Part shown: in pieces, positions 1 to 56,300 of the stretch
Layout: the number at the start of each line of letters is the position of its first letter
How positions within the stretch are numbered: the stretch's first letter is position 1
DNA from: a virus
Reading direction: 5' to 3' (one strand)
IMG/VR virus record: IMGVR_UViG_3300042447_000704
Coordinates: 1 to 56,300 of that record
Length of the DNA stretch: 56,300 nucleotides
Notes under the pieces: generated by a model
What the model was told of the DNA's origin: nothing
What the model saw: only the letters and a program-made list of their open reading frames with translations
Databases searched by the model: none
Translations under genes and position numbers: made by a program

Positions 1-128
1 CGGCTTGCAGAATCTTTCGGCTTCTCAATCAAGCAGACCCCAGCGCTTGCACTCTTCTTCCCAGTCTTTGACCATCGCGATCGCATCGCGCGCCAGCTTC
101 ACGTTGTCCTTAGCCCGGCAGGTATTTC
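1..128. repeat. Terminal direct repeat, left copy
   Basis: Bases 1-128 recur at 56173-56300. The first 126 bases are identical, base 127 differs (T here, G in the right copy) and base 128 matches. The repeat lies inside an early operon whose genes continue across the join, so it is most simply the overlap left when a circular or circularly permuted genome is assembled. A true short terminal repeat is possible but would have to cut through a gene. The length is close to a common assembly k-mer of 127. Confidence 0.9.
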
Positions 129-360
129 GTAGGTCACCGGACATCACGCCTTCCTGAATCAATCGAATCAGGATCGGGTAGTAGTAGGGGCCCATCCACG
201 CCTTTAGAGACTGTAAGCGGGCCCGCTCGGACCTCAGACGACTCGCAGGTACTCCCGTGAGCCGGACGGCCGTCCTGAAGGATTTGTAGAGGTCTCGGCC
301 GATCGCTCGCTCGATCGTTCGATACCGAGCGCCGATGCTTAGCTCTTTAGCGCTGCTCAA
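25..360 (-). CDS. Conserved-looking phage protein, 111 aa, unknown function
   Basis: Basic protein rich in Arg and Lys with predicted helices; I do not recognise a named domain. The start is TTG at 358-360, preceded on the coding strand by GGTGA about five bases upstream, and it overlaps the upstream gene by 14 bases. Its TGA overlaps the TTG start of the HNH gene on the other side of the contig join (TTGA at 25-28, equal to 56197-56200), which suggests translational coupling. A truncated second copy of its C-terminus lies at 56197-56300 because of the terminal overlap. Position and orientation make it part of the early leftward operon. Confidence 0.7.
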   Translation of the reverse strand: MSSAKELSIGARYRTIERAIGRDLYKSFRTAVRLTGVPASRLRSERARLQSLKAWMGPYYYPILIRLIQEGVMSGDLRNTCRAKDNVKLARDAIAMVKDWEEECKRWGLLD

Positions 361-610
361 AAATCACCGTCTCGTGCAACGGGTTCAAGTACCGGACCTT
401 CGTTTTTCCGTCGTGCCCGTGGATCGCATCGAGCGCTCGGATCGAGTCATAGACCGCAGTCGAGGCGATGTGCGACCGCCACCTGAGAACAGCGGTGCCA
501 TCGCTGAATTCGACCCCTTCGGCAACGATGCCGGTCCCACTGACGCCCGACTCATCGTCTATCCGATCAAGAACGAAGAGCTTTGCATCCAGTCGATTGG
601 ATACGGTCAT
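347..610 (-). CDS. Small conserved phage protein, 87 aa
   Basis: The start is the ATG at 608-610, which forms an ATGA overlap with the stop of the upstream gene. An upstream in-frame extension (to 805) is only a shadow of that gene. The protein has a beta-rich pattern with GTGIVAEG, TAVYDSI and IHGH motifs. I recall this combination in short hypothetical proteins of many phages of Proteobacteria, but no function is established. It sits in the early leftward operon between a 141-residue unknown protein and the 111-residue protein at the contig end. Confidence 0.8.
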   Translation of the reverse strand: MTVSNRLDAKLFVLDRIDDESGVSGTGIVAEGVEFSDGTAVLRWRSHIASTAVYDSIRALDAIHGHDGKTKVRYLNPLHETVIFEQR

Positions 611-1032
611 ATCAATTCCCCAATGTCTTTCTTGAATTGAGCGACCAGCAATCGGAAACGAGTGGCCGCATGCTCGTTTGAATTCAACTCGGATCGGCTG
701 CTGATCCCGAGCTTCTTGCATAGCCAATCGCGCGCCGACTCTTCGCTGATGACCGCCTGCCACTGCTGGGCGCTGGCCCAGTCCCAGAAGTCTTTGCGAC
801 GGCACAGCAGCACCGACTCGGTTGACACTGGTTGCGCGACCGGGGCCTCGTCGTCACCTATCTGAACGAACACGCACATGAAGCGCTGGCCTGCTCTCTT
901 GCCGCTCTTGATCGTGAAGTCTCGAAACGGGTGGGTCTCTTCATCCTCGGGTAGCAGCAGCGTGATCGTGCGTCCTCGCGTTGAAGACTCAGCCCACTGG
1001 AGCAGCATCGTTTCGCCCTGCCACGAAATCAT
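607..1032 (-). CDS. Phage protein of unknown function, 141 aa
   Basis: The start is the ATG at 1030-1032 in an ATGA overlap with the preceding nuclease gene. The much longer in-frame extension to 1575 would run entirely over that nuclease gene and is rejected. The N-terminal half is beta-rich and Arg-rich; the C-terminal half (WDWASAQQW, then several helices) is helical. No catalytic motif is visible. Tight coupling on both sides places it with replication and recombination genes. It could be an accessory or DNA-binding partner of the upstream nuclease, but that is only inference from position. Confidence 0.75.
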   Translation of the reverse strand: MISWQGETMLLQWAESSTRGRTITLLLPEDEETHPFRDFTIKSGKRAGQRFMCVFVQIGDDEAPVAQPVSTESVLLCRRKDFWDWASAQQWQAVISEESARDWLCKKLGISSRSELNSNEHAATRFRLLVAQFKKDIGELI

Positions 1033-1496
1033 TGGAATACCTTCGCGTCTTTGAGCTTGAAGTAAGCGTTGTTTCTGGAGGCCACGCCTCCGTTGATCGT
1101 TGCCGGGGTGGATATGAACCGAGCCCGCAATTCGGTCGCGAGACTTCCGTCCGCATTGATCACTCGTTGCACTAGGAGAGTCCGCTCGGGGATCAGGTAG
1201 ACCCAGCATGCAAAGGGCACGCACAGTGACTGCGAGACGGTCCTGCAATGCAGGATCTTGTCGAGCGTCATCAGCACCTCGTCGTTGAACGATTCGAGAC
1301 GGGCGCGGGTCATGTTTCGGCACTTGATCTCGATCACCGCGCGCAGCACACCACCGCTCAGAACAAAGCCGTCTGCATGAGCCGGTAGGCGGGGAGGCGT
1401 TTGGATGAACTGGTATCCAGTGGCCCGCTCGAAGATGTTGATTGCATCGGCAGCGTGGCGCTGGCTCTCTTGTCCGGCTGATGTCAGTACATCCAT
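1029..1496 (-). CDS. Predicted PD-(D/E)XK-fold nuclease, 155 aa
   Basis: With the ATG at 1494-1496 as start, a TGATG overlap with the upstream gene, the protein carries Asp42 in HADGF, then a short beta hairpin, then Glu56-Ile-Lys58 in VIEIKCR. That is the D...ExK core of the PD-(D/E)XK phosphodiesterase fold, as in VRR-Nuc-like or phage recombination nucleases. A GAAGAAG stretch upstream can serve as ribosome site. A start 14 codons earlier is open but would overlap the upstream gene by 43 bases. A role in replication or recombination is inferred from the operon (helicase, RusA, HNH). The exact substrate is unknown. Confidence 0.65.
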   Translation of the reverse strand: MDVLTSAGQESQRHAADAINIFERATGYQFIQTPPRLPAHADGFVLSGGVLRAVIEIKCRNMTRARLESFNDEVLMTLDKILHCRTVSQSLCVPFACWVYLIPERTLLVQRVINADGSLATELRARFISTPATINGGVASRNNAYFKLKDAKVFQ

Positions 1497-1717
1497 CACT
1501 TCTTCTTCGAGAATGGCTTGCCGACCGCGTAGGGCCACGTAGAAGCCGGTAGGAAGGCTGCTGGCTGTACGCCATCCCCGGGGTCTTTGCCGGCCTCTAG
1601 GGTTGCTGTCTTGACGTACAGAACCTTCCCGCCGAAATCGTTCTTCAGCATCTCCATCAGGTCGAACATCTCAGGGGCGTCCGACTTGATGGCAGCGCGG
1701 GTCTTCTCGATGCTCAA
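1496..1717 (-). CDS. Small phage protein, 73 aa, unknown
   Basis: The start is a TTG at 1715-1717 that forms TTGA with the stop of the upstream gene; the stop overlaps the nuclease start (TGATG). The protein has an acidic helical N-terminus and a Lys-rich end (KPFSKKK). No domain is recognised. The perfect head-to-tail overlaps on both sides are the main support that it is expressed. Confidence 0.65.
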   Translation of the reverse strand: MSIEKTRAAIKSDAPEMFDLMEMLKNDFGGKVLYVKTATLEAGKDPGDGVQPAAFLPASTWPYAVGKPFSKKK

Positions 1718-1926
1718 TGCGCGCGATCCGTTGACTCAAACCGAACGCCACTGGCAGGCCCATCAGCAAGACGGTCGACAACGAAGGCAGTCGCAAACGC
1801 CGTCCTGAATAGACTTGCAACCATCTCTTCCCAGTCATCGGACTCGGAAAGCTTGTCGATGAATGAGTCGACTAGCTCATCGTCCAGAGCGCCTTCAACG
1901 TATTGAACAAACTCATGCACCGTCAT
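1714..1926 (-). CDS. Small acidic phage protein, 70 aa, unknown
   Basis: I place the start at the ATG 1924-1926, which gives an ATGA overlap with the upstream gene. Another ATG four codons upstream (1938) would overlap that gene by 16 bases. The N-terminal half is acidic (ALDDELVDSFIDKL, SDDWEEM) and probably helical; the C-terminal half is more neutral. No domain is recognised. It is one of a chain of overlapping early genes after the helicase. Confidence 0.65.
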   Translation of the reverse strand: MTVHEFVQYVEGALDDELVDSFIDKLSESDDWEEMVASLFRTAFATAFVVDRLADGPASGVRFESTDRAH

Positions 1927-2120
1927 CGGCTTACCCATACGCGTCCAATCGTGATTTGCTCTGATGAGAAGAGCCGTTGACCAACGAGGCTTGCAGCCTT
2001 AGTGGCCGCCTCGAATGAGGTTGTGTAGACGCCGTGTTCAAGCTTTCGGCGGCCGTCAATGAATAGGCACCGTCTCGATGTCGTACATAGCTTTGGCAGC
2101 TGGTACTTTGAGGTGGGCAT
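1923..2120 (-). CDS. Small phage protein, 65 aa, unknown
   Basis: The start is the ATG 2118-2120, overlapping the helicase stop as TGATG; a TTG one codon upstream is also open. The protein is basic, with a short strand-rich N-terminus (RRCLFIDGRRKLEHG) followed by an Ala-rich helix. It probably binds DNA or a partner protein, but I recognise no family. It lies directly downstream of the helicase gene and is probably translationally coupled to it. Confidence 0.65.
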   Translation of the reverse strand: MPTSKYQLPKLCTTSRRCLFIDGRRKLEHGVYTTSFEAATKAASLVGQRLFSSEQITIGRVWVSR

Positions 2121-3058
2121 CAAAAGGGGACCACCTCTTGCTCGCTATCAAACAGTTGAGGGCGAGGGTGTGACTGGCGAGGTCTCTCTAGGAACCACAT
2201 CGATTCGCGGTCGACGTACAGACCGATCTTTCCCTCCCAGTCGCCGTTGCGCTGCTTTGCAACGATCAGCACGGTGTCGGGCCTAGACTCCCAGTCCTCG
2301 CGCTTTGCCGGGTCGAGCTTTGGGTCGGTCAGCACGTCCTCTTTCTTCTTGTGCCGCCATACGGTGATCACGTTGTCGACCTGATCGACGATCGAGGACG
2401 AGCCGCGCACATCGAACTTGTCGGGCATGTCGTACTCGGTCTGCCCCTTTCTCGTATGGGCAACCAGATGGATGTGAACGCGCCGATCTCGGGCCAGCGT
2501 GCAGAGGTCGTCAACGAAGGTCTTCTGGCCGTTGTGGTCGTCCTCGTTGCGGACCACCTTTGTTAGGTTGTCCACGAAGATGTGTTCGCACTTCAGAACC
2601 CGGGCTGAGTAGTGGATGAAGTCCAGCACCCGTTTCGGTTGGACGATTCCCTGAACACCCATCAGGTAAATCTTGTCGTCGCCCCACTGGGCAAACTTCT
2701 CTAGCCAATTCCCAGTGGGTCGCGATGAACCGCACACCATTCGAGCCATCCGAGCCATCGTGGTGACGGGGCGCATCTCAAGAGAGACGATCGCCACCCG
2801 CTTGCCAGTGAAGGCGAGGTGGAATGCGACCTGCGTCGTCACCAGACTCTTGCCGTGGCCGGAGATGCCGGGCCAGATCGTGACCTCGCTGCTTCTTAGC
2901 TGGATGTCGGACGCCTTTAACCACGGCAGGCCATCGCCCTTCTTCTCGCCATAGAAGGCGTCCTTCAGGTCAAGCGCAGAGGTGCGCAGTACATCTGAGT
3001 TCGGCTTTGCTTCCCATTGGTATTGTTTGAAGTCGAACGAATCGGGAATGACTTTCAC
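2120..3058 (-). CDS. RecA-fold replicative helicase (DnaB/gp4-like), 312 aa
   Basis: Walker A is at residues 63-71 (PGISGHGKS) and Walker B at about 159-165 (HIFVDNL). A His sensor is in HLVAHTRK, and RGSSSIVDQVDNV near residue 220 resembles the DnaB/T7 gp4 region that contacts DNA. At 312 residues it is a helicase core without a primase or a full DnaB N-terminal domain. It should unwind DNA at the phage fork as a hexamer. The start is GTG 3056-3058 in a GTGA overlap with the preceding gene. The gene two upstream is an O-like replication protein that could load it. An RNA-independent ATPase or recombinase role is less likely given the DnaB-like motif. Confidence 0.85.
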   Translation of the reverse strand: MKVIPDSFDFKQYQWEAKPNSDVLRTSALDLKDAFYGEKKGDGLPWLKASDIQLRSSEVTIWPGISGHGKSLVTTQVAFHLAFTGKRVAIVSLEMRPVTTMARMARMVCGSSRPTGNWLEKFAQWGDDKIYLMGVQGIVQPKRVLDFIHYSARVLKCEHIFVDNLTKVVRNEDDHNGQKTFVDDLCTLARDRRVHIHLVAHTRKGQTEYDMPDKFDVRGSSSIVDQVDNVITVWRHKKKEDVLTDPKLDPAKREDWESRPDTVLIVAKQRNGDWEGKIGLYVDRESMWFLERPRQSHPRPQLFDSEQEVVPF

Positions 3059-3468
3059 GCAGCCATCCCCGTCAGTTGGGCTCTGATCTCAGACTCTTCC
3101 CATTTGGTCAGCCGGAACAGGTCTGGCCTCCAGACCCACTCGCTGACAGGTTTGCCGATCGATCCCTCGGTCGGCAGGATTCTCACGTCATAGGCGCGGC
3201 CAATGTCCTCGAGCCAGAGGTACAGCATTTTTGGCCGGTGTCGACGGAACTGGAGGAGCAACGGCCCGAGTCCCTTTGCTTGATGGTTGTGCGCCGCAAC
3301 AATAACGTCGAGGTCGATCGCCCAGAGCAGGTCCCATTCGGTTTCCAGATCGAGCCGGACCTCGAACTCGACGTTGAAGTCGCCGATGAGGGAGCAGACA
3401 ACAGCGCCAGCTGGACGCTGGCTGTTTTCTCTCAAAGAGTGAATGCGCTCAGCACCGGGGGGCAACAT
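3055..3468 (-). CDS. Phage protein between O-like gene and helicase, 137 aa
   Basis: This mixed alpha/beta protein begins at ATG 3466-3468 in a TGATG overlap and ends in a GTGA overlap with the helicase gene. VCSLIGDFNVEFEVRLDL and the Trp-rich C-terminus (WLEDIGRAYDVRI, WVWRPDLFRL) are the clearest segments. The pattern of strands ending in acidic residues (GDFN, AIDLDVIVAAHNH) hints at a nuclease or RNase H-like fold, but no full motif can be made out. Its place suggests a replication accessory role. Function is not established. Confidence 0.7.
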   Translation of the reverse strand: MLPPGAERIHSLRENSQRPAGAVVCSLIGDFNVEFEVRLDLETEWDLLWAIDLDVIVAAHNHQAKGLGPLLLQFRRHRPKMLYLWLEDIGRAYDVRILPTEGSIGKPVSEWVWRPDLFRLTKWEESEIRAQLTGMAA

Positions 3469-3905
3469 CAGATAGTCCCAAGAAAGCTGTTGTCTTCGGA
3501 AGACTCATCCTCCCACCTACGCTGCCGCAGCCACGTCGAGGCGTGGGGGATGAATTTTGATTCTGAGAACTGCCACTCCACGTTAGCTCGGGAGAGTCCA
3601 TCCAGTATTGGTTGGAGGCAATCGCTGGCTCGTGAAGCTCGCCACGCATTGACCGCCTCAGACTTTGCGATCTTTCTCGGATACAGGTTCCAGAAGGATT
3701 CGAACCCTTCGACCGACCCGGTCGCGGCTTTTGGAACCCCGAACGCAGCCTTAGCGACGGCGAAGAAAGTATTCCAATCCTCTCGCCGGATTGTGACCTC
3801 GATCTCATCGTCTGTTCCATCATTGAGCCCAACCATCAACGTAACTTCTTCTTTCTCAACGAGAATTCTCAACTTACGCCTCCAACCGGATGATTTGTCA
3901 GACAA
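3468..3905 (-). CDS. O-like replication protein / helicase-loader domain, 145 aa
   Basis: Residues about 68-135 carry the spaced pattern FWNLYPRK, KSEAVNAW, FIPHASTWL and RRWEDE. This is the well-known C-terminal module of lambda O-like and DnaT-like phage replication proteins that recruit the helicase. The N-terminal half is short (about 65 residues) and lacks a clear winged helix. The start is uncertain: TTG at 3903-3905 has no good ribosome site, and an ATG 23 codons in (about 3836) is possible. It is the first gene after the iteron array at 4077-4158, which it may recognise. Confidence 0.75.
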   Translation of the reverse strand: MSDKSSGWRRKLRILVEKEEVTLMVGLNDGTDDEIEVTIRREDWNTFFAVAKAAFGVPKAATGSVEGFESFWNLYPRKIAKSEAVNAWRASRASDCLQPILDGLSRANVEWQFSESKFIPHASTWLRQRRWEDESSEDNSFLGTI

Positions 3906-4076
3906 AATTGTAAGGCAATTGAATGTTACTTACAAGGGGTCGAGCATTATTCTTACAGGATTGTCAGGTCTTTCATATCAAGCAGTCATCAGTCAATGCC
4001 GAATGTTGCCTTCTGAAGCCTACTGCTCTGGGTACGAGGATGAGGTCTGGATCATCTAACTGATTGATCTGAATGG
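3906..4076. other. Intergenic, AT-richer stretch before the iterons
   Basis: This non-coding stretch of about 170 bases lies between the O-like gene and the iteron array. It is visibly richer in A and T than its surroundings (for example TTACTTACAAGGGGTCG and CATTATTCTTACAGG). No credible gene starts in it on the leftward strand. With the adjacent iterons it has the make-up of a replication origin with an easily melted region, but that is inference. Confidence 0.4.
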
Positions 4077-4158
4077 TATCTGTTCAGTTATCTGTTCAGT
4101 TATCTGTTCAGTTATCTGTTCAGTTATCTGTTCAGCTATCTGTTCAGCTATCTGTCCA
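4077..4158. repeat. Tandem 12-bp iterons, candidate replication origin
   Basis: Six direct head-to-tail copies of a 12-bp unit, TATCTGTTCAGT, start at 4077. The first four are identical and the last two end in C instead of T. A seventh partial copy (TATCTGTCCA) follows. Each unit contains CTGTTCAG, an imperfect palindrome. Iterons of this kind next to an O-like replication gene and helicase are typical initiator binding sites. The array could also be an operator for a regulator. An open frame of repeating four-residue units exists on both strands but is a by-product of the 12-bp period. Confidence 0.75.
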
Positions 4159-4398
4159 AACACCCGATTCTGGTGGGCGAACTCCGCCCAGCCCTCAGCT
4201 AAGAAGAGTTCGCTTCTACACCGACTCTGGAGCCGCTGTACTCTCCCAGCCTTTTCGCGCATCAGGGTGCTAGGTGTCGCCCGCCCTGTCTCGTTCTGCC
4301 TGCGCTGCCCCACGGTACGAGGTCAATCCCAGCAGCCCCGTCGGTTGACTCGACGACTGCTGAGCCCCGCCTTAGGTAGGCGGGCAACCGTTTGTTTC
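4159..4398. other. Non-coding region between iterons and Cro-like gene
   Basis: These 240 bases show no supported gene. They hold short GC-rich direct and inverted motifs and end with a strong hairpin (4366-4384) just past the stop of the Cro-like gene. The stretch could be the leader of the leftward replication transcript, with room for an antitermination or small-RNA signal, but no such signal is recognised. Confidence 0.4.
4366..4384. terminator. Perfect 7-bp hairpin after the Cro-like gene
   Basis: CCCGCCT, five loop bases, then AGGCGGG. It begins 15 bases past the leftward Cro-like stop. On the rightward strand it is followed by a T-rich run (TTTGTTTCTT), so it is the better intrinsic terminator in that direction. 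Leftward it has no U-tract and may act only as an attenuator or transcript end stabiliser. Confidence 0.45.
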
Positions 4399-4647
4399 TT
4401 AGACGTTTTTACGCAGATAGGTCTTCAGAAACGACCAATCGGTGCCGTCTTCGCGAACCGATCCAATGATGTCAACAGCACCACCCGAGTGCTTGCATGC
4501 ACTGACAGCAAGACTCAGAGGGCAGTGGTTGGATTTGGCTCGGGTGCTGAGCATCCGCGCGATGTAGGACGGGCTGAACCCCGCTTCAATTGCGATCTTT
4601 GCTCGGTCAATCCCCGTCAGGGACTGGATGTAATCAAGTGCGTGCAT
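4399..4647 (-). CDS. Cro-like helix-turn-helix regulator, 82 aa
   Basis: The first half reads as a helix-turn-helix (GIDRAKIAIEAGFSPSYIAR): helix, turn at Gly, recognition helix. The size and the position, divergent from the repressor gene, are those of a phage Cro or CII-type regulator. It is the first leftward gene and should repress the repressor promoter or its own operators in the 4739-4793 region. The ATG is 4645-4647; the ribosome site is weak (GAG eight bases upstream). The C-terminal half (DIIGSVREDGTDWSFLKTYL) has no family match that I know. Confidence 0.75.
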   Translation of the reverse strand: MHALDYIQSLTGIDRAKIAIEAGFSPSYIARMLSTRAKSNHCPLSLAVSACKHSGGAVDIIGSVREDGTDWSFLKTYLRKNV

Positions 4648-4738
4648 GCGGGTCTCGAATCAGTTCCAAAGAGTATTGTGCCTAAGGTCTGCCATCTGTG
4701 CAACAAGGCACTTGAACATTCCGCACAGGTATCTGCTC

Positions 4739-4793
4739 ATCCTTTATGATTAGAGCTAAAGGATAGGTGTGATTATCAACACCATTCCTTTAG
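4739..4793. promoter_or_regulatory. Operator cluster in the Cro/repressor switch region
   Basis: An 8-bp inverted repeat, ATCCTTTA (4739-4746) and TAAAGGAT (4757-4764), has a 10-bp spacer. A third half-site-like copy, ATTCCTTTAGG, is at 4784-4793. Between them lies GGTGT-N8-ACACC (4766-4783). On the leftward strand TTGATA (4774-4779) and TCTAAT (4749-4754) form a -35/-10 pair with a long 19-bp spacer, overlapped by the operators. This is what a divergent lysis/lysogeny switch should look like. Which protein binds which site is unknown. Confidence 0.65.
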
Positions 4794-4850
4794 GTAATAC
4801 CAATCAACCACACACAGTGTTAAAGTACCCCTCTACTCCTCAAGGGGGGA

Positions 4851-5507
4851 ATGGCTATGGGTATGAAGACACCTCCGGCGCTTGCCGAAACGCGTAGATT
4901 GAACTTCAAAAGGTTGATACAGGAACGCTACGAGGGATCAATCGCGGCCTTCTCGCGGGCAACCGACAAGAACCCGAACTTGATGGCTTTGGTACTCAGC
5001 AACAACCCGACGATTCGCCGGACGATGGGCGAGCGTCAGGCGCGCGAGATCGAAGCGAAGATGGGCCTGCCGGAGCGCTGGCTGGATGTTGAGCGCGGCC
5101 CTTCAAGCGAGGAGAAGTACCACACGTTCGAGATTGTCGAGATGAACGAGGTGGCAGGGTTCGCAGTAGAGAAGCTCACCTATTCTGTTGCGGCGTTACA
5201 GCGCCTCATTGAGCCCTACGGCTCTCTGGGAGCGCTCAAGCTGATGCGGGCATCGACGAACGAGATGACCCCAACAATCTCGATGGGTGACCTCATGTTT
5301 GTTGATACGTCTGTGACGACCTACGCACAACCCGGCGTCTATGTGATCAATCGAGAGTCCTCAGTCTTCCTGCGGCGGGTAAAGACGAGTCTGTCTGGGA
5401 CCGTTCGCATCTCGGCCGACAGTGACGCTGAATTCATCGACGCCCAGCCCGGCGAGTACAGACCTTCTGGTCGCGTAGTCGGTACTCTTCGTTTCGCAAA
5501 ACCGTAG
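4851..5507 (+). CDS. CI-like repressor with degenerate S24 domain, 218 aa
   Basis: The N-terminal half (residues about 15-75) has a helix-turn-helix-like region (IAAFSRATDKNPNLMALVL). The C-terminal half matches the S24 peptidase/repressor fold: EMTPTISMGDLMFVD at 138-152 and GVYVIN at 162-167. In normal members the first motif reads GDSMxPT with the catalytic Ser; here Glu138 is at the Ser position, and at the catalytic Lys position (SVFLRRV) Arg175 is found. Self-cleavage is therefore unlikely. It should hold the lysogenic state by binding the switch operators. The ATGs at 4851 and 4857 both follow the AGGGGG site; 4857 is better spaced. Confidence 0.85.
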   Translation: MAMGMKTPPALAETRRLNFKRLIQERYEGSIAAFSRATDKNPNLMALVLSNNPTIRRTMGERQAREIEAKMGLPERWLDVERGPSSEEKYHTFEIVEMNEVAGFAVEKLTYSVAALQRLIEPYGSLGALKLMRASTNEMTPTISMGDLMFVDTSVTTYAQPGVYVINRESSVFLRRVKTSLSGTVRISADSDAEFIDAQPGEYRPSGRVVGTLRFAKP

Positions 5508-5534
5508 AAAGTTTGTGTCCGAAGAAATGTTTCG

Positions 5535-5563
5535 TTGCTAGTGCTGCCCATTTGCATTACCAT
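5535..5563 (+). promoter_or_regulatory. Candidate sigma70 promoter for the rightward early genes
   Basis: TTGCTA (5535-5540), 17-bp spacer, TACCAT (5558-5563), each four of six to consensus. Initiation would fall near 5570, upstream of the SSB-like gene start chosen at 5651 and too late to serve a start at 5567. A short inverted motif around 5519-5534 (CGAA...TTCG) lies just upstream. Promoter strength and control are unproven. Confidence 0.4.
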
Positions 5564-5650
5564 TAGGTGATGGACCATTCCTTTGACGACCGAGACAACG
5601 ATGGCGGCATCGAGTGGTGGCAAACAGTGGGACAACAACAGGAGCATCAC

Positions 5651-6250
5651 ATGCGATTGAGCGGTCAAGACTTTAAGCCCCGGGCAGAGCCTATCCAGAG
5701 CGGCACCCATACCGCGCGGCTCGTCCAACTGGTGGACTTCGGCACACAGGAAGACAGCTATCAGGGCGAGAAGAAAGTGCTGAAGAAGATCCGTCTCGTC
5801 TGGGAACTGCCCGGCGAACTGGATGAAGAGGGAAAGCCCCGCATGCTGGGCAAGACCTATACCGCCTCGATGGGCGAAATGGCAACGCTTCGGAAACACT
5901 TTGAAAGCTGGCGCGGTAAGAACTACAGCCAGCAGGAGTTGAAAGATTTCAACATCACATCCGCTCTGGGGCAGCCCTGCACCCTGACCGTCGTCAACCG
6001 TTCCAACGAAGAGACCGGAAAGGTCGTCGCCCAGATCAATGGCGTGTCTCCTCCAATGAAGGGCGTACCAATTCCTGAGCAAGTTTCGAAGAAGGTTTTT
6101 TTTAGCCTCGAACAATACTCTCAGGAAGTATTCGATTCCCTGCCGGAGTGGCAGCAGACGCTCATTAGCAAGTCGCCCGAGTTCAAGAAGGTGGCGGCCA
6201 GCAATGTCCAGATGCTGCCGATGCTGGAAGACGAAGACGTTCCCTTTTGA
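5651..6250 (+). CDS. SSB-like single-stranded DNA-binding protein, 199 aa
   Basis: The chain resembles phage DUF669-type or OB-fold DNA-binding proteins: a strand-rich core (HTARLVQLVDFG, KIRLVWELPGE, GQPCTLTVVNR, KVVAQINGVSP) and a helical tail. It ends in EDEDVPF, the acidic Phe-terminal tip that SSB proteins use to recruit partners. It probably coats single strands during replication and recombination. The start is ATG 5651 with AGGAG six bases upstream; an in-frame ATG at 5567 adds 28 unconvincing residues and lies at the presumed transcription start. The Cas4/RecB-type nuclease gene follows two genes later, a common recombination pairing. Confidence 0.7.
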   Translation: MRLSGQDFKPRAEPIQSGTHTARLVQLVDFGTQEDSYQGEKKVLKKIRLVWELPGELDEEGKPRMLGKTYTASMGEMATLRKHFESWRGKNYSQQELKDFNITSALGQPCTLTVVNRSNEETGKVVAQINGVSPPMKGVPIPEQVSKKVFFSLEQYSQEVFDSLPEWQQTLISKSPEFKKVAASNVQMLPMLEDEDVPF

Positions 6251-6399
6251 GTTGTCCGCCCGAGGTCACCGTGGGTAAACGGGACCAGCTGGTGAGCAGC
6301 ACATGCCTGCGTCCTTAGCGCAGACACGCCTCCCTTGAGTTGCTTGAGCCAGTCGCCTGCCCGGGGGCGTTAATCCCGGGCTCCCAACTAAACAAGCCA
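6251..6399. other. Intergenic with hairpins
   Basis: About 150 bases without a gene. They contain CTGCG-N7-CGCAG near 6308 and two self-complementary CCCGGG hexamers (6359-6364 and 6375-6380) that can pair around a 10-base loop. Neither has a U-tract. They may modulate translation of the next gene, which lacks a clear ribosome site. Confidence 0.35.
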
Positions 6400-6609
6400 A
6401 TGAAGATCGAAAAACACATTCCGCCCCCGCCAGCAGTCTCACGCGTTCACCTGACTATCCTGCCAAAGATGGAGCCCGGCGACTCGATTCAGGTAACCGA
6501 ATCGAAGGCAACTGTCATCAGTGCTGTTTACGCCTATGCGAAGCGAACAAAGAAGAAGTTCGCATCTAAGACGGTGAACGGGATCACGAGAGTCTGGCGC
6601 ATCAAGTGA
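6400..6609 (+). CDS. Small conserved phage protein, 69 aa
   Basis: From ATG 6400 the protein begins MKIEKHIPPPP, has KMEPGDSIQV in the middle and ends with a basic segment KFASKTVNGITRVWRIK. I recall this order (MKIEK start, KMEVGDSFFV-like centre, RVWR end) from many short phage proteins of unknown function. A longer frame from 6340 is rejected because the family begins at MKIEK. No Shine-Dalgarno sequence is visible. The end is basic and may bind nucleic acid. Confidence 0.75.
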   Translation: MKIEKHIPPPPAVSRVHLTILPKMEPGDSIQVTESKATVISAVYAYAKRTKKKFASKTVNGITRVWRIK

Positions 6610-7442
6610 TCATCACCAACAAGTTTGGCCTGCCTAGACAGCTGATGCGGGCTCTTCAGAACCCCGGCTACTCGCGCGGGGAGGCGGACTTCAGTGTCAC
6701 TCAATTGATCGCTCCCCCCTTCCAGACTCGACTACGAAAGACAGAAGAGCCTGTGATCGATGCGACCCAAATGGTCAAGGCGATGGTCGGGACTGCCGTC
6801 CACGAGTACCTCGCTACTCGAGGCGCAAGTGAAGATGCGATCTCTGAAGAGCGGCTGTTCATGACAGTTGATGGCTATGTCATTTCCGGGGCGATCGACA
6901 ACATTGAGGAGCATACGGTCGAGGACACAAAGACCACATCGGTGTGGGCTTACAAAGCCGGCGGCAAGATCGAGTGGGAGTGGCAACTGAATGGCTATGC
7001 TCAGTTGTGCAGGGAGAAGTTCAAAGAGACGGGCGACGATCGCTATCGAATCGAGCGTCTCGCTATCACTGCAATCTTCACCGACTTCAGCGACAAGCTC
7101 GCGGGCTTTGATGGCAGACCTGATGCGATCGTCAAAGTGATCGATGTCCCGCTTTGGGACGAGCAGCAAGCGATGGCATTCCTTCGTGAGCGCATCCGTC
7201 TCCACACGCACGAGTCTCCTGAGCCCTGTTCAGATGAAGAGCGCTGGACCCAGCCAGAGAAGTGGGCACTCATGAAGATTGGCCGCAAGTCTGCCGTCAA
7301 GCTTTACGACAGCCCGCACGAAGCGTCCGCAGCCAAAGGCGCTGGCATGTACATCGAGTCACGTCCTGCCGTTCATACGCGATGCGAGCGGTACTGCGAT
7401 GTCTCTCACGTTTGCAAACACTTCAACAACGCGGCCTTCTGA
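6606..7442 (+). CDS. Cas4/RecB-type PD-(D/E)XK nuclease, 278 aa
   Basis: The RecB-nuclease order is clear: His66 (GTAVHEYL), Asp98 (ISGAIDNI), Asp107-Thr-Lys109, then Gln127 in QLNGYAQL (QxxxY). A Cys lies in EPCSDEE and three more lie near the end (CERYCDVSHVC), the spacing of a 4Fe-4S cluster in Cas4 and AddB. It should be an exonuclease or endonuclease acting on DNA ends in phage recombination. The start is GTG 6606 in a GTGA overlap with the previous gene; the stop overlaps the next ATG. No Cas1, Cas2 or repeat array is present, so it is not part of a CRISPR system. Confidence 0.88.
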   Translation: MIITNKFGLPRQLMRALQNPGYSRGEADFSVTQLIAPPFQTRLRKTEEPVIDATQMVKAMVGTAVHEYLATRGASEDAISEERLFMTVDGYVISGAIDNIEEHTVEDTKTTSVWAYKAGGKIEWEWQLNGYAQLCREKFKETGDDRYRIERLAITAIFTDFSDKLAGFDGRPDAIVKVIDVPLWDEQQAMAFLRERIRLHTHESPEPCSDEERWTQPEKWALMKIGRKSAVKLYDSPHEASAAKGAGMYIESRPAVHTRCERYCDVSHVCKHFNNAAF

Positions 7443-7762
7443 TGCTTTCACTTAACGACTATCAAATCAATGCGTGGAGCTACGCGCTCTCGCAATCCCG
7501 ATCAACGATGTACCTGCTTGCCGGTCTTGTTGGTGAGCAGGGCGAGTTCGCAAGCGAGATCGCGAAGGCTCAGCGAGATGGCACGAGCATCGAGAAGTTC
7601 TCGGGCAACGTCAAGAAAGAGTTAGGCGACATCCTGTGGTTCGTCTCGGCGTTTTGCAGCCACTACGGATTCACGCTCGAAGACGTTGCCCAGACGAATC
7701 TGGACAAGCTCGAATCGCGACGACAGCGAGGAACGATTCAGGGCTCAGGGAATGACCGTTAA
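7442..7762 (+). CDS. MazG-like nucleotide pyrophosphohydrolase, 106 aa
   Basis: The all-alpha NTP pyrophosphatase signature is complete: E32xxE35 (GEQGEFASE) and E60xxD63 (KELGDILW), which bind the metal ions that hydrolyse NTPs to NMP and pyrophosphate. Phage MazG-like enzymes are thought to tune nucleotide pools or alarmone-type signals in the host. The start is ATG 7442, overlapping the nuclease stop (TGATG). A longer frame from 7262 would lie over that gene and is rejected. The length is that of a single-domain MazG. Confidence 0.88.
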   Translation: MLSLNDYQINAWSYALSQSRSTMYLLAGLVGEQGEFASEIAKAQRDGTSIEKFSGNVKKELGDILWFVSAFCSHYGFTLEDVAQTNLDKLESRRQRGTIQGSGNDR

Positions 7763-7904
7763 GACGTACAAGCCCTGCGAAGAGAAGTGCGGTAAGTGCA
7801 AGCAATGCGTGGAGTTCAAGAAGGTCGTCGCGCAGATTGACCTGACAAAGCAGAGCAAGCACCGGGTTGCGATTGAGAACCGCCTGAGGGATTTCGAGAG
7901 ATGA
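7752..7904 (+). CDS. Cys-rich small protein, likely zinc-binding, 50 aa
   Basis: ATG 7752 lies within the end of the MazG-like gene, and the stop overlaps the next start (ATGA). The sequence contains CEEKCGKCKQC, four cysteines in a CxxxCxxCxxC spacing, then a basic helix. Four close cysteines suggest one structural zinc. No family name is known to me. It may be a small regulator or adaptor. Confidence 0.65.
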   Translation: MTVKTYKPCEEKCGKCKQCVEFKKVVAQIDLTKQSKHRVAIENRLRDFER

Positions 7905-8137
7905 ATCTGCCGCATCGACCGGCGTCTGCTTTGATTCTTCTGAGGATTCCAATGACCACATTGGAGTTGGCAGATCAATTGAAGATTTCGCATCGAGCAG
8001 CAGCACATGCCATTTGGTACTTAGCGAAGTCAGGCCACATCCACGCTGTTGACGACAGCCGTTATGTCGCAAGCAGAAGCGAAGCGATCCGCCCAGATGA
8101 GGCGGCGGCGTGGCTTTTTAACCCAGTCCTGAAGTAA
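7901..8137 (+). CDS. Small winged-helix protein, 78 aa
   Basis: Residues about 18-60 read as a helix-turn-helix with wing: TTLELADQLKISHRAAAHAIWYLAKSG, then HIHAVDDSRYV. This is a DNA-binding fold common in phage regulators and replication accessory proteins. The start at 7901 is ATGA-coupled. An internal ATG (codon 18) is the alternative if the first 17 hydrophobic residues are not translated. Confidence 0.65.
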   Translation: MNLPHRPASALILLRIPMTTLELADQLKISHRAAAHAIWYLAKSGHIHAVDDSRYVASRSEAIRPDEAAAWLFNPVLK

Positions 8138-8152
8138 CTAACGGGAGCTTTC

Positions 8153-8410
8153 ATGAAGCCTGCTGGATGGCTGAGTCACGAGGGCGGTCTGTTGCTGCAC
8201 ACACAGTCCTCTCCAAACGACATCCCCCTCTATCGCAAGCTAGAGGCAAGAGCCCATTTGGGCGAGTGCTGGAGGCGGGGGCCCGCTCACTACGAGTGCG
8301 CCGTCAAGAAGGTGGAGCTTCTTCAGCTAATAGTGGATGAGGACTTCTGTGACGCGAACTGTTCGTGGGCTGAGCATCACGCCGACTGCGCGTTCAGAGA
8401 CGAAGAATGA
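8153..8410 (+). CDS. Small phage protein with CW-GP-HYECA motif, 85 aa
   Basis: The start ATG 8153 has GGGAG about eight bases upstream. Residues about 38-51 read CWRRGPAHYECAVK, a motif that recurs at the end of the HTH protein at 8625-8960. The C-terminus has a second cluster of Cys and His (CDANCSWAEHHADCAF) that looks metal-binding. I recall HYECA tails in other short phage proteins but know no function. Confidence 0.65.
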   Translation: MKPAGWLSHEGGLLLHTQSSPNDIPLYRKLEARAHLGECWRRGPAHYECAVKKVELLQLIVDEDFCDANCSWAEHHADCAFRDEE

Positions 8411-8628
8411 ATCGCGACAACATCATCAGTATGGCGCGGGAAGCCGGAATAAAAAATGATTGCGACGGCATTTGGTGTGAAGCAGACCAGCTTGAACGCT
8501 TCGCCGCACTTGTCGCCGCTGCTGAGCGTGAGGCGTGCGCGAAGATCGCCGATGAAGTTGGTGACGACGACGAAGACTGGCATGCGTGGATTGCAGCCGA
8601 CGCCATCCGCGCAAGGGGGAAGGAGTGA
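8407..8628 (+). CDS. Conserved small phage protein, 73 aa
   Basis: It begins MNRDNIISMAREAG and continues LERFAALVAAAEREACAKIAD. I recognise this pattern from a very common group of short helical proteins in phages of Proteobacteria, of unknown function. The acidic middle (GDDDEDW) and Ala-rich helix fit a small adaptor. It is ATGA-coupled to the gene before it and GTGA-coupled to the gene after. Confidence 0.8.
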   Translation: MNRDNIISMAREAGIKNDCDGIWCEADQLERFAALVAAAEREACAKIADEVGDDDEDWHAWIAADAIRARGKE

Positions 8629-8960
8629 GTGATTTGCTCGCTAACAAGATACGAACGGCACGACTGGCGGCCGGACTGACTCAAGCTCAAGTTGCAGAGC
8701 GTCTGGGATTGAGTCGTGGTGCAGTCACGCAGTGGGAGTCTAGGTCTCTTGCGAGTCGCACGACGCCTTCGATCAACGCGCTCAAAGAGCTTGCCGCAAT
8801 CGCTAACGTGCCATTTGGGTTTCTCTTGTCCGAAGACTCCCAAACACACGAATCAAACGCGCAGCCAACTACTCACTCCGCAGGCTGCTGGAGTCTGGGG
8901 CCAGAGCATTACGAGTGTGCCTGCGCCGAGATAGCAAGACTAAAGGGGTGGGTGAAGTGA
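8625..8960 (+). CDS. XRE-family regulator with HYECA tail, 111 aa
   Basis: Residues about 5-65 form a classical HTH_3 domain: IRTARLAAGLTQAQVAERLG, then SRGAVTQWE, then INALKELAAIANVPFGFLL. After a Ser/Thr-rich linker it ends in CWSLGPEHYECA, the same motif as in the 8153-8410 protein. The start is GTG 8625 after GGGGGAAGGA, overlapping the previous stop; an ATG at 8586 would overlap that gene by 43 bases. It probably regulates early promoters, possibly as a second switch or antirepressor control. Targets are unknown. Confidence 0.85.
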   Translation: MSDLLANKIRTARLAAGLTQAQVAERLGLSRGAVTQWESRSLASRTTPSINALKELAAIANVPFGFLLSEDSQTHESNAQPTTHSAGCWSLGPEHYECACAEIARLKGWVK

Positions 8961-9055
8961 AATTATCCCCGCAGCATAAGCTCCCAAAGATCCGTACACG
9001 TTTACTGGCATATGTCGCAAAAGCCCAGAAATCTGTACACGTCGTCTAGCACGTG
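8961..9055. promoter_or_regulatory. Short intergenic with repeated GTACACGT
   Basis: The sequence holds two direct copies of a motif, TCCGTACACGT (near 8991) and TCTGTACACGT (near 9033), about 42 bases apart. GTACACGT twice in a short gap after an XRE gene is a candidate operator pair for that regulator. No strong promoter is visible. Confidence 0.35.
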
Positions 9056-9469
9056 ATGAGAAAACAGATAAAAGTTAACGCGATGTCGTTCGCAATTCTG
9101 GTCCGCGAGATGCTGGCGGCCGAACTTACTTGCGAAGAGTTGGCGCAACAGACGGGCCTGCACTACGTGACTGTCCTGCACTACACGCGTGAGATGCACA
9201 AGGCTGGATCGGCCTACATCGCCGCGTGGCGGATGAACCACCTCAAGCAATACGTTTTGAAAGTCTATGGGGTTGGCAGCAGAGCGGATGTGGAGAAACC
9301 ACGCAAAGCGATGACCGCCTCGCAACGCCAGATGAAGTACAGAGCAAAACTTAAACGGAAGAAAGAATATGAGCAGCGAGTCAGTGATCAACCCGCAGCA
9401 TTACAAGAACGGACAGATCGAGTGCATCGACGCGATCAAAGCAGCCACGGTTCACAAGCCAGCCTTTGA
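9056..9469 (+). CDS. HTH-like phage protein, 137 aa, overlapping the next gene
   Basis: The N-terminal half reads as a helix-turn-helix (LTCEELAQQTGLHYVTVLHY) followed by a second short domain. The C-terminus is very basic (RQMKYRAKLKRKKEYEQR). It probably binds DNA. The last 101 bases are shared with the DUF3310 gene in another frame, which is unusually long for this genome. The true end may lie nearer 9370 with a frameshift, or both may be translated. The start is ATG 9056, with GTG 9053 and ATG 9083 as alternatives; none has a good ribosome site. Confidence 0.6.
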   Translation: MRKQIKVNAMSFAILVREMLAAELTCEELAQQTGLHYVTVLHYTREMHKAGSAYIAAWRMNHLKQYVLKVYGVGSRADVEKPRKAMTASQRQMKYRAKLKRKKEYEQRVSDQPAALQERTDRVHRRDQSSHGSQASL

Positions 9470-9770
9470 GGCGGTTCTGGTCGGCCACGTATTTCGTTAC
9501 CTTTGGCGTTACGAATCAAAGGGCCGCATCGATGACGTTAAGAAGGCCCGCTGGTATGTCGAGCGTCTGGTCGATACCGTTGGCTTTGAGGAGTCAGGTT
9601 TCGTTAAGCCTGTGGCCGCCGATGCATTGCGCTGGATCGCGATCGATCTGAACAGCGATGTTCTGGCGCAGGCCGCCGACCAGATCGATGTTGCGAACAT
9701 CCTGTTGGCAGAGTGCGTAAAGCACGTACCGGCCGATCTCGCCAAACGTATTAAGGAGGCAGTCCAGTGA
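9369..9770 (+). CDS. DUF3310 protein, 133 aa
   Basis: The N-terminal 75 residues match DUF3310: NPQHYKNGQIECIDAI, LVGHVFRYLWRYESKG and DDVKKARWYVERLV, in the right order and spacing. Proteins with this domain are widespread in phages and sometimes labelled nucleotide kinase-like, but no reaction is established. The C-terminal 55 residues are helical and specific to this protein. GAAAGAA precedes ATG 9369. It is GTGA-coupled to the following gene. Confidence 0.85.
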   Translation: MSSESVINPQHYKNGQIECIDAIKAATVHKPAFEAVLVGHVFRYLWRYESKGRIDDVKKARWYVERLVDTVGFEESGFVKPVAADALRWIAIDLNSDVLAQAADQIDVANILLAECVKHVPADLAKRIKEAVQ

Positions 9771-9991
9771 TCAACTTGATGGTCGATGTTGAGTTGCCGC
9801 CAATCCCGGACAAGCTCCGGGTCCGAACCCTGAAGGTCACCAACAAGTCTCTTGAAGAGGCATACGCCGATCGCAGGATCGAGGTAGATATTGGCGACCT
9901 CGATGACGAGGCGATCGAAGCACTAGCTACGCGCTGGAAGCAGATGTTCTATCGCGCCGCAACCCAGAGGCGGGCAAGAATCGTCGAGTGA
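9767..9991 (+). CDS. Small phage protein, 74 aa, unknown
   Basis: GTG 9767 overlaps the DUF3310 stop and AGGAGG lies just upstream. The protein has an acidic middle (DIGDLDDEAIEAL) and a basic end (RAATQRRARIVE). No family is recognised. It is the last gene before attP. Confidence 0.65.
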   Translation: MINLMVDVELPPIPDKLRVRTLKVTNKSLEEAYADRRIEVDIGDLDDEAIEALATRWKQMFYRAATQRRARIVE

Positions 9992-10054
9992 CTGTTACTT
10001 TTTTGCGTTGCCTAATCGGATTACCTCGTTGTATAATCGGACTACTCAAGTGGC

Positions 10055-10109
10055 AGGAATGCTTCCGATAGTCAGAATTTTTCGCGGTTACAGTTCTGAT
10101 AGCATTCCT
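10055..10109. repeat. Long interrupted inverted repeat in the attP arm
   Basis: AGGAATGCT (10055-10063) pairs with AGCATTCCT (10101-10109), and inside them TCAGAA (10072-10077) pairs with TTCTGA (10094-10099). It ends eleven bases before the tRNA-like core. It could be a transcription terminator, a binding site for integrase or excisionase, or a structure that shields the core. Confidence 0.6.
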
Positions 10110-10120
10110 AAAGGTATTGG

Positions 10121-10170
10121 GCGGACTTTTAATCCGTTGGTCGCAGGTTCGAATCCCGCACGGCCTACCA
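10121..10170 (+). other. Candidate attP core: 3' half of tRNA-Lys(UUU)
   Basis: The stretch reads as the 3' part of a tRNA-Lys gene: anticodon arm with TTT anticodon (GCGGACTTTTAATCCG), T-arm GCAGGTTCGAATCCCGC and an acceptor strand ending in CCA. The 5' half (acceptor strand and D-arm) is absent, so it is not a functional tRNA. It lies 38 bases before a tyrosine integrase gene, the classical place for attP. Integration here would restore the 3' end of the host gene. One A-C mismatch in the T-stem suggests slight drift from the host copy. Confidence 0.85.
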
Positions 10171-10178
10171 AACCCCCT

Positions 10179-10209
10179 TGAGAACCGCATTTTCTCTGGG
10201 AGGTTCTCA
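10179..10209 (+). promoter_or_regulatory. Hairpin over the integrase ribosome-binding site
   Basis: TGAGAACC (10179-10186) and GGTTCTCA (10202-10209) are a perfect 8-bp inverted repeat with a 15-base loop. The Shine-Dalgarno GGGAGG and the A of the ATG lie in the loop and 3' arm. Folding would hide the start, so integrase translation may be held low or be conditional. It could also be an operator. Confidence 0.6.
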
Positions 10210-11138
10210 TGAAGACGCAGCAATCGGATGGTCTGAAAAATAGTCGGATTGTCCCAAAACGTCCGTCGATAAATCCGACGGTCAAATCGGATGGTGCCAC
10301 CACCCTCTCCGAACCGATGACGCAGTTTCAAAAATCGCCTTCTGGACGCACGCTTGTGCGCCAAAAGCATTCTGTGAAACTCGCTCAGTTCTGGCTTGAC
10401 AATCTGGGGGCAGATACGCCTCTGGAAGAAGTCGCCCCCTCAGCAGTACGTCGCATCCTCAATGGGCTGGACATCAGCGGCTCGACAAAGAACCGCTACG
10501 TAGCCGCACTCAGCGTGCTGTACAAGATTGCAGCCGTTGACTTTGACTATGACGGTCCGAACCCGACCCGCAAGATGGTCAAGTGGCCCGAGAACGGGGC
10601 TCGAGTTCGCTCCCTTAATAAAGCAGAGGTCAGCGCCCTGCTGGATGCCTGCAAGACATCGCGATGGCCGAAGCTTCGGCTGCTAGTTCTGATGGCAGTC
10701 ACCACTGGAATGCGCCGGGGCAGCTTGATGGGGATCAGGCACTCAGACATCGACATCAAGTCTGGCCGGATCGTCATCGACAGAACTAAGAACGGCACGC
10801 CCTATGTCGCCATCCTGACTGAGTCAGCATTGGCAGAACTGCGCCCGTGGCACCGCGAGGGCTCTGATGAGCTTCTGTTTAAGGGCAAAACAACGAGGGG
10901 CTACACGCTCGATAAGGAGTACCGCAAAGCTGTCGAGAAGGCTGGGATGGGCGCAGATGTAGTGTTCCACACGCTGCGACATACGGCAGCCTCTATGGCC
11001 GCCCAGAGCGGTGCCAGCACCCTTCAGATAATGGACCTGCTCAATCACAAGACCCCAGTGATGGCGGCCCGTTATGCCCACTTGAACATAACTAGCCGCC
11101 AGACACTGGTTGGCTCGGTCTTCAGCGACATCCGGTAG
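10209..11138 (+). CDS. int: Tyrosine integrase, 309 aa
   Basis: The complete active site is present: Arg169 (TGMRR), Lys194 (RTKNG), His254-x-x-Arg257 (HTLRH), His280 (LNHKT) and Tyr289 (ARYAHL). The N-terminal half carries a core-binding SAM-like domain (about 45-125). It should catalyse recombination between attP (10121-10170) and a host tRNA-Lys gene. The first 36 residues are unusual and encode several copies of an ATCGGAT-like DNA motif that also occurs upstream; an in-frame ATG at 10317 would skip them but lacks a ribosome site. The stop lies one base from the stop of the convergent giant gene. Confidence 0.95.
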   Translation: MKTQQSDGLKNSRIVPKRPSINPTVKSDGATTLSEPMTQFQKSPSGRTLVRQKHSVKLAQFWLDNLGADTPLEEVAPSAVRRILNGLDISGSTKNRYVAALSVLYKIAAVDFDYDGPNPTRKMVKWPENGARVRSLNKAEVSALLDACKTSRWPKLRLLVLMAVTTGMRRGSLMGIRHSDIDIKSGRIVIDRTKNGTPYVAILTESALAELRPWHREGSDELLFKGKTTRGYTLDKEYRKAVEKAGMGADVVFHTLRHTAASMAAQSGASTLQIMDLLNHKTPVMAARYAHLNITSRQTLVGSVFSDIR

Positions 11139-11139
11139 G

Positions 11140-14100
11140 TCACTCCATCCGCTTCTTCTCGGCGTAGAAGGCCCGGTTGAATCGATCGTAGAGTTCTTTT
11201 TTCTTTCGATCGAGGTCAAGCCGGGCCGATTCTTTTTCGGCTCTGCTCATCGACTCGTTATCGATGACAGCAATCTCCATCTTGCGGATGTTGCTCAGAG
11301 CCTCCCTGAGGTTTGACTGAGCGTTGCCCAGCGCAGCCAGCCCCCGAGAGTTGTTGATCCGCTCCATCACCGCGTTCGGGGCCTGTTTGCCCCAGTAGAG
11401 TTTGGCCTCTTCCAGAGCTTTAACTGCCTCGGCCGAATTTTCAAAGAACGCCGACTGCTCGCCCTTGATCGTCTTCGTTTGGTAGAAGGACTTCAGGATC
11501 GGGATCTGATTCTTCTGGATCGAAGCGCCGTCGCCGATTGAAAGCTCAAGATCGATTGCAGAGACGGTGTCTCGGACGAACGATCCAGCGCCACCCGTTG
11601 TAAACCCGATCAAGTACTTCAGAGTCTCTGGGCTGACATCGATCTTGCCGGGAGACGCTTTGCTGCCCTGAGTTGCCTCGTTCAGCCACTCGGTGAACTT
11701 CTGGAGATACGTGCCGCGAGAGCTAGTCCAGTACTTCTCTGAGTCCGGCTTCTCCTCGCCGAGGCGGTCTTCCGGCTTGAGCGGGAACCCCTGCTCGGTC
11801 TTGTTCATCGTCAGAACAGCGATCGGGTCGAACAGGGTCGGCGCAACAAAAGTAGCGAGGTTCTCGGTCGACCCGAGAGGGGAGAAGTGCTGGAAGAATG
11901 CGCTGGTCAGGAACGATGCGACCTTACCGACCTCCTTACCTCTTTGCAGGTCGTACAGACCCTGTCCGAGGTTCACAAAGAATCCCCATCCATAGGTCAG
12001 AGGAATCTTGTACTGGTTGCCTTCGGCATCAAAGAACAGAAGGTTCTTGTGCTTCACGCCGTTCATGTTGGGCTTGTCCCAATACGGCTCATCGTCATCG
12101 CCAACAGCGCCGACAGCCATCATCGCGTTGAAGTAGCCCAGAGCCACCAGACTGGAAACGACAGCGGAGCCCTTCTTGCTGAACGCAAGCTCAGCCACCC
12201 TGCGCGTTCCCTGCACTGCTGGGTTGAAGAACAGGTACAGAGAAGAGAACAGAGGCGTCTTCTTGCCCCTTCGAGCGAAGTCAACGGTGACGTTGGCCGC
12301 CGTATCTACAGCCTCTTTGACCGACTCTCCGGCCTGCCTCGCAGCGGAGTAGGCCGCCACCCTCGCAGCGTTCTCGATCGAGCCGTTGATGTCCATAATG
12401 AACTCTTCGGCTGCGCGGATGAATTTTCTGGCCTCGATGTACCACGACTTCGGGTTCAGAGTGATCGAGTTCTTTGCCTCGGCGATGATCTTGTTCAGCT
12501 GGACTTGCTTCTGCTCCAGCGTCTCAAGCCCGGCAAAGGACTGCATCGCTCCGACATCTCGGTACTCGTTGTAGGCCTGCTTGTAGCGGTTGCCGGTCAT
12601 CGTCCAATCGCCCGTACGCTCGGCCCTCCAGATGTTCCACGCAAGAGGCAAGAGCTTCGGGAGCATTCCGGCCGCCCTCAGGACACCGCCCTTCTTCTCG
12701 ACCCCGGTCTGGATCATTGCGGACTGCAAGTCGCGAACAGCATTGATCAGAACGAACGCAGGAGACAGCGCAGTCCAAAGCTTTGCCAGACCGCGATTGA
12801 TCGAGCGCCACGCCTGCGTCATCATCTTTACGTCGCCGTCTGCCGCAGCGATCGCGGCATTCAGATCGGCAAGCATTGCCGCGTCTTTGACCCAGATGGA
12901 GTACATCTTGCCGTTCACGCGGACAGCGACGGTATTGGCCTCTCGGTTATCAACCGTTGCGACGTAGGAGACGTTGCCCTGAGCGATGCCCAGCGGAGAC
13001 ATCGATCCTTTGTTAAAGCGGCGCGTGAGGATGACTCGATTCACCTCCCAGAGGAGGTCGTCTTTGTTATCCAGAACGAAGCGCAGGAACGCCTGCCTGA
13101 CGGCATTTTTTTCTGCCATCACAATCGCACGCTCGTGATCCCCGAGGATGTTCTCGATGATCTGACCGGCTCGAGATCCGCGACCCAGCGCACGTTTTGC
13201 AAACGGCACTCTGGGGTCCATCTTTCCGGTGGAGCGCATCGAGTCATCGACATCCTCCCAGCCCTTCAGAGGGATGTAGGTGCCTTTGTAGACTGCATTC
13301 CACGAGTCGACGGTGTCCCGATCCACAAGACCGGAACTCAACAGCAGTTGCTGCGTGTCTTTGGTGATCGCCTGAAGCTCTCTGGCAAGACGCTTGAATG
13401 TCTGGAAGTCTGGACGAGCCCTGAATGACTTCAGGAACGCCTTAGCTTCAGCATCGAACATCCCTGACCCGCCGTCCGGGAACTGCGAGTTGATTGCAGC
13501 GATCTGCTGGTTGCGCAGTCTGGCGTGTACTGCGTACAGGTACAGCGCGATATCGTCAGGATCGATGTCGGCCTTAGCGATTCGCTTGAGGATCGGCCGA
13601 ACTTTTGTCTCGCGGAACTTCTCGATCTGAGCGCCCGCTTTGCGATACATGCGGGTCTGCGCCATCTGGACATCCGAGTTGTCCGTCAGTACGCCGCCCT
13701 GTTTGGCGACAGACTCCTGAACTGCTTGAACCCTGCTGACCTCGTTTGCCAGCTGGTTGCTGATCCGCTCCCGAACGGTTCGGGCCGGAAGCGTGAAATT
13801 TACGCCCGGGGTCGGGACGTTCCGCGAGTAGAGCGGGGAACGACCAAAGGTTCCATTAACACCGCTGGTGAGTACCCGTTCCCCCACCGCGTCCAGTCCT
13901 CCTCGGTCCACCGGGAGTAAAACGCTCTTTGTGAATACCGCTCTTTTAAGAGTTGAGCTTCCTGCCGACGCGCTTCTGGCAGCAGGGCTTTTCGCTGCTC
14001 TAGTGAAAGCGTCATCAGGAAAGGGGTTGTAGCTACGATCGAGGAACTGTCCAACTTCAAAGTCGAATCTGACATCGCGCAACTCCGGGACGGCGGCTAA

Positions 14101-17100
14101 GACAGAGTCGGATTCTGCCTCCAACATCTGAGCCAAATTATACCGCGTATCACCGTCTCGCCAGTCGATCGGGCGCAGGTAATTGCCCGCAAATTCGCCC
14201 GCTTCTGCGTAGCCATTGTAGTCATAGGCGCGAGAAGGATCGAACTGATTCGGGTGCGGAAAGAGGTGGTCTGTCGTCCCAAACTTCAGGGACGAACTAA
14301 TCATGTTTGACAGCCGCCGCCACGCTCCAGTCGGGCTAAGTCCAGCAGGGTCTCCGATGAATACCAGCCCGTTGTTGAAGGCGTAGTTGGCAACGAGGTT
14401 GTAGATTGCAGAGCCGCGCGACTCGCCTGACTCTAGCTCTTGAACATCAAGCCAAACCTGCCCGTTACGCTCTCTGAAAATTGCGTACCGATTCTCTTGC
14501 ACCTCTGCCTGAAGCTCAGTCTGGTAGCGGGTTGATTTGTCTTGCCATACAAGCTCGGGCAGAAGCTCTTTAGAGATGTCCTGAAAGGACTTCTTGTCAG
14601 ACCTCTCGTACTTGAACGCGTCGTCTTCTTTGGCGACGTTCTGCCACGCATCTACGGCGCGAGAGAACTTTGCTTGAGCGGCGGGCGCGGTGTCAGGAAG
14701 GGCCGGAATCTTGATATCCGAGTCGGCAGGCAGGCTTCCTCGGCGCTGTTCCTCACTGAGCGTCTTGATGAACTCCAGCATCGGGGCATCAACAAGATCG
14801 TTGCCCGTCAGCGTGAAGACAACCGGGGGCAATGAGGCCTTTTGCGGAGCGAACGGGCGGTCCTTAACAGCAACCCCCTCCGCTTCCGGCCTGAAGTTTT
14901 GCCACGCGTTTTGCAGTCTTGTCTCGGCCGTAATCGCCCAGCGAGCCATAGGGCTGGTCGTGCTTGCCATATGGTTGCGCCACGCGGCAGCTTCGCCGTT
15001 GGGGCCAAACTCGGTGGCAGACAGGTTGTGAGCGAAGTAGTCGTGTACCGCTCTCAACAAATCGTTGTAGAGCATTGGGTAACCGTTCGCGTCCTTCAAG
15101 CCAGAATCTTTCAGGAGCGGATTGCCGGTGAAGTCAGAGCCTTCTGGACCGAAGGTGGCAGGCGATGTCTTGAACGTCTTCAGGCGGTTGTTCTGGCTAA
15201 CGTCCTGACGCATAGCGGCGCTGTTTGGGTACACGTCCCCGTTCATTGCCTCGATGGAGCCGGCGGACGTACCCTTCCACGCTTTCGACTTCCACGCTTT
15301 TGAGGGCTGGCCGAAGTTCTTGCGCAGGTAGTCGAGGACAATCTTTGCCTTCGCCTGAGGCATGCCATCGGCAATCAGACGATCGACCAATTCTTGCGAG
15401 CGCGGGCCCCAGTACGGGTAGACGGCGTCACCGATCTTGACGGTCGCCATCACCTCCACTTTGATCGGGAGGGCTTTGTACTGAGTCGCTATTTCAGCTG
15501 CTGCGGCTTCGTATGCCTGCTTAACTAGAGGGTTTTGCAGGTCATTGGACGGCAGCGCCTCGAATACCGAGGCAAGCGTCTTTTGAGACTTAACCTGAGC
15601 CTGAGTAAGCGCCTTCTGCTTGAAGGGCTCTACCGGGCCCTTCTTGAGAAACTCGGCGACTAGCCTCGGGGTTTTGGTGTCTGACGCTTCGCGGGTACGA
15701 ACGTCACCGTCGATTCGTTCGTAGCCAGCCGTTGCGCCATCTCCTCGTCCGTAAGCGGAGAGGCGTTGATAGCTTTGTTGATTTCTTTGACTCTTTGCGC
15801 CAACCAACTCATATATTCGGGCGACCCCAGCTTCGTATTCCGCGAGGGAGGCGATATGGTTTTCGGGGTTTGCATTTGGTCGTACCCAGTAAGTTGTAAT
15901 TGAAGCGTCGGATACAGTCAGGCCGCTAAGACCGCTCTGCGACAAAATTTCAGACACCTCTTGACCGGACATCGTCTGGTCTAGCGGAATTTCGTGAACA
16001 AGAGTCGAGTAAGAGCCATCTCCAAATTCGTGGCCGATCGGTCTGGAGGTCGGCGTACGAACGTGAATTTGCTCTTGATTATACATCTGAGCAAAGCGAG
16101 AAAGTGCTGCCAAAACAGCAACAGATTCGGAGTCATTGAAGGCGACTTCGAGGCTGATTGCCGGCTCTCTTTCGGACGCATAAGCACCGATGGAGTCAAT
16201 GACTTTTATCTTCGCTTTGGTGCCGCTCAGCAGGAATCTGAGCGAGCTTTCGGCGACCCTTTGAATCAGCGCACCAGCCTCCCGCTCGCCGGCCATCGCC
16301 CTGTCGTACAGGTCTTTGATGCCCGGGATGCTGGATGTGGCAGCAGTCAGGTTGATCGTCGTCTTTTGCCTAAGCTCCTTAGCTTCGCGTAAGCGGACGC
16401 CGCCCTCTGGGACGTACTCTTTGTCGTAGCTTGTGCCGCCGTCTTTGACGAACTGACCGGCATCGCTGCCCTTCCAGTCAGGCTCGTTGATGCCACCTGC
16501 AACTTCTACGATTTTTTCGCGTGCGGCCTCAAACGAAATCTTGCCATCTCGATACTGATCCCAAACGGCGCGAACCGGAGCCTTCATCGTGCTCTTTTCG
16601 TCCGCCCCGAACATTCCCCGGACGGCCTCCCACGTGATCGACTGCATCTCGCGGGGGAGTATCCCGACCTGCTTTGCTGCCTCCCGGTAGGCGTCGGCAA
16701 TGATTCCGTATGTGCCGCCCACACCAATGACCGCAGACTTGCCTGTGCCGCCAAAGTTTTGAGTCACCGGGGCATCGGTGCCAGACAGCGCCTCGAACAA
16801 AGCTGCGGCAACTGCGTGGGTGTCGATCGTGACGTGCCCGATCGCTGACTTCGGGGCGGCGATGTTGTTGTAGAACGAGCGGATTTTGTGTTCGTCGCCC
16901 AGCTGCTCGCTGATGTTCTCGCGAGAGCCGTTACGGAAGATGCTGACAGCCTTCTCGATCGGGCCGTAGGTCGACCACATCATCGTCGATGGCTCGCCGT
17001 TATTCTTCCTTACCAAACCGGAGAACCCGCCCTCTGGAGTGACGATGCGATATTGCCGAGAGTTAAACGCTTCGTCGTACGCCCTGACAAATGCGGCGGC

Positions 17101-20100
17101 ATCTTCCTCGCTCATCTGGCTTAGGGTTGTGCCAGCCTCCATAACCTCTACGGCTCGGTCATAAGCGTCTTGCCGCTTCTCGCGGTCGACAGCGTCAGTA
17201 GCCTCGAAGATATAGCTGCGAGCATAGGCCAGCATATTGCTGTCCCATTTCGTGTCCTTTTGGTTGGTCAGAATGTCGATAGCACGCTCGGCCATTGAGA
17301 CGTTCTGAAACCAATCCTTCTGCGGAGACATCGCGGCCATAATTGCTGCGACCTGCTCCATCGAGAGGTCGTAGTCTTTAGCCATCTCAGTGGCGATCTT
17401 GAATGCGCCGTCGTACCAAAGCTTGCTGCGATCTGCGGTCTCTTTGGGCACGCTGTTGTACAGGTACAGCAGATTGCTGACGATGTTCTTTTTGAACAGG
17501 CTGATCGCCGAGTCTCGCGGCGTGTTTTTGGGGATAAATCCGTACTCGAGAATCGCGTCGATGATCTTTTGCCGGATGTCAGGCTTGTCCGACATAGCCT
17601 CCTCAACGGCAGCCTCATCGATCGACAGCATCTGAGTGATCGGGTCGTACGTCCGTGTTTTGGCAGTTGGGTTTTGGGTTGAAATCTCGGTCTCGCCCGG
17701 CACCGCATTGCGCACGAGACTGTACTTAGGCCGAGGCTCGTCATTGGCCTCCTCCCGGACATAGGGCTCCATCTCTCCGAGGAGATCCTCGGGGCCCATA
17801 TCTCGGTCCCTGTTGATCTGCTCGAGATTGCCCATCTCATCGGCAGGCATCAGGCCAGAGGCAATCATCTTCTTTGCAAGCGACATCACCTGAGACTTCT
17901 TTGTCTCCGGGTCAATGCCGAGATCATCAAACTTGTCCTCTGCCTGCTTACGAGTCATTACCCCTTTCTTTGCAGGCTTTGCCTCATTTACTGCCGGCTG
18001 ATCCGTAACGGCCTCTGGCGCGGCCGGCTGGTTATCGGCATTTATGCTCGGCACTTTTTTGGCCGCCGCCTTCTCCGCTTTTGGCTTTACGTTAAGCGCG
18101 GCCTCAATGAGTTCCTCTGCACCTTTGGCCGGATCATTGTTCAGCTTCTCGAACCGACCCAGTTGATTTGCCGGGATCAGCGCGGAGCCGACCATCTTTT
18201 TGACGACCAACATCGCCCGAGCTTTTTTCAGCCGGCTATCAGGCTCGGCAAGAAGGGCCTCGAGTTGGGCGTCAGCATCACTTCTGGTAATCGCCGGCAG
18301 CTGGTCGACACTGGTAGCACTAGGTGCAACAGTGGGCGCTGGTGTGGCAGTTGGTGCGGGTTGCGTAGCGGCTGGTGCGGGTTGTGCGGGTTGCACAGCA
18401 ACAGGAGCGGCAACCGTCTGAGCGGGCTTCTGTGCTGCTTGCTTTGCCTCGGTGCGCTGTTGCGCCGTGCGGACCTGAACCTCGGACTGGATTTCGTTCA
18501 GCATGCGCTGGACTTGTCGCAGACCCTCTGGGCCTTTGAGGTACTGGACCCGCTTGTTGAACAGCTTCTCGTAGGTGGTGTTCAGGAAGTCTGTCAGGGC
18601 CTGAATGATCTTCGCGGCCTTACCTTCTCCACCTGACCGGCGCACAAGCTCCCGATACATCGCAGGAGTGGCAGCGTGCCCAGCAATGTGAGCAACAAGC
18701 TCAGAGCGGGCGAGAGCGTTGTTCGGGTCCGCCGGGTCGGACAGAATCGTCGCCAGCTGTTGGCGAGCAGCTTGATCGGCAGGATTGGCAACGAGAGCGT
18801 CTACAACCTGCCCGAGTTGCGTAGCTGCGCCGTCCTTCTGAAGCAGGCCGTATGTGTCCAGCATCGCCTTCAGCGCTACCGGCTGAACAAGATTGGCAGA
18901 CGCTTGATACAGCGGGGCAAACAGGTCCGGGTTGTTTTGTTCGAACGCGTGTACCGCCTCGTGGGTCAGCGCCTCAGTCAGTTCAGACGACCTCGCATTC
19001 AGGACAAGCGTCTTGCCATCCCCTGCGTAATAGCCGTGAGGAGCAACGATCGGCTTCCCGTTGCCATCGAGCCGTGTCGATTCAGCAGGGTCGACCAGAA
19101 CAACGTCGATGTCGTACAGCTTTTTGTATGCGAGAGAGAGCCTCTTGAGGGCATCAAACCTCTCCTCGCCGATCGCCTCTGGAGTGGCAAGAGAGACGTT
19201 CTCGATGCCGAAGTTTTCGGCCAAAACAGGAGCGACGTTCTCCTCGACGTACTTTCGTTGAGTCGATACGGGCTGCGCTCTGATCCCGCTGTACGAGCCC
19301 GGGCCCGGGAGATCAATTGTCGGCGTCCAGTCCTCTGCGGGTGCATCTGTTGCTGCAACAGGCGGTGACGTCCCTTCTTGATTCTCAGCCTGTACTGGAG
19401 CCGCAATCGAATCGCCTGCGTCTTGTGCTGGAGGCGCAATCGACTCGGCTGTGTCCTGAACCTTCTGTCCGTCTTCATCAACAGAAGAGACGGCTTGCAG
19501 ATCACGCTCAAGCGAGTCATTAAAGCTCTGTTGCTCGCTGACCGGGGTAGAAGTCTGTGAGGAAGTATTTACATCCTCGAAGGTATTGTTTGCAGGCAAA
19601 ACCTCGGCCCGAGGTGCCGCTGCCGTCGTTTCTCGCTGGGTGGTTTCCGGGATTCTGGGGAGGGTTGTTTGAGACGGGTCGATGTACCGAGAGTCGCCAG
19701 TTCGCATCGAATCGATCGCTGCCGCATCGATTGCTCGCCTATCGAATTCACTTGAATCAACTCCGCCCTGAATGGCGCGAGATACGAGGCCATTGTCTGT
19801 CTCAAGCCGGTCCCTGACCTTACCCAGCCCCTTAGCCCCGCCATACATCAAGCCGCCCTGTATGACCGAGGTCAAGATCGTATCGCCGACCTGAGTCAGA
19901 TAGTCTTTGAGGGTCGCATCCTGATTCAGACCGAGCCCCGGCAGCTTGTCAGTGATGAACTGACCCGTAGTTGTCGCCACCTCGCCGGGGACTTGTTTGG
20001 CAACATAAATTGCCATTGCGTCGGTAAGCTGGTTTGTTGGGACGTCTGCCAACGACCTATTGAAAGTCTTGAAGAGCTTGCCTAGACCAACGCCCTCCCC

Positions 20101-21159
20101 GAGCCCCTCGAATGCAGCAAAGAGCGAGGCCCTCGTCGCGTTCTCTCCCGGAGACAGGCCTGCCTGAAACCCGTCTTTGTAGCTCTCGCCCCACGACTGA
20201 GCAATCATCGCCGCAAGCGGGACCGTTCCTGTACCAGTCGCAACGCCGGCCGCCATCCACGGGAGTTGGGTCGCAATTGACGTGACTGCGCCCTCGAAGT
20301 TCCTTCTAGCGCCGACGGCCTGACCGACCTCGGCAGAGTTCTGCATGTCTCGCGTCTTCTCTTTGAAGAGGCGGTCCCTGTCTACAGAAGTGTCGAGCCC
20401 CAGCGCATCTTTGACGGCAAGACCAAATCCATCCAAAGCGCTTCCGTACGCGTCTTCAATACCGGTTGCGATACGCGATGCGCTGGCAATGTTTGGATTG
20501 TCTCGGAAGAACTGCGCTCGTTCAAAGTCAAAGCCAGTCTGCTCGGCGCTACCTACCTCTCTGTCCTTTCCATAGCCATACGCATAGGAGCTTTCGGCAA
20601 CAGATGGCAATTCGCCCTGCTCGATCCGGCTTGCAATAACGTCTTCTTTTCTCCCGCTAAGTGCGCGAAGGGCAGTTGGGTTCGCATCTTCATAGCGTCG
20701 ATCTAACGCTCGAGATGCCCCGCCAACAAAGTCCGTTCTGGCAGACATCGCTGCGCGTTTCGCCGGAGACGCGCTGTTATAGGCTTCTTGAACCTGCCTC
20801 TGCCCCTCAACGCTCAGCGGGGCACCGACATCCTCAATGGCACGCGGTCGCGCCGGATTCGGCATGTTGTCGAGAACGCTGCCGCGCAAAGAAATTCGAG
20901 GTGTCGGGTCTGGCTCTGGCCTAGACAGCCCTCTCGCAGCTGCCCACGAGCCGGCAGGCATTGACGGCTGTACTTCACGAGGCTCTGGGGAGCGAGCTAC
21001 AGCAGCAGATGTTTCTATCGGGTCTGGCCCCGATGGCCTAAAGTCCAATATGGGGTCATAACTCTCGGCGCGAGCCCTTCTGCGCTCAGTGCCGCGTATC
21101 GCTGAAGAGCGTCTTTCTTGAAGGTCAGGAGCGCCGTCGAGAATTGGATCGTATCCCAT
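11140..21159 (-). CDS. Giant multidomain virion protein (polyvalent, DarB/Bcep22-like), 3339 aa
   Basis: Recognisable parts in order: Gly-rich hydrophobic region (about 290-450); zincin-like domain with HEAVH at 733-737 (about 615-800); Ala/Pro linker (about 910-950); two copies of a helical motif ending SALIPANQ and SGLMPADE (about 985 and 1100); a long helical domain with SPQKDWFQNVS (about 1140-1520); a domain with DYFAHNLSATEFG (near 2045); one with GLVFIGDPAGLSP (near 2263); and a C-terminal region of the large-polyvalent-protein LPD38 kind with FNPAVQGTRR near 2975 and a hydrophobic stretch after it. Such proteins are packaged and ejected into the host, some acting against restriction. 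No methylase or helicase motif is visible. ATG 21157-21159 follows GAGGG. Confidence 0.85.
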   Translation of the reverse strand: MGYDPILDGAPDLQERRSSAIRGTERRRARAESYDPILDFRPSGPDPIETSAAVARSPEPREVQPSMPAGSWAAARGLSRPEPDPTPRISLRGSVLDNMPNPARPRAIEDVGAPLSVEGQRQVQEAYNSASPAKRAAMSARTDFVGGASRALDRRYEDANPTALRALSGRKEDVIASRIEQGELPSVAESSYAYGYGKDREVGSAEQTGFDFERAQFFRDNPNIASASRIATGIEDAYGSALDGFGLAVKDALGLDTSVDRDRLFKEKTRDMQNSAEVGQAVGARRNFEGAVTSIATQLPWMAAGVATGTGTVPLAAMIAQSWGESYKDGFQAGLSPGENATRASLFAAFEGLGEGVGLGKLFKTFNRSLADVPTNQLTDAMAIYVAKQVPGEVATTTGQFITDKLPGLGLNQDATLKDYLTQVGDTILTSVIQGGLMYGGAKGLGKVRDRLETDNGLVSRAIQGGVDSSEFDRRAIDAAAIDSMRTGDSRYIDPSQTTLPRIPETTQRETTAAAPRAEVLPANNTFEDVNTSSQTSTPVSEQQSFNDSLERDLQAVSSVDEDGQKVQDTAESIAPPAQDAGDSIAAPVQAENQEGTSPPVAATDAPAEDWTPTIDLPGPGSYSGIRAQPVSTQRKYVEENVAPVLAENFGIENVSLATPEAIGEERFDALKRLSLAYKKLYDIDVVLVDPAESTRLDGNGKPIVAPHGYYAGDGKTLVLNARSSELTEALTHEAVHAFEQNNPDLFAPLYQASANLVQPVALKAMLDTYGLLQKDGAATQLGQVVDALVANPADQAARQQLATILSDPADPNNALARSELVAHIAGHAATPAMYRELVRRSGGEGKAAKIIQALTDFLNTTYEKLFNKRVQYLKGPEGLRQVQRMLNEIQSEVQVRTAQQRTEAKQAAQKPAQTVAAPVAVQPAQPAPAATQPAPTATPAPTVAPSATSVDQLPAITRSDADAQLEALLAEPDSRLKKARAMLVVKKMVGSALIPANQLGRFEKLNNDPAKGAEELIEAALNVKPKAEKAAAKKVPSINADNQPAAPEAVTDQPAVNEAKPAKKGVMTRKQAEDKFDDLGIDPETKKSQVMSLAKKMIASGLMPADEMGNLEQINRDRDMGPEDLLGEMEPYVREEANDEPRPKYSLVRNAVPGETEISTQNPTAKTRTYDPITQMLSIDEAAVEEAMSDKPDIRQKIIDAILEYGFIPKNTPRDSAISLFKKNIVSNLLYLYNSVPKETADRSKLWYDGAFKIATEMAKDYDLSMEQVAAIMAAMSPQKDWFQNVSMAERAIDILTNQKDTKWDSNMLAYARSYIFEATDAVDREKRQDAYDRAVEVMEAGTTLSQMSEEDAAAFVRAYDEAFNSRQYRIVTPEGGFSGLVRKNNGEPSTMMWSTYGPIEKAVSIFRNGSRENISEQLGDEHKIRSFYNNIAAPKSAIGHVTIDTHAVAAALFEALSGTDAPVTQNFGGTGKSAVIGVGGTYGIIADAYREAAKQVGILPREMQSITWEAVRGMFGADEKSTMKAPVRAVWDQYRDGKISFEAAREKIVEVAGGINEPDWKGSDAGQFVKDGGTSYDKEYVPEGGVRLREAKELRQKTTINLTAATSSIPGIKDLYDRAMAGEREAGALIQRVAESSLRFLLSGTKAKIKVIDSIGAYASEREPAISLEVAFNDSESVAVLAALSRFAQMYNQEQIHVRTPTSRPIGHEFGDGSYSTLVHEIPLDQTMSGQEVSEILSQSGLSGLTVSDASITTYWVRPNANPENHIASLAEYEAGVARIYELVGAKSQRNQQSYQRLSAYGRGDGATAGYERIDGDVRTREASDTKTPRLVAEFLKKGPVEPFKQKALTQAQVKSQKTLASVFEALPSNDLQNPLVKQAYEAAAAEIATQYKALPIKVEVMATVKIGDAVYPYWGPRSQELVDRLIADGMPQAKAKIVLDYLRKNFGQPSKAWKSKAWKGTSAGSIEAMNGDVYPNSAAMRQDVSQNNRLKTFKTSPATFGPEGSDFTGNPLLKDSGLKDANGYPMLYNDLLRAVHDYFAHNLSATEFGPNGEAAAWRNHMASTTSPMARWAITAETRLQNAWQNFRPEAEGVAVKDRPFAPQKASLPPVVFTLTGNDLVDAPMLEFIKTLSEEQRRGSLPADSDIKIPALPDTAPAAQAKFSRAVDAWQNVAKEDDAFKYERSDKKSFQDISKELLPELVWQDKSTRYQTELQAEVQENRYAIFRERNGQVWLDVQELESGESRGSAIYNLVANYAFNNGLVFIGDPAGLSPTGAWRRLSNMISSSLKFGTTDHLFPHPNQFDPSRAYDYNGYAEAGEFAGNYLRPIDWRDGDTRYNLAQMLEAESDSVLAAVPELRDVRFDFEVGQFLDRSYNPFPDDAFTRAAKSPAARSASAGSSTLKRAVFTKSVLLPVDRGGLDAVGERVLTSGVNGTFGRSPLYSRNVPTPGVNFTLPARTVRERISNQLANEVSRVQAVQESVAKQGGVLTDNSDVQMAQTRMYRKAGAQIEKFRETKVRPILKRIAKADIDPDDIALYLYAVHARLRNQQIAAINSQFPDGGSGMFDAEAKAFLKSFRARPDFQTFKRLARELQAITKDTQQLLLSSGLVDRDTVDSWNAVYKGTYIPLKGWEDVDDSMRSTGKMDPRVPFAKRALGRGSRAGQIIENILGDHERAIVMAEKNAVRQAFLRFVLDNKDDLLWEVNRVILTRRFNKGSMSPLGIAQGNVSYVATVDNREANTVAVRVNGKMYSIWVKDAAMLADLNAAIAAADGDVKMMTQAWRSINRGLAKLWTALSPAFVLINAVRDLQSAMIQTGVEKKGGVLRAAGMLPKLLPLAWNIWRAERTGDWTMTGNRYKQAYNEYRDVGAMQSFAGLETLEQKQVQLNKIIAEAKNSITLNPKSWYIEARKFIRAAEEFIMDINGSIENAARVAAYSAARQAGESVKEAVDTAANVTVDFARRGKKTPLFSSLYLFFNPAVQGTRRVAELAFSKKGSAVVSSLVALGYFNAMMAVGAVGDDDEPYWDKPNMNGVKHKNLLFFDAEGNQYKIPLTYGWGFFVNLGQGLYDLQRGKEVGKVASFLTSAFFQHFSPLGSTENLATFVAPTLFDPIAVLTMNKTEQGFPLKPEDRLGEEKPDSEKYWTSSRGTYLQKFTEWLNEATQGSKASPGKIDVSPETLKYLIGFTTGGAGSFVRDTVSAIDLELSIGDGASIQKNQIPILKSFYQTKTIKGEQSAFFENSAEAVKALEEAKLYWGKQAPNAVMERINNSRGLAALGNAQSNLREALSNIRKMEIAVIDNESMSRAEKESARLDLDRKKKELYDRFNRAFYAEKKRME

Positions 21160-21170
21160 ACTTCCCTCAG

Positions 21171-22502
21171 TTATTTTTTGATTGCAGTTGTGCGCGCACG
21201 CTCTCTGTCGAGAGCCTCTCTGAGACGAACCTCAACTGCGGCGTTACGTCCGGCGATCCTTTGAGCTTCGGGGACCAAATTGCTGTTGTATGGGACTGTT
21301 TTGTCTTTGGCGTCGTAGGAGACGCGCCAATTCTTTGTCTGAGCATCCTGAGTGAATCTGATGTTCTTCAGCGCATCAGCCTCGTATGCGGCGAACGTCT
21401 TGAGCGCGATTGCTTGCGCATCTGTAGCGTTGGTCGCCGCCCCAGACCGGAGGGCGCGCATCCCAAAGTCGCGAAGCTTCTCCTTCTGGAACTCATCGAC
21501 CTTTTCGCCCTTCATATCCGGGCCCAGAACCTGCCCAACAGCAAAGCTGTATCGCGGCTGAGCCTGATTGATGTTGTCGTTAAAAATGCTGGCTTCTTTG
21601 TTGAACGCCTTTAAGGAAAGGCCGCCGGTCTCAGGGCCTCCGTCATCGCCACCACTGCCACCGCCGCCACCTCTAGGTCTGTTTGCTGAATCTACAGCGG
21701 CCTGCGCCCTGAGGGCATCAGCTTTCATTCGTGCGCCCGCTATTTCCCGCTCGTTCCTGCCGGCAGACGGGTCGGTCACAGGAAGGCCCATAGCCATCTG
21801 GAAGGTTGCAAGCTCCTGCTTGACTTGCTTACCTTCCTTTGATGTTGCGTATAAGTAAGGCGTGTACAGCTTTGTGTTTGGGTCCTGCTCGACCACCATC
21901 CTCATCGACTTAGGTTCATATCCGAACCTTTCGGCCAGAGCATTAGCGGGACCGACATCTCCCGCCATCCACTGCTGAAGCGCCTTAGCAGTCCCATCCT
22001 TCTCCATCGCGGTTCGCATGTCCGTCAGCTGCTTCAGCGTGCCCGGGTCCATCTTCCCGCTCTTCGCAAGATGCCCAGTGAATTCGCTCAGGTAGTTGCT
22101 GAGAACGATCGGGTCGGTCGGGCTAGGCGTCTTCATACGAACATTGCCGGCCTCGTCTTTGATCTCTACGCCATTCGCATCCCGCTCTGGAACAGAGCCA
22201 AAGTGGCGTTCATAGATTTTCGATGACCCCTGCCTAAAAGTGTCCTCTTCGGCGCGTTTGCGCTCAGCCTCAGACATCCTGAAGTCGAAGTCTTTTTGCG
22301 TGCGGATGGCAGCTTCGCGCTTCATGACCATATCTTCGTCTGCGCGCAAGTCTGCGGCGGCCGCACGCTTGTCAGCAAGCGCCCCAGACATTTCGCTTTG
22401 CAGCTGCTTTTGCCGCATCAACTCGATGTAGTCGTCGTTGTTGCGCTGCTTAGCTTTTTGTTGGATGGCCCCAGTCAGGCCGGTAAAGAAGTTCTCAGCC
22501 AT
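21171..22502 (-). CDS. Internal virion / ejection protein candidate, 443 aa
   Basis: The start is ATG 22500-22502, one base past the upstream stop; the open frame extends to 22586 but only over that gene. The N-terminal 110 residues are a long charged coiled-coil-like stretch (LADKRAAAADLRADEDMVM). A Gly-rich hinge (about 325-335, RGGGGGSGGDDGG) separates a helical C-terminal part. It has no signal peptide and no enzyme motif. Lying between another helical virion protein and the giant protein, it fits the set of DNA-ejection proteins carried in podovirus heads. Function is inferred from position. Confidence 0.65.
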   Translation of the reverse strand: MAENFFTGLTGAIQQKAKQRNNDDYIELMRQKQLQSEMSGALADKRAAAADLRADEDMVMKREAAIRTQKDFDFRMSEAERKRAEEDTFRQGSSKIYERHFGSVPERDANGVEIKDEAGNVRMKTPSPTDPIVLSNYLSEFTGHLAKSGKMDPGTLKQLTDMRTAMEKDGTAKALQQWMAGDVGPANALAERFGYEPKSMRMVVEQDPNTKLYTPYLYATSKEGKQVKQELATFQMAMGLPVTDPSAGRNEREIAGARMKADALRAQAAVDSANRPRGGGGGSGGDDGGPETGGLSLKAFNKEASIFNDNINQAQPRYSFAVGQVLGPDMKGEKVDEFQKEKLRDFGMRALRSGAATNATDAQAIALKTFAAYEADALKNIRFTQDAQTKNWRVSYDAKDKTVPYNSNLVPEAQRIAGRNAAVEVRLREALDRERARTTAIKK

Positions 22503-22503
22503 C

Positions 22504-23547
22504 TCAGGCCTCCAGAGCTTTGCGCCGATGAACAGGCGGCTTGCCGTTAGTCTTCTCGACGATCTTGTCGAGCTTGCTGATGCCAATCTTGCGGACCGTT
22601 GCGGCCGGCAGCACGTACTCTCCGTTAGACAGTCGGATCGGCGAGCCGTCGTCTTGATTGACCGCAGGTACGCTGTCAGAAGTGCCAGTGCCGGGACCTC
22701 GAACTAAGCCACCGTCCGCGAAGAAGATACCTCCAACCGCACCGCCAATCCCAGACAAAAGCTGGTTGTTGGCTTGATTCGCAGCCATCTGATTCTGGAA
22801 GCCCATATTGGTCATGTTCGCGCCAGAGGTCAGCGCGCTGCCGTAGCCCTGCATACCAGCCAGTGCGTTGCCGGTGTACATCTGACCAACGCGATCGGCT
22901 GATCCCATTGCGCCCTGCCCAACAGATGCAGCGCCAGAGCCCGCCTGTGCGGCACCAGAGCCAGCATTGATTGCAGCGATCGACTGCGCCGAAAGGCCTC
23001 GGCCCATACCCGTCACGCCGGCCAGTCTCTGGAAGCCCTGATCTCTCGCTTGCTGGGTCGCAGTGTTCTGAGCCTGAGCCTGCATCGCAGCGCCCTGTAG
23101 GCCAGCACCAGACAGCAGCTGCATCATCCGGCCCGAGTTCGGATTGACGCCCATCCGTTCAAGCGCTCGTACAGATTGACCGCGCTGGTTATCCAGAGCC
23201 TGCTGGACGTTAGCGCCGGCCTGAGAGGCCATACGTTCACGCTCCGCATCAGTGTTCCACGCAGTGGCCTGATCGATCAGCTGCTTCTCTAGAGGCCTGA
23301 AGGTGCCTTTGTTGTACTCGTAGTTGTCTTTGGCCTGATCCATCGCCAGAGCCTGCGCATCCAGCTGGCCGGCCATCAACGCGGACTGGTTGTCCATCAG
23401 CCGCTGTTGATAAGGCAGCATCGCTTGATAGCGCTCGTTTGCTGTTCGGAATTGCTCTTGAGCAAAGCCGAGGTACTGCTGGCCCATCTCCTTCGTCGCA
23501 TTGATAAACGGCGAGTAGTCCGGCGCTCTTGATTTACTGCCCATCAT
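22504..23547 (-). CDS. Internal virion protein with GPGTGTSDSVPA tail, 347 aa
   Basis: Residues 20-130 are a long Gln/Ala-rich helix; 185-285 are Ala/Gly-rich and hydrophobic (AGSGAAQAGSGAASVG), possibly membrane-interacting. The end has GGLVRGPGTGTSDSVPA and LSNGEYVLPA, a motif I know from many phage head or ejection proteins. ATG 23547 and the next codon ATG follow GAGGTGA. It overlaps the upstream GNAT gene by 14 bases. It is likely packaged in the head and ejected with the two proteins that follow. Confidence 0.7.
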   Translation of the reverse strand: MMGSKSRAPDYSPFINATKEMGQQYLGFAQEQFRTANERYQAMLPYQQRLMDNQSALMAGQLDAQALAMDQAKDNYEYNKGTFRPLEKQLIDQATAWNTDAERERMASQAGANVQQALDNQRGQSVRALERMGVNPNSGRMMQLLSGAGLQGAAMQAQAQNTATQQARDQGFQRLAGVTGMGRGLSAQSIAAINAGSGAAQAGSGAASVGQGAMGSADRVGQMYTGNALAGMQGYGSALTSGANMTNMGFQNQMAANQANNQLLSGIGGAVGGIFFADGGLVRGPGTGTSDSVPAVNQDDGSPIRLSNGEYVLPAATVRKIGISKLDKIVEKTNGKPPVHRRKALEA

Positions 23548-23971
23548 TCACCTCTAACTTGTATTCGATCAGTGCCGGCTCCCAGCCGTATTCTTTCAAG
23601 AAGCGTTGCCATCCTTTTCGGGATGACTTCATGCCAACAGAAGAGGCCCCTACGGCCCTCGCGGCGAACTTCAGCCACTCGTTGACCTCCAACAGCTGTT
23701 CTTTGCCGGCGACTCCATCGAAGGACATCGCCCAGATCCACAACTCGTTTTTCCTGTCGTCGGTCTTTGTGTTCTGGAAGACGACGACCCCAGCCAGCTT
23801 CCGGTCCCACATCAGGACGTAGATCATCGAGATGCCAGACTTCCAGCTGAAGAACGCTTCCTCGGGAAGAGTCGCGCATCCGTTCCTGCCCTCGACTCTC
23901 AACAGCTGCGAGCGCACATAGGCCCACAGCTGGGGCATGTTGTCTTCGGTGAGGGCGACGACCTCAAGCAT
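23534..23971 (-). CDS. GNAT-fold acetyltransferase-like protein, 145 aa
   Basis: The strand and helix order fits a GNAT fold: an N-terminal helix, central strands YVLMWDRKLAGVVVF and ELWIWAMSF, then the acceptor-like segment AARAVGASSVGMKSSRKGWQRFLKEYGWEP. The canonical acetyl-CoA loop (Q/RxxGxG/A) is not evident, so activity is uncertain. GNAT-like proteins at this place between fibre and ejection genes are common in this type of phage. It starts at ATG 23969-23971, coupled to the DUF4376 gene. Confidence 0.65.
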   Translation of the reverse strand: MLEVVALTEDNMPQLWAYVRSQLLRVEGRNGCATLPEEAFFSWKSGISMIYVLMWDRKLAGVVVFQNTKTDDRKNELWIWAMSFDGVAGKEQLLEVNEWLKFAARAVGASSVGMKSSRKGWQRFLKEYGWEPALIEYKLEVNDGQ

Positions 23972-24594
23972 TACCAGCCCGCCGTAACGTCATAAGCCTT
24001 CACGTCCTCTGGCGTTGTCAGCGCATCGATCTCTGCTTTTTTGATCCACGAGCGCTGATACAAATACGTCCCGCGCATTGTGATTGCATTACCCAGCCCT
24101 ACAACAAAGGCGGCGTCAGCAGGGTGATTGACATTGTCATACCCCCTCCAAACAAAGCCGGAAGGCGGATTTTGACCGGCGGCGATATTGACCATCCACG
24201 CGGAGACGTTTCTTTGAGCTTCTTCGTCTGCGTCAAAAAGGACGCTCTCGTAGGTGATTGGCGACAGGTTTCGGCGCTCTCGTTCTTCGTTTATTTCGCG
24301 AGTCTTTCTCTGCCTGAACTCATCGACAGTTGTCGTGTCAACCCAACCCGTCTGGACGTTCCACTGATGTTTATATGATGGTCTGGATTTTTTTACTGCC
24401 GCCAGCTCGGGAGAATACCGAACAACTTCTCCGCTTGAATTTACAAAGTGAGAATCGATAGAGATGAAATCAATATCAGGGTGATTGTCAGGTAACTTAA
24501 TAAACCCCGGCTGAATGACGGGCATCTCAAACGAGTTGCTCGACAGGCCAACTATCTCCCCAGCTTCGCTGGCTCTAATGTAAATAAATTTCAT
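23971..24594 (-). CDS. DUF4376 tail-fibre-associated protein, 207 aa
   Basis: The second half matches DUF4376: REINEERERRN, ITYESVLFDADEE, NVSAWMVNIA, FVWRGYDNVNH and WIKKAEIDAL. This domain sits in phage tail-fibre assembly chaperones and short fibre proteins and lies right after the large fibre gene, as here. The N-terminal half is strand-rich and may contact the fibre. It starts at ATG 24592-24594 in an ATGA overlap with the fibre gene. A chaperone role is inferred from family and position. Confidence 0.8.
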   Translation of the reverse strand: MKFIYIRASEAGEIVGLSSNSFEMPVIQPGFIKLPDNHPDIDFISIDSHFVNSSGEVVRYSPELAAVKKSRPSYKHQWNVQTGWVDTTTVDEFRQRKTREINEERERRNLSPITYESVLFDADEEAQRNVSAWMVNIAAGQNPPSGFVWRGYDNVNHPADAAFVVGLGNAITMRGTYLYQRSWIKKAEIDALTTPEDVKAYDVTAGW

Positions 24595-27500
24595 CTAAAC
24601 GTCGCCAACACAAACAATGATACATACATTGGGTAGTAATAGTTGGAAGCGCCTTCGTTGTAAACGACAGTCCTGAATGTGGTTGATCCATTAAACCCCC
24701 AGTCAATCGAAGTCGTAAAAACGTGAGTTGTCGTGAACCCGCCAATGCTTGAGTTTAATCTTCTAGAAATTTCAGTCCAATTACCTGACTGCGGATTGGT
24801 AGAGTACTCAAACCTAACACCGACGTTTGTAGCGCCACTTGGCACGTTTGCTTGAACGGTCGCCATAAGCATTGTTCTCTTATCGCCTGCCGGGTAATTT
24901 ATTCCGACCCAATCAGCCCCAGCCTCACCCCCCGCGTAAATAGCAGTCCCGCTCAGCCAAGTCGTTGTATTGAACCCTGACGCAGAAACGGCGTTGCCAG
25001 CAATGTTGATGGTATTGACCGCGTTAACTGCATTGGCGGTCAGGTTGCCAGAGAATCGAGCGTTGCCGCTCGCATCGATATAAAGCTTTTCATTCCCAGA
25101 CGTATCCTTCCACTCAATCACGTTGTCCTGCCAAGAAGACATCTTGAAGGTGGAGTTCCCGGCAGTGAATTTTATGAACGTGTCGCCAGTAGTTCCGTTC
25201 CTATTTAGAATCCACCCACTGTTGTTGTCTTCCCACGACTTGTTATAGCTTCTTATATAGCCATCGCCAGTTCCGTTCCCGCTAAGGTTGATATAGCCGG
25301 TATTGAGCCCGCCCATATTCGCAGATACGGCAGAAAGGGATGTGACGCTTATTTTGTCTGACGTAATGCTATTTGCAGCAATCTTGCCCGACGTAATGCT
25401 ATTTGCGGCAATTTGATCTGCTGAAAACGTCCCGCGAATAACAGCGGCACCGAACTCGGCCGTACCGTCTTTATGAATCTTCCAGCCAGCGCTTCCGGCA
25501 GCGTAGTTACTGGATTGGATGAAGTTGCCAATCTTTGCGTTGGTGATCTGCCCATCACCAATCTTTGCCTCAACAATTGCGCCGGCGGCTATGTTTGCGG
25601 TGTCAACAGCGAGGTTACCGATCAGCGCGTTTGTAATTGCGCCATTTGCAATAACGCCACTGCCAGCAATGATGGTCCCCGCTGCCAATCTGTCAGCAGT
25701 CAGCGTGCCAGCTGCGATCTGAGAGGCAGTGATCGTGCCGGTGGCGATCTTGTCTGCGGTGATGGTGCTGCCAGCGATGTTCGAAGCAGTGATCGTATTG
25801 GCGGCGATCTGGCTGGAGGTGATCGTCCCAGAGACGATGTTCCCCGCAGCAATCGTTCCTGCGGCGATGTTGGCCCCAGTGATCGTCCCAGCTGCAATTT
25901 TCGCAGACGTGATTGTTTCAGCCGCGATCTCGCTGGCAGTCACTGCAAGTGCAGCAATCTTTGCCGTCGTTACGGACCCCGAAGCGATCTCCGTTGCGGT
26001 CACTGCATTTGCAGCGATCTTCCCTGCTGTCACCGCATTGGCAGCAAGCTCGGTCGCACTTATCGCGCCAGTAGCTATCTGACCCGCTGTGATGGTATCG
26101 GTGGCAATCTCAGCTGCGGTTATTGAAAGTGCGGCAATCTTTCCGGTCGTTACTGCGCCGGCCGCTATTTCTGTTGCAGTGATTGCGTTGGCTGCGATCT
26201 TTGCCGTTGTAACTGAGCCAGCCGAAATCTTTGCGGACGTTACTGCGTCAGCGGCGATCTCGTTCGCTGTTACTGCATTCGCAGCAAGTTTCGCTGTACT
26301 GATCGAGCCAGAGGCTATCTCCGTCGCAGTAACGGCGTTGGCTGCAATCTTCCCGGCGGTGACCGCAAGAGCGGCCAATTCGGTTGCAGTTATCGCGCCA
26401 GTAGCTATTTGACCGGAAGTGATTGTGTCGGTAGCGATCTCTGCGGCAGTTACTGAAAGTGCAGCAAGCTTTCCGGTTGTAATTGCGCCGGACGCTATCT
26501 CGTTGGCTGTAATGGTTCCGGTTGCGATCTTAGCGGCAGTGATCGAACCGGCGAGTATCTTCTCGGTTGTGACTGCATTGGAGGCGATCTCGTTAGCAGT
26601 CACGGCGTTTGCCGCCAGCTTTGCCGTTGTGATCGAACCGGCGCTGATCTCGGTAGCGGTAACTGCATTGGCCGCTATCTTGCCCGCAGTGACTGCAAGC
26701 GCAGCCAACTCTGATGAGGTAATTGCGCTCGCAGCGATATTCCCCGAAACGATGGTGTCGGTTGCAATCTCTGTTGAGGTGATTGTCCCGCCAGCGATCT
26801 TTGCCGCTGTAATCGTGTTTGCCGCAATCTCATTCGCCGTCACTGTTCCGGTTGCGATTTTGGCAGCGGTGATAGAGCCTGCGAGAATCTTTTCAGCCGT
26901 GACCGCATTAGAGGCAATCTCGTTGGCGGTTACCGCATTCGCGGCCAGCTTTGCCGTCGAAACAGATCCAGCTACCAGTTTTGGCGTGCTGATCGAGTCG
27001 TCGGCAATCTGAGTCGCAGTAATCTGGCCTGTAACCTTTGATGCCGCGAGATCGGCGATCTGACTATTCGTCAGTTGCCCAGTCACCTTTGACGCAGCAA
27101 GCCCTGCAATCTGGGCGTCGGTTACGCTTCCAGTTAAGTCTGCGGTTGGGACGCTTGCCACATACGCGGTGCTACTCCATCGGTACAGCTTGCCGTCGGT
27201 GGTATTGAAGATAGTTGATGTGCTTTTTGTGCCGGGGACGGTAGAGACAATCGTTACAGGCTCGATGCCAGATGCGAACTTAGTGCCGGAGACAGAGCCG
27301 TCAGCAATCTGGGTGCTGGAGATAGTGCCGGTCAATTTTGCAGCGGCAAGATCAGCTATCTGCGAGTTTGTCAGTGTCCCAGTTACTTTCGATGCGGCAA
27401 GGCCGGCGATCTGTGCATCAGTAACGGTCCCCGACAGGTCGGCAGTAGGGACAGTAGCAACGTAAGAAGAGCTACTCCATCGGTACAGCTTGCCGTCTGT

Positions 27501-28838
27501 GGTGTTAAAGATGGTCGACGTGCTTTTCGTGCTGGGGACAGAAGATACGACTGTCACCGGCTCGAGACCGGAAGCGAACTTAGTGCCAGACACAGATCCA
27601 TCGGCGATCTGCGCGCTTGTGATGGTGCCCGTCAGTTTTGCGGCAGCGAGATCAGCGATCTGAGAGTTTGTAAGTGTCCCAGTTACTTTTGAAGCTTCGA
27701 GGCCGGCGATCTGCGCACTGGTCACTGTCCCCGACAGGTCTGCGGTTAGTACTGTGGCAACGTATGAGGAACCGCCCCACCGATAGAGCTTGCCGTCTCC
27801 AGTGTTAAAAATCGCAGACGTAGACTTTGATGTTGGGACGGATGAGACGACCGTAACCGGCTCAATGCCAGACGCAAATTTAGTACCGGAGACGGAGCCG
27901 TCTGCGATCTGAGAAGAGGAAATCGTCCCAGTCAGTTTTGCAGCAGCGAGGTCGGCGATTTGTGAATTGGTCAGCTGTCCGGTGACCTTTGATGCCGCCA
28001 GAGCGGCAAGTTGAGCATCAGCCAGTTGACCAGAAATGTCTGCCGCAGGAACAGCTGTAGTCCAGACATCCGAGACGTTGCGATACAGCTTGCCGTCGCC
28101 CGTCTTAAAGAACAGCGCTCCAGCTGGGTAGCTGGCATTCGGAAGCGTCGGCAGATTTGCGCCAGACTCGACGGGCCTTAGGTTGCCGCCAAACGCTGCG
28201 TATGCAGAGATTGCCCCCGATGCAATCTTTTGGGATGTGATGATCGCGTCAGACAGGTCGACGCCACCAACCATTCCCGTTGCCCCCGAGACACCGGCAG
28301 AGAACGGTCCGTACACGTCCCACTTGCTTCTGAATCGAACCCAGTAATAACGCGACGTACCGCTGAGGCCGACGTTGTCGGCGTACATGAAAGCTTCTGT
28401 CGTTCCGACCAGAACAGCTGTTGATCCGTTTACGTCTGGCGCTACGTTGGTCGTCGACCTCCAGACTTCTGAGACAGAAACGATTGAGGTCGCCCCACTC
28501 CACGTGAGGATCACGTTCTGGATGGCTCCAGTGGCTGCCAGATTTTGCGGCTGTGGAGGCGGTGTTAGGTCAGGCACATCATCTTCGGCAGACCCAGCAA
28601 ACGGCGGCCCAAAAGGTAACCCCCCTGAACCAGACGACGACTGCCCGTTGTATGTGATGTTCGCAATGCCGGAGTTGACCAACTCACGCCACGTGACGTT
28701 GGCATCAAGCTCGTTGCCTCGAATACCCTCTCGGACCTCGATGAGTTCCTTCAGGGCAGCCATCAGCTTTTCAGGCGACTGAGGCGTCGGGAGAGACGGG
28801 ACTTTCGTCTCGGGGCTATTGATGTTTGGTTTACTCAC
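24591..28838 (-). CDS. Long repetitive tail fibre / host-specificity protein, 1415 aa
   Basis: Residues about 95-185 form an FN3-like domain (PQNLAATGAIQNVILTWSG, then YYWVRFRSKW). Next come four near-identical blocks of about 100 residues, each with an FNTxDGKLYRW-type turn (near 250, 350, 450 and 550). From about 600 to 1165 the chain is a run of ten-residue units of the form xITAxxIAxx. The end (KIHKDGTAEFGAAVIRG, then GNARFSGNLTANAV) resembles the C-terminal part of J-like fibres and trimeric fibre tips. It should form the elongated trimeric fibre that recognises the host surface. GTG 28836-28838 is coupled to the preceding gene. Confidence 0.85.
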   Translation of the reverse strand: MSKPNINSPETKVPSLPTPQSPEKLMAALKELIEVREGIRGNELDANVTWRELVNSGIANITYNGQSSSGSGGLPFGPPFAGSAEDDVPDLTPPPQPQNLAATGAIQNVILTWSGATSIVSVSEVWRSTTNVAPDVNGSTAVLVGTTEAFMYADNVGLSGTSRYYWVRFRSKWDVYGPFSAGVSGATGMVGGVDLSDAIITSQKIASGAISAYAAFGGNLRPVESGANLPTLPNASYPAGALFFKTGDGKLYRNVSDVWTTAVPAADISGQLADAQLAALAASKVTGQLTNSQIADLAAAKLTGTISSSQIADGSVSGTKFASGIEPVTVVSSVPTSKSTSAIFNTGDGKLYRWGGSSYVATVLTADLSGTVTSAQIAGLEASKVTGTLTNSQIADLAAAKLTGTITSAQIADGSVSGTKFASGLEPVTVVSSVPSTKSTSTIFNTTDGKLYRWSSSSYVATVPTADLSGTVTDAQIAGLAASKVTGTLTNSQIADLAAAKLTGTISSTQIADGSVSGTKFASGIEPVTIVSTVPGTKSTSTIFNTTDGKLYRWSSTAYVASVPTADLTGSVTDAQIAGLAASKVTGQLTNSQIADLAASKVTGQITATQIADDSISTPKLVAGSVSTAKLAANAVTANEIASNAVTAEKILAGSITAAKIATGTVTANEIAANTITAAKIAGGTITSTEIATDTIVSGNIAASAITSSELAALAVTAGKIAANAVTATEISAGSITTAKLAANAVTANEIASNAVTTEKILAGSITAAKIATGTITANEIASGAITTGKLAALSVTAAEIATDTITSGQIATGAITATELAALAVTAGKIAANAVTATEIASGSISTAKLAANAVTANEIAADAVTSAKISAGSVTTAKIAANAITATEIAAGAVTTGKIAALSITAAEIATDTITAGQIATGAISATELAANAVTAGKIAANAVTATEIASGSVTTAKIAALAVTASEIAAETITSAKIAAGTITGANIAAGTIAAGNIVSGTITSSQIAANTITASNIAGSTITADKIATGTITASQIAAGTLTADRLAAGTIIAGSGVIANGAITNALIGNLAVDTANIAAGAIVEAKIGDGQITNAKIGNFIQSSNYAAGSAGWKIHKDGTAEFGAAVIRGTFSADQIAANSITSGKIAANSITSDKISVTSLSAVSANMGGLNTGYINLSGNGTGDGYIRSYNKSWEDNNSGWILNRNGTTGDTFIKFTAGNSTFKMSSWQDNVIEWKDTSGNEKLYIDASGNARFSGNLTANAVNAVNTINIAGNAVSASGFNTTTWLSGTAIYAGGEAGADWVGINYPAGDKRTMLMATVQANVPSGATNVGVRFEYSTNPQSGNWTEISRRLNSSIGGFTTTHVFTTSIDWGFNGSTTFRTVVYNEGASNYYYPMYVSLFVLATFR
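25340..27010 (-). repeat. Tandem 30-bp repeats coding the fibre shaft
   Basis: About 55 degenerate copies of a 30-bp unit encode ten-residue segments such as ITAAKIATGT and VTANEIASNA. A longer period is superposed: the segments starting near 26068 and 26398 are nearly alike at a 330-bp spacing (eleven units). Such repeats can change copy number by recombination and so alter shaft length. The opposite strand is also open here but encodes only a low-complexity shadow. Confidence 0.85.
27180..28110 (-). repeat. Four 300-bp direct repeats in the fibre gene
   Basis: The segment AGCTTGCCGTC (coding DGKLYR on the other strand) recurs near 27187, 27487, 27787 and 28086, that is, every 300 bp. Flanking sequence is similar across copies, with the one near 28086 most diverged. 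Each block codes about 100 residues: a hairpin-rich DGKLYRW region followed by two or three shaft-type units. Confidence 0.85.
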
Positions 28839-30502
28839 AGCTGTTTCATCTCATCCATCGATCCGGTTAGCAGGATCTGCTCGACCTCAGCTGTTCCAGA
28901 GACCTGAACCTCGACCGAGTTGTACTTCTTCCCCGCTGGCAGCCTGAACGCATTTCCTGCCGTCACAGACAACGTGTACGTTGTGTCGGTGTCGTACGTG
29001 GAGAACGTCAGACTTACTGGGTAAGACTTCGCAACTACCTGTCCGACACCCAACGTCTCTGGCTTAGGCAAAGTGAACCGCTTGCTCTTCCACGTATAGG
29101 TCAGTGCTGACCCTGTATCGAACTTCACGATATTGCTGCCAACGAGCAGATACAGAGAGTCCGTCAACGGTTCGAGGTAGCCGGCCGTTGCGGTCAGATT
29201 CAGCGTCACCAAAGCCGGCTCTTGTCCGTTGAAGCTGAAGACCAGACATCCGGTCACTGTGCCGGTGTCGTAGAAGGCGAAGTACCTGCCGTCGTACTGA
29301 TACGCGTGCATCGAGGTTGGTTTATAGGCCTGCCACTCCTCTTTGGTGAACAGCCCCTTCGTCAACAGCTGTACGCCGCCACCGCTGATCTGAGCCAGCC
29401 CATCAGGGCTTGCGTACACCACCCCGTTGTTCATCGTCACGGCAGAGCGCTTCGATACGCAGGCATGCAACTCATCGAGGCGAGTCATCGACATCGATGA
29501 TGGGTCGGCACCCTGAATCAGGTACGGATAGGCGGCCGTCAGGACCGCCAGAGACTGCCCAAAAGCCTTCGTGGCGACGATCTGGTAGTCGGATACCAAC
29601 TCGTTCTCACGCTTCCACGCATGAGGCATGTACGGCTCTGAGAAGCAGATTATGTTTCCTGCATAACCCGCCATAATCCCGTTCGCCATCAGCGTCAGGC
29701 CGAGAAGCGTGTACGGAGACGGGCCGTTCGTGCCCGGCTCATTGTCTGCCGCGTTTCGAGGCGGATACCAGCCATCACTCGGAATTATTTCGCCCAGCTG
29801 GCCCGATGTCTTGTTGTCCGTAAACGAGGTCGTTGCGGCTGCAACCTCAGCGACGAACTGGAAGTCGGTTGCGTTCGTTCCGCTGACCGTTCTGTAGATG
29901 CGCTTGCGGTCAACTGTACGGTTTGACTTTACAGGGGCCGTTGACATGCCAGAGATCGCAACAGACTGCCCAGTCAGGACCGAGACGCTGGAGACGGTAG
30001 CCGGCGGGCCTTCTTCGCCGAGAGGCGTAACGAACGTGTAGGTGTAGTACCTCTGCTCGGCTACGGTGTCTGTGCCCGCACCAGTTGCAGCTACGGTGGC
30101 GCTGGTAGCGGGAGGCTCAACCCCGAGCCTGTAGTAGCCGTTGGGATACGTTCCAGCACCGGGCACTAAGGTCGAGGTGGTCATCCTCGGCTCTTGCCCT
30201 GCGACTGTGTAATAGGTCCGCTCGAAGATATCGCCAGCCACGGGGCCTCGAGCCACATCAGCATCGGCCGTGAACTCCAGCCAATACTGCGTATCCGTAG
30301 ACTCGCCCTGCCCGAATCGATAGATCGAGACGGGATTGCCAAGAGAGCGCTTCCCTACGATCGTGGTCGAAGCTTTGAATGGCTTCAATGATCCGCCCGT
30401 GATCTTTGTGTTCACAGCGTTCTGCGCGGCGGAATCCTTCAGCATCCGGTTGTTGATGACCGGATACATCCCGTCGAAGGACTTGATTGCTATTGCTGTC
30501 AT
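28835..30502 (-). CDS. Tail nozzle / tubular protein candidate, 555 aa
   Basis: This strand-rich protein begins IAIKSFDGMYPVINNRML, has GEEGPPATVSSVSV inside an FN3-like stretch (about 130-225), and then repeats of blades such as IVATKAFGQSLAVLTAAYPYLIQG, VVYASPDGLAQ and DSLYLLVGSN that look like a beta-propeller. That order and its place before the long fibre gene fit the T7 gp12/BPP-1-type nozzle at the end of a short tail. No enzyme motif is present. The start is ATG 30500-30502, overlapping the metallophosphoesterase stop. Confidence 0.7.
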   Translation of the reverse strand: MTAIAIKSFDGMYPVINNRMLKDSAAQNAVNTKITGGSLKPFKASTTIVGKRSLGNPVSIYRFGQGESTDTQYWLEFTADADVARGPVAGDIFERTYYTVAGQEPRMTTSTLVPGAGTYPNGYYRLGVEPPATSATVAATGAGTDTVAEQRYYTYTFVTPLGEEGPPATVSSVSVLTGQSVAISGMSTAPVKSNRTVDRKRIYRTVSGTNATDFQFVAEVAAATTSFTDNKTSGQLGEIIPSDGWYPPRNAADNEPGTNGPSPYTLLGLTLMANGIMAGYAGNIICFSEPYMPHAWKRENELVSDYQIVATKAFGQSLAVLTAAYPYLIQGADPSSMSMTRLDELHACVSKRSAVTMNNGVVYASPDGLAQISGGGVQLLTKGLFTKEEWQAYKPTSMHAYQYDGRYFAFYDTGTVTGCLVFSFNGQEPALVTLNLTATAGYLEPLTDSLYLLVGSNIVKFDTGSALTYTWKSKRFTLPKPETLGVGQVVAKSYPVSLTFSTYDTDTTYTLSVTAGNAFRLPAGKKYNSVEVQVSGTAEVEQILLTGSMDEMKQL

Positions 30503-31458
30503 TTCAACTCTTCACAGTCAATGAGTTGGCCTCGGAAGAACAAGCGCCCCTCGTCGACCACCATCGCAATTTCGGGGGGCATCAAGACACCACCCTTAAA
30601 CGTCAGCACAGCAAAGCCAGAGCGCCAGTTCCTCGGACCTTCGGCCATATAGTTGAACTGCGGCCCGAACACGTCAGCAAGAGTCCCCGTATCTACACCG
30701 TATAAATGCCCGCCATTGAGCGGGCTAAGTGTCGTTCGAGGAGTGACCTTCAACGAGTGGAGGTGCCCGCAGACGGTATTGATCTGAGCGTCAGAGGTCG
30801 ATGTCCACGTGGCATGCACGCCGTTCTTCAGGCGGTGAGTGATGATCGTGTGGTTGTTAACGAAGATAGACCACGCAGATACCCACCTCGGCAGCTGCTG
30901 ATCCAGCGAGAACCCCTCCACGCCCTCGAACTCAGGCGAGGTGGCAGCGAGTTTGGTATCGAAACGCAGATCGTGATTGCCGTGAGTCCTAAGCAGCTTT
31001 GCGCCACCAGCTGCCTTCTCGATCTCCTCGCATCGGTCTATGACAGCCTCAAGCTCCTCTTTCATCGAGGGGCGCTTTTCCCAGCCAATGCGACCGTGGC
31101 GAGACGCCGTAGCAGCATCCAGAATGTCCCCGTTCAGAATCACAGCCCACGGCTTGAGTTCTTTGATGATGTGGACAAAGCCAATATGCGCAGCTGTAAT
31201 TTCGCCGGGCCAATAGTGGGCATCTGAGCCGATGACCATCACCCCGTCATCGATACTGACATCCAGTCGCATCCGGCCCGGCTTGATCGTCACCAGAGAA
31301 TCGCGCATTGGAAGCTCGTGCCCCTTAGAGATGAGGGCGGCTCTGCGGGCGTAGATACTGCGCGGATGGGTGTTCAGCGTCTCTGCCATCTTGTAGACGG
31401 TCGGAGACAGCTTCCAGAGTCTTATGAACTCCGACTCACTGCACTTCGGCGCACTCAT
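30499..31458 (-). CDS. Calcineurin-like metallophosphoesterase, 319 aa
   Basis: All metal motifs are present: Asp79-x-His81 (GSDAHYW), Gly-Asp111-x-x-Asp (NGDILDA), Gly-Asn161-His-Asp (HGNHDLR), His208 (IITHR) and GHxH at 231-234 (CGHLH). Residues 1-50 are a helix-turn-helix-like region (VYKMAETLNTHPRSIYARRAAL), so the enzyme may act on or at DNA. The family hydrolyses phosphomonoesters and phosphodiesters, including DNA 3' ends. Its place among tail genes is unusual; it might be a packaged or late host-acting enzyme. The start ATG 31456-31458 overlaps the previous gene by 23 bases. Confidence 0.88.
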   Translation of the reverse strand: MSAPKCSESEFIRLWKLSPTVYKMAETLNTHPRSIYARRAALISKGHELPMRDSLVTIKPGRMRLDVSIDDGVMVIGSDAHYWPGEITAAHIGFVHIIKELKPWAVILNGDILDAATASRHGRIGWEKRPSMKEELEAVIDRCEEIEKAAGGAKLLRTHGNHDLRFDTKLAATSPEFEGVEGFSLDQQLPRWVSAWSIFVNNHTIITHRLKNGVHATWTSTSDAQINTVCGHLHSLKVTPRTTLSPLNGGHLYGVDTGTLADVFGPQFNYMAEGPRNWRSGFAVLTFKGGVLMPPEIAMVVDEGRLFFRGQLIDCEELK

Positions 31459-31687
31459 CGATCTCGCCTATTTCGTGAGTTTCTTTGATCCACGCCTTCG
31501 GAATCTCAGTCAGGTTCCCGAGTTGATTGGTGCTTGCCGTTTGCGCGAGCTTTACCCAGTCAGCATTTTCGGCAACAAAAAAGCCCAGTGTGTACACCGT
31601 CGCCCCGCCGATCTGTTCGGCAATCTCTCTGTCGCTCCACCCGCCCTCCATCGTGGCGTCGTGCCAAGTAACCATAACCATTCTCAT
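31436..31687 (-). CDS. Small conserved phage protein, 83 aa
   Basis: A compact strand/helix protein: MVTWHDATMEGGWSDREI, TVYTLGFFVAENADWVKLAQ, TEIPKAWIKE. I know this layout (WxDA, GW, LGFF, AQ, IPK) from many short phage proteins of unknown function. ATG 31685-31687 has GGAGC upstream. It lies between the lysis genes and the metallophosphoesterase. Confidence 0.75.
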   Translation of the reverse strand: MRMVMVTWHDATMEGGWSDREIAEQIGGATVYTLGFFVAENADWVKLAQTASTNQLGNLTEIPKAWIKETHEIGEIDECAEVQ

Positions 31688-31699
31688 AACTTGCTCCGG

Positions 31700-31894
31700 T
31701 CAATACGGTGGCGTGCAGGAAAACTCAATCTCAGCGCCGTCCACATCCAGACGGCGATCAGGCACAAACAACAGGTCAAACTTTGGTCGGCAGACCCACT
31801 CGTTTTGAGGTAACGATCTGCATGACGCCGTTGACAAGAGCAACGATGCCAACAATGCCGCCGCCAATAGCTTGCGAGTCCACTGGAACGTCAT
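31700..31894 (-). CDS. Small lipoprotein embedded in the holin gene, 64 aa (o-spanin candidate)
   Basis: From ATG 31892-31894 the chain has a basic start (TFQWTRK), a hydrophobic core LLAAALLASLLLS and a lipobox-like STASC, giving a mature lipoprotein of 40 residues with three cysteines including the lipidated one. It shares 119 bases with the holin gene in another frame and ends beyond it. AGGG lies about eight bases upstream. Nested lysis lipoproteins recall Rz1, but this one is not proline-rich and no obvious Rz partner is nearby. It could be an outer-membrane o-spanin, a uni-spanin-like protein or a moron lipoprotein. Confidence 0.55.
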   Translation of the reverse strand: MTFQWTRKLLAAALLASLLLSTASCRSLPQNEWVCRPKFDLLFVPDRRLDVDGAEIEFSCTPPY

Positions 31895-32033
31895 AACCAA
31901 ACCCTTTGGCGATTGCGCCCAGTGCGGCGATGAATGCCACCAGCGCGTTGAGCAGAATGGTTCCGTTCTTCCACGTCTCGGTGTTTGCAAGCTCTTGTCC
32001 CTTGCGGAACGCATTGAAAAAGTCAGTAAGCAT
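31776..32033 (-). CDS. Holin, 85 aa
   Basis: Two transmembrane segments are visible, about 27-46 (LLNALVAFIAALGAIAKGFG) and 56-73 (IGGGIVGIVALVNGVMQI), joined by a short polar loop. The ends are charged, and the start MLTDFFNAFRKGQELANTETWK is typical of a known phage holin family. It should form the pore that lets the endolysin out. It lies four bases past the endolysin stop with AGGAG upstream of ATG 32031-32033. A lipoprotein frame is nested in its 3' half. Confidence 0.88.
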   Translation of the reverse strand: MLTDFFNAFRKGQELANTETWKNGTILLNALVAFIAALGAIAKGFGYDVPVDSQAIGGGIVGIVALVNGVMQIVTSKRVGLPTKV

Positions 32034-32037
32034 TTGT

Positions 32038-32508
32038 TCACTCCTGTGAGTTGATTGAGACCACGAACAATCTGGTCATCCACCCATACCCAAACGTATT
32101 GTAGGTGGACAAGTTTGAATAGCGGATAGCCCTCAAAGCAAAGAATCGCGCGAGCTTTCTGTCGTCCGCTGTCTGAGCGGCTTTAATCGTGCGCGGCCCG
32201 ATAACGCCATCGACCATCACGCCCAGCGCGTCCTGCAAGAACTTAGTCGCCACTGAAACGCCCTGATTGACTGCGCAGTCGAACACTGCGATCGCCCAGT
32301 GCCACGGCAGCTGGTCGCCTTTTACTACATCCCAGTAGTCGCGCTTGTAGATCATCTTTGCGCGGTCCAGAGTAATCGCCGCGATGTCTTCGTTGGGGTA
32401 AGCACGTTGTGAAATCCCATACTTAGTGCGGCCTCCCGGATCTCGCTTGTCGTCAACGTAGCCCCCTTCCTCGCCGATGATGATTTCAAACGCGCGGTCA
32501 AAGTTCAT
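32038..32508 (-). CDS. GH108 endolysin, 156 aa
   Basis: The N-terminus has the catalytic pattern EEGGYVDDKRDPGGRTKYG with Glu14 as the acid of glycoside hydrolase family 108 (N-acetylmuramidase). The second half (GVMVDGVIGPRTIKAA) is the peptidoglycan-binding part that follows in this family. It cuts the glycan strands of the cell wall at the end of infection. No signal peptide or SAR domain is seen, so it depends on the holin. It starts at ATG 32506-32508, coupled to the upstream membrane-protein gene. Confidence 0.92.
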   Translation of the reverse strand: MNFDRAFEIIIGEEGGYVDDKRDPGGRTKYGISQRAYPNEDIAAITLDRAKMIYKRDYWDVVKGDQLPWHWAIAVFDCAVNQGVSVATKFLQDALGVMVDGVIGPRTIKAAQTADDRKLARFFALRAIRYSNLSTYNTFGYGWMTRLFVVSINSQE

Positions 32509-32774
32509 TTCAGCACCTTCTGGACGACCTCAAATAAGGAGTACAAGATCGCAATCACACCGCAGACTCCGATCCATCTGTTGACCCACTTCTCAAGCTT
32601 TACAGAGACCGCTTGAATCGCGTCTTCGTTGTTCCGAACGCGCTCTTCGACAATAACGATGCGCTCACCCATCGTTGACTGGCGCTCTTCAATCAGCACG
32701 AGTCTCTGGACGGCGTCGGCAAGCTTGTCTACTTTGCTTTCGAGCCTGCGAAAGTCTTCAATTCCGAATTCCAT
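32505..32774 (-). CDS. Coiled-coil protein with C-terminal membrane segment, 89 aa
   Basis: From ATG 32772-32774 the chain has a heptad coiled coil (about 10-60: LESKVDKLADAVQRLVLIEE, then RIVIVEERVRNNEDAI) and one transmembrane helix near the end (WIGVCGVIAILYSLFEVV). This is the plan of XhlA-like or holin-accessory proteins beside phage lysins. An i-spanin would have its membrane helix at the N-terminus, so that role is less likely. It is translated just after the repeat adhesin and coupled to the endolysin by ATGA. Confidence 0.75.
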   Translation of the reverse strand: MEFGIEDFRRLESKVDKLADAVQRLVLIEERQSTMGERIVIVEERVRNNEDAIQAVSVKLEKWVNRWIGVCGVIAILYSLFEVVQKVLK

Positions 32775-32775
32775 T

Positions 32776-34647
32776 TCATCCGACCGAGATTGCAATGGTT
32801 GTTAAATCCGCCTCCGCATCGTTGACCGAGACAGTCATAACGATTTGAGATGCGGACGCCGTTAGAACAGGTTCCGTAAAGTAAGCAGTGAGGATCGCTT
32901 GCTGGACCGTAGTCCTAAGCACTACGTCCTCGATGAACTCCGCTTGTCGTAGTGCGTTTGCTGCCTGAGAGCCTGCGGCAGTTGCGGATTCGGTTGCCGA
33001 CAGAGCGATAGCTCTCAACCCCTGAGCAGTCTCAGAGGCAGTCGCGATCTCAGTAAGAATTCCGCCGAACGATCCCGACGAAAACTCTGCGCTTGCAGAC
33101 GATGCACTCTCTAGAACGGCACCGCTCGTTGTCATCGAGCCAAGATTCGACTCAGAGGCCGTCGCGGACTCGGTTGGCGCTCTGACGTACACGACAGATA
33201 CGGAAATCGACTCGCCGGCAGTAGACGACTCGGCTAGGAACGCTCCGGTATTTCCAATGTCTGTTGCTGTAACCGCCTCAGACAGGCTTGCATTGAAGGA
33301 GGCGCTAGTAAGAGCGGACTCGGTTGCTGTTCCCGACTCTGTCGCGGTCTTCAACCCCGCCGCAGACGTAAAACTGGACTCCGAAGATGTCGCGCTCTCA
33401 GAGCGGCTTACAGAACTACTCTGTCCGGTGAGGAAGCTCTCAGTCGCAGTTGCAGATTCAGTTGCCGCGCTGTTTGCGTTGATCTGCGTCGAAGCAACAT
33501 CCGATGCGGTCGCCGACTCGGACAGGAACGCGCCCGTAGTGGAGACCTCTGTTGCAGACGCAGACTCTGTCGCAAATGCAGAGAACGTGCCGCTGGTAGA
33601 AGCCGAATCACTGGAGTTAGCAGATTCGGTAAGCGTTCGCGCAAATGCAGACGTTGTGGAACTGGAATCGCTGGGTGTCGCAGACTCACTCAGAGACGAT
33701 GCGGTTACCAGACTTGTTACTCTGGTGTCGCTCGATGTCGCGGACTCAGTGCCCGAACTGTTTGCATTGATCTGAGTGGCCGACGAATCCGCCGACGTGA
33801 CAGACTCGGACAGTGTCGCGCCAGTTGTTGAAACCTCAGACGCTATTGTCGGCTCAGACGCAGTCGCGTTGAACGTCGCACTGTTTACAGAGGAATCGCT
33901 TGAACTGGCCGGCTCCGTCGCGGATACGACAAAGATCGCCGTTCTGCTGGCAGTGTCTCCAGAGGTCGCGGATTCAGTAAGGTTGGACGATCCAGAAAAG
34001 CTTGTAGATGAGGAGTCGCCTGATGTTGCAAAGTCAGTTAGCGACCGAGTAAAGGCCGCCGTGGTGCTTAGAGAGTCACCAGAAGTTGCAGGTTCGGTTG
34101 CTGTTGCTGCAAACGTCGCGGTGATCGAGGACGAATCCCCAGAGGTCGCGGGTTCAGTTGCAGACGAAACGAAGACTGCTGATCTGCTGGATGTCTCTCC
34201 AGAAGTCGCAGACTCAGTCAGGCTCGAAGAGACGTTGACGCTTGTGGACGACGAATCTCCAGAGGTCGCCGGCTCTGTAGCACTACGTGCAGTAGTCAGG
34301 GCGGTGGATGTACTGTCCCCGCTTGTTGCGCCCTCTCCGAGACTCGATGAATACGCGGACGATGCGACTTGTGCATCTGTTGCGGTCGCGCTCTCGGTTA
34401 GAGATGCAGAATAAGTATTGCCCGAAACAACCGATGCAACCGCCGCCTTGATTTCCAGCCAATACAGCCGCGCATCATATGCAGGTACGTAGACAACGGA
34501 AACGCTGTCGGTTGCCGAGGCAGACTCGGAGACAAGCGCCTGTTTCGGTCTGAACGTCGAATTCTGGACGACTAAGCCAGCCGCGCGACCAGACCCCGCA
34601 GGCGGTGTAAGCCTTCGTCTTGTGTTCAGTAGCGGCAGCGCGGACAT
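32776..34647 (-). CDS. Ser/Thr-rich 20-residue-repeat adhesin or fibre, 623 aa
   Basis: After an 80-residue head the protein is about 25 tandem units of 20 residues with the pattern xxTESATSGDSSSTxxxxxx. At least three shorter units of 16 residues end in TTGA and recur at intervals of about five units. A 55-residue tail of different type (FIEDVVLRTTVQQAIL) closes it. Cys is absent and Trp is rare. The repeat is unlike the ITA shaft of the large fibre. It is likely a surface-exposed virion stalk or decoration next to the tail genes. I know no named family. Confidence 0.7.
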   Translation of the reverse strand: MSALPLLNTRRRLTPPAGSGRAAGLVVQNSTFRPKQALVSESASATDSVSVVYVPAYDARLYWLEIKAAVASVVSGNTYSASLTESATATDAQVASSAYSSSLGEGATSGDSTSTALTTARSATEPATSGDSSSTSVNVSSSLTESATSGETSSRSAVFVSSATEPATSGDSSSITATFAATATEPATSGDSLSTTAAFTRSLTDFATSGDSSSTSFSGSSNLTESATSGDTASRTAIFVVSATEPASSSDSSVNSATFNATASEPTIASEVSTTGATLSESVTSADSSATQINANSSGTESATSSDTRVTSLVTASSLSESATPSDSSSTTSAFARTLTESANSSDSASTSGTFSAFATESASATEVSTTGAFLSESATASDVASTQINANSAATESATATESFLTGQSSSVSRSESATSSESSFTSAAGLKTATESGTATESALTSASFNASLSEAVTATDIGNTGAFLAESSTAGESISVSVVYVRAPTESATASESNLGSMTTSGAVLESASSASAEFSSGSFGGILTEIATASETAQGLRAIALSATESATAAGSQAANALRQAEFIEDVVLRTTVQQAILTAYFTEPVLTASASQIVMTVSVNDAEADLTTIAISVG

Positions 34648-34650
34648 TTT

Positions 34651-35448
34651 TTATCCGTTTGCGATGGTGACCATCAACTCTGGGAGACCCGTTGCAGTGC
34701 TGTCGGCAAGTACGGCAATTCCGAGCGCAGCTTCAGCGGTAATCGCAGGCATCCCGACTCTCAAGTAGTCGTGAATATCACCAGCGTTTGCGACCATCAC
34801 TCGACCCACCCACAACGGCCTGATCACGAGGATGTTGAAAGTGCCTGCGGACGCCACTGATCCCACCACGCCAGTCACGCCCTGCACGCCTGAGTCGCCT
34901 GCTTGCAGCGGCAGTTGCCACATACGGCCCACGATGTTCACTGCGGTCGCCACGGTGCCAGTTGATCGGCCAGCAGTACCGGACTGATTGATGTATGTGA
35001 CGTTGACGTTCTGAACAAGAGTCCCGGCAGTTACCTGCTCCAGCCAGATTTCTGTGTTTGTGAAGTCAGTGCCACCCGGCACTCTGGAGGCATAGCTCGC
35101 CGGAGTATTGGCGCTGGTGTTCGCGTTGTTGGCATACGGGCCAGCCTTCCATAGCAGATCGAACAGCATGACCCGACAGGTGACCGAGCTAGCAAACTCG
35201 ACGCCCGTTACATAGCCGGTCGCGCCGCCGCCGAATGCATTCAGGCGCGGCACACCGTTAGTTGCCGAACTGGTCGGAACCACGCCGGTTGTTGTGCTGG
35301 CTCCGGCCAGCGTGCCTGCGCCGGGGTTGCCTGCTTGATCGAATACGCTGAACCAGGCACCGCCTACAGAGGTTCTGCTTGCGGTCTTTACGATCTGCGC
35401 GCGCTGTTTCGGCGCAGCGATCAGTCCATCGAGAGTCGTGATTGCCAT
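34651..35448 (-). CDS. Virion structural protein, 265 aa
   Basis: Begins MAITTLDGLIAAPKQRAQIVKTASRTSVGG and contains AGNPGAGTLAG, MLFDLLWKAGPY, IWLEQVTAGT and ARMWQLPLQ-like segments (here GRMWQLPLQAGDSGVQGV). This order is known to me from a family of phage structural proteins that form part of the capsid or tail decoration, with no experimental role that I can name. Mostly beta structure. It has a Shine-Dalgarno-like stretch before ATG 35446-35448 and is read with the adhesin genes. Confidence 0.7.
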   Translation of the reverse strand: MAITTLDGLIAAPKQRAQIVKTASRTSVGGAWFSVFDQAGNPGAGTLAGASTTTGVVPTSSATNGVPRLNAFGGGATGYVTGVEFASSVTCRVMLFDLLWKAGPYANNANTSANTPASYASRVPGGTDFTNTEIWLEQVTAGTLVQNVNVTYINQSGTAGRSTGTVATAVNIVGRMWQLPLQAGDSGVQGVTGVVGSVASAGTFNILVIRPLWVGRVMVANAGDIHDYLRVGMPAITAEAALGIAVLADSTATGLPELMVTIANG

Positions 35449-35457
35449 CTTTAAGTC

Positions 35458-35619
35458 CTAGTTAACTGTTCGCCAGTTAATAACAAATTCGTTTGCTATC
35501 GGGATTCGGGTATCTGTCCACCACTGCATACCGTCCCATCGCGCCATAACGGAAAGATCGTTTGCCAAAGACACCATCACGAGATGCCCGACCGGAGGTT
35601 CGTCGGCGTACACCGTCAT
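35458..35619 (-). CDS. Small strand-rich protein, 53 aa
   Basis: ATG 35617-35619 lies in an ATGA overlap with the stop of the LamG gene. The chain reads VYADEPPVGHLVMVSLANDLSVM, then ARWDGMQWWTDTRIP. The GMQWW segment resembles short fibre-tip or DUF-type phage modules. A longer frame to 35754 only shadows the LamG gene. It may be a small virion part. Confidence 0.6.
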   Translation of the reverse strand: MTVYADEPPVGHLVMVSLANDLSVMARWDGMQWWTDTRIPIANEFVINWRTVN

Positions 35620-37418
35620 AGCGAGGTCACGCGAATTTTTGGAGTCCACGGGAAAGACACTCCCGAGTATTCGAATGGGGTGATTGAGAAGCTGGTCTCT
35701 ACGGTGCGCGGGATGGAAACGATGCGCCGCGTCAGTGGCTTGAAGACTTGCCACGGCTCGGATGTCACTGACACCATTTCCGCATCAGACAGTGCGCGCT
35801 CCCAGTAGGCCACCATTAGGATGGTGTTACCTGATCCGTAGTAGCCGGCGTTACCTGCGTCGACTGTCCCGCTGTATATGCCTATACCCCCAGTTCCACC
35901 GTCTGCCGAACCTAAAAAACGGCCAGAAGAGAATGCACGAAGGCCGTTTGCGCCAGCCACCCTAGTTGACCCGTAAACAAACTGCTTTCCCTGTTCAATC
36001 AGATTTGGAAACGTAAGAGAGTTACCGGCACCGTCGTAATTATTTGTACTAAGCCGGAATGTGACCTGCCGGCCTAATGAATACGGTTCTGTCGCAACGC
36101 CAAAGTGCGAAGAGTTCGGCCCGCCCCCGTATCCTCCCAACGAATGCGACACGTAACTAATGCCGTGCCAATATGGGTCTACAGAAAAGCCGACCACGAC
36201 ATAAGACGCGACAGGGGGGAAGAAAGTGGAATACTGAGACTGCACGCCTCCATCGGAGGTGACGCCAATACCGTTTAGACCAATGCCGCTAGGCGAGCCA
36301 ACGAGCGATGCGTTTGCACTTGCATTGGCCGCCGCGTATCGGGTTATGTCGTAGAAACGACCGTTGACCGGATGAAGAGCTACCCTCAAATCCCGAGATA
36401 GCCCATTACCCCAATCAATCCGCACCGCTCCCTGCGGCTGCTGCTTCCAACGGCGAGGCAGATAAAGCGCACCAACATTGGTCGCCAACGAGACCGTATG
36501 GCTTTTGACAACGCTCGCGCCATTCAGAACATCAAACTTGATTGACCCAGTATCAACGGGTGATGAGGCATCAAAGTTAACAACGATGTCTGAACCCGAC
36601 GCGGGCTGAGTAATCGGCGACAGCGTCGTCTCGTAGACCGCATTGCGCGAGGTCGCACTGATGTAGTCGTTACGGTCGGATACCGTCTCATCAATAGCCG
36701 TGAACAGAATCGGGGGCAGCGAGTAGAAGACAGCCTGCTGTGGTTTGAAGATTTGCCACGCGTTTTCTTGAATCGCTGCCGACTCAGACAGAGTTAGTGG
36801 TCGATCCCACGACAATGCTAGAAAGAAGTTTGCATCCGATGGCTGATTGGTGATGGCACCGACATAAAGACCAGTACTTGAGCTTGCATAGGCAAAAGTT
36901 GAGGATGCAGACAACTGCCCATTAAGATGCATCCGCGTCTCGGTTGTAACGTCGTTTGCCGTGCAAAGAGCAACAGTCGGGCCAGATGAAAATGGAATGT
37001 TCGCAGCAGAACCAACCGTCTGACTCCCCGACGCAACTAAAATTATCTGAGTTGCCCCGCCATTCAGACGCATACCCAGCGAGCCGCCTATAGCGCCGCT
37101 TACCAAGCCAGTCGCGCCCCCATACGGCCTGAATAGAACGAGGCGTGTGCCAGAGTAACCGGCTGTGCCGGCAGAACCTGCTGGAAGAGCAATCCTAGAA
37201 TTGGCCGCTGCGTTAAATCGGACGCCAAAGCCCCCAGTGTGGTCTGACTGGTATGCAAATGTTCCGGGGGTTGGGAATGTTGCAACGCCGGGGCCGATGT
37301 ATTGGCGAGCAGCAGGATGCCACGCTGCACACAGTCCACGCGACAGTGAATTACCCCAGTCCACTTGCAGTGGTTTCTGGGGTTGCTGCTTCCAACGGCG
37401 TGCGAGGAATAAGCTCAC
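35616..37418 (-). CDS. Double LamG-like adhesin, 600 aa
   Basis: Two similar halves, each starting with RRWKQQP and VxxDWGNxLSRxL and ending with a segment such as NAWQIFKP or EPWQVFKP. Between them are concanavalin A/LamG-like sandwiches (TRLVLFRPYGG, MHLNGQLSAS, FFLALSWDRPLTLSE). The second half starts near residue 320. Such sandwiches bind glycans or proteins and, with this ending, are common in phage receptor-binding proteins. GTG 37416-37418 overlaps the upstream gene. It is likely one of several host-contact proteins. Confidence 0.75.
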   Translation of the reverse strand: MSLFLARRWKQQPQKPLQVDWGNSLSRGLCAAWHPAARQYIGPGVATFPTPGTFAYQSDHTGGFGVRFNAAANSRIALPAGSAGTAGYSGTRLVLFRPYGGATGLVSGAIGGSLGMRLNGGATQIILVASGSQTVGSAANIPFSSGPTVALCTANDVTTETRMHLNGQLSASSTFAYASSSTGLYVGAITNQPSDANFFLALSWDRPLTLSESAAIQENAWQIFKPQQAVFYSLPPILFTAIDETVSDRNDYISATSRNAVYETTLSPITQPASGSDIVVNFDASSPVDTGSIKFDVLNGASVVKSHTVSLATNVGALYLPRRWKQQPQGAVRIDWGNGLSRDLRVALHPVNGRFYDITRYAAANASANASLVGSPSGIGLNGIGVTSDGGVQSQYSTFFPPVASYVVVGFSVDPYWHGISYVSHSLGGYGGGPNSSHFGVATEPYSLGRQVTFRLSTNNYDGAGNSLTFPNLIEQGKQFVYGSTRVAGANGLRAFSSGRFLGSADGGTGGIGIYSGTVDAGNAGYYGSGNTILMVAYWERALSDAEMVSVTSEPWQVFKPLTRRIVSIPRTVETSFSITPFEYSGVSFPWTPKIRVTSL

Positions 37419-38644
37419 GGCACCCTCACCCAGCCAGAGTTCGATGCGTCGGCGGACGGGCGCGAGTACTGGTAGACGTTTGTCTCGAAACTCAGCTTGC
37501 GGACAATCCGTCTATTGACGGTCGGGGCGTCAACAAAGAAGTATCGGTAGGGGTCGAGACTTAGCTGCTGCGCCTCATTGTCGTTTGCGACGTAACCATA
37601 AAGAAGCGCGTTGAACAAAATGTTTCCAACATTGGAGCCTGATTGCGATACAGACCCGCCGAAGAAATCGGTCGTTGGAAAGGTGGCGCCGTTCCATACG
37701 CTGGGGGCCGTTGTTGTCGCAACAAGCCGACCATCCAAAAATATCCGCACGCCAGTTGGCGACGATCCTGTAATTGAAGTAACGACCATACAGTGCAGAC
37801 CATTGCCCACACCGCTTACAGAAACTTCGCCACCGCTAAATCCGGTGTCGGATGTGACGACTAAAGATTGCTCACCAGCAGTATTGATCCACGATATCGT
37901 TTGTACTCTTTGGGATGGATTGTTACCAATGTTCCCAAAGAACCTCGGATAGTTTGTGATGTATTTGGAGGCGTCGTAGATGTAGAAAAGTGATACCCAA
38001 GTTTGACGCGCAACACTCCATCCGCCGCCTTGAATTGGATACGCGGTAAATTGCCAGCCGGTCTGCGCATCGATGCCGGGGCCGTAGGGGGTATTGACCG
38101 TTCTTAGATTCGTCGGCCCGTAATTCTCTTCGGTCTTGCGGATTACACGGTCAAAAACGGACGTATAGATTCCGTTGCTGCCTGCGGGCGCGTAGTTGTA
38201 GTGCCGAAGTGGAGTACCAACCTCTCCGACTCTGGGTTGACTAGCCATTCTCGGAGCGGGGACAAACAGCCCACGAGCATCCCGTCGAGGCGTCCAAATG
38301 CCTGCCAAAGGCTTGCGTAGCTGGACTGTAAAACCAGAGGTCGCTGTTGAAAGCGGATTGTAGGGCGGTGAGTTTTGATACGCCCTGACGGAGATGTAGG
38401 AATCCTCTGGAAGCGTTCCAGTCCAATTCCACGCTATACCAGAACCAGCAGACCCACTGCCGTCGAGGGCGATAGCGTTATCTGAAAGTCGAAGAACGGG
38501 AGAGGTTACAAAGCCGGCGTTCGACGCGATGAAATTTACGTCATTGTTCGTGCCACCACCGTCTCTGTCCAGCGTTCCAGAGAGCGTGACAGAGCGACCG
38601 ACGACTGTCGGACCACTTGTGATCGTGACAGCCGTAACAGCCAT
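37415..38644 (-). CDS. LamG-like adhesin, 409 aa
   Basis: N-terminal 110 residues form an Ig-like sandwich (VTITSGPTVVGRSVTLSG, then YISVRAYQNSPPYNP). Residues about 130-380 are a LamG/concanavalin A-like domain (TWVSLFYIYDASKYITNYPR, VRIFLDGRLVATTTAP) and it ends LSLDPYRYFF, the counterpart of PWQVFKP in the next gene. Probable receptor-binding or tail-decoration protein. It is coupled to the double-LamG gene by GTGA. Confidence 0.75.
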   Translation of the reverse strand: MAVTAVTITSGPTVVGRSVTLSGTLDRDGGGTNNDVNFIASNAGFVTSPVLRLSDNAIALDGSGSAGSGIAWNWTGTLPEDSYISVRAYQNSPPYNPLSTATSGFTVQLRKPLAGIWTPRRDARGLFVPAPRMASQPRVGEVGTPLRHYNYAPAGSNGIYTSVFDRVIRKTEENYGPTNLRTVNTPYGPGIDAQTGWQFTAYPIQGGGWSVARQTWVSLFYIYDASKYITNYPRFFGNIGNNPSQRVQTISWINTAGEQSLVVTSDTGFSGGEVSVSGVGNGLHCMVVTSITGSSPTGVRIFLDGRLVATTTAPSVWNGATFPTTDFFGGSVSQSGSNVGNILFNALLYGYVANDNEAQQLSLDPYRYFFVDAPTVNRRIVRKLSFETNVYQYSRPSADASNSGWVRVP

Positions 38645-38647
38645 TAG

Positions 38648-39106
38648 TTAGACCGCGATGCCCCAGACCTCAGAGACTTGAACGGTGCCAGCCGTGAGCG
38701 TGACACCTAAGTCGTTTTTGAAAACGAGCTTAGTCGCTACCGGAAGAACGCCACCGTACGCAGCAGCCAACGAGAAGATTTTCCGATGTGCAGTTGTGTC
38801 GTTCATCGGGACAGACCCGACGTAGTGCAGGTCCGCTTCGTTCGTCGTCGCCGTCGTCGCGCTCTCTGGTCCTGACCCGAAGTTCGTCCCGTCCAGACTT
38901 CCCTTCGCGAACACCACTAGCTGCTTGTTGCCGGTCGGAGTCGTCCCCGTCGTCGCGGTCACATCGATCAGCACATCCAACGGGTCGTTGGTAGAGTGAG
39001 TAATCGTATTGGACACCACGTACAGGCTGGTCGCTGGGTTCAGCGTGGACAGGCCCGTCACCGTGAGTGATGTCGGTGTCTGAACGTGGGATTTGATGTC
39101 TGCCAT
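38648..39106 (-). CDS. Virion structural protein, 152 aa
   Basis: Strand-rich, Thr-rich protein (TSLTVTGLSTLNPATSLYVV, then KLVFKNDLGVTLTAGTVQVSE) with no enzyme motif. It sits between tail-completion and adhesin genes and has the look of a small sandwich domain in the tail. The ATG is 39104-39106. A lipobox-bearing frame overlaps it almost entirely in another frame (38730-39230). Confidence 0.6.
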   Translation of the reverse strand: MADIKSHVQTPTSLTVTGLSTLNPATSLYVVSNTITHSTNDPLDVLIDVTATTGTTPTGNKQLVVFAKGSLDGTNFGSGPESATTATTNEADLHYVGSVPMNDTTAHRKIFSLAAAYGGVLPVATKLVFKNDLGVTLTAGTVQVSEVWGIAV

Positions 39107-39230
39107 TATTAGCTCTCAAAGTAGGGGCTGGCTTTTCTTCGACTTGAACCGTTGTGTGTGCCTCTGGATCACTGCATCCAAAGAGCATCATCCACATCAA
39201 CAGAACCCAAAGCGCAACCCACGGGTTCAT
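38730..39230 (-). CDS. Lipobox-bearing ORF overlapping a structural gene, 166 aa
   Basis: ATG 39228-39230 overlaps the previous stop as TAATG, a coupling typical of real genes here. The first 19 residues are a lipoprotein signal: a short start, WVALWVLLMWMMLFGC. The next 40 residues are plausible, but from about residue 42 the frame lies over the gene at 38648-39106 and its Asp/Arg-rich sequence looks like a shadow. Either a short lipoprotein is cut by a later frameshift, or the two frames form a frameshifted product, or the start alone is real. Confidence 0.4.
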   Translation of the reverse strand: MNPWVALWVLLMWMMLFGCSDPEAHTTVQVEEKPAPTLRANNGRHQIPRSDTDITHGDGPVHAEPSDQPVRGVQYDYSLYQRPVGCADRCDRDDGDDSDRQQAASGVREGKSGRDELRVRTRERDDGDDERSGPALRRVCPDERHNCTSENLLVGCCVRWRSSGSD

Positions 39231-39661
39231 TAGGCGAGCGCCGCCTGAACGTCATGTGCAAAGACATAGCCGAGACCGAGGACTTCGGCGCGGGACGCCG
39301 GCTGGATCGCCATACCTTTGATGAGGTCAGCCTGAGCTTGAGTCAGCACAGCAGGCACAACGGCGTCCAACAGAGCTTGCGTATTCGGATGCCCGACATC
39401 GATGCCGCTGTCTTGCTCAACGAACTTCATCGCCCACTTGATCGTGACGTTGGATGCAGAAGCATTGTTGAGCGCCTCGATGATTTCAGCGCCGGCAGAG
39501 CCGTGAGCAGCCAGCACACCACGCGCACTAACGAACTTCTCTTTGACCATCGAATAGATGCGAGCGTTCATCATGTCCGCAAGAACGCCGGGCGCGTTAC
39601 CAATGAAGGCCGCGTAGCCGCGATTCAGAGGATCGTTTTCCAGTTCAGATTTCAGGCTCAT
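39230..39661 (-). CDS. Conserved phage structural-region protein, 143 aa
   Basis: Starts SLKSELENDPLNRGYAAFIG and is mostly helical after that (MMNARIYSMVKEKF, EIIEALNNASASNVTIKWAM). The ENDPLNRGYA opening is one I know from short proteins in phage tail clusters, of unknown role. GAGG lies upstream of ATG 39659-39661. Confidence 0.7.
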   Translation of the reverse strand: MSLKSELENDPLNRGYAAFIGNAPGVLADMMNARIYSMVKEKFVSARGVLAAHGSAGAEIIEALNNASASNVTIKWAMKFVEQDSGIDVGHPNTQALLDAVVPAVLTQAQADLIKGMAIQPASRAEVLGLGYVFAHDVQAALA

Positions 39662-39671
39662 TTCTAACCTC

Positions 39672-40208
39672 TTAGGCGATGGTCAGAGTGACGGTGATGT
39701 TCAACGTGTCGGTGTTACTTACCGCACGCGCGGTGAACGTGCCTGCGCTATACAGAGTTCCAGCAGTGCCCGTGGCAGCATCGCAAACGAAACAGCCGTT
39801 GATAGTGTCCGTAGCGGTAATGCCAAAACCAACTGCGGTGTGCGTAATCGAGCCAGCAGATGCAGTGCCGAATGTGATGGTCTTGCGGTTGCCGGTGTAG
39901 GCAGTCGATTCAGTCCACGCCTTAGAGGCCAGCGTGTCGGTAACATTGGGGCCAGCGCCGAGCGTGCTGATCATCCCCAAGAACCAGCTGGCGGACTTTG
40001 CCGTCGAGCCAAAGATGGTGTTCAGGATGAGAGTCTTGCCAGCAGTGGTCACAAGATTACGGAACGTCTCGCGCCACTTCTCTTGACCATCTTCGCCAAC
40101 GCACTGAATGTCGTACGTGAAGTACGGGGCCTCGATCGAATCAACAAGCGAGTTGTTGCCGATGAAGCTCGTGACAGCAGCGTCGATAGAAGAGGATGCT
40201 TCTTTCAT
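39672..40208 (-). CDS. Virion protein, decoration or tail type, 178 aa
   Basis: Contains WRETFRNLVTTAGKTLILNT, FLGMISTLGAGPNVTDTLAS, ESTAYTGNRKTITFGTASAG and GTLYSAGTFTARAVSNTDTL. This order is known to me from a widespread family of phage structural proteins that form small beta domains in virions. AGGAG precedes ATG 40206-40208. It is read between two connector-type genes and small structural genes. Confidence 0.7.
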   Translation of the reverse strand: MKEASSSIDAAVTSFIGNNSLVDSIEAPYFTYDIQCVGEDGQEKWRETFRNLVTTAGKTLILNTIFGSTAKSASWFLGMISTLGAGPNVTDTLASKAWTESTAYTGNRKTITFGTASAGSITHTAVGFGITATDTINGCFVCDAATGTAGTLYSAGTFTARAVSNTDTLNITVTLTIA

Positions 40209-40217
40209 TTCTTACTC

Positions 40218-40595
40218 CTAGAAGTCCGAGCGGACTTTGAATTTGATGAGGTCGTAGACGGTCTGAATCGATTGATCCGCATACGTGATTTCGATCTCGC
40301 CTTCGTAATTTCCAGCGTCAACATTGAGAGCGCCGACAGGCCAAGAAAATGAAGCTCTGCCACCGGCACCCGCGACGTTGTAGGGAGCAGCGGAGTTGAT
40401 CGACCCGTCGTCATTCACAAAGCCGGTGAGCAAACTCCCGACAATTGTTTGAAGCAGAGTTGTTGAGCCTTCCGCCCTGAAGTACATCCGCGCCGTAGCT
40501 CCGGTGCAGTCGATTGCAGTTCCGGCAGATGTCTTCAGACTGATAACGATCTGGGGGCGGGTGTCGCCCTGAACTAACTTGATTCTTTCGGCCAT
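40218..40595 (-). CDS. BppU-like structural protein, 125 aa
   Basis: Strands and turn pattern KLVQGDTRPQIVISLKTSAG, then DCTGATARMYFRAEG, resemble the N-terminal domain of BppU-family baseplate proteins that attach receptor-binding parts to the tail. Length (125) equals that one domain. ATG 40593-40595 is in a TGATG overlap. The fold call rests on pattern memory, not on an alignment. Confidence 0.6.
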   Translation of the reverse strand: MAERIKLVQGDTRPQIVISLKTSAGTAIDCTGATARMYFRAEGSTTLLQTIVGSLLTGFVNDDGSINSAAPYNVAGAGGRASFSWPVGALNVDAGNYEGEIEITYADQSIQTVYDLIKFKVRSDF

Positions 40596-41227
40596 CAGAC
40601 AGCCCTCGGGATTCGGAAGCGGCGATTGTTTGCAACGCCGTCTTGAGAGGAGGTCAGCCTCGCTTCGCGCATCCCCCGCTCAAATGCGCTGCGGTGAGCC
40701 ATCGCCAGCTGGGGATTGCTCCACGTCTGGCCGGGTATCAGCAAAAGCGTTGCCTTAGCCCCGAAGACGATCTCGCGGTAGTAACGCTCCGCGATACTGT
40801 CTGGGACCGAAGTGGCGGCACGCGTCGGGGTGACTGCGAATCGGATGTAGAGCTTCTCAGTCAAAGACTGGTCTGCGATCGGCACGAGACGGATCGATGC
40901 CTCAGTGGAGAACGTCACCACCTGAGGCCGCCCTGTATCCGTTTGCCACGCACGCCCGCTGGAGAACAGGTCTTCTCTGGACATCCGAGTAAGCTCGTTT
41001 TGGCCGAGCATGACTCGAAGAACCTGCACGAGTCGGGCTCCTGTGGGGATGTCCAGATCAACCTCTGTCAGTCCTTTGGTCACCGCCACCGGGTCTTGAT
41101 CCACCGTGTAAACCAAAGCGGTGTCGCAAAACTCAATGGCGGCATCCCTGACAGCCCGCTCGATAGTCGTATCAGGGCACCCGATAACCTCGGGGAGAAT
41201 CTCAGGGACCAAAGTGGAGTACAGCAT
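40595..41227 (-). CDS. Head-tail connector / adaptor protein, 210 aa
   Basis: Opens YSTLVPEILPEVIGCPDTTIE and contains TEVDLDIPTGARLVQVLRVM and EKLYIRFAVTPTRAATSVPD, then a helical end. The helix-then-sandwich layout fits adaptor proteins under the portal in short-tailed phages. It is coupled to the adaptor gene before it (TGATG). The exact ring in the neck is not known. Confidence 0.65.
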   Translation of the reverse strand: MLYSTLVPEILPEVIGCPDTTIERAVRDAAIEFCDTALVYTVDQDPVAVTKGLTEVDLDIPTGARLVQVLRVMLGQNELTRMSREDLFSSGRAWQTDTGRPQVVTFSTEASIRLVPIADQSLTEKLYIRFAVTPTRAATSVPDSIAERYYREIVFGAKATLLLIPGQTWSNPQLAMAHRSAFERGMREARLTSSQDGVANNRRFRIPRAV

Positions 41228-41907
41228 CAGGCAGCGGCAGCAGCACGAGGCGGACGACCGCCCACGTTGGCGGTGTTCGGGCTGGTGATCTGATTGACTT
41301 TGTTGCCCAGACCCAGCGCGTTCATGAACTGCTGGTAATGAGCTTGTGCGCGCTGCGCATTACCTGCGTACTCACTGTCTTTTGAGAACGCCCGATAGCA
41401 GATGTAGTCAACAATCGCCCCGGTGTAGATGTCCTCTTGCGAAAGCGGGGTGGACAGAACGGAGATGTCAGTCGGTGTTTGCCCGTAGACGATCTCAATC
41501 TGATGGCCCGCAGTGGCCGGCGGATACACGTAGTACTGGCGCGGGTTGCGCTCGTCGTACATGAAGTGCTTAACGACTGCTGAAGCCGTCTCGGTGTGCC
41601 AGTCGGGCTTTTGTGCGTCGAGAATCTCGCGCTCGACAACCCGAATCGCTTTGCCTGCCGCACCAGACGGCATGTTCCGAGTCACGTCAATAAGACGAAC
41701 ACCGTCACTCGGCAGTGCGTATCGAGTACCGCCACCAGTCAGCGTGACAGTGGAAGTGGTTGCGTACAGGTCTGGGCGGGCGATTGAAATTTCGCGCCGC
41801 GCGTCGTTCAGATAGCGCAGCAACTCTTCTTGCGGCCACCGAACATTTGTTTGGTCTTGAATGATGTCGGATGCACGAAGCAGGACATCGGATACCGTCA
41901 GGGCCAT
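41227..41907 (-). CDS. DUF6682-like adaptor protein, 226 aa
   Basis: Begins LTVSDVLLRASDIIQDQTNVRW and has EELLRYLNDARREISIARPD, VRLIDVTRNM and YYVYPPATAGHQIEIVYG, the order I associate with the phage adaptor family DUF6682. Such proteins form the ring that joins portal to tail nozzle. ATG 41905-41907 follows GAGGTAACG. It lies just past the capsid-gene hairpin and opens the connector group. Confidence 0.7.
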   Translation of the reverse strand: MALTVSDVLLRASDIIQDQTNVRWPQEELLRYLNDARREISIARPDLYATTSTVTLTGGGTRYALPSDGVRLIDVTRNMPSGAAGKAIRVVEREILDAQKPDWHTETASAVVKHFMYDERNPRQYYVYPPATAGHQIEIVYGQTPTDISVLSTPLSQEDIYTGAIVDYICYRAFSKDSEYAGNAQRAQAHYQQFMNALGLGNKVNQITSPNTANVGGRPPRAAAAA

Positions 41908-41927
41908 TCGTTACCTCACTAATAACC

Positions 41928-41949
41928 GGAGAGGGCCGAAGCCCCCTCC
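41928..41949 (-). terminator. UUCG-capped hairpin after the capsid gene
   Basis: On the leftward strand the stem GGAGGGGGC, loop TTCG, stem GCCCTCTCC has nine pairs (one G-U). It lies ten bases past the capsid stop. The following bases (GGTTATTAG) are not a strong U-tract, so it may thin rather than stop transcription, helping the capsid message to be more abundant than downstream genes. Confidence 0.75.
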
Positions 41950-41958
41950 GTTACATCA

Positions 41959-42993
41959 TCACTTCGAGACCAGAGACTCAACGAGTGCCTTAGGCGTAAC
42001 GACTTTGTAGCCGTACACGTTCAGGCCGCGCATGATGTCGCCGAAGGTCGCAGTCGAACGAAGCGTCTCGACTTTGGTGACTTGCGAAGCGAAGGTCAGA
42101 CCTTCTTTGACGCCAGCGAAGACGCTGTATCCGGTCTTTGCGGTGCCGCCGTTGGTGTCGGTGGTGGCGGTGACCTTAGGCAGCAGGTTCGACACGTAGA
42201 CCGTGAAGCGGTCGATGGTTCCGACCTGACCGTTACGAGCAATCGAAGTTGCATCGCCGGACACGTACACGTTCTTCAGATCGCCCTTCTTCAGCATCGC
42301 GGCGAACCACGCGGGGACTACAACGAAGCGACCAGACTCGGGCAGGTTCTGCTCATCCATCGCCTGACCGAGGTCGAGCAGATGATCGAGAGGAGTGCGC
42401 TTAGTGCTGGTTGCGCCGGAGCCAGCCGAGGAGGCCGGGTCGATAGCAACAGCGATTGCGCTTGCGCCAGTGGCGTTGTAGAAGCCCAGCGGCAGGTCGC
42501 CAGAGATGCGACCACCCAGAGGCGATGCCTTCGAGACACCACGATTGTTCGATGCCTCAGCGCCGCCAACGATACCGGCAAGCACATTGGTGTCGATCTT
42601 GATCTTCATCTGCTGAGCAGCGTCATTCGAGAAGATGTCCATCAGACGCAGGTCTGCTTGAGTCTTGTCGATGTCGTCAGCAACCACCGAGAAATAGTGG
42701 CCCTTGTCGATGTTCAGTTCGACAACCGAAGTCGCCGGAACTTCGCTGGTCAGGGTGAGGCCTTTGGTGTAGTCGTTGATCGTGATCGACGGAACGGTAC
42801 GGATCTTGACTTTGTCGCCCTGATCTTTGATCTCGCCTTCCCAGTCGGTATTGGCGATCGCAGACAGAACGGTGCTGTCGTAGAATTTTTGCTGCAACTT
42901 GCCCGACCAAATTTCGGGGATGAACTTACCAACGTAGCCGTCGGTGGTTCCTTGACCGGAACCGTAGTAGTTACTTGAGACTGGAATCGACAT
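41959..42993 (-). CDS. Major capsid protein, 344 aa
   Basis: Opens with TTDGYVGKFIPEIWSGKLQQ and has VKIRTVPSITINDYTKG, KGHYFSVVADDIDKTQADL, IDTNVLAGIVGG and GRFVVVPAWFAAMLKKGD, typical of an HK97-fold coat: extended N-arm, long helix and E-loop-like region, central domain. It follows a scaffold gene and precedes adaptors, the usual order. AAAGG lies before ATG 42991-42993. It builds the icosahedral head. It is followed by a strong hairpin. Confidence 0.9.
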   Translation of the reverse strand: MSIPVSSNYYGSGQGTTDGYVGKFIPEIWSGKLQQKFYDSTVLSAIANTDWEGEIKDQGDKVKIRTVPSITINDYTKGLTLTSEVPATSVVELNIDKGHYFSVVADDIDKTQADLRLMDIFSNDAAQQMKIKIDTNVLAGIVGGAEASNNRGVSKASPLGGRISGDLPLGFYNATGASAIAVAIDPASSAGSGATSTKRTPLDHLLDLGQAMDEQNLPESGRFVVVPAWFAAMLKKGDLKNVYVSGDATSIARNGQVGTIDRFTVYVSNLLPKVTATTDTNGGTAKTGYSVFAGVKEGLTFASQVTKVETLRSTATFGDIMRGLNVYGYKVVTPKALVESLVSK

Positions 42994-43022
42994 GATTTAC
43001 CTTTCATGCCGCACTCACGGGG

Positions 43023-43880
43023 CTACCGTTGTCGGATTCGGCCCTCGCGTCCTGCGGCGAAGAGTTCCTGATCAATCCGATCCGCTTCCGCTGGTGAATA
43101 GAGACCCCTACGTCGATCAGCAAAGAACTGATTGATTTCGTCGGTCGTCCAAATCTTCTTGCCCGGAGGTGGCGCGCTGACACGTGTTGTCTGCGGCTCA
43201 ACAAGCGGTTCAAGAACACTCGCGTCTGCTGGCTCGGCTCTTTGTTCGCCGCCAAACGCGTTGAAGAAGTTCGCAACTCGCCACGAGTCGTTTGAGTTCA
43301 CTGCCTCATCGAAGACCTCCTGACGCACCCGACCACTGAATGGATCGATGCCGGCGAGCCACGTAAGGAACTCTTTGTCCTCGTTGGTACGCTCCCAGTG
43401 AGGAGCCTTCGCTGCCAGTTCGTTGTAGAAGCGGTCTCGCTTGATACGTGCGGTCTCTTCGCGAAGCTGTTCGACCTGCGCTTTGATGTTCCCAACGTCT
43501 TCAGGAACAACCTCAGCTGCGGCCCGCTTCACAAAGTCAGTGAACTCTTCGCCGTATTCCGTAATCTCCTCGGGCTTTAGCTTCGAGGGCTTAGGCGGCG
43601 CAGCGCTCGCTTGTGACTCAGCAAGTGCAAGCTTTTCCTTCAGTTCACGTATCTCAGCTGCGAGACGGGGCACTTCAGCCGAGTACTTCCCTGACAGGAC
43701 TTCCCATTTCCGTTTGAACGAAGCGTCATCAGGTTCAGGCGCTGCCTGTTCCTTAGGTGCCTCAACGGGCTCGGGAGCCTTTGCTTCTACTTCGGGAGCC
43801 GATTCATCGGTATTCCCATAAAGCTGGCGGTGCAGGTCTTCCGCACGGCGTGCTTGTTCTTCAACTGCTTTAGGCAGCAT
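43023..43880 (-). CDS. Scaffolding protein, 285 aa
   Basis: Acidic, Glu/Ala/Pro-rich protein with a coiled-coil centre (EVPRLAAEIRELKEKLALAE and NIKAQVEQLREETARI) and a charged helical end (ADRIDQELFAAGREGRIRQR), the standard make-up of phage scaffolds. It lies directly upstream of the capsid gene. ATG 43878-43880 follows GGAGAG; a TTG one codon earlier is also open. It should guide coat assembly and leave the head before packaging. Confidence 0.85.
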   Translation of the reverse strand: MLPKAVEEQARRAEDLHRQLYGNTDESAPEVEAKAPEPVEAPKEQAAPEPDDASFKRKWEVLSGKYSAEVPRLAAEIRELKEKLALAESQASAAPPKPSKLKPEEITEYGEEFTDFVKRAAAEVVPEDVGNIKAQVEQLREETARIKRDRFYNELAAKAPHWERTNEDKEFLTWLAGIDPFSGRVRQEVFDEAVNSNDSWRVANFFNAFGGEQRAEPADASVLEPLVEPQTTRVSAPPPGKKIWTTDEINQFFADRRRGLYSPAEADRIDQELFAAGREGRIRQR

Positions 43881-43883
43881 CAA

Positions 43884-44011
43884 TCTCTCCGTGAGCCGTT
43901 TTGGGGTCGATCAAGCCCGTTTGGGTATTTGTTCGTTGCCCGCAGGTATTCACTGTGGTCGCGTAAAGTTCCCGAGGAAGCGAGCGCCCCCGTATTTCCT
44001 CGGCTGCTCCG
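43884..44011. other. Gap before the scaffold gene
   Basis: The only longer gap among the packaging and capsid genes, 128 bases. It holds the paired hairpins described at 43972-44020 and then an A/T-rich segment. A dedicated promoter for scaffold and capsid genes could lie here, but no clear -35/-10 pair is seen. Confidence 0.35.
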
Positions 44012-44020
44012 CTACGGAGC
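43972..44020 (-). terminator. Two adjacent hairpins between the 62-aa gene and the scaffold
   Basis: CCGAGGAA (43972-43979) pairs with TTCCTCGG (43996-44003). Next to it GCTCCG (44006-44011) pairs with CGGAGC (44015-44020) around a three-base loop that includes the stop of the 62-residue gene. They can act as terminator or RNA-processing site for the leftward transcript. Confidence 0.55.
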
Positions 44021-44200
44021 GAGGTCTTTCAGGATTTCAGTCAGCGTGGCAACGCACCCTTGCAATCGGTGCGTCCCTACGGTGTCCTGCCTGTAGACCA
44101 ATTCCTCTGTTCGGGACTGCAACAACTCGCGCAGCCCCTTCAAAACTTCTTCGTAGTCGCTGTTCCCACGAAGCCTGCGAACAGCTTCTTCAAACTTCAC
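44012..44200 (-). CDS. Small helical protein, 62 aa, unknown
   Basis: GTG 44198-44200 overlaps the upstream stop. All-helical and charged (KFEEAVRRLRG, YEEVLKGLRELLQSRTEELV). It may be a small head or packaging factor; no family known. Its stop lies in the loop of a hairpin. Confidence 0.65.
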   Translation of the reverse strand: MKFEEAVRRLRGNSDYEEVLKGLRELLQSRTEELVYRQDTVGTHRLQGCVATLTEILKDLAP

Positions 44201-44547
44201 TTCTTGAATGACTGCCTCTGCCAGCTGCTATCAGAGCAATCCATCACGTTCCCGACGTATCCGCCATTGGCGTAGCCAACAACGCCGCCGCGAGCCATTG
44301 CCGCAACCTGCTCGTTTTTCTCCGGATCGACTACGGTTGCTGATGCCAACATACTGTCGGTTGACGCCATATCCGGTCTTAGGCTCGGCTTCATGCCGGC
44401 GCGCAGTTGCTCGGCCTGAGCGGAACGAAGGTTAGTCAGGGCGGCGTCGTACTTCTCAAGACGTGCCTCGCGCTCTTTGTTGCGCTTACCTTCTTTGTAA
44501 GCAGCGCCGGCTGCGGCCAACCCACCCAGAATTCCGATTGCACTCAC
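44197..44547 (-). CDS. Small virion-associated protein, 116 aa
   Basis: Hydrophobic Ala/Gly start (AIGILGGLAAAGAAYKEG), a charged helix (KRNKEREARLEKYDAALTNL) and a GGVVGYANGGYVG stretch like those in other small phage head proteins. GTG 44545-44547 overlaps the portal stop. Its place after the portal gene suggests a head-internal or neck protein; function unknown. Confidence 0.65.
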   Translation of the reverse strand: MSAIGILGGLAAAGAAYKEGKRNKEREARLEKYDAALTNLRSAQAEQLRAGMKPSLRPDMASTDSMLASATVVDPEKNEQVAAMARGGVVGYANGGYVGNVMDCSDSSWQRQSFKK

Positions 44548-46454
44548 TCTGGAGCCCCTTGCTGTTGCGCCGTCTGAGCCATCTGCTGTTGTGCAGCGGC
44601 CTGCTCTTGCATCAGGCGTTTAATTTCCTCGGGGGCGGGAACCACTTTGTCGACATCAATGTTCAGTGTCTTAGCCTGCTCTCTCAGCAAGTAAGCCCTG
44701 CGCTCGGGCGTGACAATCTGGGTATCGACGGGGTTCAGCACAGAGGCGAGGAATTCAGTACGCCTAGCGTGAATTTGATCCTTCATTAGAGTAGCTACCA
44801 CGCCCGTTGCGACGATCTGCGCATCCGCCTTGATGGACGGATCTTTGTCGTAAATCATCAGGTGGTTGTACAGGCGGGTAAGCGTTTCGGTGACCCCGCC
44901 GTCAAGTGCGAGAATCGCCGACTTGATTCCTTTGGCCGCGTTTTCCATCAGCATACTTAGGCCAGATGCTGTGCGCCCTGCTCCGCTGACAGCGCTCGAT
45001 CCGTAGACGTAGTTCGGCACGCCAGTCACTTCGTCTGCCACCTTTTGAAAGTACGTGTAGACGTTCAGCAGAGGCTCTGCATTCATATTCGGCTGCCAGA
45101 AACGAACAGCCGGCTGGCCGGAGCCGCTACGGTCAGCAGTGGTCTGCCAGATTCCCCACGGCACCATCTCAGTGATCTGCTGGCCCTTTGCTAACCTGTC
45201 CACGCTGATCTCAGCCTGCGGGCCGGATGCCAGACTCATGTTGTTTGCAAGAGCGCGTGCAGCTGCATTGCACATCGACTGGATGTCGCGCATCAGTTCG
45301 GGCAGGGCCTTACCAGCGAATGCGCCGGGGATCGTCTCCCAGCACTCTTTGGAGTACGGACGGCGGCCCAGAGGGTCCTGATTCAGCCTGCAAAGGATGA
45401 CGTGAGGGCCAAACATCCACGCGTTGACCTCGTACTCCCTGTAGGGCTCTACGTCCTTCATGCCCCACTCCCTGAGCATCGAGCCCGAAACAGATCCCCA
45501 GAAGTTGATGCCCTCAATGAGGTCTGTAGAGGAGTTGGCGTAAGAAGAGCGGCCCTTGAGCATCGTCTGTTCAACATCGCTGAACAGGTACTCGCGTAGT
45601 CCACCGCGCCCATAGGCGTCGATTGCCGCCTCGACTTCGCTGTTGTTCACGCCCGGCATGTCGATCATTGCCGCCAGAGCAGCGCGGGTCATCTTGATTC
45701 TTTCGATGAAGTAGCCCTCTTGAGGGTTTGTAGCGTTCGGGGACCAGAAGGCGTCGTAGGGGTTGATACGCTCGAAGTCCAAAGCCACCACTTCATCGAC
45801 GACGGGCTTGAAATTCTTCGACCACTTCAGCTGCCGGCGGCGACGAACGATCGGGCCCTTCAGGATCGAGAACGGGTAGGTAGTGAAGTCGTATATCAGT
45901 TCGGATATGACTTTGGCCCAGCCCGATTCTTCTAGGATGTCGTCCATACGGCTGATCATCCGGCCAGTCGCTTCGCGCGTTTGCTCGCCAATCTTTTTGG
46001 TGACCTCGGAATAGATTTCATCCATCCGCAGTTCGATCACATCGGGGCTGATCGTCATCCCCTGAGACTGGACTTCCATCGCCTCGCGCACAACGGTCGA
46101 GATGATCCCCTCTCGGAACTCAGGAGGAACGGATGGCTCTGTGGTCGGGGTCAGCGACCACGTCCGGTCAGACGACAGCATCACGTCTTTGATCCAGCTT
46201 TCAGCTGCTCGGCACTTAACGTCGGTCAGCATCATGAAGATGTCTGTTCCGCCCTGCTCGGAGATTTCCATCCGCTTGTCTGGGTCGTACTCGCCCCGAC
46301 GCTGGCGCTCACAGCGCAGTAGACGCTCCGTCAAAACCTGCTTTGCGGTCTTAGCTTCATCCCAGCACTTATCGATATAGGCTGACAAAGACCCAATGAT
46401 CTCGGCAGGGATGTCCATCGCCTGCGGGGGGCGTCCCAAACTGGTCTGCAACAT
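44544..46454 (-). CDS. Portal protein, 636 aa
   Basis: Size and position (between large terminase and scaffold) are those of a podovirus portal. The sequence has EQGGTDIFMMLTDVKCRAAESWIKD-type segments, VVALDFERINPYDAFWSPNA, a long helical centre and a Gln-rich C-terminus (AAAQQQMAQTAQQQGAPE) that may form the barrel entering the head. It is the dodecameric gate for DNA packaging and ejection. ATG 46452-46454 lies shortly past the TerL stop. Family assignment is by layout and pattern. Confidence 0.88.
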   Translation of the reverse strand: MLQTSLGRPPQAMDIPAEIIGSLSAYIDKCWDEAKTAKQVLTERLLRCERQRRGEYDPDKRMEISEQGGTDIFMMLTDVKCRAAESWIKDVMLSSDRTWSLTPTTEPSVPPEFREGIISTVVREAMEVQSQGMTISPDVIELRMDEIYSEVTKKIGEQTREATGRMISRMDDILEESGWAKVISELIYDFTTYPFSILKGPIVRRRRQLKWSKNFKPVVDEVVALDFERINPYDAFWSPNATNPQEGYFIERIKMTRAALAAMIDMPGVNNSEVEAAIDAYGRGGLREYLFSDVEQTMLKGRSSYANSSTDLIEGINFWGSVSGSMLREWGMKDVEPYREYEVNAWMFGPHVILCRLNQDPLGRRPYSKECWETIPGAFAGKALPELMRDIQSMCNAAARALANNMSLASGPQAEISVDRLAKGQQITEMVPWGIWQTTADRSGSGQPAVRFWQPNMNAEPLLNVYTYFQKVADEVTGVPNYVYGSSAVSGAGRTASGLSMLMENAAKGIKSAILALDGGVTETLTRLYNHLMIYDKDPSIKADAQIVATGVVATLMKDQIHARRTEFLASVLNPVDTQIVTPERRAYLLREQAKTLNIDVDKVVPAPEEIKRLMQEQAAAQQQMAQTAQQQGAPE

Positions 46455-46470
46455 TTGCTGTCCCTAAGAT

Positions 46471-47913
46471 TTACGCCCACGCGGCGCGTCGTTTTTGGAT
46501 TGGCTGGGCCCGGACGGGGTTCATCTCTGCTCGCATCTGCAAACAGCCGTACTGGAGGGCGTCGTGAACGTGACTGAACTTGTCTTTGACGGGGCGGTCT
46601 TTGAACTTCGTTGCGCCAGACGCGCGGATTCGCTCGTATCGGTAGCCGCCGTTGAATCCCTTACGGAGCATTCGGCACTTCTCATCGAGCAAGAAGCCGG
46701 GCTCGCCGCCCGCCGCTCTTTGAAGGAAGAAGGCAACGGACTCGCGTCTGGCAACGAACTCATTGGTCGCAGCTGGCTCGCAAACCATCCCCATCTCCAA
46801 CAACTCCTGCATGCAGGTCTTCTCATTGGTCTGGGAGCGGATCGTTCCAGCTGGGTCGCCACACGCCTCGATACGGAAGCCGGAGTAATTGGCCTGAATC
46901 TCCGGGACAACCACCTCCGAGTAGAACTGGCGGATGCCCATATCCTCGGAGACAAGCTCGTTCAAAACTAGAAGTTGCCCCCTCGGAGACATCTGCAAGA
47001 ACGTGCAAGCAGGGGTAAGACCAAAGTCGAACGACAGGACGATTGGCAGGCCTCTAATGGGCTCCAAAGGGGCTTTGGCGAAGTGGAAGTCTTCCTTCCA
47101 TTCCGGATAGACGGGCTTGCCGTCCATAGTTGTTCCGTACGTCCCGCAAAGGAAGACTCGAATCCAGTCCTCAGTCTTTCCTGCGACCTGCCTTAGGTAG
47201 TACTCGTACCCGTTTGGCAGGTTGTGCGCGTTCTCAGCAGCGGAGTTCGGCAGGTATTCCCCGAAGGTCGGGCTCTCATCGTCGGCGTCGAAGTACAACC
47301 CGCCGGGCTGCTTAAAGAGCTTGTAGCCTTTGGGCTTGTCTTCTTCAAAGATTTTGTACCACCAGCTGTCGTCGTCAGGTGGGTTGGTGTCCAGAATGAC
47401 GCCGGTCCACGTCGGGCCACCATTTCGGAGGGCGGGATATCGGCCAACCCGCTGGGTCAACATATCGAGGACCGCCTTCTCCATCAGCCCAGCCTCATTC
47501 ATCCACGCGCCCGTCAACTCCAGAGAGCGCATCTTTCCGGCGTCGTCTGGGCGGTCCATAGCTAAGAACAGCACCTCGATGTCCAGACCCGTACCGTCTC
47601 CGATATCACCGATTGATATCGTCGAAGTGATGGGGCTGTCCCACTTCATCGTGCAGATGGGCCCGAACCAGTCGGTCCACGTCTTGATGGTCGTGCTTTT
47701 TAGCTCTGGGTAGGTCGACCTCAGGATCGCCCATCGAGAGCTTCTGCGACCATCGGGGCCCGGCTTTTGCTCGAGGGCGCGTGTCAGGATCTCGACGCAA
47801 CAGGACGAGCTTTTGCCTGACCCTACGGGCCCCATCAGTCCCCTGACAAAGCTGTTGTCAGCGTGGAATGACTTTGCGACCTCGCCGGGCGGCTGGTAGG
47901 CAACTAAGCTCAC
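46471..47913 (-). CDS. terL: Terminase large subunit, 480 aa
   Basis: ATPase half: Walker A at about 28-36 (GPVGSGKSS) and an acidic strand ending in WMNEAG. Nuclease half: SFDFGLTPAC with the first metal Asp and KFSHVHDALQYG near the end. It pumps DNA into the head and cuts it at headful. GTG 47911-47913 overlaps the HNH gene stop. Several short unknown genes lie between it and the small subunit, which is unusual, since the two are often adjacent. Confidence 0.93.
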   Translation of the reverse strand: MSLVAYQPPGEVAKSFHADNSFVRGLMGPVGSGKSSSCCVEILTRALEQKPGPDGRRSSRWAILRSTYPELKSTTIKTWTDWFGPICTMKWDSPITSTISIGDIGDGTGLDIEVLFLAMDRPDDAGKMRSLELTGAWMNEAGLMEKAVLDMLTQRVGRYPALRNGGPTWTGVILDTNPPDDDSWWYKIFEEDKPKGYKLFKQPGGLYFDADDESPTFGEYLPNSAAENAHNLPNGYEYYLRQVAGKTEDWIRVFLCGTYGTTMDGKPVYPEWKEDFHFAKAPLEPIRGLPIVLSFDFGLTPACTFLQMSPRGQLLVLNELVSEDMGIRQFYSEVVVPEIQANYSGFRIEACGDPAGTIRSQTNEKTCMQELLEMGMVCEPAATNEFVARRESVAFFLQRAAGGEPGFLLDEKCRMLRKGFNGGYRYERIRASGATKFKDRPVKDKFSHVHDALQYGCLQMRAEMNPVRAQPIQKRRAAWA

Positions 47914-48128
47914 TTGTCGCTCATGTTCTTTCGCGGAGACCGCAGGCGCAGATTGCCAGTCGTGGACTTCCCGCCCTTTCGGATTGGAGTCTTGTGGTCA
48001 ATGTGCATGCCGTCTCGGTCTATGCCTTTTTGGTCATAAAGCCGTCGGGCTTTCTGTCGCTCCAGCTGGTCATCGGTCTCGCCGCGACGCTTCTGTAGCT
48101 GGTACTCGTGCTTCCAATCCCGCTTCAT
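47910..48128 (-). CDS. Small HNH-type endonuclease, 72 aa
   Basis: MHIDHKTPIRKGGKSTTGNL followed by RLRSPRKNMSDK matches the beta-beta-alpha metal core of HNH enzymes (IDH, N, N). The N-terminal 35 residues are helical and basic. HNH proteins beside the terminase often assist DNA cutting in packaging. ATG 48126-48128 in a TGATG overlap; longer frames upstream are shadows. GTGA links it to TerL. Confidence 0.85.
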   Translation of the reverse strand: MKRDWKHEYQLQKRRGETDDQLERQKARRLYDQKGIDRDGMHIDHKTPIRKGGKSTTGNLRLRSPRKNMSDK

Positions 48129-48376
48129 CAGCACTTCCACGCCCTGAGAGACTTGTTGATCCGGCTGTTCGGGTCTTTGGCGGTCTTTTCGCTCGTCAAC
48201 TTCTTCTTCATGCCTTCCATCCGAGCGCAAAAGCTGTCCTTGCGCGGGCCGCCTTCTGGCTGCGGTGGCTTCAGATTGCCGCCGGTTGATTTGTTGTAAG
48301 AGGAGCGCCCTTTGGCATTCAGTCCGCCATCGGGGTCTTTGCCCTCTTTGCGTGTCCACGCGGGTGTCTTGCTCAT
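48128..48376 (-). CDS. DUF6321-like phage protein, 82 aa
   Basis: Begins SKTPAWTRKEGKDPDGGLNA and continues KGRSSYNKSTGGNLKPPQPE and RKDSFCARMEGMKKKLTSEK, then NSRINKSLRAWKC. This is the known short phage domain DUF6321, of unknown role, Lys-rich and Gly-rich. It overlaps the upstream gene by ATGA at 48373-48376 and the HNH start by TGATG. Confidence 0.85.
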   Translation of the reverse strand: MSKTPAWTRKEGKDPDGGLNAKGRSSYNKSTGGNLKPPQPEGGPRKDSFCARMEGMKKKLTSEKTAKDPNSRINKSLRAWKC

Positions 48377-48726
48377 TTCTTGTAGTTCCACGGGTCAATA
48401 AGGCCGCCTCGGGCGAACTCTTTGCGCACAGACACACCAGCGCCCTTTGAATTCTTGAACCTGCTGGAGCCCTCAACAGAGACCCACGGCTCGACGCTGA
48501 CTCCATCGCCCACACGAACCGAAGTCGATGCCTTTGCGAACCCAGTAACTCCAGCAGGCCCGCCCTTACCACCAACAGCTATCAGCCTCGATGGGGGGCC
48601 GTCGGAGTCATCCTGATAGGAACCGACGTTGTCTCGCTCAGCAAGACGTTGGTTGATGGGGCGATCATCATCGGGGGCTTTCTTGCCTACGAATCCGCCC
48701 GAGTTCATCTTCTTCGGTCTAGCCAT
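48373..48726 (-). CDS. Phage protein near terminase, 117 aa
   Basis: Gly/Ser/Lys-rich protein, MARPKKMNSGGFVGKKAP at the start and KEFARGGLIDPWNYKK at the end; the centre has strands (TSVRVGDGVSVEPWVSVEG). It has no family name I know. It overlaps the gene before by eight bases and the next by four. Its place suggests a head or packaging factor. Confidence 0.65.
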   Translation of the reverse strand: MARPKKMNSGGFVGKKAPDDDRPINQRLAERDNVGSYQDDSDGPPSRLIAVGGKGGPAGVTGFAKASTSVRVGDGVSVEPWVSVEGSSRFKNSKGAGVSVRKEFARGGLIDPWNYKK

Positions 48727-48955
48727 CTCTGTACTCCGGTGGCAGATGCCTGCCTAACTTTTCGGCCCAATACGCGCTCTCGCAGTGCGTCGCATGCCAG
48801 AAGAACATCCAGTCCAACAACCTCACCAGAAGCCCCCACAGAGGCTCTGAGCGCCTCCTGTAGGCCCTTGCGGATAAAGACTCATCCGCATACCCGCCCA
48901 GCATCGCATTGAGCAATTGATCAATAGCCAGAGCCACGTTGAACAGGTAGCTCAT
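48719..48955 (-). CDS. Conserved phage protein, 78 aa
   Basis: FNVALAIDQLLNAMLGGYAD followed by ESLSARAYRR, FFWHATHCESAYWAEKL and LPPEYRD is an order I know from many short phage proteins found near terminase genes. Function unknown; the long amphipathic helix and HC motif suggest membrane contact or metal binding. Confidence 0.8.
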   Translation of the reverse strand: MSYLFNVALAIDQLLNAMLGGYADESLSARAYRRRSEPLWGLLVRLLDWMFFWHATHCESAYWAEKLGRHLPPEYRDG

Positions 48956-49184
48956 AGCGGGGGGCTGAAATTTTTAGACAGAGTCGGACTTTTGCAGAGC
49001 GAGTTCGCAATGGGTCCGATGGGGGGGTGGTCTGGTGCGAGAGCGACGTAGAGTGGTATGGAACCAACGCCCGCGCGCCTAGCCCATTTGGTCCCGCAGC
49101 CCACAGTCAGCGGCACACTAAGGCCGCGCGTGTAGCCCACAGTCAGCGGCGCTGCTAATACTGGGCTGCGCGTGTAGCCCACAA
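48956..49184. other. Non-coding gap after the small terminase
   Basis: No supported gene in about 230 bases. A frame of 76 codons exists leftward but its product is an artefact of the repeats (VGYTRxx twice). The stretch carries the GTAGCCCACAGTCAGC repeats described next and a six-pair hairpin at 49162-49181. Confidence 0.5.
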
Positions 49185-49193
49185 TCAGCCGGC
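49096..49193. repeat. Three direct repeats beside TerS, candidate pac site
   Basis: A 19-20 bp unit (GTAGCCCACAGTCAGCGGC) occurs at 49096-49114, 49132-49150 and 49174-49193, with spacing 36 and 42 bp; the third has two changes. The last overlaps the TerS stop. TerS recognition sites (pac) often consist of repeats in or beside the TerS gene. A hairpin TGGGCT-N8-AGCCCA lies at 49162-49181. Confidence 0.6.
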
Positions 49194-49874
49194 CTTCTGG
49201 CGACGATCCGATTGTGAGTCGGATGATGGTCCAGCAATGGAGCGGGTCTCCGGGGTGATGTCGATCGTTCTGTTGGGAACACCCAGCTGAAACGTCACTT
49301 GCCCGCTGGTTTCGACTAGCTGTTTCTCCCCGTACTTCTGGGGTTTCAGCTTAGAAGCGATCCATTTCCGGGTCTCGATGCGCAGCTTCGCTGCCTGCAC
49401 GGCGGCGATCGAGTCGGTGCCCTCGGTCTGGTCGGCGATCTCGAGCAGGTCGTCGGCCATCGTGTCGGTGCGATCTTCATGCGCTTGCGCGTACCTTCTC
49501 GCGAAGTCGGGCTGAGTTCGCATCCAACCGTAGACAACGAATGCCGATCGACCTGTCTGCCTGCACCAGCTGCTGAGGCTGTGACCGTTGGTGATCCACT
49601 CACAGAGAGCATCGCCCTCCTCTGTCGTATAGCTGGCAGGCCGGTGGGCTGGGAGCTTCTCTCCCCTCTCCTGTAGCTCTCTCACCTGCTCTTCTGCTCT
49701 CTCTTGTCTGAGAGCCTTTAGCTGCTCCGCCAGACTATCGGCCGCCAATTTTTCTGTGAGCCTGTCGCGCTCGTGTTCCAGATCAAAGGCCTGACGGGAA
49801 AGCTCCTTCTTCAGAGCTTGAAGCTCCTCCGACTTGATCTCCCCCTTCGTTTGCTGGCCGTCGACCTTCGGCAT
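49185..49874 (-). CDS. terS: Terminase small subunit, 229 aa
   Basis: N-terminal 80 residues are a coiled coil (LKKELSRQAFDLEHERDRLT). The core (about 85-190) has HSLSSWCRQTG, YGWMRTQPDFARRYAQAHED and LRIETRKWIASKLKPQKYGE, the fold and order of phage TerS proteins with an N-terminal DNA-binding helix-turn-helix. It binds the pac region to start packaging. ATG 49872-49874 lies one base past the previous stop. The repeats that follow the gene may be its site. Confidence 0.9.
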   Translation of the reverse strand: MPKVDGQQTKGEIKSEELQALKKELSRQAFDLEHERDRLTEKLAADSLAEQLKALRQERAEEQVRELQERGEKLPAHRPASYTTEEGDALCEWITNGHSLSSWCRQTGRSAFVVYGWMRTQPDFARRYAQAHEDRTDTMADDLLEIADQTEGTDSIAAVQAAKLRIETRKWIASKLKPQKYGEKQLVETSGQVTFQLGVPNRTIDITPETRSIAGPSSDSQSDRRQKAG

Positions 49875-49875
49875 C

Positions 49876-50046
49876 TCAGCAGCCCTTCTTGCTCATCGAT
49901 CCGACCTTGCCGCCCTTGCTGTAGCCCATCGCTTTGTGTTCAGCCTTCTCGTGATCCATCACCTTCTTCGGGGCACCACCCTTTCGCAGGTACTTCATCT
50001 CATCGGCCGCCATTTTTTTCGATTCGACGGGAGGCTTTTTCTTCAT
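49876..50046 (-). CDS. Small Lys/Gly-rich protein, 56 aa
   Basis: ATG 50044-50046 and TGA 49876-49878. The protein begins MKKKPPVESKKM, has KVMDHEKAEHKAMGY in the middle and ends SKGGKVGSMSKKGC. It is highly basic, with no membrane segment. Small basic proteins of this type (GYSKGGK) precede terminase genes in other phages. It heads the late operon. Confidence 0.65.
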   Translation of the reverse strand: MKKKPPVESKKMAADEMKYLRKGGAPKKVMDHEKAEHKAMGYSKGGKVGSMSKKGC

Positions 50047-50422
50047 CGAGGTCACCGTAACGTATTGTTTTTGAAGGGATTGAAAGATTCTTTTGATTAC
50101 CGCTTGACATTACCTTTGGGTAGGCTCAGAATTCGTTCACGGTCGCAGCAAACGACCCGGTTACTACCCGGCACCAAAGAACGGGAACGGCGCTGAGCCA
50201 AGAACCTCAGCAACTCGACAGGATCGAGCGTGCGGTCAGACGACAGACCCCTAGGAAACAAAGCATCACCATCAAGCAGTGGGCGGCTGCAACAGCCGTC
50301 CGCTCGGTGAGCCTCTTCAACAGGGGTTCAGCGAGCGGATTGACCCGCATTCAACCCTACCCCGCCGAGCCGGCTGCACAAGCAGCGTTGCGCTGGTCGG
50401 CAAACACTTAGGAGTGAACGGA
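50047..50422. other. Divergent intergenic between late and accessory blocks
   Basis: About 375 bases with the accessory promoter at 50104-50132. No canonical-start gene is present, though an open frame on the rightward strand from 50124 to 50411 uses codons of normal type and lacks ATG/GTG/TTG near its start (see findings). The left edge must hold the late promoter, but no clear -35/-10 is seen there. Confidence 0.5.
50104..50132 (+). promoter_or_regulatory. Sigma70 promoter for the accessory block
   Basis: TTGACA (50104-50109), a 17-bp spacer, then CAGAAT (50127-50132). The -35 is perfect and the -10 has four of six. It points rightward into the block of small genes and is the best promoter in the window. 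Constitutive host-read expression, including in a lysogen, is possible. Confidence 0.7.
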
Positions 50423-50674
50423 ATGAGTGGCTTCGCGATCTTTCAGAGCTTCCCCATCTACGACAACCGTGACGGCATCGTCGGCACCCTAATCGAGCAG
50501 GTTTCCGAGTACGTGTACGAGACGGAGGCCCTTGCACACCGCTTCGTCCCTAGCGGCTACGACGAAGACGGCCAGTGTTTGGAGACCGACTTCTACGTCG
50601 CTAACACCAGCACCCCCCGCAAGCGCCTGCACCGATACGTCGCCGACGTGTACGCAGACGACATCCCTTTCTGA
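50423..50674 (+). CDS. Small accessory protein, 83 aa
   Basis: ATG 50423 with AGGAG eight bases upstream. The chain is acidic and aromatic (FAIFQSFPIYDNRD, then YVADVYADDIPF). The DDIPF end recalls the acidic Phe tip of SSB proteins, so it may bind host SSB-partner proteins. No family known. Confidence 0.65.
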   Translation: MSGFAIFQSFPIYDNRDGIVGTLIEQVSEYVYETEALAHRFVPSGYDEDGQCLETDFYVANTSTPRKRLHRYVADVYADDIPF

Positions 50675-50685
50675 GGAGAGCCGGA

Positions 50686-50889
50686 ATGAACTACATCGAA
50701 CGGCTACAGATCGAGGTCGCTCAGCACGAGCGGGCGGCCACTGCCAGACAGGAACGGTTCGCCGAACTGCGGCGGCACCTGAGCCTGCCGAAATTCCAGC
50801 CCCAGCAGGACGGCAGCCGGGGCGACTGGATCAGCACCGCCGACGTGCAGCGATGGCTGCGATACATCGAAGAGGGAGATCACTCGTGA
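50686..50889 (+). CDS. Small accessory protein, 67 aa
   Basis: ATG 50686 behind GAGGAG. Helical start (RLQIEVAQHERAATARQERF), then a Gln/Pro region and a small helix ending RWLRYIEEGDHS. The last 36 bases recur, slightly changed, at 51145-51180. Function unknown. Confidence 0.65.
   Translation: MNYIERLQIEVAQHERAATARQERFAELRRHLSLPKFQPQQDGSRGDWISTADVQRWLRYIEEGDHS
50853..50888 (+). repeat. 36-bp duplicated gene end and start, copy 1
   Basis: Bases 50853-50888 match 51145-51180 at 33 of 36 positions. Each copy ends in a ribosome site and the start codon of the following gene (GTG here, ATG in copy 2). Copy 2 preserves the reading WLRYIENGDHS of this gene's end although no gene body precedes it. 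Confidence 0.8.
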
Positions 50890-51131
50890 TTTACACCAAC
50901 CTGTGGGAAATGATCACCGAGACCGAGAAGCGAAGCACTGAGCAGAGTATGAGCTTCACGCCAGAGGAGCTTCGGTTCCTACGGCGGGGGCTGATGTACC
51001 TGTCCGACAAGACGTGGGATCAGTGCCACGCGATGAAGGATGAGGAGTTCCGGCTCGATCTTCGCAAGAGGGCCGATGCGATCGACGCCCTGCTGGACCG
51101 CGTTGACGGGGCTCTGTCGGCGAGGCGTTAA
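50886..51131 (+). CDS. Small accessory helical protein, 81 aa
   Basis: GTG 50886 overlaps the previous stop (GTGA) behind GGGAG. A four-helix-like chain: NLWEMITETEKRSTEQSMSF, PEELRFLRRGLMYLSDKTW, EFRLDLRKRADAIDALLDRV. No known family. Longer frames upstream are shadows. Confidence 0.65.
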   Translation: MIYTNLWEMITETEKRSTEQSMSFTPEELRFLRRGLMYLSDKTWDQCHAMKDEEFRLDLRKRADAIDALLDRVDGALSARR

Positions 51132-51144
51132 ACAGGCCCAACCA

Positions 51145-51180
51145 ATGGCTGCGATACATCGAAAACGGAGATCACTCATG
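51145..51180 (+). repeat. 36-bp duplicated gene end and start, copy 2
   Basis: Second copy of the 50853-50888 segment, placed between two genes. It supplies the ribosome site GGAG and the ATG of the 47-residue gene at 51178. It looks like the relic of a recombination that shuffled a small gene at its boundaries. Confidence 0.8.
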
Positions 51181-51321
51181 AGCAACTGGCAAACCCCGGT
51201 ACGAGGCGACAACGACTCCGAGTACCAAATCTATCTGGCATGCGCCGATGACGGTAAGGGCGGCGATATCACCCGAGGCGGTGCCCCGCTCCTCACGTAC
51301 GAGGAATGGCTGAACGCCTAA
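51178..51321 (+). CDS. Very small accessory protein, 47 aa
   Basis: ATG 51178 behind CGGAG. Acidic, SNWQTPVRGDNDSEYQIYLA then LLTYEEWLNA. The start lies in the duplicated segment. Too short for a domain call. Confidence 0.6.
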   Translation: MSNWQTPVRGDNDSEYQIYLACADDGKGGDITRGGAPLLTYEEWLNA

Positions 51322-51370
51322 CCCAATGGCCGCTCGCGCGGCCATATCCAATCCCTACAGGAGGTTGACG

Positions 51371-51484
51371 ATGACTGAGTTGTATGAGGTTTGGCTGATC
51401 GCAGCCGTCTGCTGGGCGACCGGCTTTATCAGTGCAGGCGTCCTGATCGATGCCCGCCGTGACAACGAAGGAGAGCAGGAATGA
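51371..51484 (+). CDS. Micro membrane protein, 37 aa
   Basis: ATG 51371 with AGGAGG nine bases upstream and stop overlapping the next start (ATGA). Residues 8-27 (WLIAAVCWATGFISAGVLID) are one transmembrane helix, followed by a basic then acidic tail. Such single-span micro-proteins in phages can act as lysis, exclusion or signalling modulators; none is proven here. Confidence 0.65.
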   Translation: MTELYEVWLIAAVCWATGFISAGVLIDARRDNEGEQE

Positions 51485-51684
51485 GACGGACCAAACGAGC
51501 AGTGAAGCGTGACGCTCATGACGTGCTGGCGGCGATCGTCGGCTTCGAGGTTGTCGTCGTATGGGGCGGCGAGCTTTTCACCCACCTCGCGCTGAACGAA
51601 CGCGAGGCCCGCGACTGGGCGGCGCAGTACCGCGACGTGGCGCAATCGATTCGCATCTGGGCCGGCAATCGGCTCTTCGCATAA
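51481..51684 (+). CDS. Small accessory protein, 67 aa
   Basis: ATGA-coupled to the micro membrane protein. Basic start (RRTKRAVKRDAHD), hydrophobic centre (VLAAIVGFEVVVVWGGEL) and a helix (NEREARDWAAQYRDVAQSIR). Possibly membrane-associated. Function unknown. Confidence 0.65.
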   Translation: MRRTKRAVKRDAHDVLAAIVGFEVVVVWGGELFTHLALNEREARDWAAQYRDVAQSIRIWAGNRLFA

Positions 51685-51696
51685 CAGGGGAACGAC

Positions 51697-52029
51697 ATGA
51701 CACCGAGCATCAAGAAGCTGGCTGAGGTATTCGGAGACAACGCGAAGCAGGCGAAGGCCGTCCTGCTGATGACCCGCAAGGAACTGGCCGAGACCCCCGC
51801 CGGAGCGGCCCGGATCGCCGAGTGCTATCACCCGCCGGCAACGTCCGACCTACGGATGACGGTCCTGAACGAACTGGCCGGCACGCACGGTGTCGAGGCG
51901 TTCGAGACCAGCGCAGGCTGGTGCGAGTACCTCAATGCCGGCGACACGTATGCCGCGACTCTGGTCCGGTTCAGAGGCAACTACCGCATCGCCTGCTGGG
52001 GCGATATCGCAGAACGCTACGCAGCCTGA
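51697..52029 (+). CDS. Accessory protein, 110 aa
   Basis: ATG 51697 behind AGGGG. N-terminal half helical (SIKKLAEVFGDNAKQAKAVL, then KELAETPAGAARIAECY), C-terminal half strand-rich (WCEYLNAGDTYAATLVRFRG, then RIACWGDIAERY). No family known. It is followed directly by an intrinsic terminator. Confidence 0.65.
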   Translation: MTPSIKKLAEVFGDNAKQAKAVLLMTRKELAETPAGAARIAECYHPPATSDLRMTVLNELAGTHGVEAFETSAGWCEYLNAGDTYAATLVRFRGNYRIACWGDIAERYAA

Positions 52030-52034
52030 CAACC

Positions 52035-52054
52035 CCCGCTTCGGCGGGTTTTTT
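52035..52054 (+). terminator. Intrinsic terminator before ArdC gene
   Basis: CCCGC, loop TTCG, GCGGG, then six T. It lies six bases after the stop of the 110-residue gene and only 17 bases before the ArdC ATG, so it should limit reading into that gene. Confidence 0.9.
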
Positions 52055-52071
52055 GTTTGAGGAGAGAACAG

Positions 52072-52935
52072 ATGGACATCGCACAATTGATCACCGATCG
52101 CATCATCGCCGAGCTTGAGTCGGGCGTAGCCCCGTGGGTCAGGCCGTGGTCGCACGTGGCAGGCACCCCGACCCGGGGCGTGCCCTACAACCCGGTCAGC
52201 AAGACGGTCTATCGAGGCGTCAACCGTTTCTGGCTATCGATGATGCCCAGCGCCAGTCAGCACTGGCTGACCTTCAAGCAGGCCCAGTCAATCGGTGGCT
52301 GCGTCCGTAAGGGCGAGAAGGGCACGCCGATCGTGTTCTGGCAGATCAACCAGCGCACAAAAGAGGGCGAGTCGGGAGAAGAGACCCTGACGACCTCAGT
52401 CCTGCTGAAGCACTACACCGTGTTCAGCATCGAGCAGTGCGACGGGCTGAACCTGCCCGAGATCGATAGGTCGGTCGAGGAGATCGTCCAGCACGAGACG
52501 GTCGACTCTGTCGTCGATCGGCTGCGCCTGCGAGGCGGGCTGTTCCACGGGGGCGACGGTGCGTTCTACACGCCCAGCCGTGACTGCATCACGATGCCCT
52601 ATCAAAAGGCGTTCAACTCACTGGCCGACTATCAAGCGACCCTGCTTCACGAGGCGGTCCACGCTACCGGCCACGAGTCCCGGCTGAATCGTCTGACACC
52701 CCAGCGCTTCGGCACAGAAGGCTACGCATACGAAGAACTCGTTGCCGAACTGGGTGCCGCGATGTTGTGCGCCCAGTGCGGTGTCGACGGCCAACTCCAG
52801 CACAGCAGCTACATCGAAAGCTGGCTGCGTGCCTTAAAGGGCGACAAGAAGTTCATCTTGCAAGCATCGGCCCACGCTCAGAAGGCGCTGGACTGGATCG
52901 GCCAACAGGAGCAGGCAGTGCTGCTCGCCGCTTAA
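52072..52935 (+). CDS. ardC: ArdC-type antirestriction protein with zincin domain, 287 aa
   Basis: Residues 1-125 match the ArdC N-terminal domain (ITDRIIAELESGVAPWVRPW, YRGVNRFWL, KGTPIVFWQ), a single-strand DNA-binding fold. The C-terminal part has a zinc-protease helix HEAVHATGHESR with His193, Glu194 and His197, and EELVAELGAA as third-ligand helix. ArdC proteins protect incoming DNA from host restriction. ATG 52072 follows GAGGAG. It sits between two terminators, so it looks like a separate cassette. The giant virion protein bears a similar HEAVH motif. Confidence 0.92.
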   Translation: MDIAQLITDRIIAELESGVAPWVRPWSHVAGTPTRGVPYNPVSKTVYRGVNRFWLSMMPSASQHWLTFKQAQSIGGCVRKGEKGTPIVFWQINQRTKEGESGEETLTTSVLLKHYTVFSIEQCDGLNLPEIDRSVEEIVQHETVDSVVDRLRLRGGLFHGGDGAFYTPSRDCITMPYQKAFNSLADYQATLLHEAVHATGHESRLNRLTPQRFGTEGYAYEELVAELGAAMLCAQCGVDGQLQHSSYIESWLRALKGDKKFILQASAHAQKALDWIGQQEQAVLLAA

Positions 52936-52940
52936 ACCAC

Positions 52941-52966
52941 ACGGGGCTTCGGCCCCGTTCTCTTTT
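52941..52966 (+). terminator. Intrinsic terminator after ArdC gene
   Basis: ACGGGGC, loop TTCG, GCCCCGT, then TCTCTTTT. Seven pairs with a UUCG loop and U-rich tail. It closes the ArdC gene; the next start is 23 bases on. Confidence 0.9.
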
Positions 52967-52988
52967 GACACTGGTTGAAAGGACCGGA

Positions 52989-53186
52989 ATGAAGACGATC
53001 GTATCCCTAGGCTATGACGCCCACTTCGTTGTGCCCACTGCCGACCTCGGCACGTTTCTGGAGCTTTTCTCCAGCCTGCAACGGGCCTCACGGGACTTCG
53101 AGGGAACGGAGGCGGTGTTCAGGGTTGAAGCTCCGCGCATGCCCACTGTCAGCGTTGTGTTTGAACTGAAGGAGGCTCAGTCATGA
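52989..53186 (+). CDS. Small accessory protein, 65 aa
   Basis: ATG 52989 with AAAGGA upstream. Strand-helix-strand pattern (KTIVSLGYDAHFVVPTADLG, then FLELFSSLQRASRDFEG, then VSVVFELKEAQ). Similar short proteins are common in phages; function unknown. ATGA overlap with the next gene. Confidence 0.65.
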   Translation: MKTIVSLGYDAHFVVPTADLGTFLELFSSLQRASRDFEGTEAVFRVEAPRMPTVSVVFELKEAQS

Positions 53187-53506
53187 AGATCAAGACGGCA
53201 GAACTCATCGGCCCCGCCCTCGATTGGGCAGTTGCTAAGTCCGATGGCTGGGATGGACCAGACCTCGCGTCGTACTTGTTCACCAGTCGGCATGTAAAGC
53301 CATCTGTTGACTGGAGTCAGGGCGGCCCGATCATCGAGCGGGAGAAGTTCAAGCTCCATTGTGGTGAGAACAATATCTGGTGGGCGGCAACAAACCAAAA
53401 CCCGCACCGCCCTTTAAGTGGCCCCACCCCTCTGACCGCAGCAATGCGCTGCTACGTCGCATCTGTATTGGGCGATGAGGTCGACGTGCCCGAGGAGTGT
53501 CTGTAA
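53183..53506 (+). CDS. NinX/DUF2591-like protein, 107 aa
   Basis: The order MKIKTAELIGPALDWAVAKS, YLFTSRHVKPSVDWSQGG, PIIEREKFKLH and TPLTAAMRCYVASVLGDEV matches phage DUF2591 (NinX). The family is widespread in temperate phages near nin-type genes; no reaction is known. Full family length. Confidence 0.88.
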   Translation: MKIKTAELIGPALDWAVAKSDGWDGPDLASYLFTSRHVKPSVDWSQGGPIIEREKFKLHCGENNIWWAATNQNPHRPLSGPTPLTAAMRCYVASVLGDEVDVPEECL

Positions 53507-53709
53507 TGGGCAGCAAGAAAGACGTGATGCGGGTCATCAATGAGGTGGCATCCGCAGGCTGGCTGGTCGAGCGAACCCGGGGCGGGCACTTCCGCCTCGT
53601 GGCCCCGGGCGGGCAGTCAGTGATCGCAGCCGGCACCCCGAGCGACCCTCGAGCGCTGCTCAACATGAAGTCTCGAATCAAACGAATCCAACAGGAGATC
53701 ACCTCGTGA
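53506..53709 (+). CDS. HicA-like protein, 67 aa
   Basis: From ATG 53506 (TAATG overlap) the fold and order GSKKDVMRVINEVASAG, WLVERTRGGHFRLVAPGG, VIAAGTPSDPRALLNMKSRI fit the HicA double-stranded RNA-binding fold. In active toxins the GSHH-type His cleaves mRNA; here it reads GGHF, so the catalytic His is kept. No HicB-type antitoxin follows. It may be a toxin kept silent otherwise, or a recruited RNA-binding protein. Confidence 0.8.
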   Translation: MGSKKDVMRVINEVASAGWLVERTRGGHFRLVAPGGQSVIAAGTPSDPRALLNMKSRIKRIQQEITS

Positions 53710-53912
53710 CCCACAACGAACCTCAATTCATAGTCAGTTGGAAATTCTGGAACGGGCATAGCTGGATCAAATCATTCGCAGAAGAGGCAGAGGCGGTTGC
53801 GTTTGTAAATTCATGCGGACTCGTTGCCCACCCAGACATCACCGACGTACTCATCGACAGAACCGCAGGGCTGGCAATTCTGACAGTCCGCTTGAAAGGG
53901 AAAGAGCAATGA
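53706..53912 (+). CDS. Small accessory protein after HicA-like gene, 68 aa
   Basis: GTG 53706 overlaps the HicA-like stop. Strand-rich: QFIVSWKFWNGHSWIKSFAE, then AVAFVNSCGLVA and LIDRTAGLAILTVRLKG. It lacks the HicB signature but takes the place of an antitoxin gene, so it is worth testing as a partner. Function unknown. Confidence 0.6.
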   Translation: MTHNEPQFIVSWKFWNGHSWIKSFAEEAEAVAFVNSCGLVAHPDITDVLIDRTAGLAILTVRLKGKEQ

Positions 53913-54076
53913 ACGCACGCGAACTCATCGAATCACAGGGCCGCAAGCCAGCACTGGGCTGGGCACAGGAGCGGGTGATCGACCTGAAGAAAACCGATGT
54001 ACGCGAGACGTGGCGGGTGGTCACCGGGTGGCGGCCTCCGCGCATCAAACCGACAAAGCTGCGGAGGGCGGCATGA
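53909..54076 (+). CDS. Small basic protein, 55 aa
   Basis: ATGA-coupled on both sides. It starts MNARELIESQG and is basic with KKTDVRETWRVVTGWRPPRI near the end, then KPTKLRRAA. Possible nucleic acid binding; function unknown. Confidence 0.6.
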   Translation: MNARELIESQGRKPALGWAQERVIDLKKTDVRETWRVVTGWRPPRIKPTKLRRAA

Positions 54077-54267
54077 ACCTCATCGTGCCATCTCAAGAGC
54101 TTCCGGCGAACGCGGCCGTCTTCGAGCAGTCCGGTAGGTTTGTGATGGCCGGCGATCGTGAGGCCTGCGAGCAGCGGGCGATCGAGATCGGCGGGCTGTA
54201 CTGCTGGATCATCAACGGCAGGCCGGTGGTTCGGTCGGACTTCCAGAGAGACGAGGAAGTGACATGA
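54073..54267 (+). CDS. Small accessory protein, 64 aa
   Basis: ATGA overlap at both ends. Mixed: NLIVPSQELPANAAVFEQSG, then AIEIGGLYCWIINGRPVVR. No family known. Confidence 0.6.
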   Translation: MNLIVPSQELPANAAVFEQSGRFVMAGDREACEQRAIEIGGLYCWIINGRPVVRSDFQRDEEVT

Positions 54268-54578
54268 AGATAAAGCTGGTTGCATACGGCCCAGACGCTT
54301 GCGCGATGACGGTCGAGGATATGCACCCCGAAACCAGAACCTTCGTTGCAGTTGGTCAGGACGTGTACGAAATGCTCGGGCCGAGGAAGAAGCGCAAAGC
54401 TTACAAAGGGCTTAATTGGCGCGGCACCCCACTCACACGCGTCGAGGGGACGCCCGTCATCGACACCATCCGTAGAGAAAGCAGATCACTGCGAAGAGTA
54501 ATGCGGAGGCATGAAGACGAGTGGACATGCTTCGTCAGATGGGAGATCGAGCGGCAGTGCGAGAAAGAAAATTCCTAG
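54264..54578 (+). CDS. Accessory protein, 104 aa
   Basis: Begins MKIKLVAYGPDACAMTVEDM and has a basic middle (GPRKKRKAYKGLNW) and a charged helical end (RRESRSLRRVMRRHEDEW). ATGA overlap with the previous gene. It may bind nucleic acid. No family known. Confidence 0.6.
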   Translation: MKIKLVAYGPDACAMTVEDMHPETRTFVAVGQDVYEMLGPRKKRKAYKGLNWRGTPLTRVEGTPVIDTIRRESRSLRRVMRRHEDEWTCFVRWEIERQCEKENS

Positions 54579-54625
54579 ATGATCCCAGCCTCGGGTTGAG
54601 AGACCCATCGAACAGGAGAATCGAC

Positions 54626-54859
54626 ATGCAAGAAGTTCTGAAAAAGTCCCCCCAACGCCAGCGTGCCGCTGAGGCGATCCACGCATCGGTAGAGCCCGTC
54701 AGGGCCTACGTGGCACACATCAGCGACCTGAAGGGGGAGCCGTTCTATGTGGTGACGATTCCGCAGGGGACTGCGGCATACCAGATGGGGTATCGGTACG
54801 TGTCCGTTTCAGGCGATGAGCTTGACGACTATTTAGCAAACGGCTGTAGTCTTGCCTAA
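54626..54859 (+). CDS. Accessory protein, 77 aa
   Basis: ATG 54626 with AGGAG seven bases upstream. Helical start (EVLKKSPQRQRAAEAIHASV), then strands (PFYVVTIPQGTAAYQMGY). No family known. A longer frame from 54521 is rejected since it lies over the gene before. Confidence 0.6.
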   Translation: MQEVLKKSPQRQRAAEAIHASVEPVRAYVAHISDLKGEPFYVVTIPQGTAAYQMGYRYVSVSGDELDDYLANGCSLA

Positions 54860-54884
54860 TCAACCCAGCCCGGTTCGCCGCCCA

Positions 54885-55121
54885 ATGAATCACATCAGCA
54901 AAACCATCGCGAAGCATCCCGGCGTTTTAGAAGTCCATCTCGGCGAAAGTAGCGGAGTCGATTACAGATACGAAGTGTTCTTGCGCGAGGGATGGGTATT
55001 TAAAAACGGCCGGATGCAAGGCACGAGGTGCGGGCATTTTGACACTGTCGAAGACTTCAAGTCTGCAAAACCGATCCGCTTAAACAACCAGCCCGGTTCG
55101 CCGGGCGCAGAGAGTGAATAG
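54885..55121 (+). CDS. Accessory protein, 78 aa
   Basis: I choose ATG 54885 (MNHISKTIAKHPG) over TTG 54852 since the extra residues come from a terminator-like repeat; neither has a clear ribosome site. Strand-rich: VLEVHLGESSGVDYRYEVFL, WVFKNGRMQGTRCGHFDTVE. It ends in QPGSPGAESE, coded by a hairpin. No family known. Confidence 0.55.
   Translation: MNHISKTIAKHPGVLEVHLGESSGVDYRYEVFLREGWVFKNGRMQGTRCGHFDTVEDFKSAKPIRLNNQPGSPGAESE
55091..55106 (+). terminator. UUCG-capped hairpin inside a gene end
   Basis: GCCCGG, TTCG, CCGGGC, six GC pairs, with no U-tract. The 16-base segment CCAGCCCGGTTCGCCG also occurs at 54865-54880, where the stem is broken. They look like relics of terminators that ended up inside or between genes. 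Confidence 0.55.
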
Positions 55122-55508
55122 ATGAGAACCACATATATGATCCACACCGTCAGCGAATCAGGATACGAGAAGTCCATCCGAGTCACCTACTCTGAATTGC
55201 AGATAGAGGAGCATCTGCGTGAAATCTCGAAACTGCTTCGGGGCGGCTCTATTCGTTCGTTCAAGGTTGAGGTCGTCCCGTTTGAGCTTCTGAACCAAAC
55301 AGAGGCGAGAATCATGATTGAAGACACCAGATACCGGGTCGCAGTGTGGAAAGCTCGCAGAGAAGGCAACATTGATGACCCGATTGCGAGCGCAGTTTAT
55401 GCGCTGGAAGACCGATACCCGAGCGGGTGGGGACTGAACACGCTCGGGTCGTGTCTCAAGCTGATTGAAGACGGGGTGTCGCCGTCAATTGCGGCCGAAC
55501 AGGCCTGA
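55122..55508 (+). CDS. Accessory protein, 128 aa, last of the block
   Basis: ATG 55122 directly follows the previous stop. Starts RTTYMIHTVSESGYEKSIRV, then helices (LQIEEHLREISKLLRGG) and strands. The C-terminal half (ASAVYALEDRYPSGWGL) is mixed. No family known. It converges with RusA, with four bases between stops. Confidence 0.65.
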   Translation: MRTTYMIHTVSESGYEKSIRVTYSELQIEEHLREISKLLRGGSIRSFKVEVVPFELLNQTEARIMIEDTRYRVAVWKARREGNIDDPIASAVYALEDRYPSGWGLNTLGSCLKLIEDGVSPSIAAEQA

Positions 55509-55512
55509 TGAT

Positions 55513-55929
55513 TTAAGGAAGGTCGTCGAGGTATCGCACCTCGATGACCGTCTCGCCTGCCTCTCCCCACCGTTTGGTGGCGGCCAACTGGACGACTTGC
55601 TTGTCGTCCTCCCAGACCACATTGTTCAGCCCATCGAGCGCCGACTTCGCGTAGTTGTCGACATCCCCGGATGGGTAGCTGTAGCCGAACAGTGCATCGG
55701 TTCTCTTCTTCCCTTTGTATGACTTAGGAATCTCCAGAACGGCCACCACGGCGACGGCGACCCGTCCTGAGGTTCTGGCACGTCCCGCCTCTCGCATCGC
55801 TTCAGAGGCCACCTCAGCCACAACGGTCTCATAGTCGCTTGTCCTCTTTGGGGTGAACACGCGGCCTCTGGAAAACCTCGGCCGTCCCTTTGGGACCGGA
55901 TTGCCCGGCACCTCAATCCGCAGATTCAA
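55513..55929 (-). CDS. rusA: RusA-type Holliday junction resolvase, 138 aa
   Basis: Has the RusA fold and active site: N-terminal PGNPVPKGRPRF, and the catalytic Asp89 and Asp91 in PSGDVDNYAKSALDGL with VVWEDDKQV after it. It cuts four-way junctions formed in phage recombination or replication before packaging. Normal length. It overlaps the HNH gene by 17 bases. It is the last gene of the early leftward operon that crosses the contig join. Confidence 0.95.
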   Translation of the reverse strand: MNLRIEVPGNPVPKGRPRFSRGRVFTPKRTSDYETVVAEVASEAMREAGRARTSGRVAVAVVAVLEIPKSYKGKKRTDALFGYSYPSGDVDNYAKSALDGLNNVVWEDDKQVVQLAATKRWGEAGETVIEVRYLDDLP

Positions 55930-56200
55930 GCAGCCCCCGGTCGATCAATATCTGTCGGGTCCGCTCGTGCGCTATCTGCCACATCTGTCGGCGATCGCTC
56001 TTCGACAGGGCTCTGCCCTGATCGATTGCTGTGTGGCACGAGTAGCACAGGAACGCTACGAACTCGTCCGATGCTTTGATGCCCATCCCTTTGCCGTGCA
56101 TCTGTTGATTGGAGTGCGCCGCCACCGTTGTTCCATCCTGCTTGAAGCAGAACTGACAGGGTTCGGTTCGGGCGGCTTGCAGAATCTTTCGGCTTCTCAA
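55913..56200 (-). CDS. DUF1364/HNH-like putative nuclease, 95 aa
   Basis: Cys and His pairs in the pattern CQFC, VAAHSNQQMHGKG, LCYSCHTAID fit the zinc-bound HNH-type fold seen in phage DUF1364 proteins. The end MWQIAHERTRQIL is helical. Such proteins lie next to RusA in many temperate phages and are thought to take part in recombination. The start is TTG 56198-56200 (TTGA overlap with the gene that continues at base 25). Confidence 0.85.
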   Translation of the reverse strand: MRSRKILQAARTEPCQFCFKQDGTTVAAHSNQQMHGKGMGIKASDEFVAFLCYSCHTAIDQGRALSKSDRRQMWQIAHERTRQILIDRGLLESAD

Positions 56201-56300
56201 TCAAGCAGACCCCAGCGCTTGCACTCTTCTTCCCAGTCTTTGACCATCGCGATCGCATCGCGCGCCAGCTTCACGTTGTCCTTAGCCCGGCAGGTATTGC
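56173..56300. repeat. Terminal direct repeat, right copy
   Basis: Copy of bases 1-128, identical over the first 126 bases, one mismatch at base 127, match at base 128. It marks the end of the circular map. Confidence 0.9.
56197..56300 (-). CDS. Truncated second copy of the 111-aa protein gene
   Basis: This is the 3' end of the gene at 25-360, repeated because of the terminal overlap and cut off by the window end. It codes about the last 34 residues. It is not a separate gene or pseudogene. Confidence 0.85.
   Translation of the reverse strand, partial: NTCRAKDNVKLARDAIAMVKDWEEECKRWGLLD

Follow-up and report, generated by a model that had tools for sequence, protein, structure and literature searches.

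A putative DNA glycosylase-like domain in the exchangeable centre of a giant phage protein

What does a phage protein of 3339 residues carry in its middle? The window analysed here, the whole 56,300-nucleotide stretch of IMG/VR virus record IMGVR_UViG_3300042447_000704, contains one uninterrupted reading frame of 3339 aa at 11140-21159, which takes 17.8% of the contig. This agrees with the first-pass annotation, which had described a 3339-residue product filling nearly a fifth of the genome and had read it as an ejected polyvalent protein with no known enzyme halves. No strand was named at that stage; the gene lies on the minus strand.

Genomic setting and scaffold of the giant protein

The contig begins and ends with the same 129 bp, a direct repeat that would fit a complete genome of about 56.2 kb. 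A nucleotide search against phages and plasmids gave no match. The genome encodes a CI-like repressor (4851-5507, plus strand), a tyrosine integrase (10209-11138, plus strand), a DnaB-like helicase, small and large terminase, a portal/adaptor, a major head protein and a tail fibre. The giant gene shares its strand with the terminase, portal, major head and tail-fibre genes, the late-gene position of the polyvalent type. Judged by its genes, this phage is temperate and has a late operon of podovirus type that ends in the giant gene. The operon, which also contains a metallo-phosphoesterase-like gene (phrog_221; 30499-31458, minus strand), extends up to the integrase gene; integrase and giant gene converge, and their ends are 1 bp apart.

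The features of the giant gene are as follows, from the start of the protein to its end.

11140-21159, minus: whole giant gene, 3339 aa, the final gene of the late operon, beginning 11 bp past the upstream same-strand gene (21171-22586)
19825-20295, minus: Gly/hydrophobic helical stretch, aa 289-445, from sequence; a comparable stretch occurs in a relative (L029) at 28%
18505-19242, minus: zincin-type metallopeptidase domain, aa 640-885, with HEAVH (733-737) and E820 as the candidate third ligand
18103-18294, minus: helical linker repeat 1 (SALIPANQ), aa 956-1019, by repeat alignment
17776-17961, minus: helical linker repeat 2 (SGLMPADE), aa 1067-1128, by repeat alignment
16390-17685, minus: DUF7178 domain by Pfam, aa 1159-1590, HhH-GPD DNA glycosylase-like by predicted fold and profile alignment
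15670-16368, minus: predicted tandem ferredoxin/ACT-like fold, aa 1598-1830, from weak structure matches
14800-15612, minus: conserved partner domain (phrog_3170) with a VHDYxAH / GE / H / ETRxQN motif, aa 1850-2120, from conservation, fusion and neighbourhood
13921-14652, minus: LPD37, aa 2170-2413, by Pfam
11143-13842, minus: conserved ejection-type C-terminal region, aa 2440-3339 (phrog_14770/616/10691)
12103-12168, minus: single transmembrane-like segment, aa 2998-3019
11497-12057, minus: LPD38, aa 3035-3221, by Pfam

The metallopeptidase-like site noticed at first pass occurs once, at aa 733, where an HExxH motif exceeds chance (composition-based expectation 0.009). In the relative L080, the motif and the downstream Glu are kept as HEAFH and ARSEL, and nearly all close carriers of the central module have an HExxH upstream of it. 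HEAVH and E820 are arranged as in the zincin that polyvalent proteins have as their hub domain. The Gly/hydrophobic stretch is probably membrane-active. SALIPAN (aa 992) and SGLMPAD (aa 1101) are present in a single copy each, and the segments that contain them align with a score of 113, against a maximum of 49 in 500 shuffles, so the helical repeat proposed earlier is genuine. We also considered this repeat as a general cargo junction and rejected the idea, since the repeat is confined to this lineage. The expected LPD-type domains were found by Pfam as LPD37 (E 1.6e-57) and LPD38 (E 2.7e-26).

The final ~900 aa match three PHROGs families of giant proteins (phrog_616/10691/14770), and by tblastn the C-terminal part is ~28% identical to proteins of Vibrio, Burkholderia, Erwinia and Stx phages. 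The giant proteins of Bcep22-like, Vibrio and Stx phages are thus related to ours over this region and differ from it in the N-terminal part and the central cargo. The N-terminal 1199 aa had no match among cultured phages.

Several unrelated domains, including a zincin and LPD domains, are therefore combined in one very large protein. The phage polyvalent proteins (PMC5512222) share this plan of a giant multidomain late-gene product that combines a zincin and LPD domains with cargo that can be exchanged; unlike them, the present protein appears to carry a DNA glycosylase-like domain as cargo. The word glycosylase is absent from the main text of Iyer et al. 2017 on polyvalent proteins (PMC5512222). 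P1 DarB, a head-borne multidomain protein that acts early after entry (PMC5512222), is alike in being multidomain, whereas the giant protein is without LPD36, methylase and SNF2 helicase; Pfam gave no match to DarB-type methylase or helicase domains in it, in line with the first-pass reading. Domain content, gene position and relatives all support its reading as an ejected polyvalent protein that has a zincin and LPD domains and no DarB parts. Gene position and relatives further suggest that virions contain it and release it together with the DNA.

Exchange of the central cargo between scaffolds

Comparison with the IMG/VR contig L080 delimited the centre of the protein. Its giant protein is 43% identical to ours in the N-terminal part and 61% at the C-terminus, and the N-terminal similarity stops at aa 1142, directly behind linker repeat 2. 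In place of our centre it has ART-PolyVal, MuF-C-like and zeta-toxin-like domains. The reverse pattern was found in many other giant proteins, which share aa ~1110-2165 at 53-63% identity; outside this region no similarity was detected at E 1e-5. Since L080 keeps the same ends with a different payload, the middle is an exchangeable cargo. Other giant carriers of DUF7178 add a methyltransferase, an ART, an inorganic pyrophosphatase, or GGDEF plus RadC. The window protein gave no match to a MuF domain, and a weak MuF-C match was found solely in the L080 cargo.

Some further arrangements were observed. L080 9962-21262 encodes the sister giant protein with the ART/MuF-C-like/zeta-toxin-like cargo. 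On L025 (2-11205), the central module and the ejection-type C-terminal region lie on separate ORFs. On the SAR116 contig L095 (9011-12540), the DUF7178 carrier is split into three ORFs of 458, 83 and 612 aa, by frameshifts or decay.

The DUF7178 domain and its partner

The first part of the cargo belongs to DUF7178 (PF23802), with a Pfam score of 109.9 bits against a gathering cut-off of 27, and also corresponds to phrog_3842. To our knowledge, this family has no assigned function. A literature search found no paper that mentions DUF7178; of two papers in which "polyvalent protein" and "glycosylase" occur together, one uses the latter word solely for T4 endonuclease V.

In 43 of 43 non-redundant sequences, SPQKDWFQN (SPQKDW at 1278-1283), K1425, D1446, Q1506 and W1510 are invariant. 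The structure was predicted with high scores (pLDDT 92.5, pTM 0.90). The best PDB match of this model was the 8-oxoguanine DNA glycosylase AGOG (1xqp), a weak match (probability 0.60, E 0.2, TM 0.36, rmsd 11.8). The other PDB matches listed stood at 0.12 or below, namely a second AGOG at 0.12 and otherwise unrelated helical proteins. Among predicted viral proteins, the model matched small free-standing phage proteins.

We compared DUF7178 with glycosylases by profile alignment. With hhalign, solo DUF7178 against the Nth family gave E 0.014, a level reached by 1 of 200 column shuffles, at a low absolute probability (3%). The unconstrained path placed the invariant Lys on Lys120 and the invariant Asp on Asp138 of endonuclease III, and in the solo homologue L107 the spacing between the two residues is 18, as in endonuclease III. 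By profile alignment, then, DUF7178 has the catalytic Asp, and the Lys of lyases, at a conserved spacing. This signal arose only from the solo DUF7178 subset combined with the larger Nth set: the polyvalent DUF7178 set gave nothing against four Nth/MutY sequences, and the mixed Nth and MutY set gave a non-significant result, with 15 of 150 shuffles as high. The Pfam HhH-GPD and AGOG profiles did not match DUF7178 at E 10, PDB sequence searches gave no glycosylase match to this region, and DUF7178 does not conserve the LPGVG hairpin seen in classic HhH proteins. DUF7178 is thus like the HhH-GPD glycosylases endonuclease III and AGOG in Lys/Asp register and possibly in predicted fold, and unlike them in sequence family and hairpin. 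Given the missing Pfam match and the non-significant mixed-set result, we did not file it as an HhH-GPD member.

Based on the model and the alignment, DUF7178 probably resembles an HhH-GPD DNA glycosylase and works like one. The first-pass statement that the protein has no known enzyme halves does not hold for aa 1159-1590, which appear to show the HhH-GPD glycosylase fold signature and align with both catalytic residues; the centre looks like a previously unrecognised enzyme domain of the DNA-repair type. Alternatively, DUF7178 may have an HhH-GPD-like or other helical fold and catalyse another reaction, with free nucleotides or modified nucleosides among the conceivable substrates, or it may do no more than bind DNA. 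The marginal sequence similarity to real glycosylases would fit this, as would the invariant SPQKDW, which is without an established counterpart in glycosylases. However, K and D are invariant and stand in the exact catalytic register of the best profile alignment, and we consider this alternative unlikely.

The second part of the cargo follows a predicted spacer. A fold search with aa 1590-2165 returned weak ferredoxin/ACT-like matches and none for the VHDYxxH part. The partner domain (aa 1850-2120) is fused to DUF7178 in the window protein, in a 928-aa protein (L066) and in L036 and L060. In mycobacteriophages Cane17 and Astraea, as well as Gordonia phage Skog, the DUF7178 gene is immediately followed by one for this domain. 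Fusion and gene neighbourhood together suggest that DUF7178 and this domain act together. The domain is possibly a metal-dependent enzyme, as its set of His, Asp and Glu residues could bind a metal. Several groups of phages have this phrog_3170 VHDYxxH/ETRxQN domain, as in the window and in L232, L233 and L234, either fused to DUF7178 or next to it.

Solo relatives and a proposed role at DNA entry

A permissive tblastn search found solo relatives of DUF7178 in actinophages, cyanophages and roseophages. These homologues are 195-210 aa long, and depositors named several of them glycosylase, DNA glycosylase or N-glycosylase/DNA lyase. SIO1 gp9, a cyanophage gp9 and the actinophage "glycosylase" (PF23802/phrog_3842) are homologous to the central domain and keep the same invariant K, D, W, N and Q. 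Whereas the solo proteins have a single domain of ~200 aa, the window version has a large helical insert and sits inside an ejection protein. Overall, 289 phage records (at the permissive cut-off) and hundreds of viral contigs carry DUF7178.

These relatives bear on whether the whole giant protein is structural, an ejection channel or scaffold whose central domains are not enzymatically active. The C-terminal region is indeed the part most widely shared among cultured phages, but the putative catalytic residues are strongly conserved, and the centre also occurs by itself, in proteins of 195-210 aa, and moves between scaffolds. We regard a purely structural role as very improbable.

The positions of DUF7178 genes are of two kinds. 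In Lentibacter ICBM2 (gene 3), Maribacter Panino and Rhodococcus Dorin, the solo gene sits close to an end of the genome, surrounded by other small genes, a placement that would be typical of early genes. The second kind is a place within a block of virion genes. In L062 the carrier gene follows the portal gene immediately, and in CRP-738 with one small gene in between; in L042 it is flanked by genes for a tail protein and an internal virion protein, in L093 it comes after a member of that tail family, and in Myrna, Astraea and Cane17 it stands a short way downstream of the major head protein gene. Either location would suit a function needed as infection begins.

Our favoured reading, which we hold at slightly better than even, is a modular ejection protein whose central cargo excises bases from DNA at entry. 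The analysis shows the domain boundaries, the relatives, the exchange of cargo, the invariant residues, a confident fold prediction and the gene positions; the injection, the release, the chemistry and the substrate are inferred. The C-terminal ~900 aa would probably serve virion assembly and envelope passage, and the giant protein would be ejected with the phage DNA. Once delivered, the N-terminal zincin would probably cut the chain into working pieces. The cargo would comprise DUF7178 with candidate catalytic residues K1425 and D1446, the ferredoxin-like spacer and the putative metal-binding partner, and its most likely task would be to remove bases that are damaged or modified from DNA during the opening minutes of infection. 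As target, the incoming phage genome, with virion damage or base adducts from host defence, seems more probable than the host chromosome.

The opposite target must also be weighed. A cargo acting as a glycosylase/lyase on the host chromosome would leave abasic sites or breaks and serve as a takeover toxin, with the phage DNA spared by timing or modification. Related scaffolds do fill the cargo position with toxin-like domains (ART, zeta-toxin-like, MuF-C), and some mid-size proteins bear a C-terminal DUF7178 beside portal genes, as MuF toxins do. Yet the phage is temperate, with its repressor and integrase, its scanned ORFs include no modification genes, and the solo forms sit among ordinary small phage genes; we give host attack a low probability. 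The anti-host function raised in the first-pass annotation is possible; a role on DNA at entry, to repair or clean the genome as it arrives, is an equally good fit or a better one.

A bolder form of our favoured reading is that DUF7178 and the VHDYxxH domain make up a virion-delivered two-part base-excision system that frees the entering phage DNA of damage or of base adducts installed by the host. It would be a counter-defence used by many unrelated phages, either as a small expressed gene or as injected cargo. We advance this speculatively and think it rather unlikely in full.

If base excision at entry is correct, DNA repair or base cleaning would begin before any phage gene is expressed, and base excision would join the repertoire of phage-injected proteins. 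The proposal gives the widespread DUF7178/phrog_3842 family a specific, testable chemistry, and the fusion and neighbourhood data name a partner domain for it.
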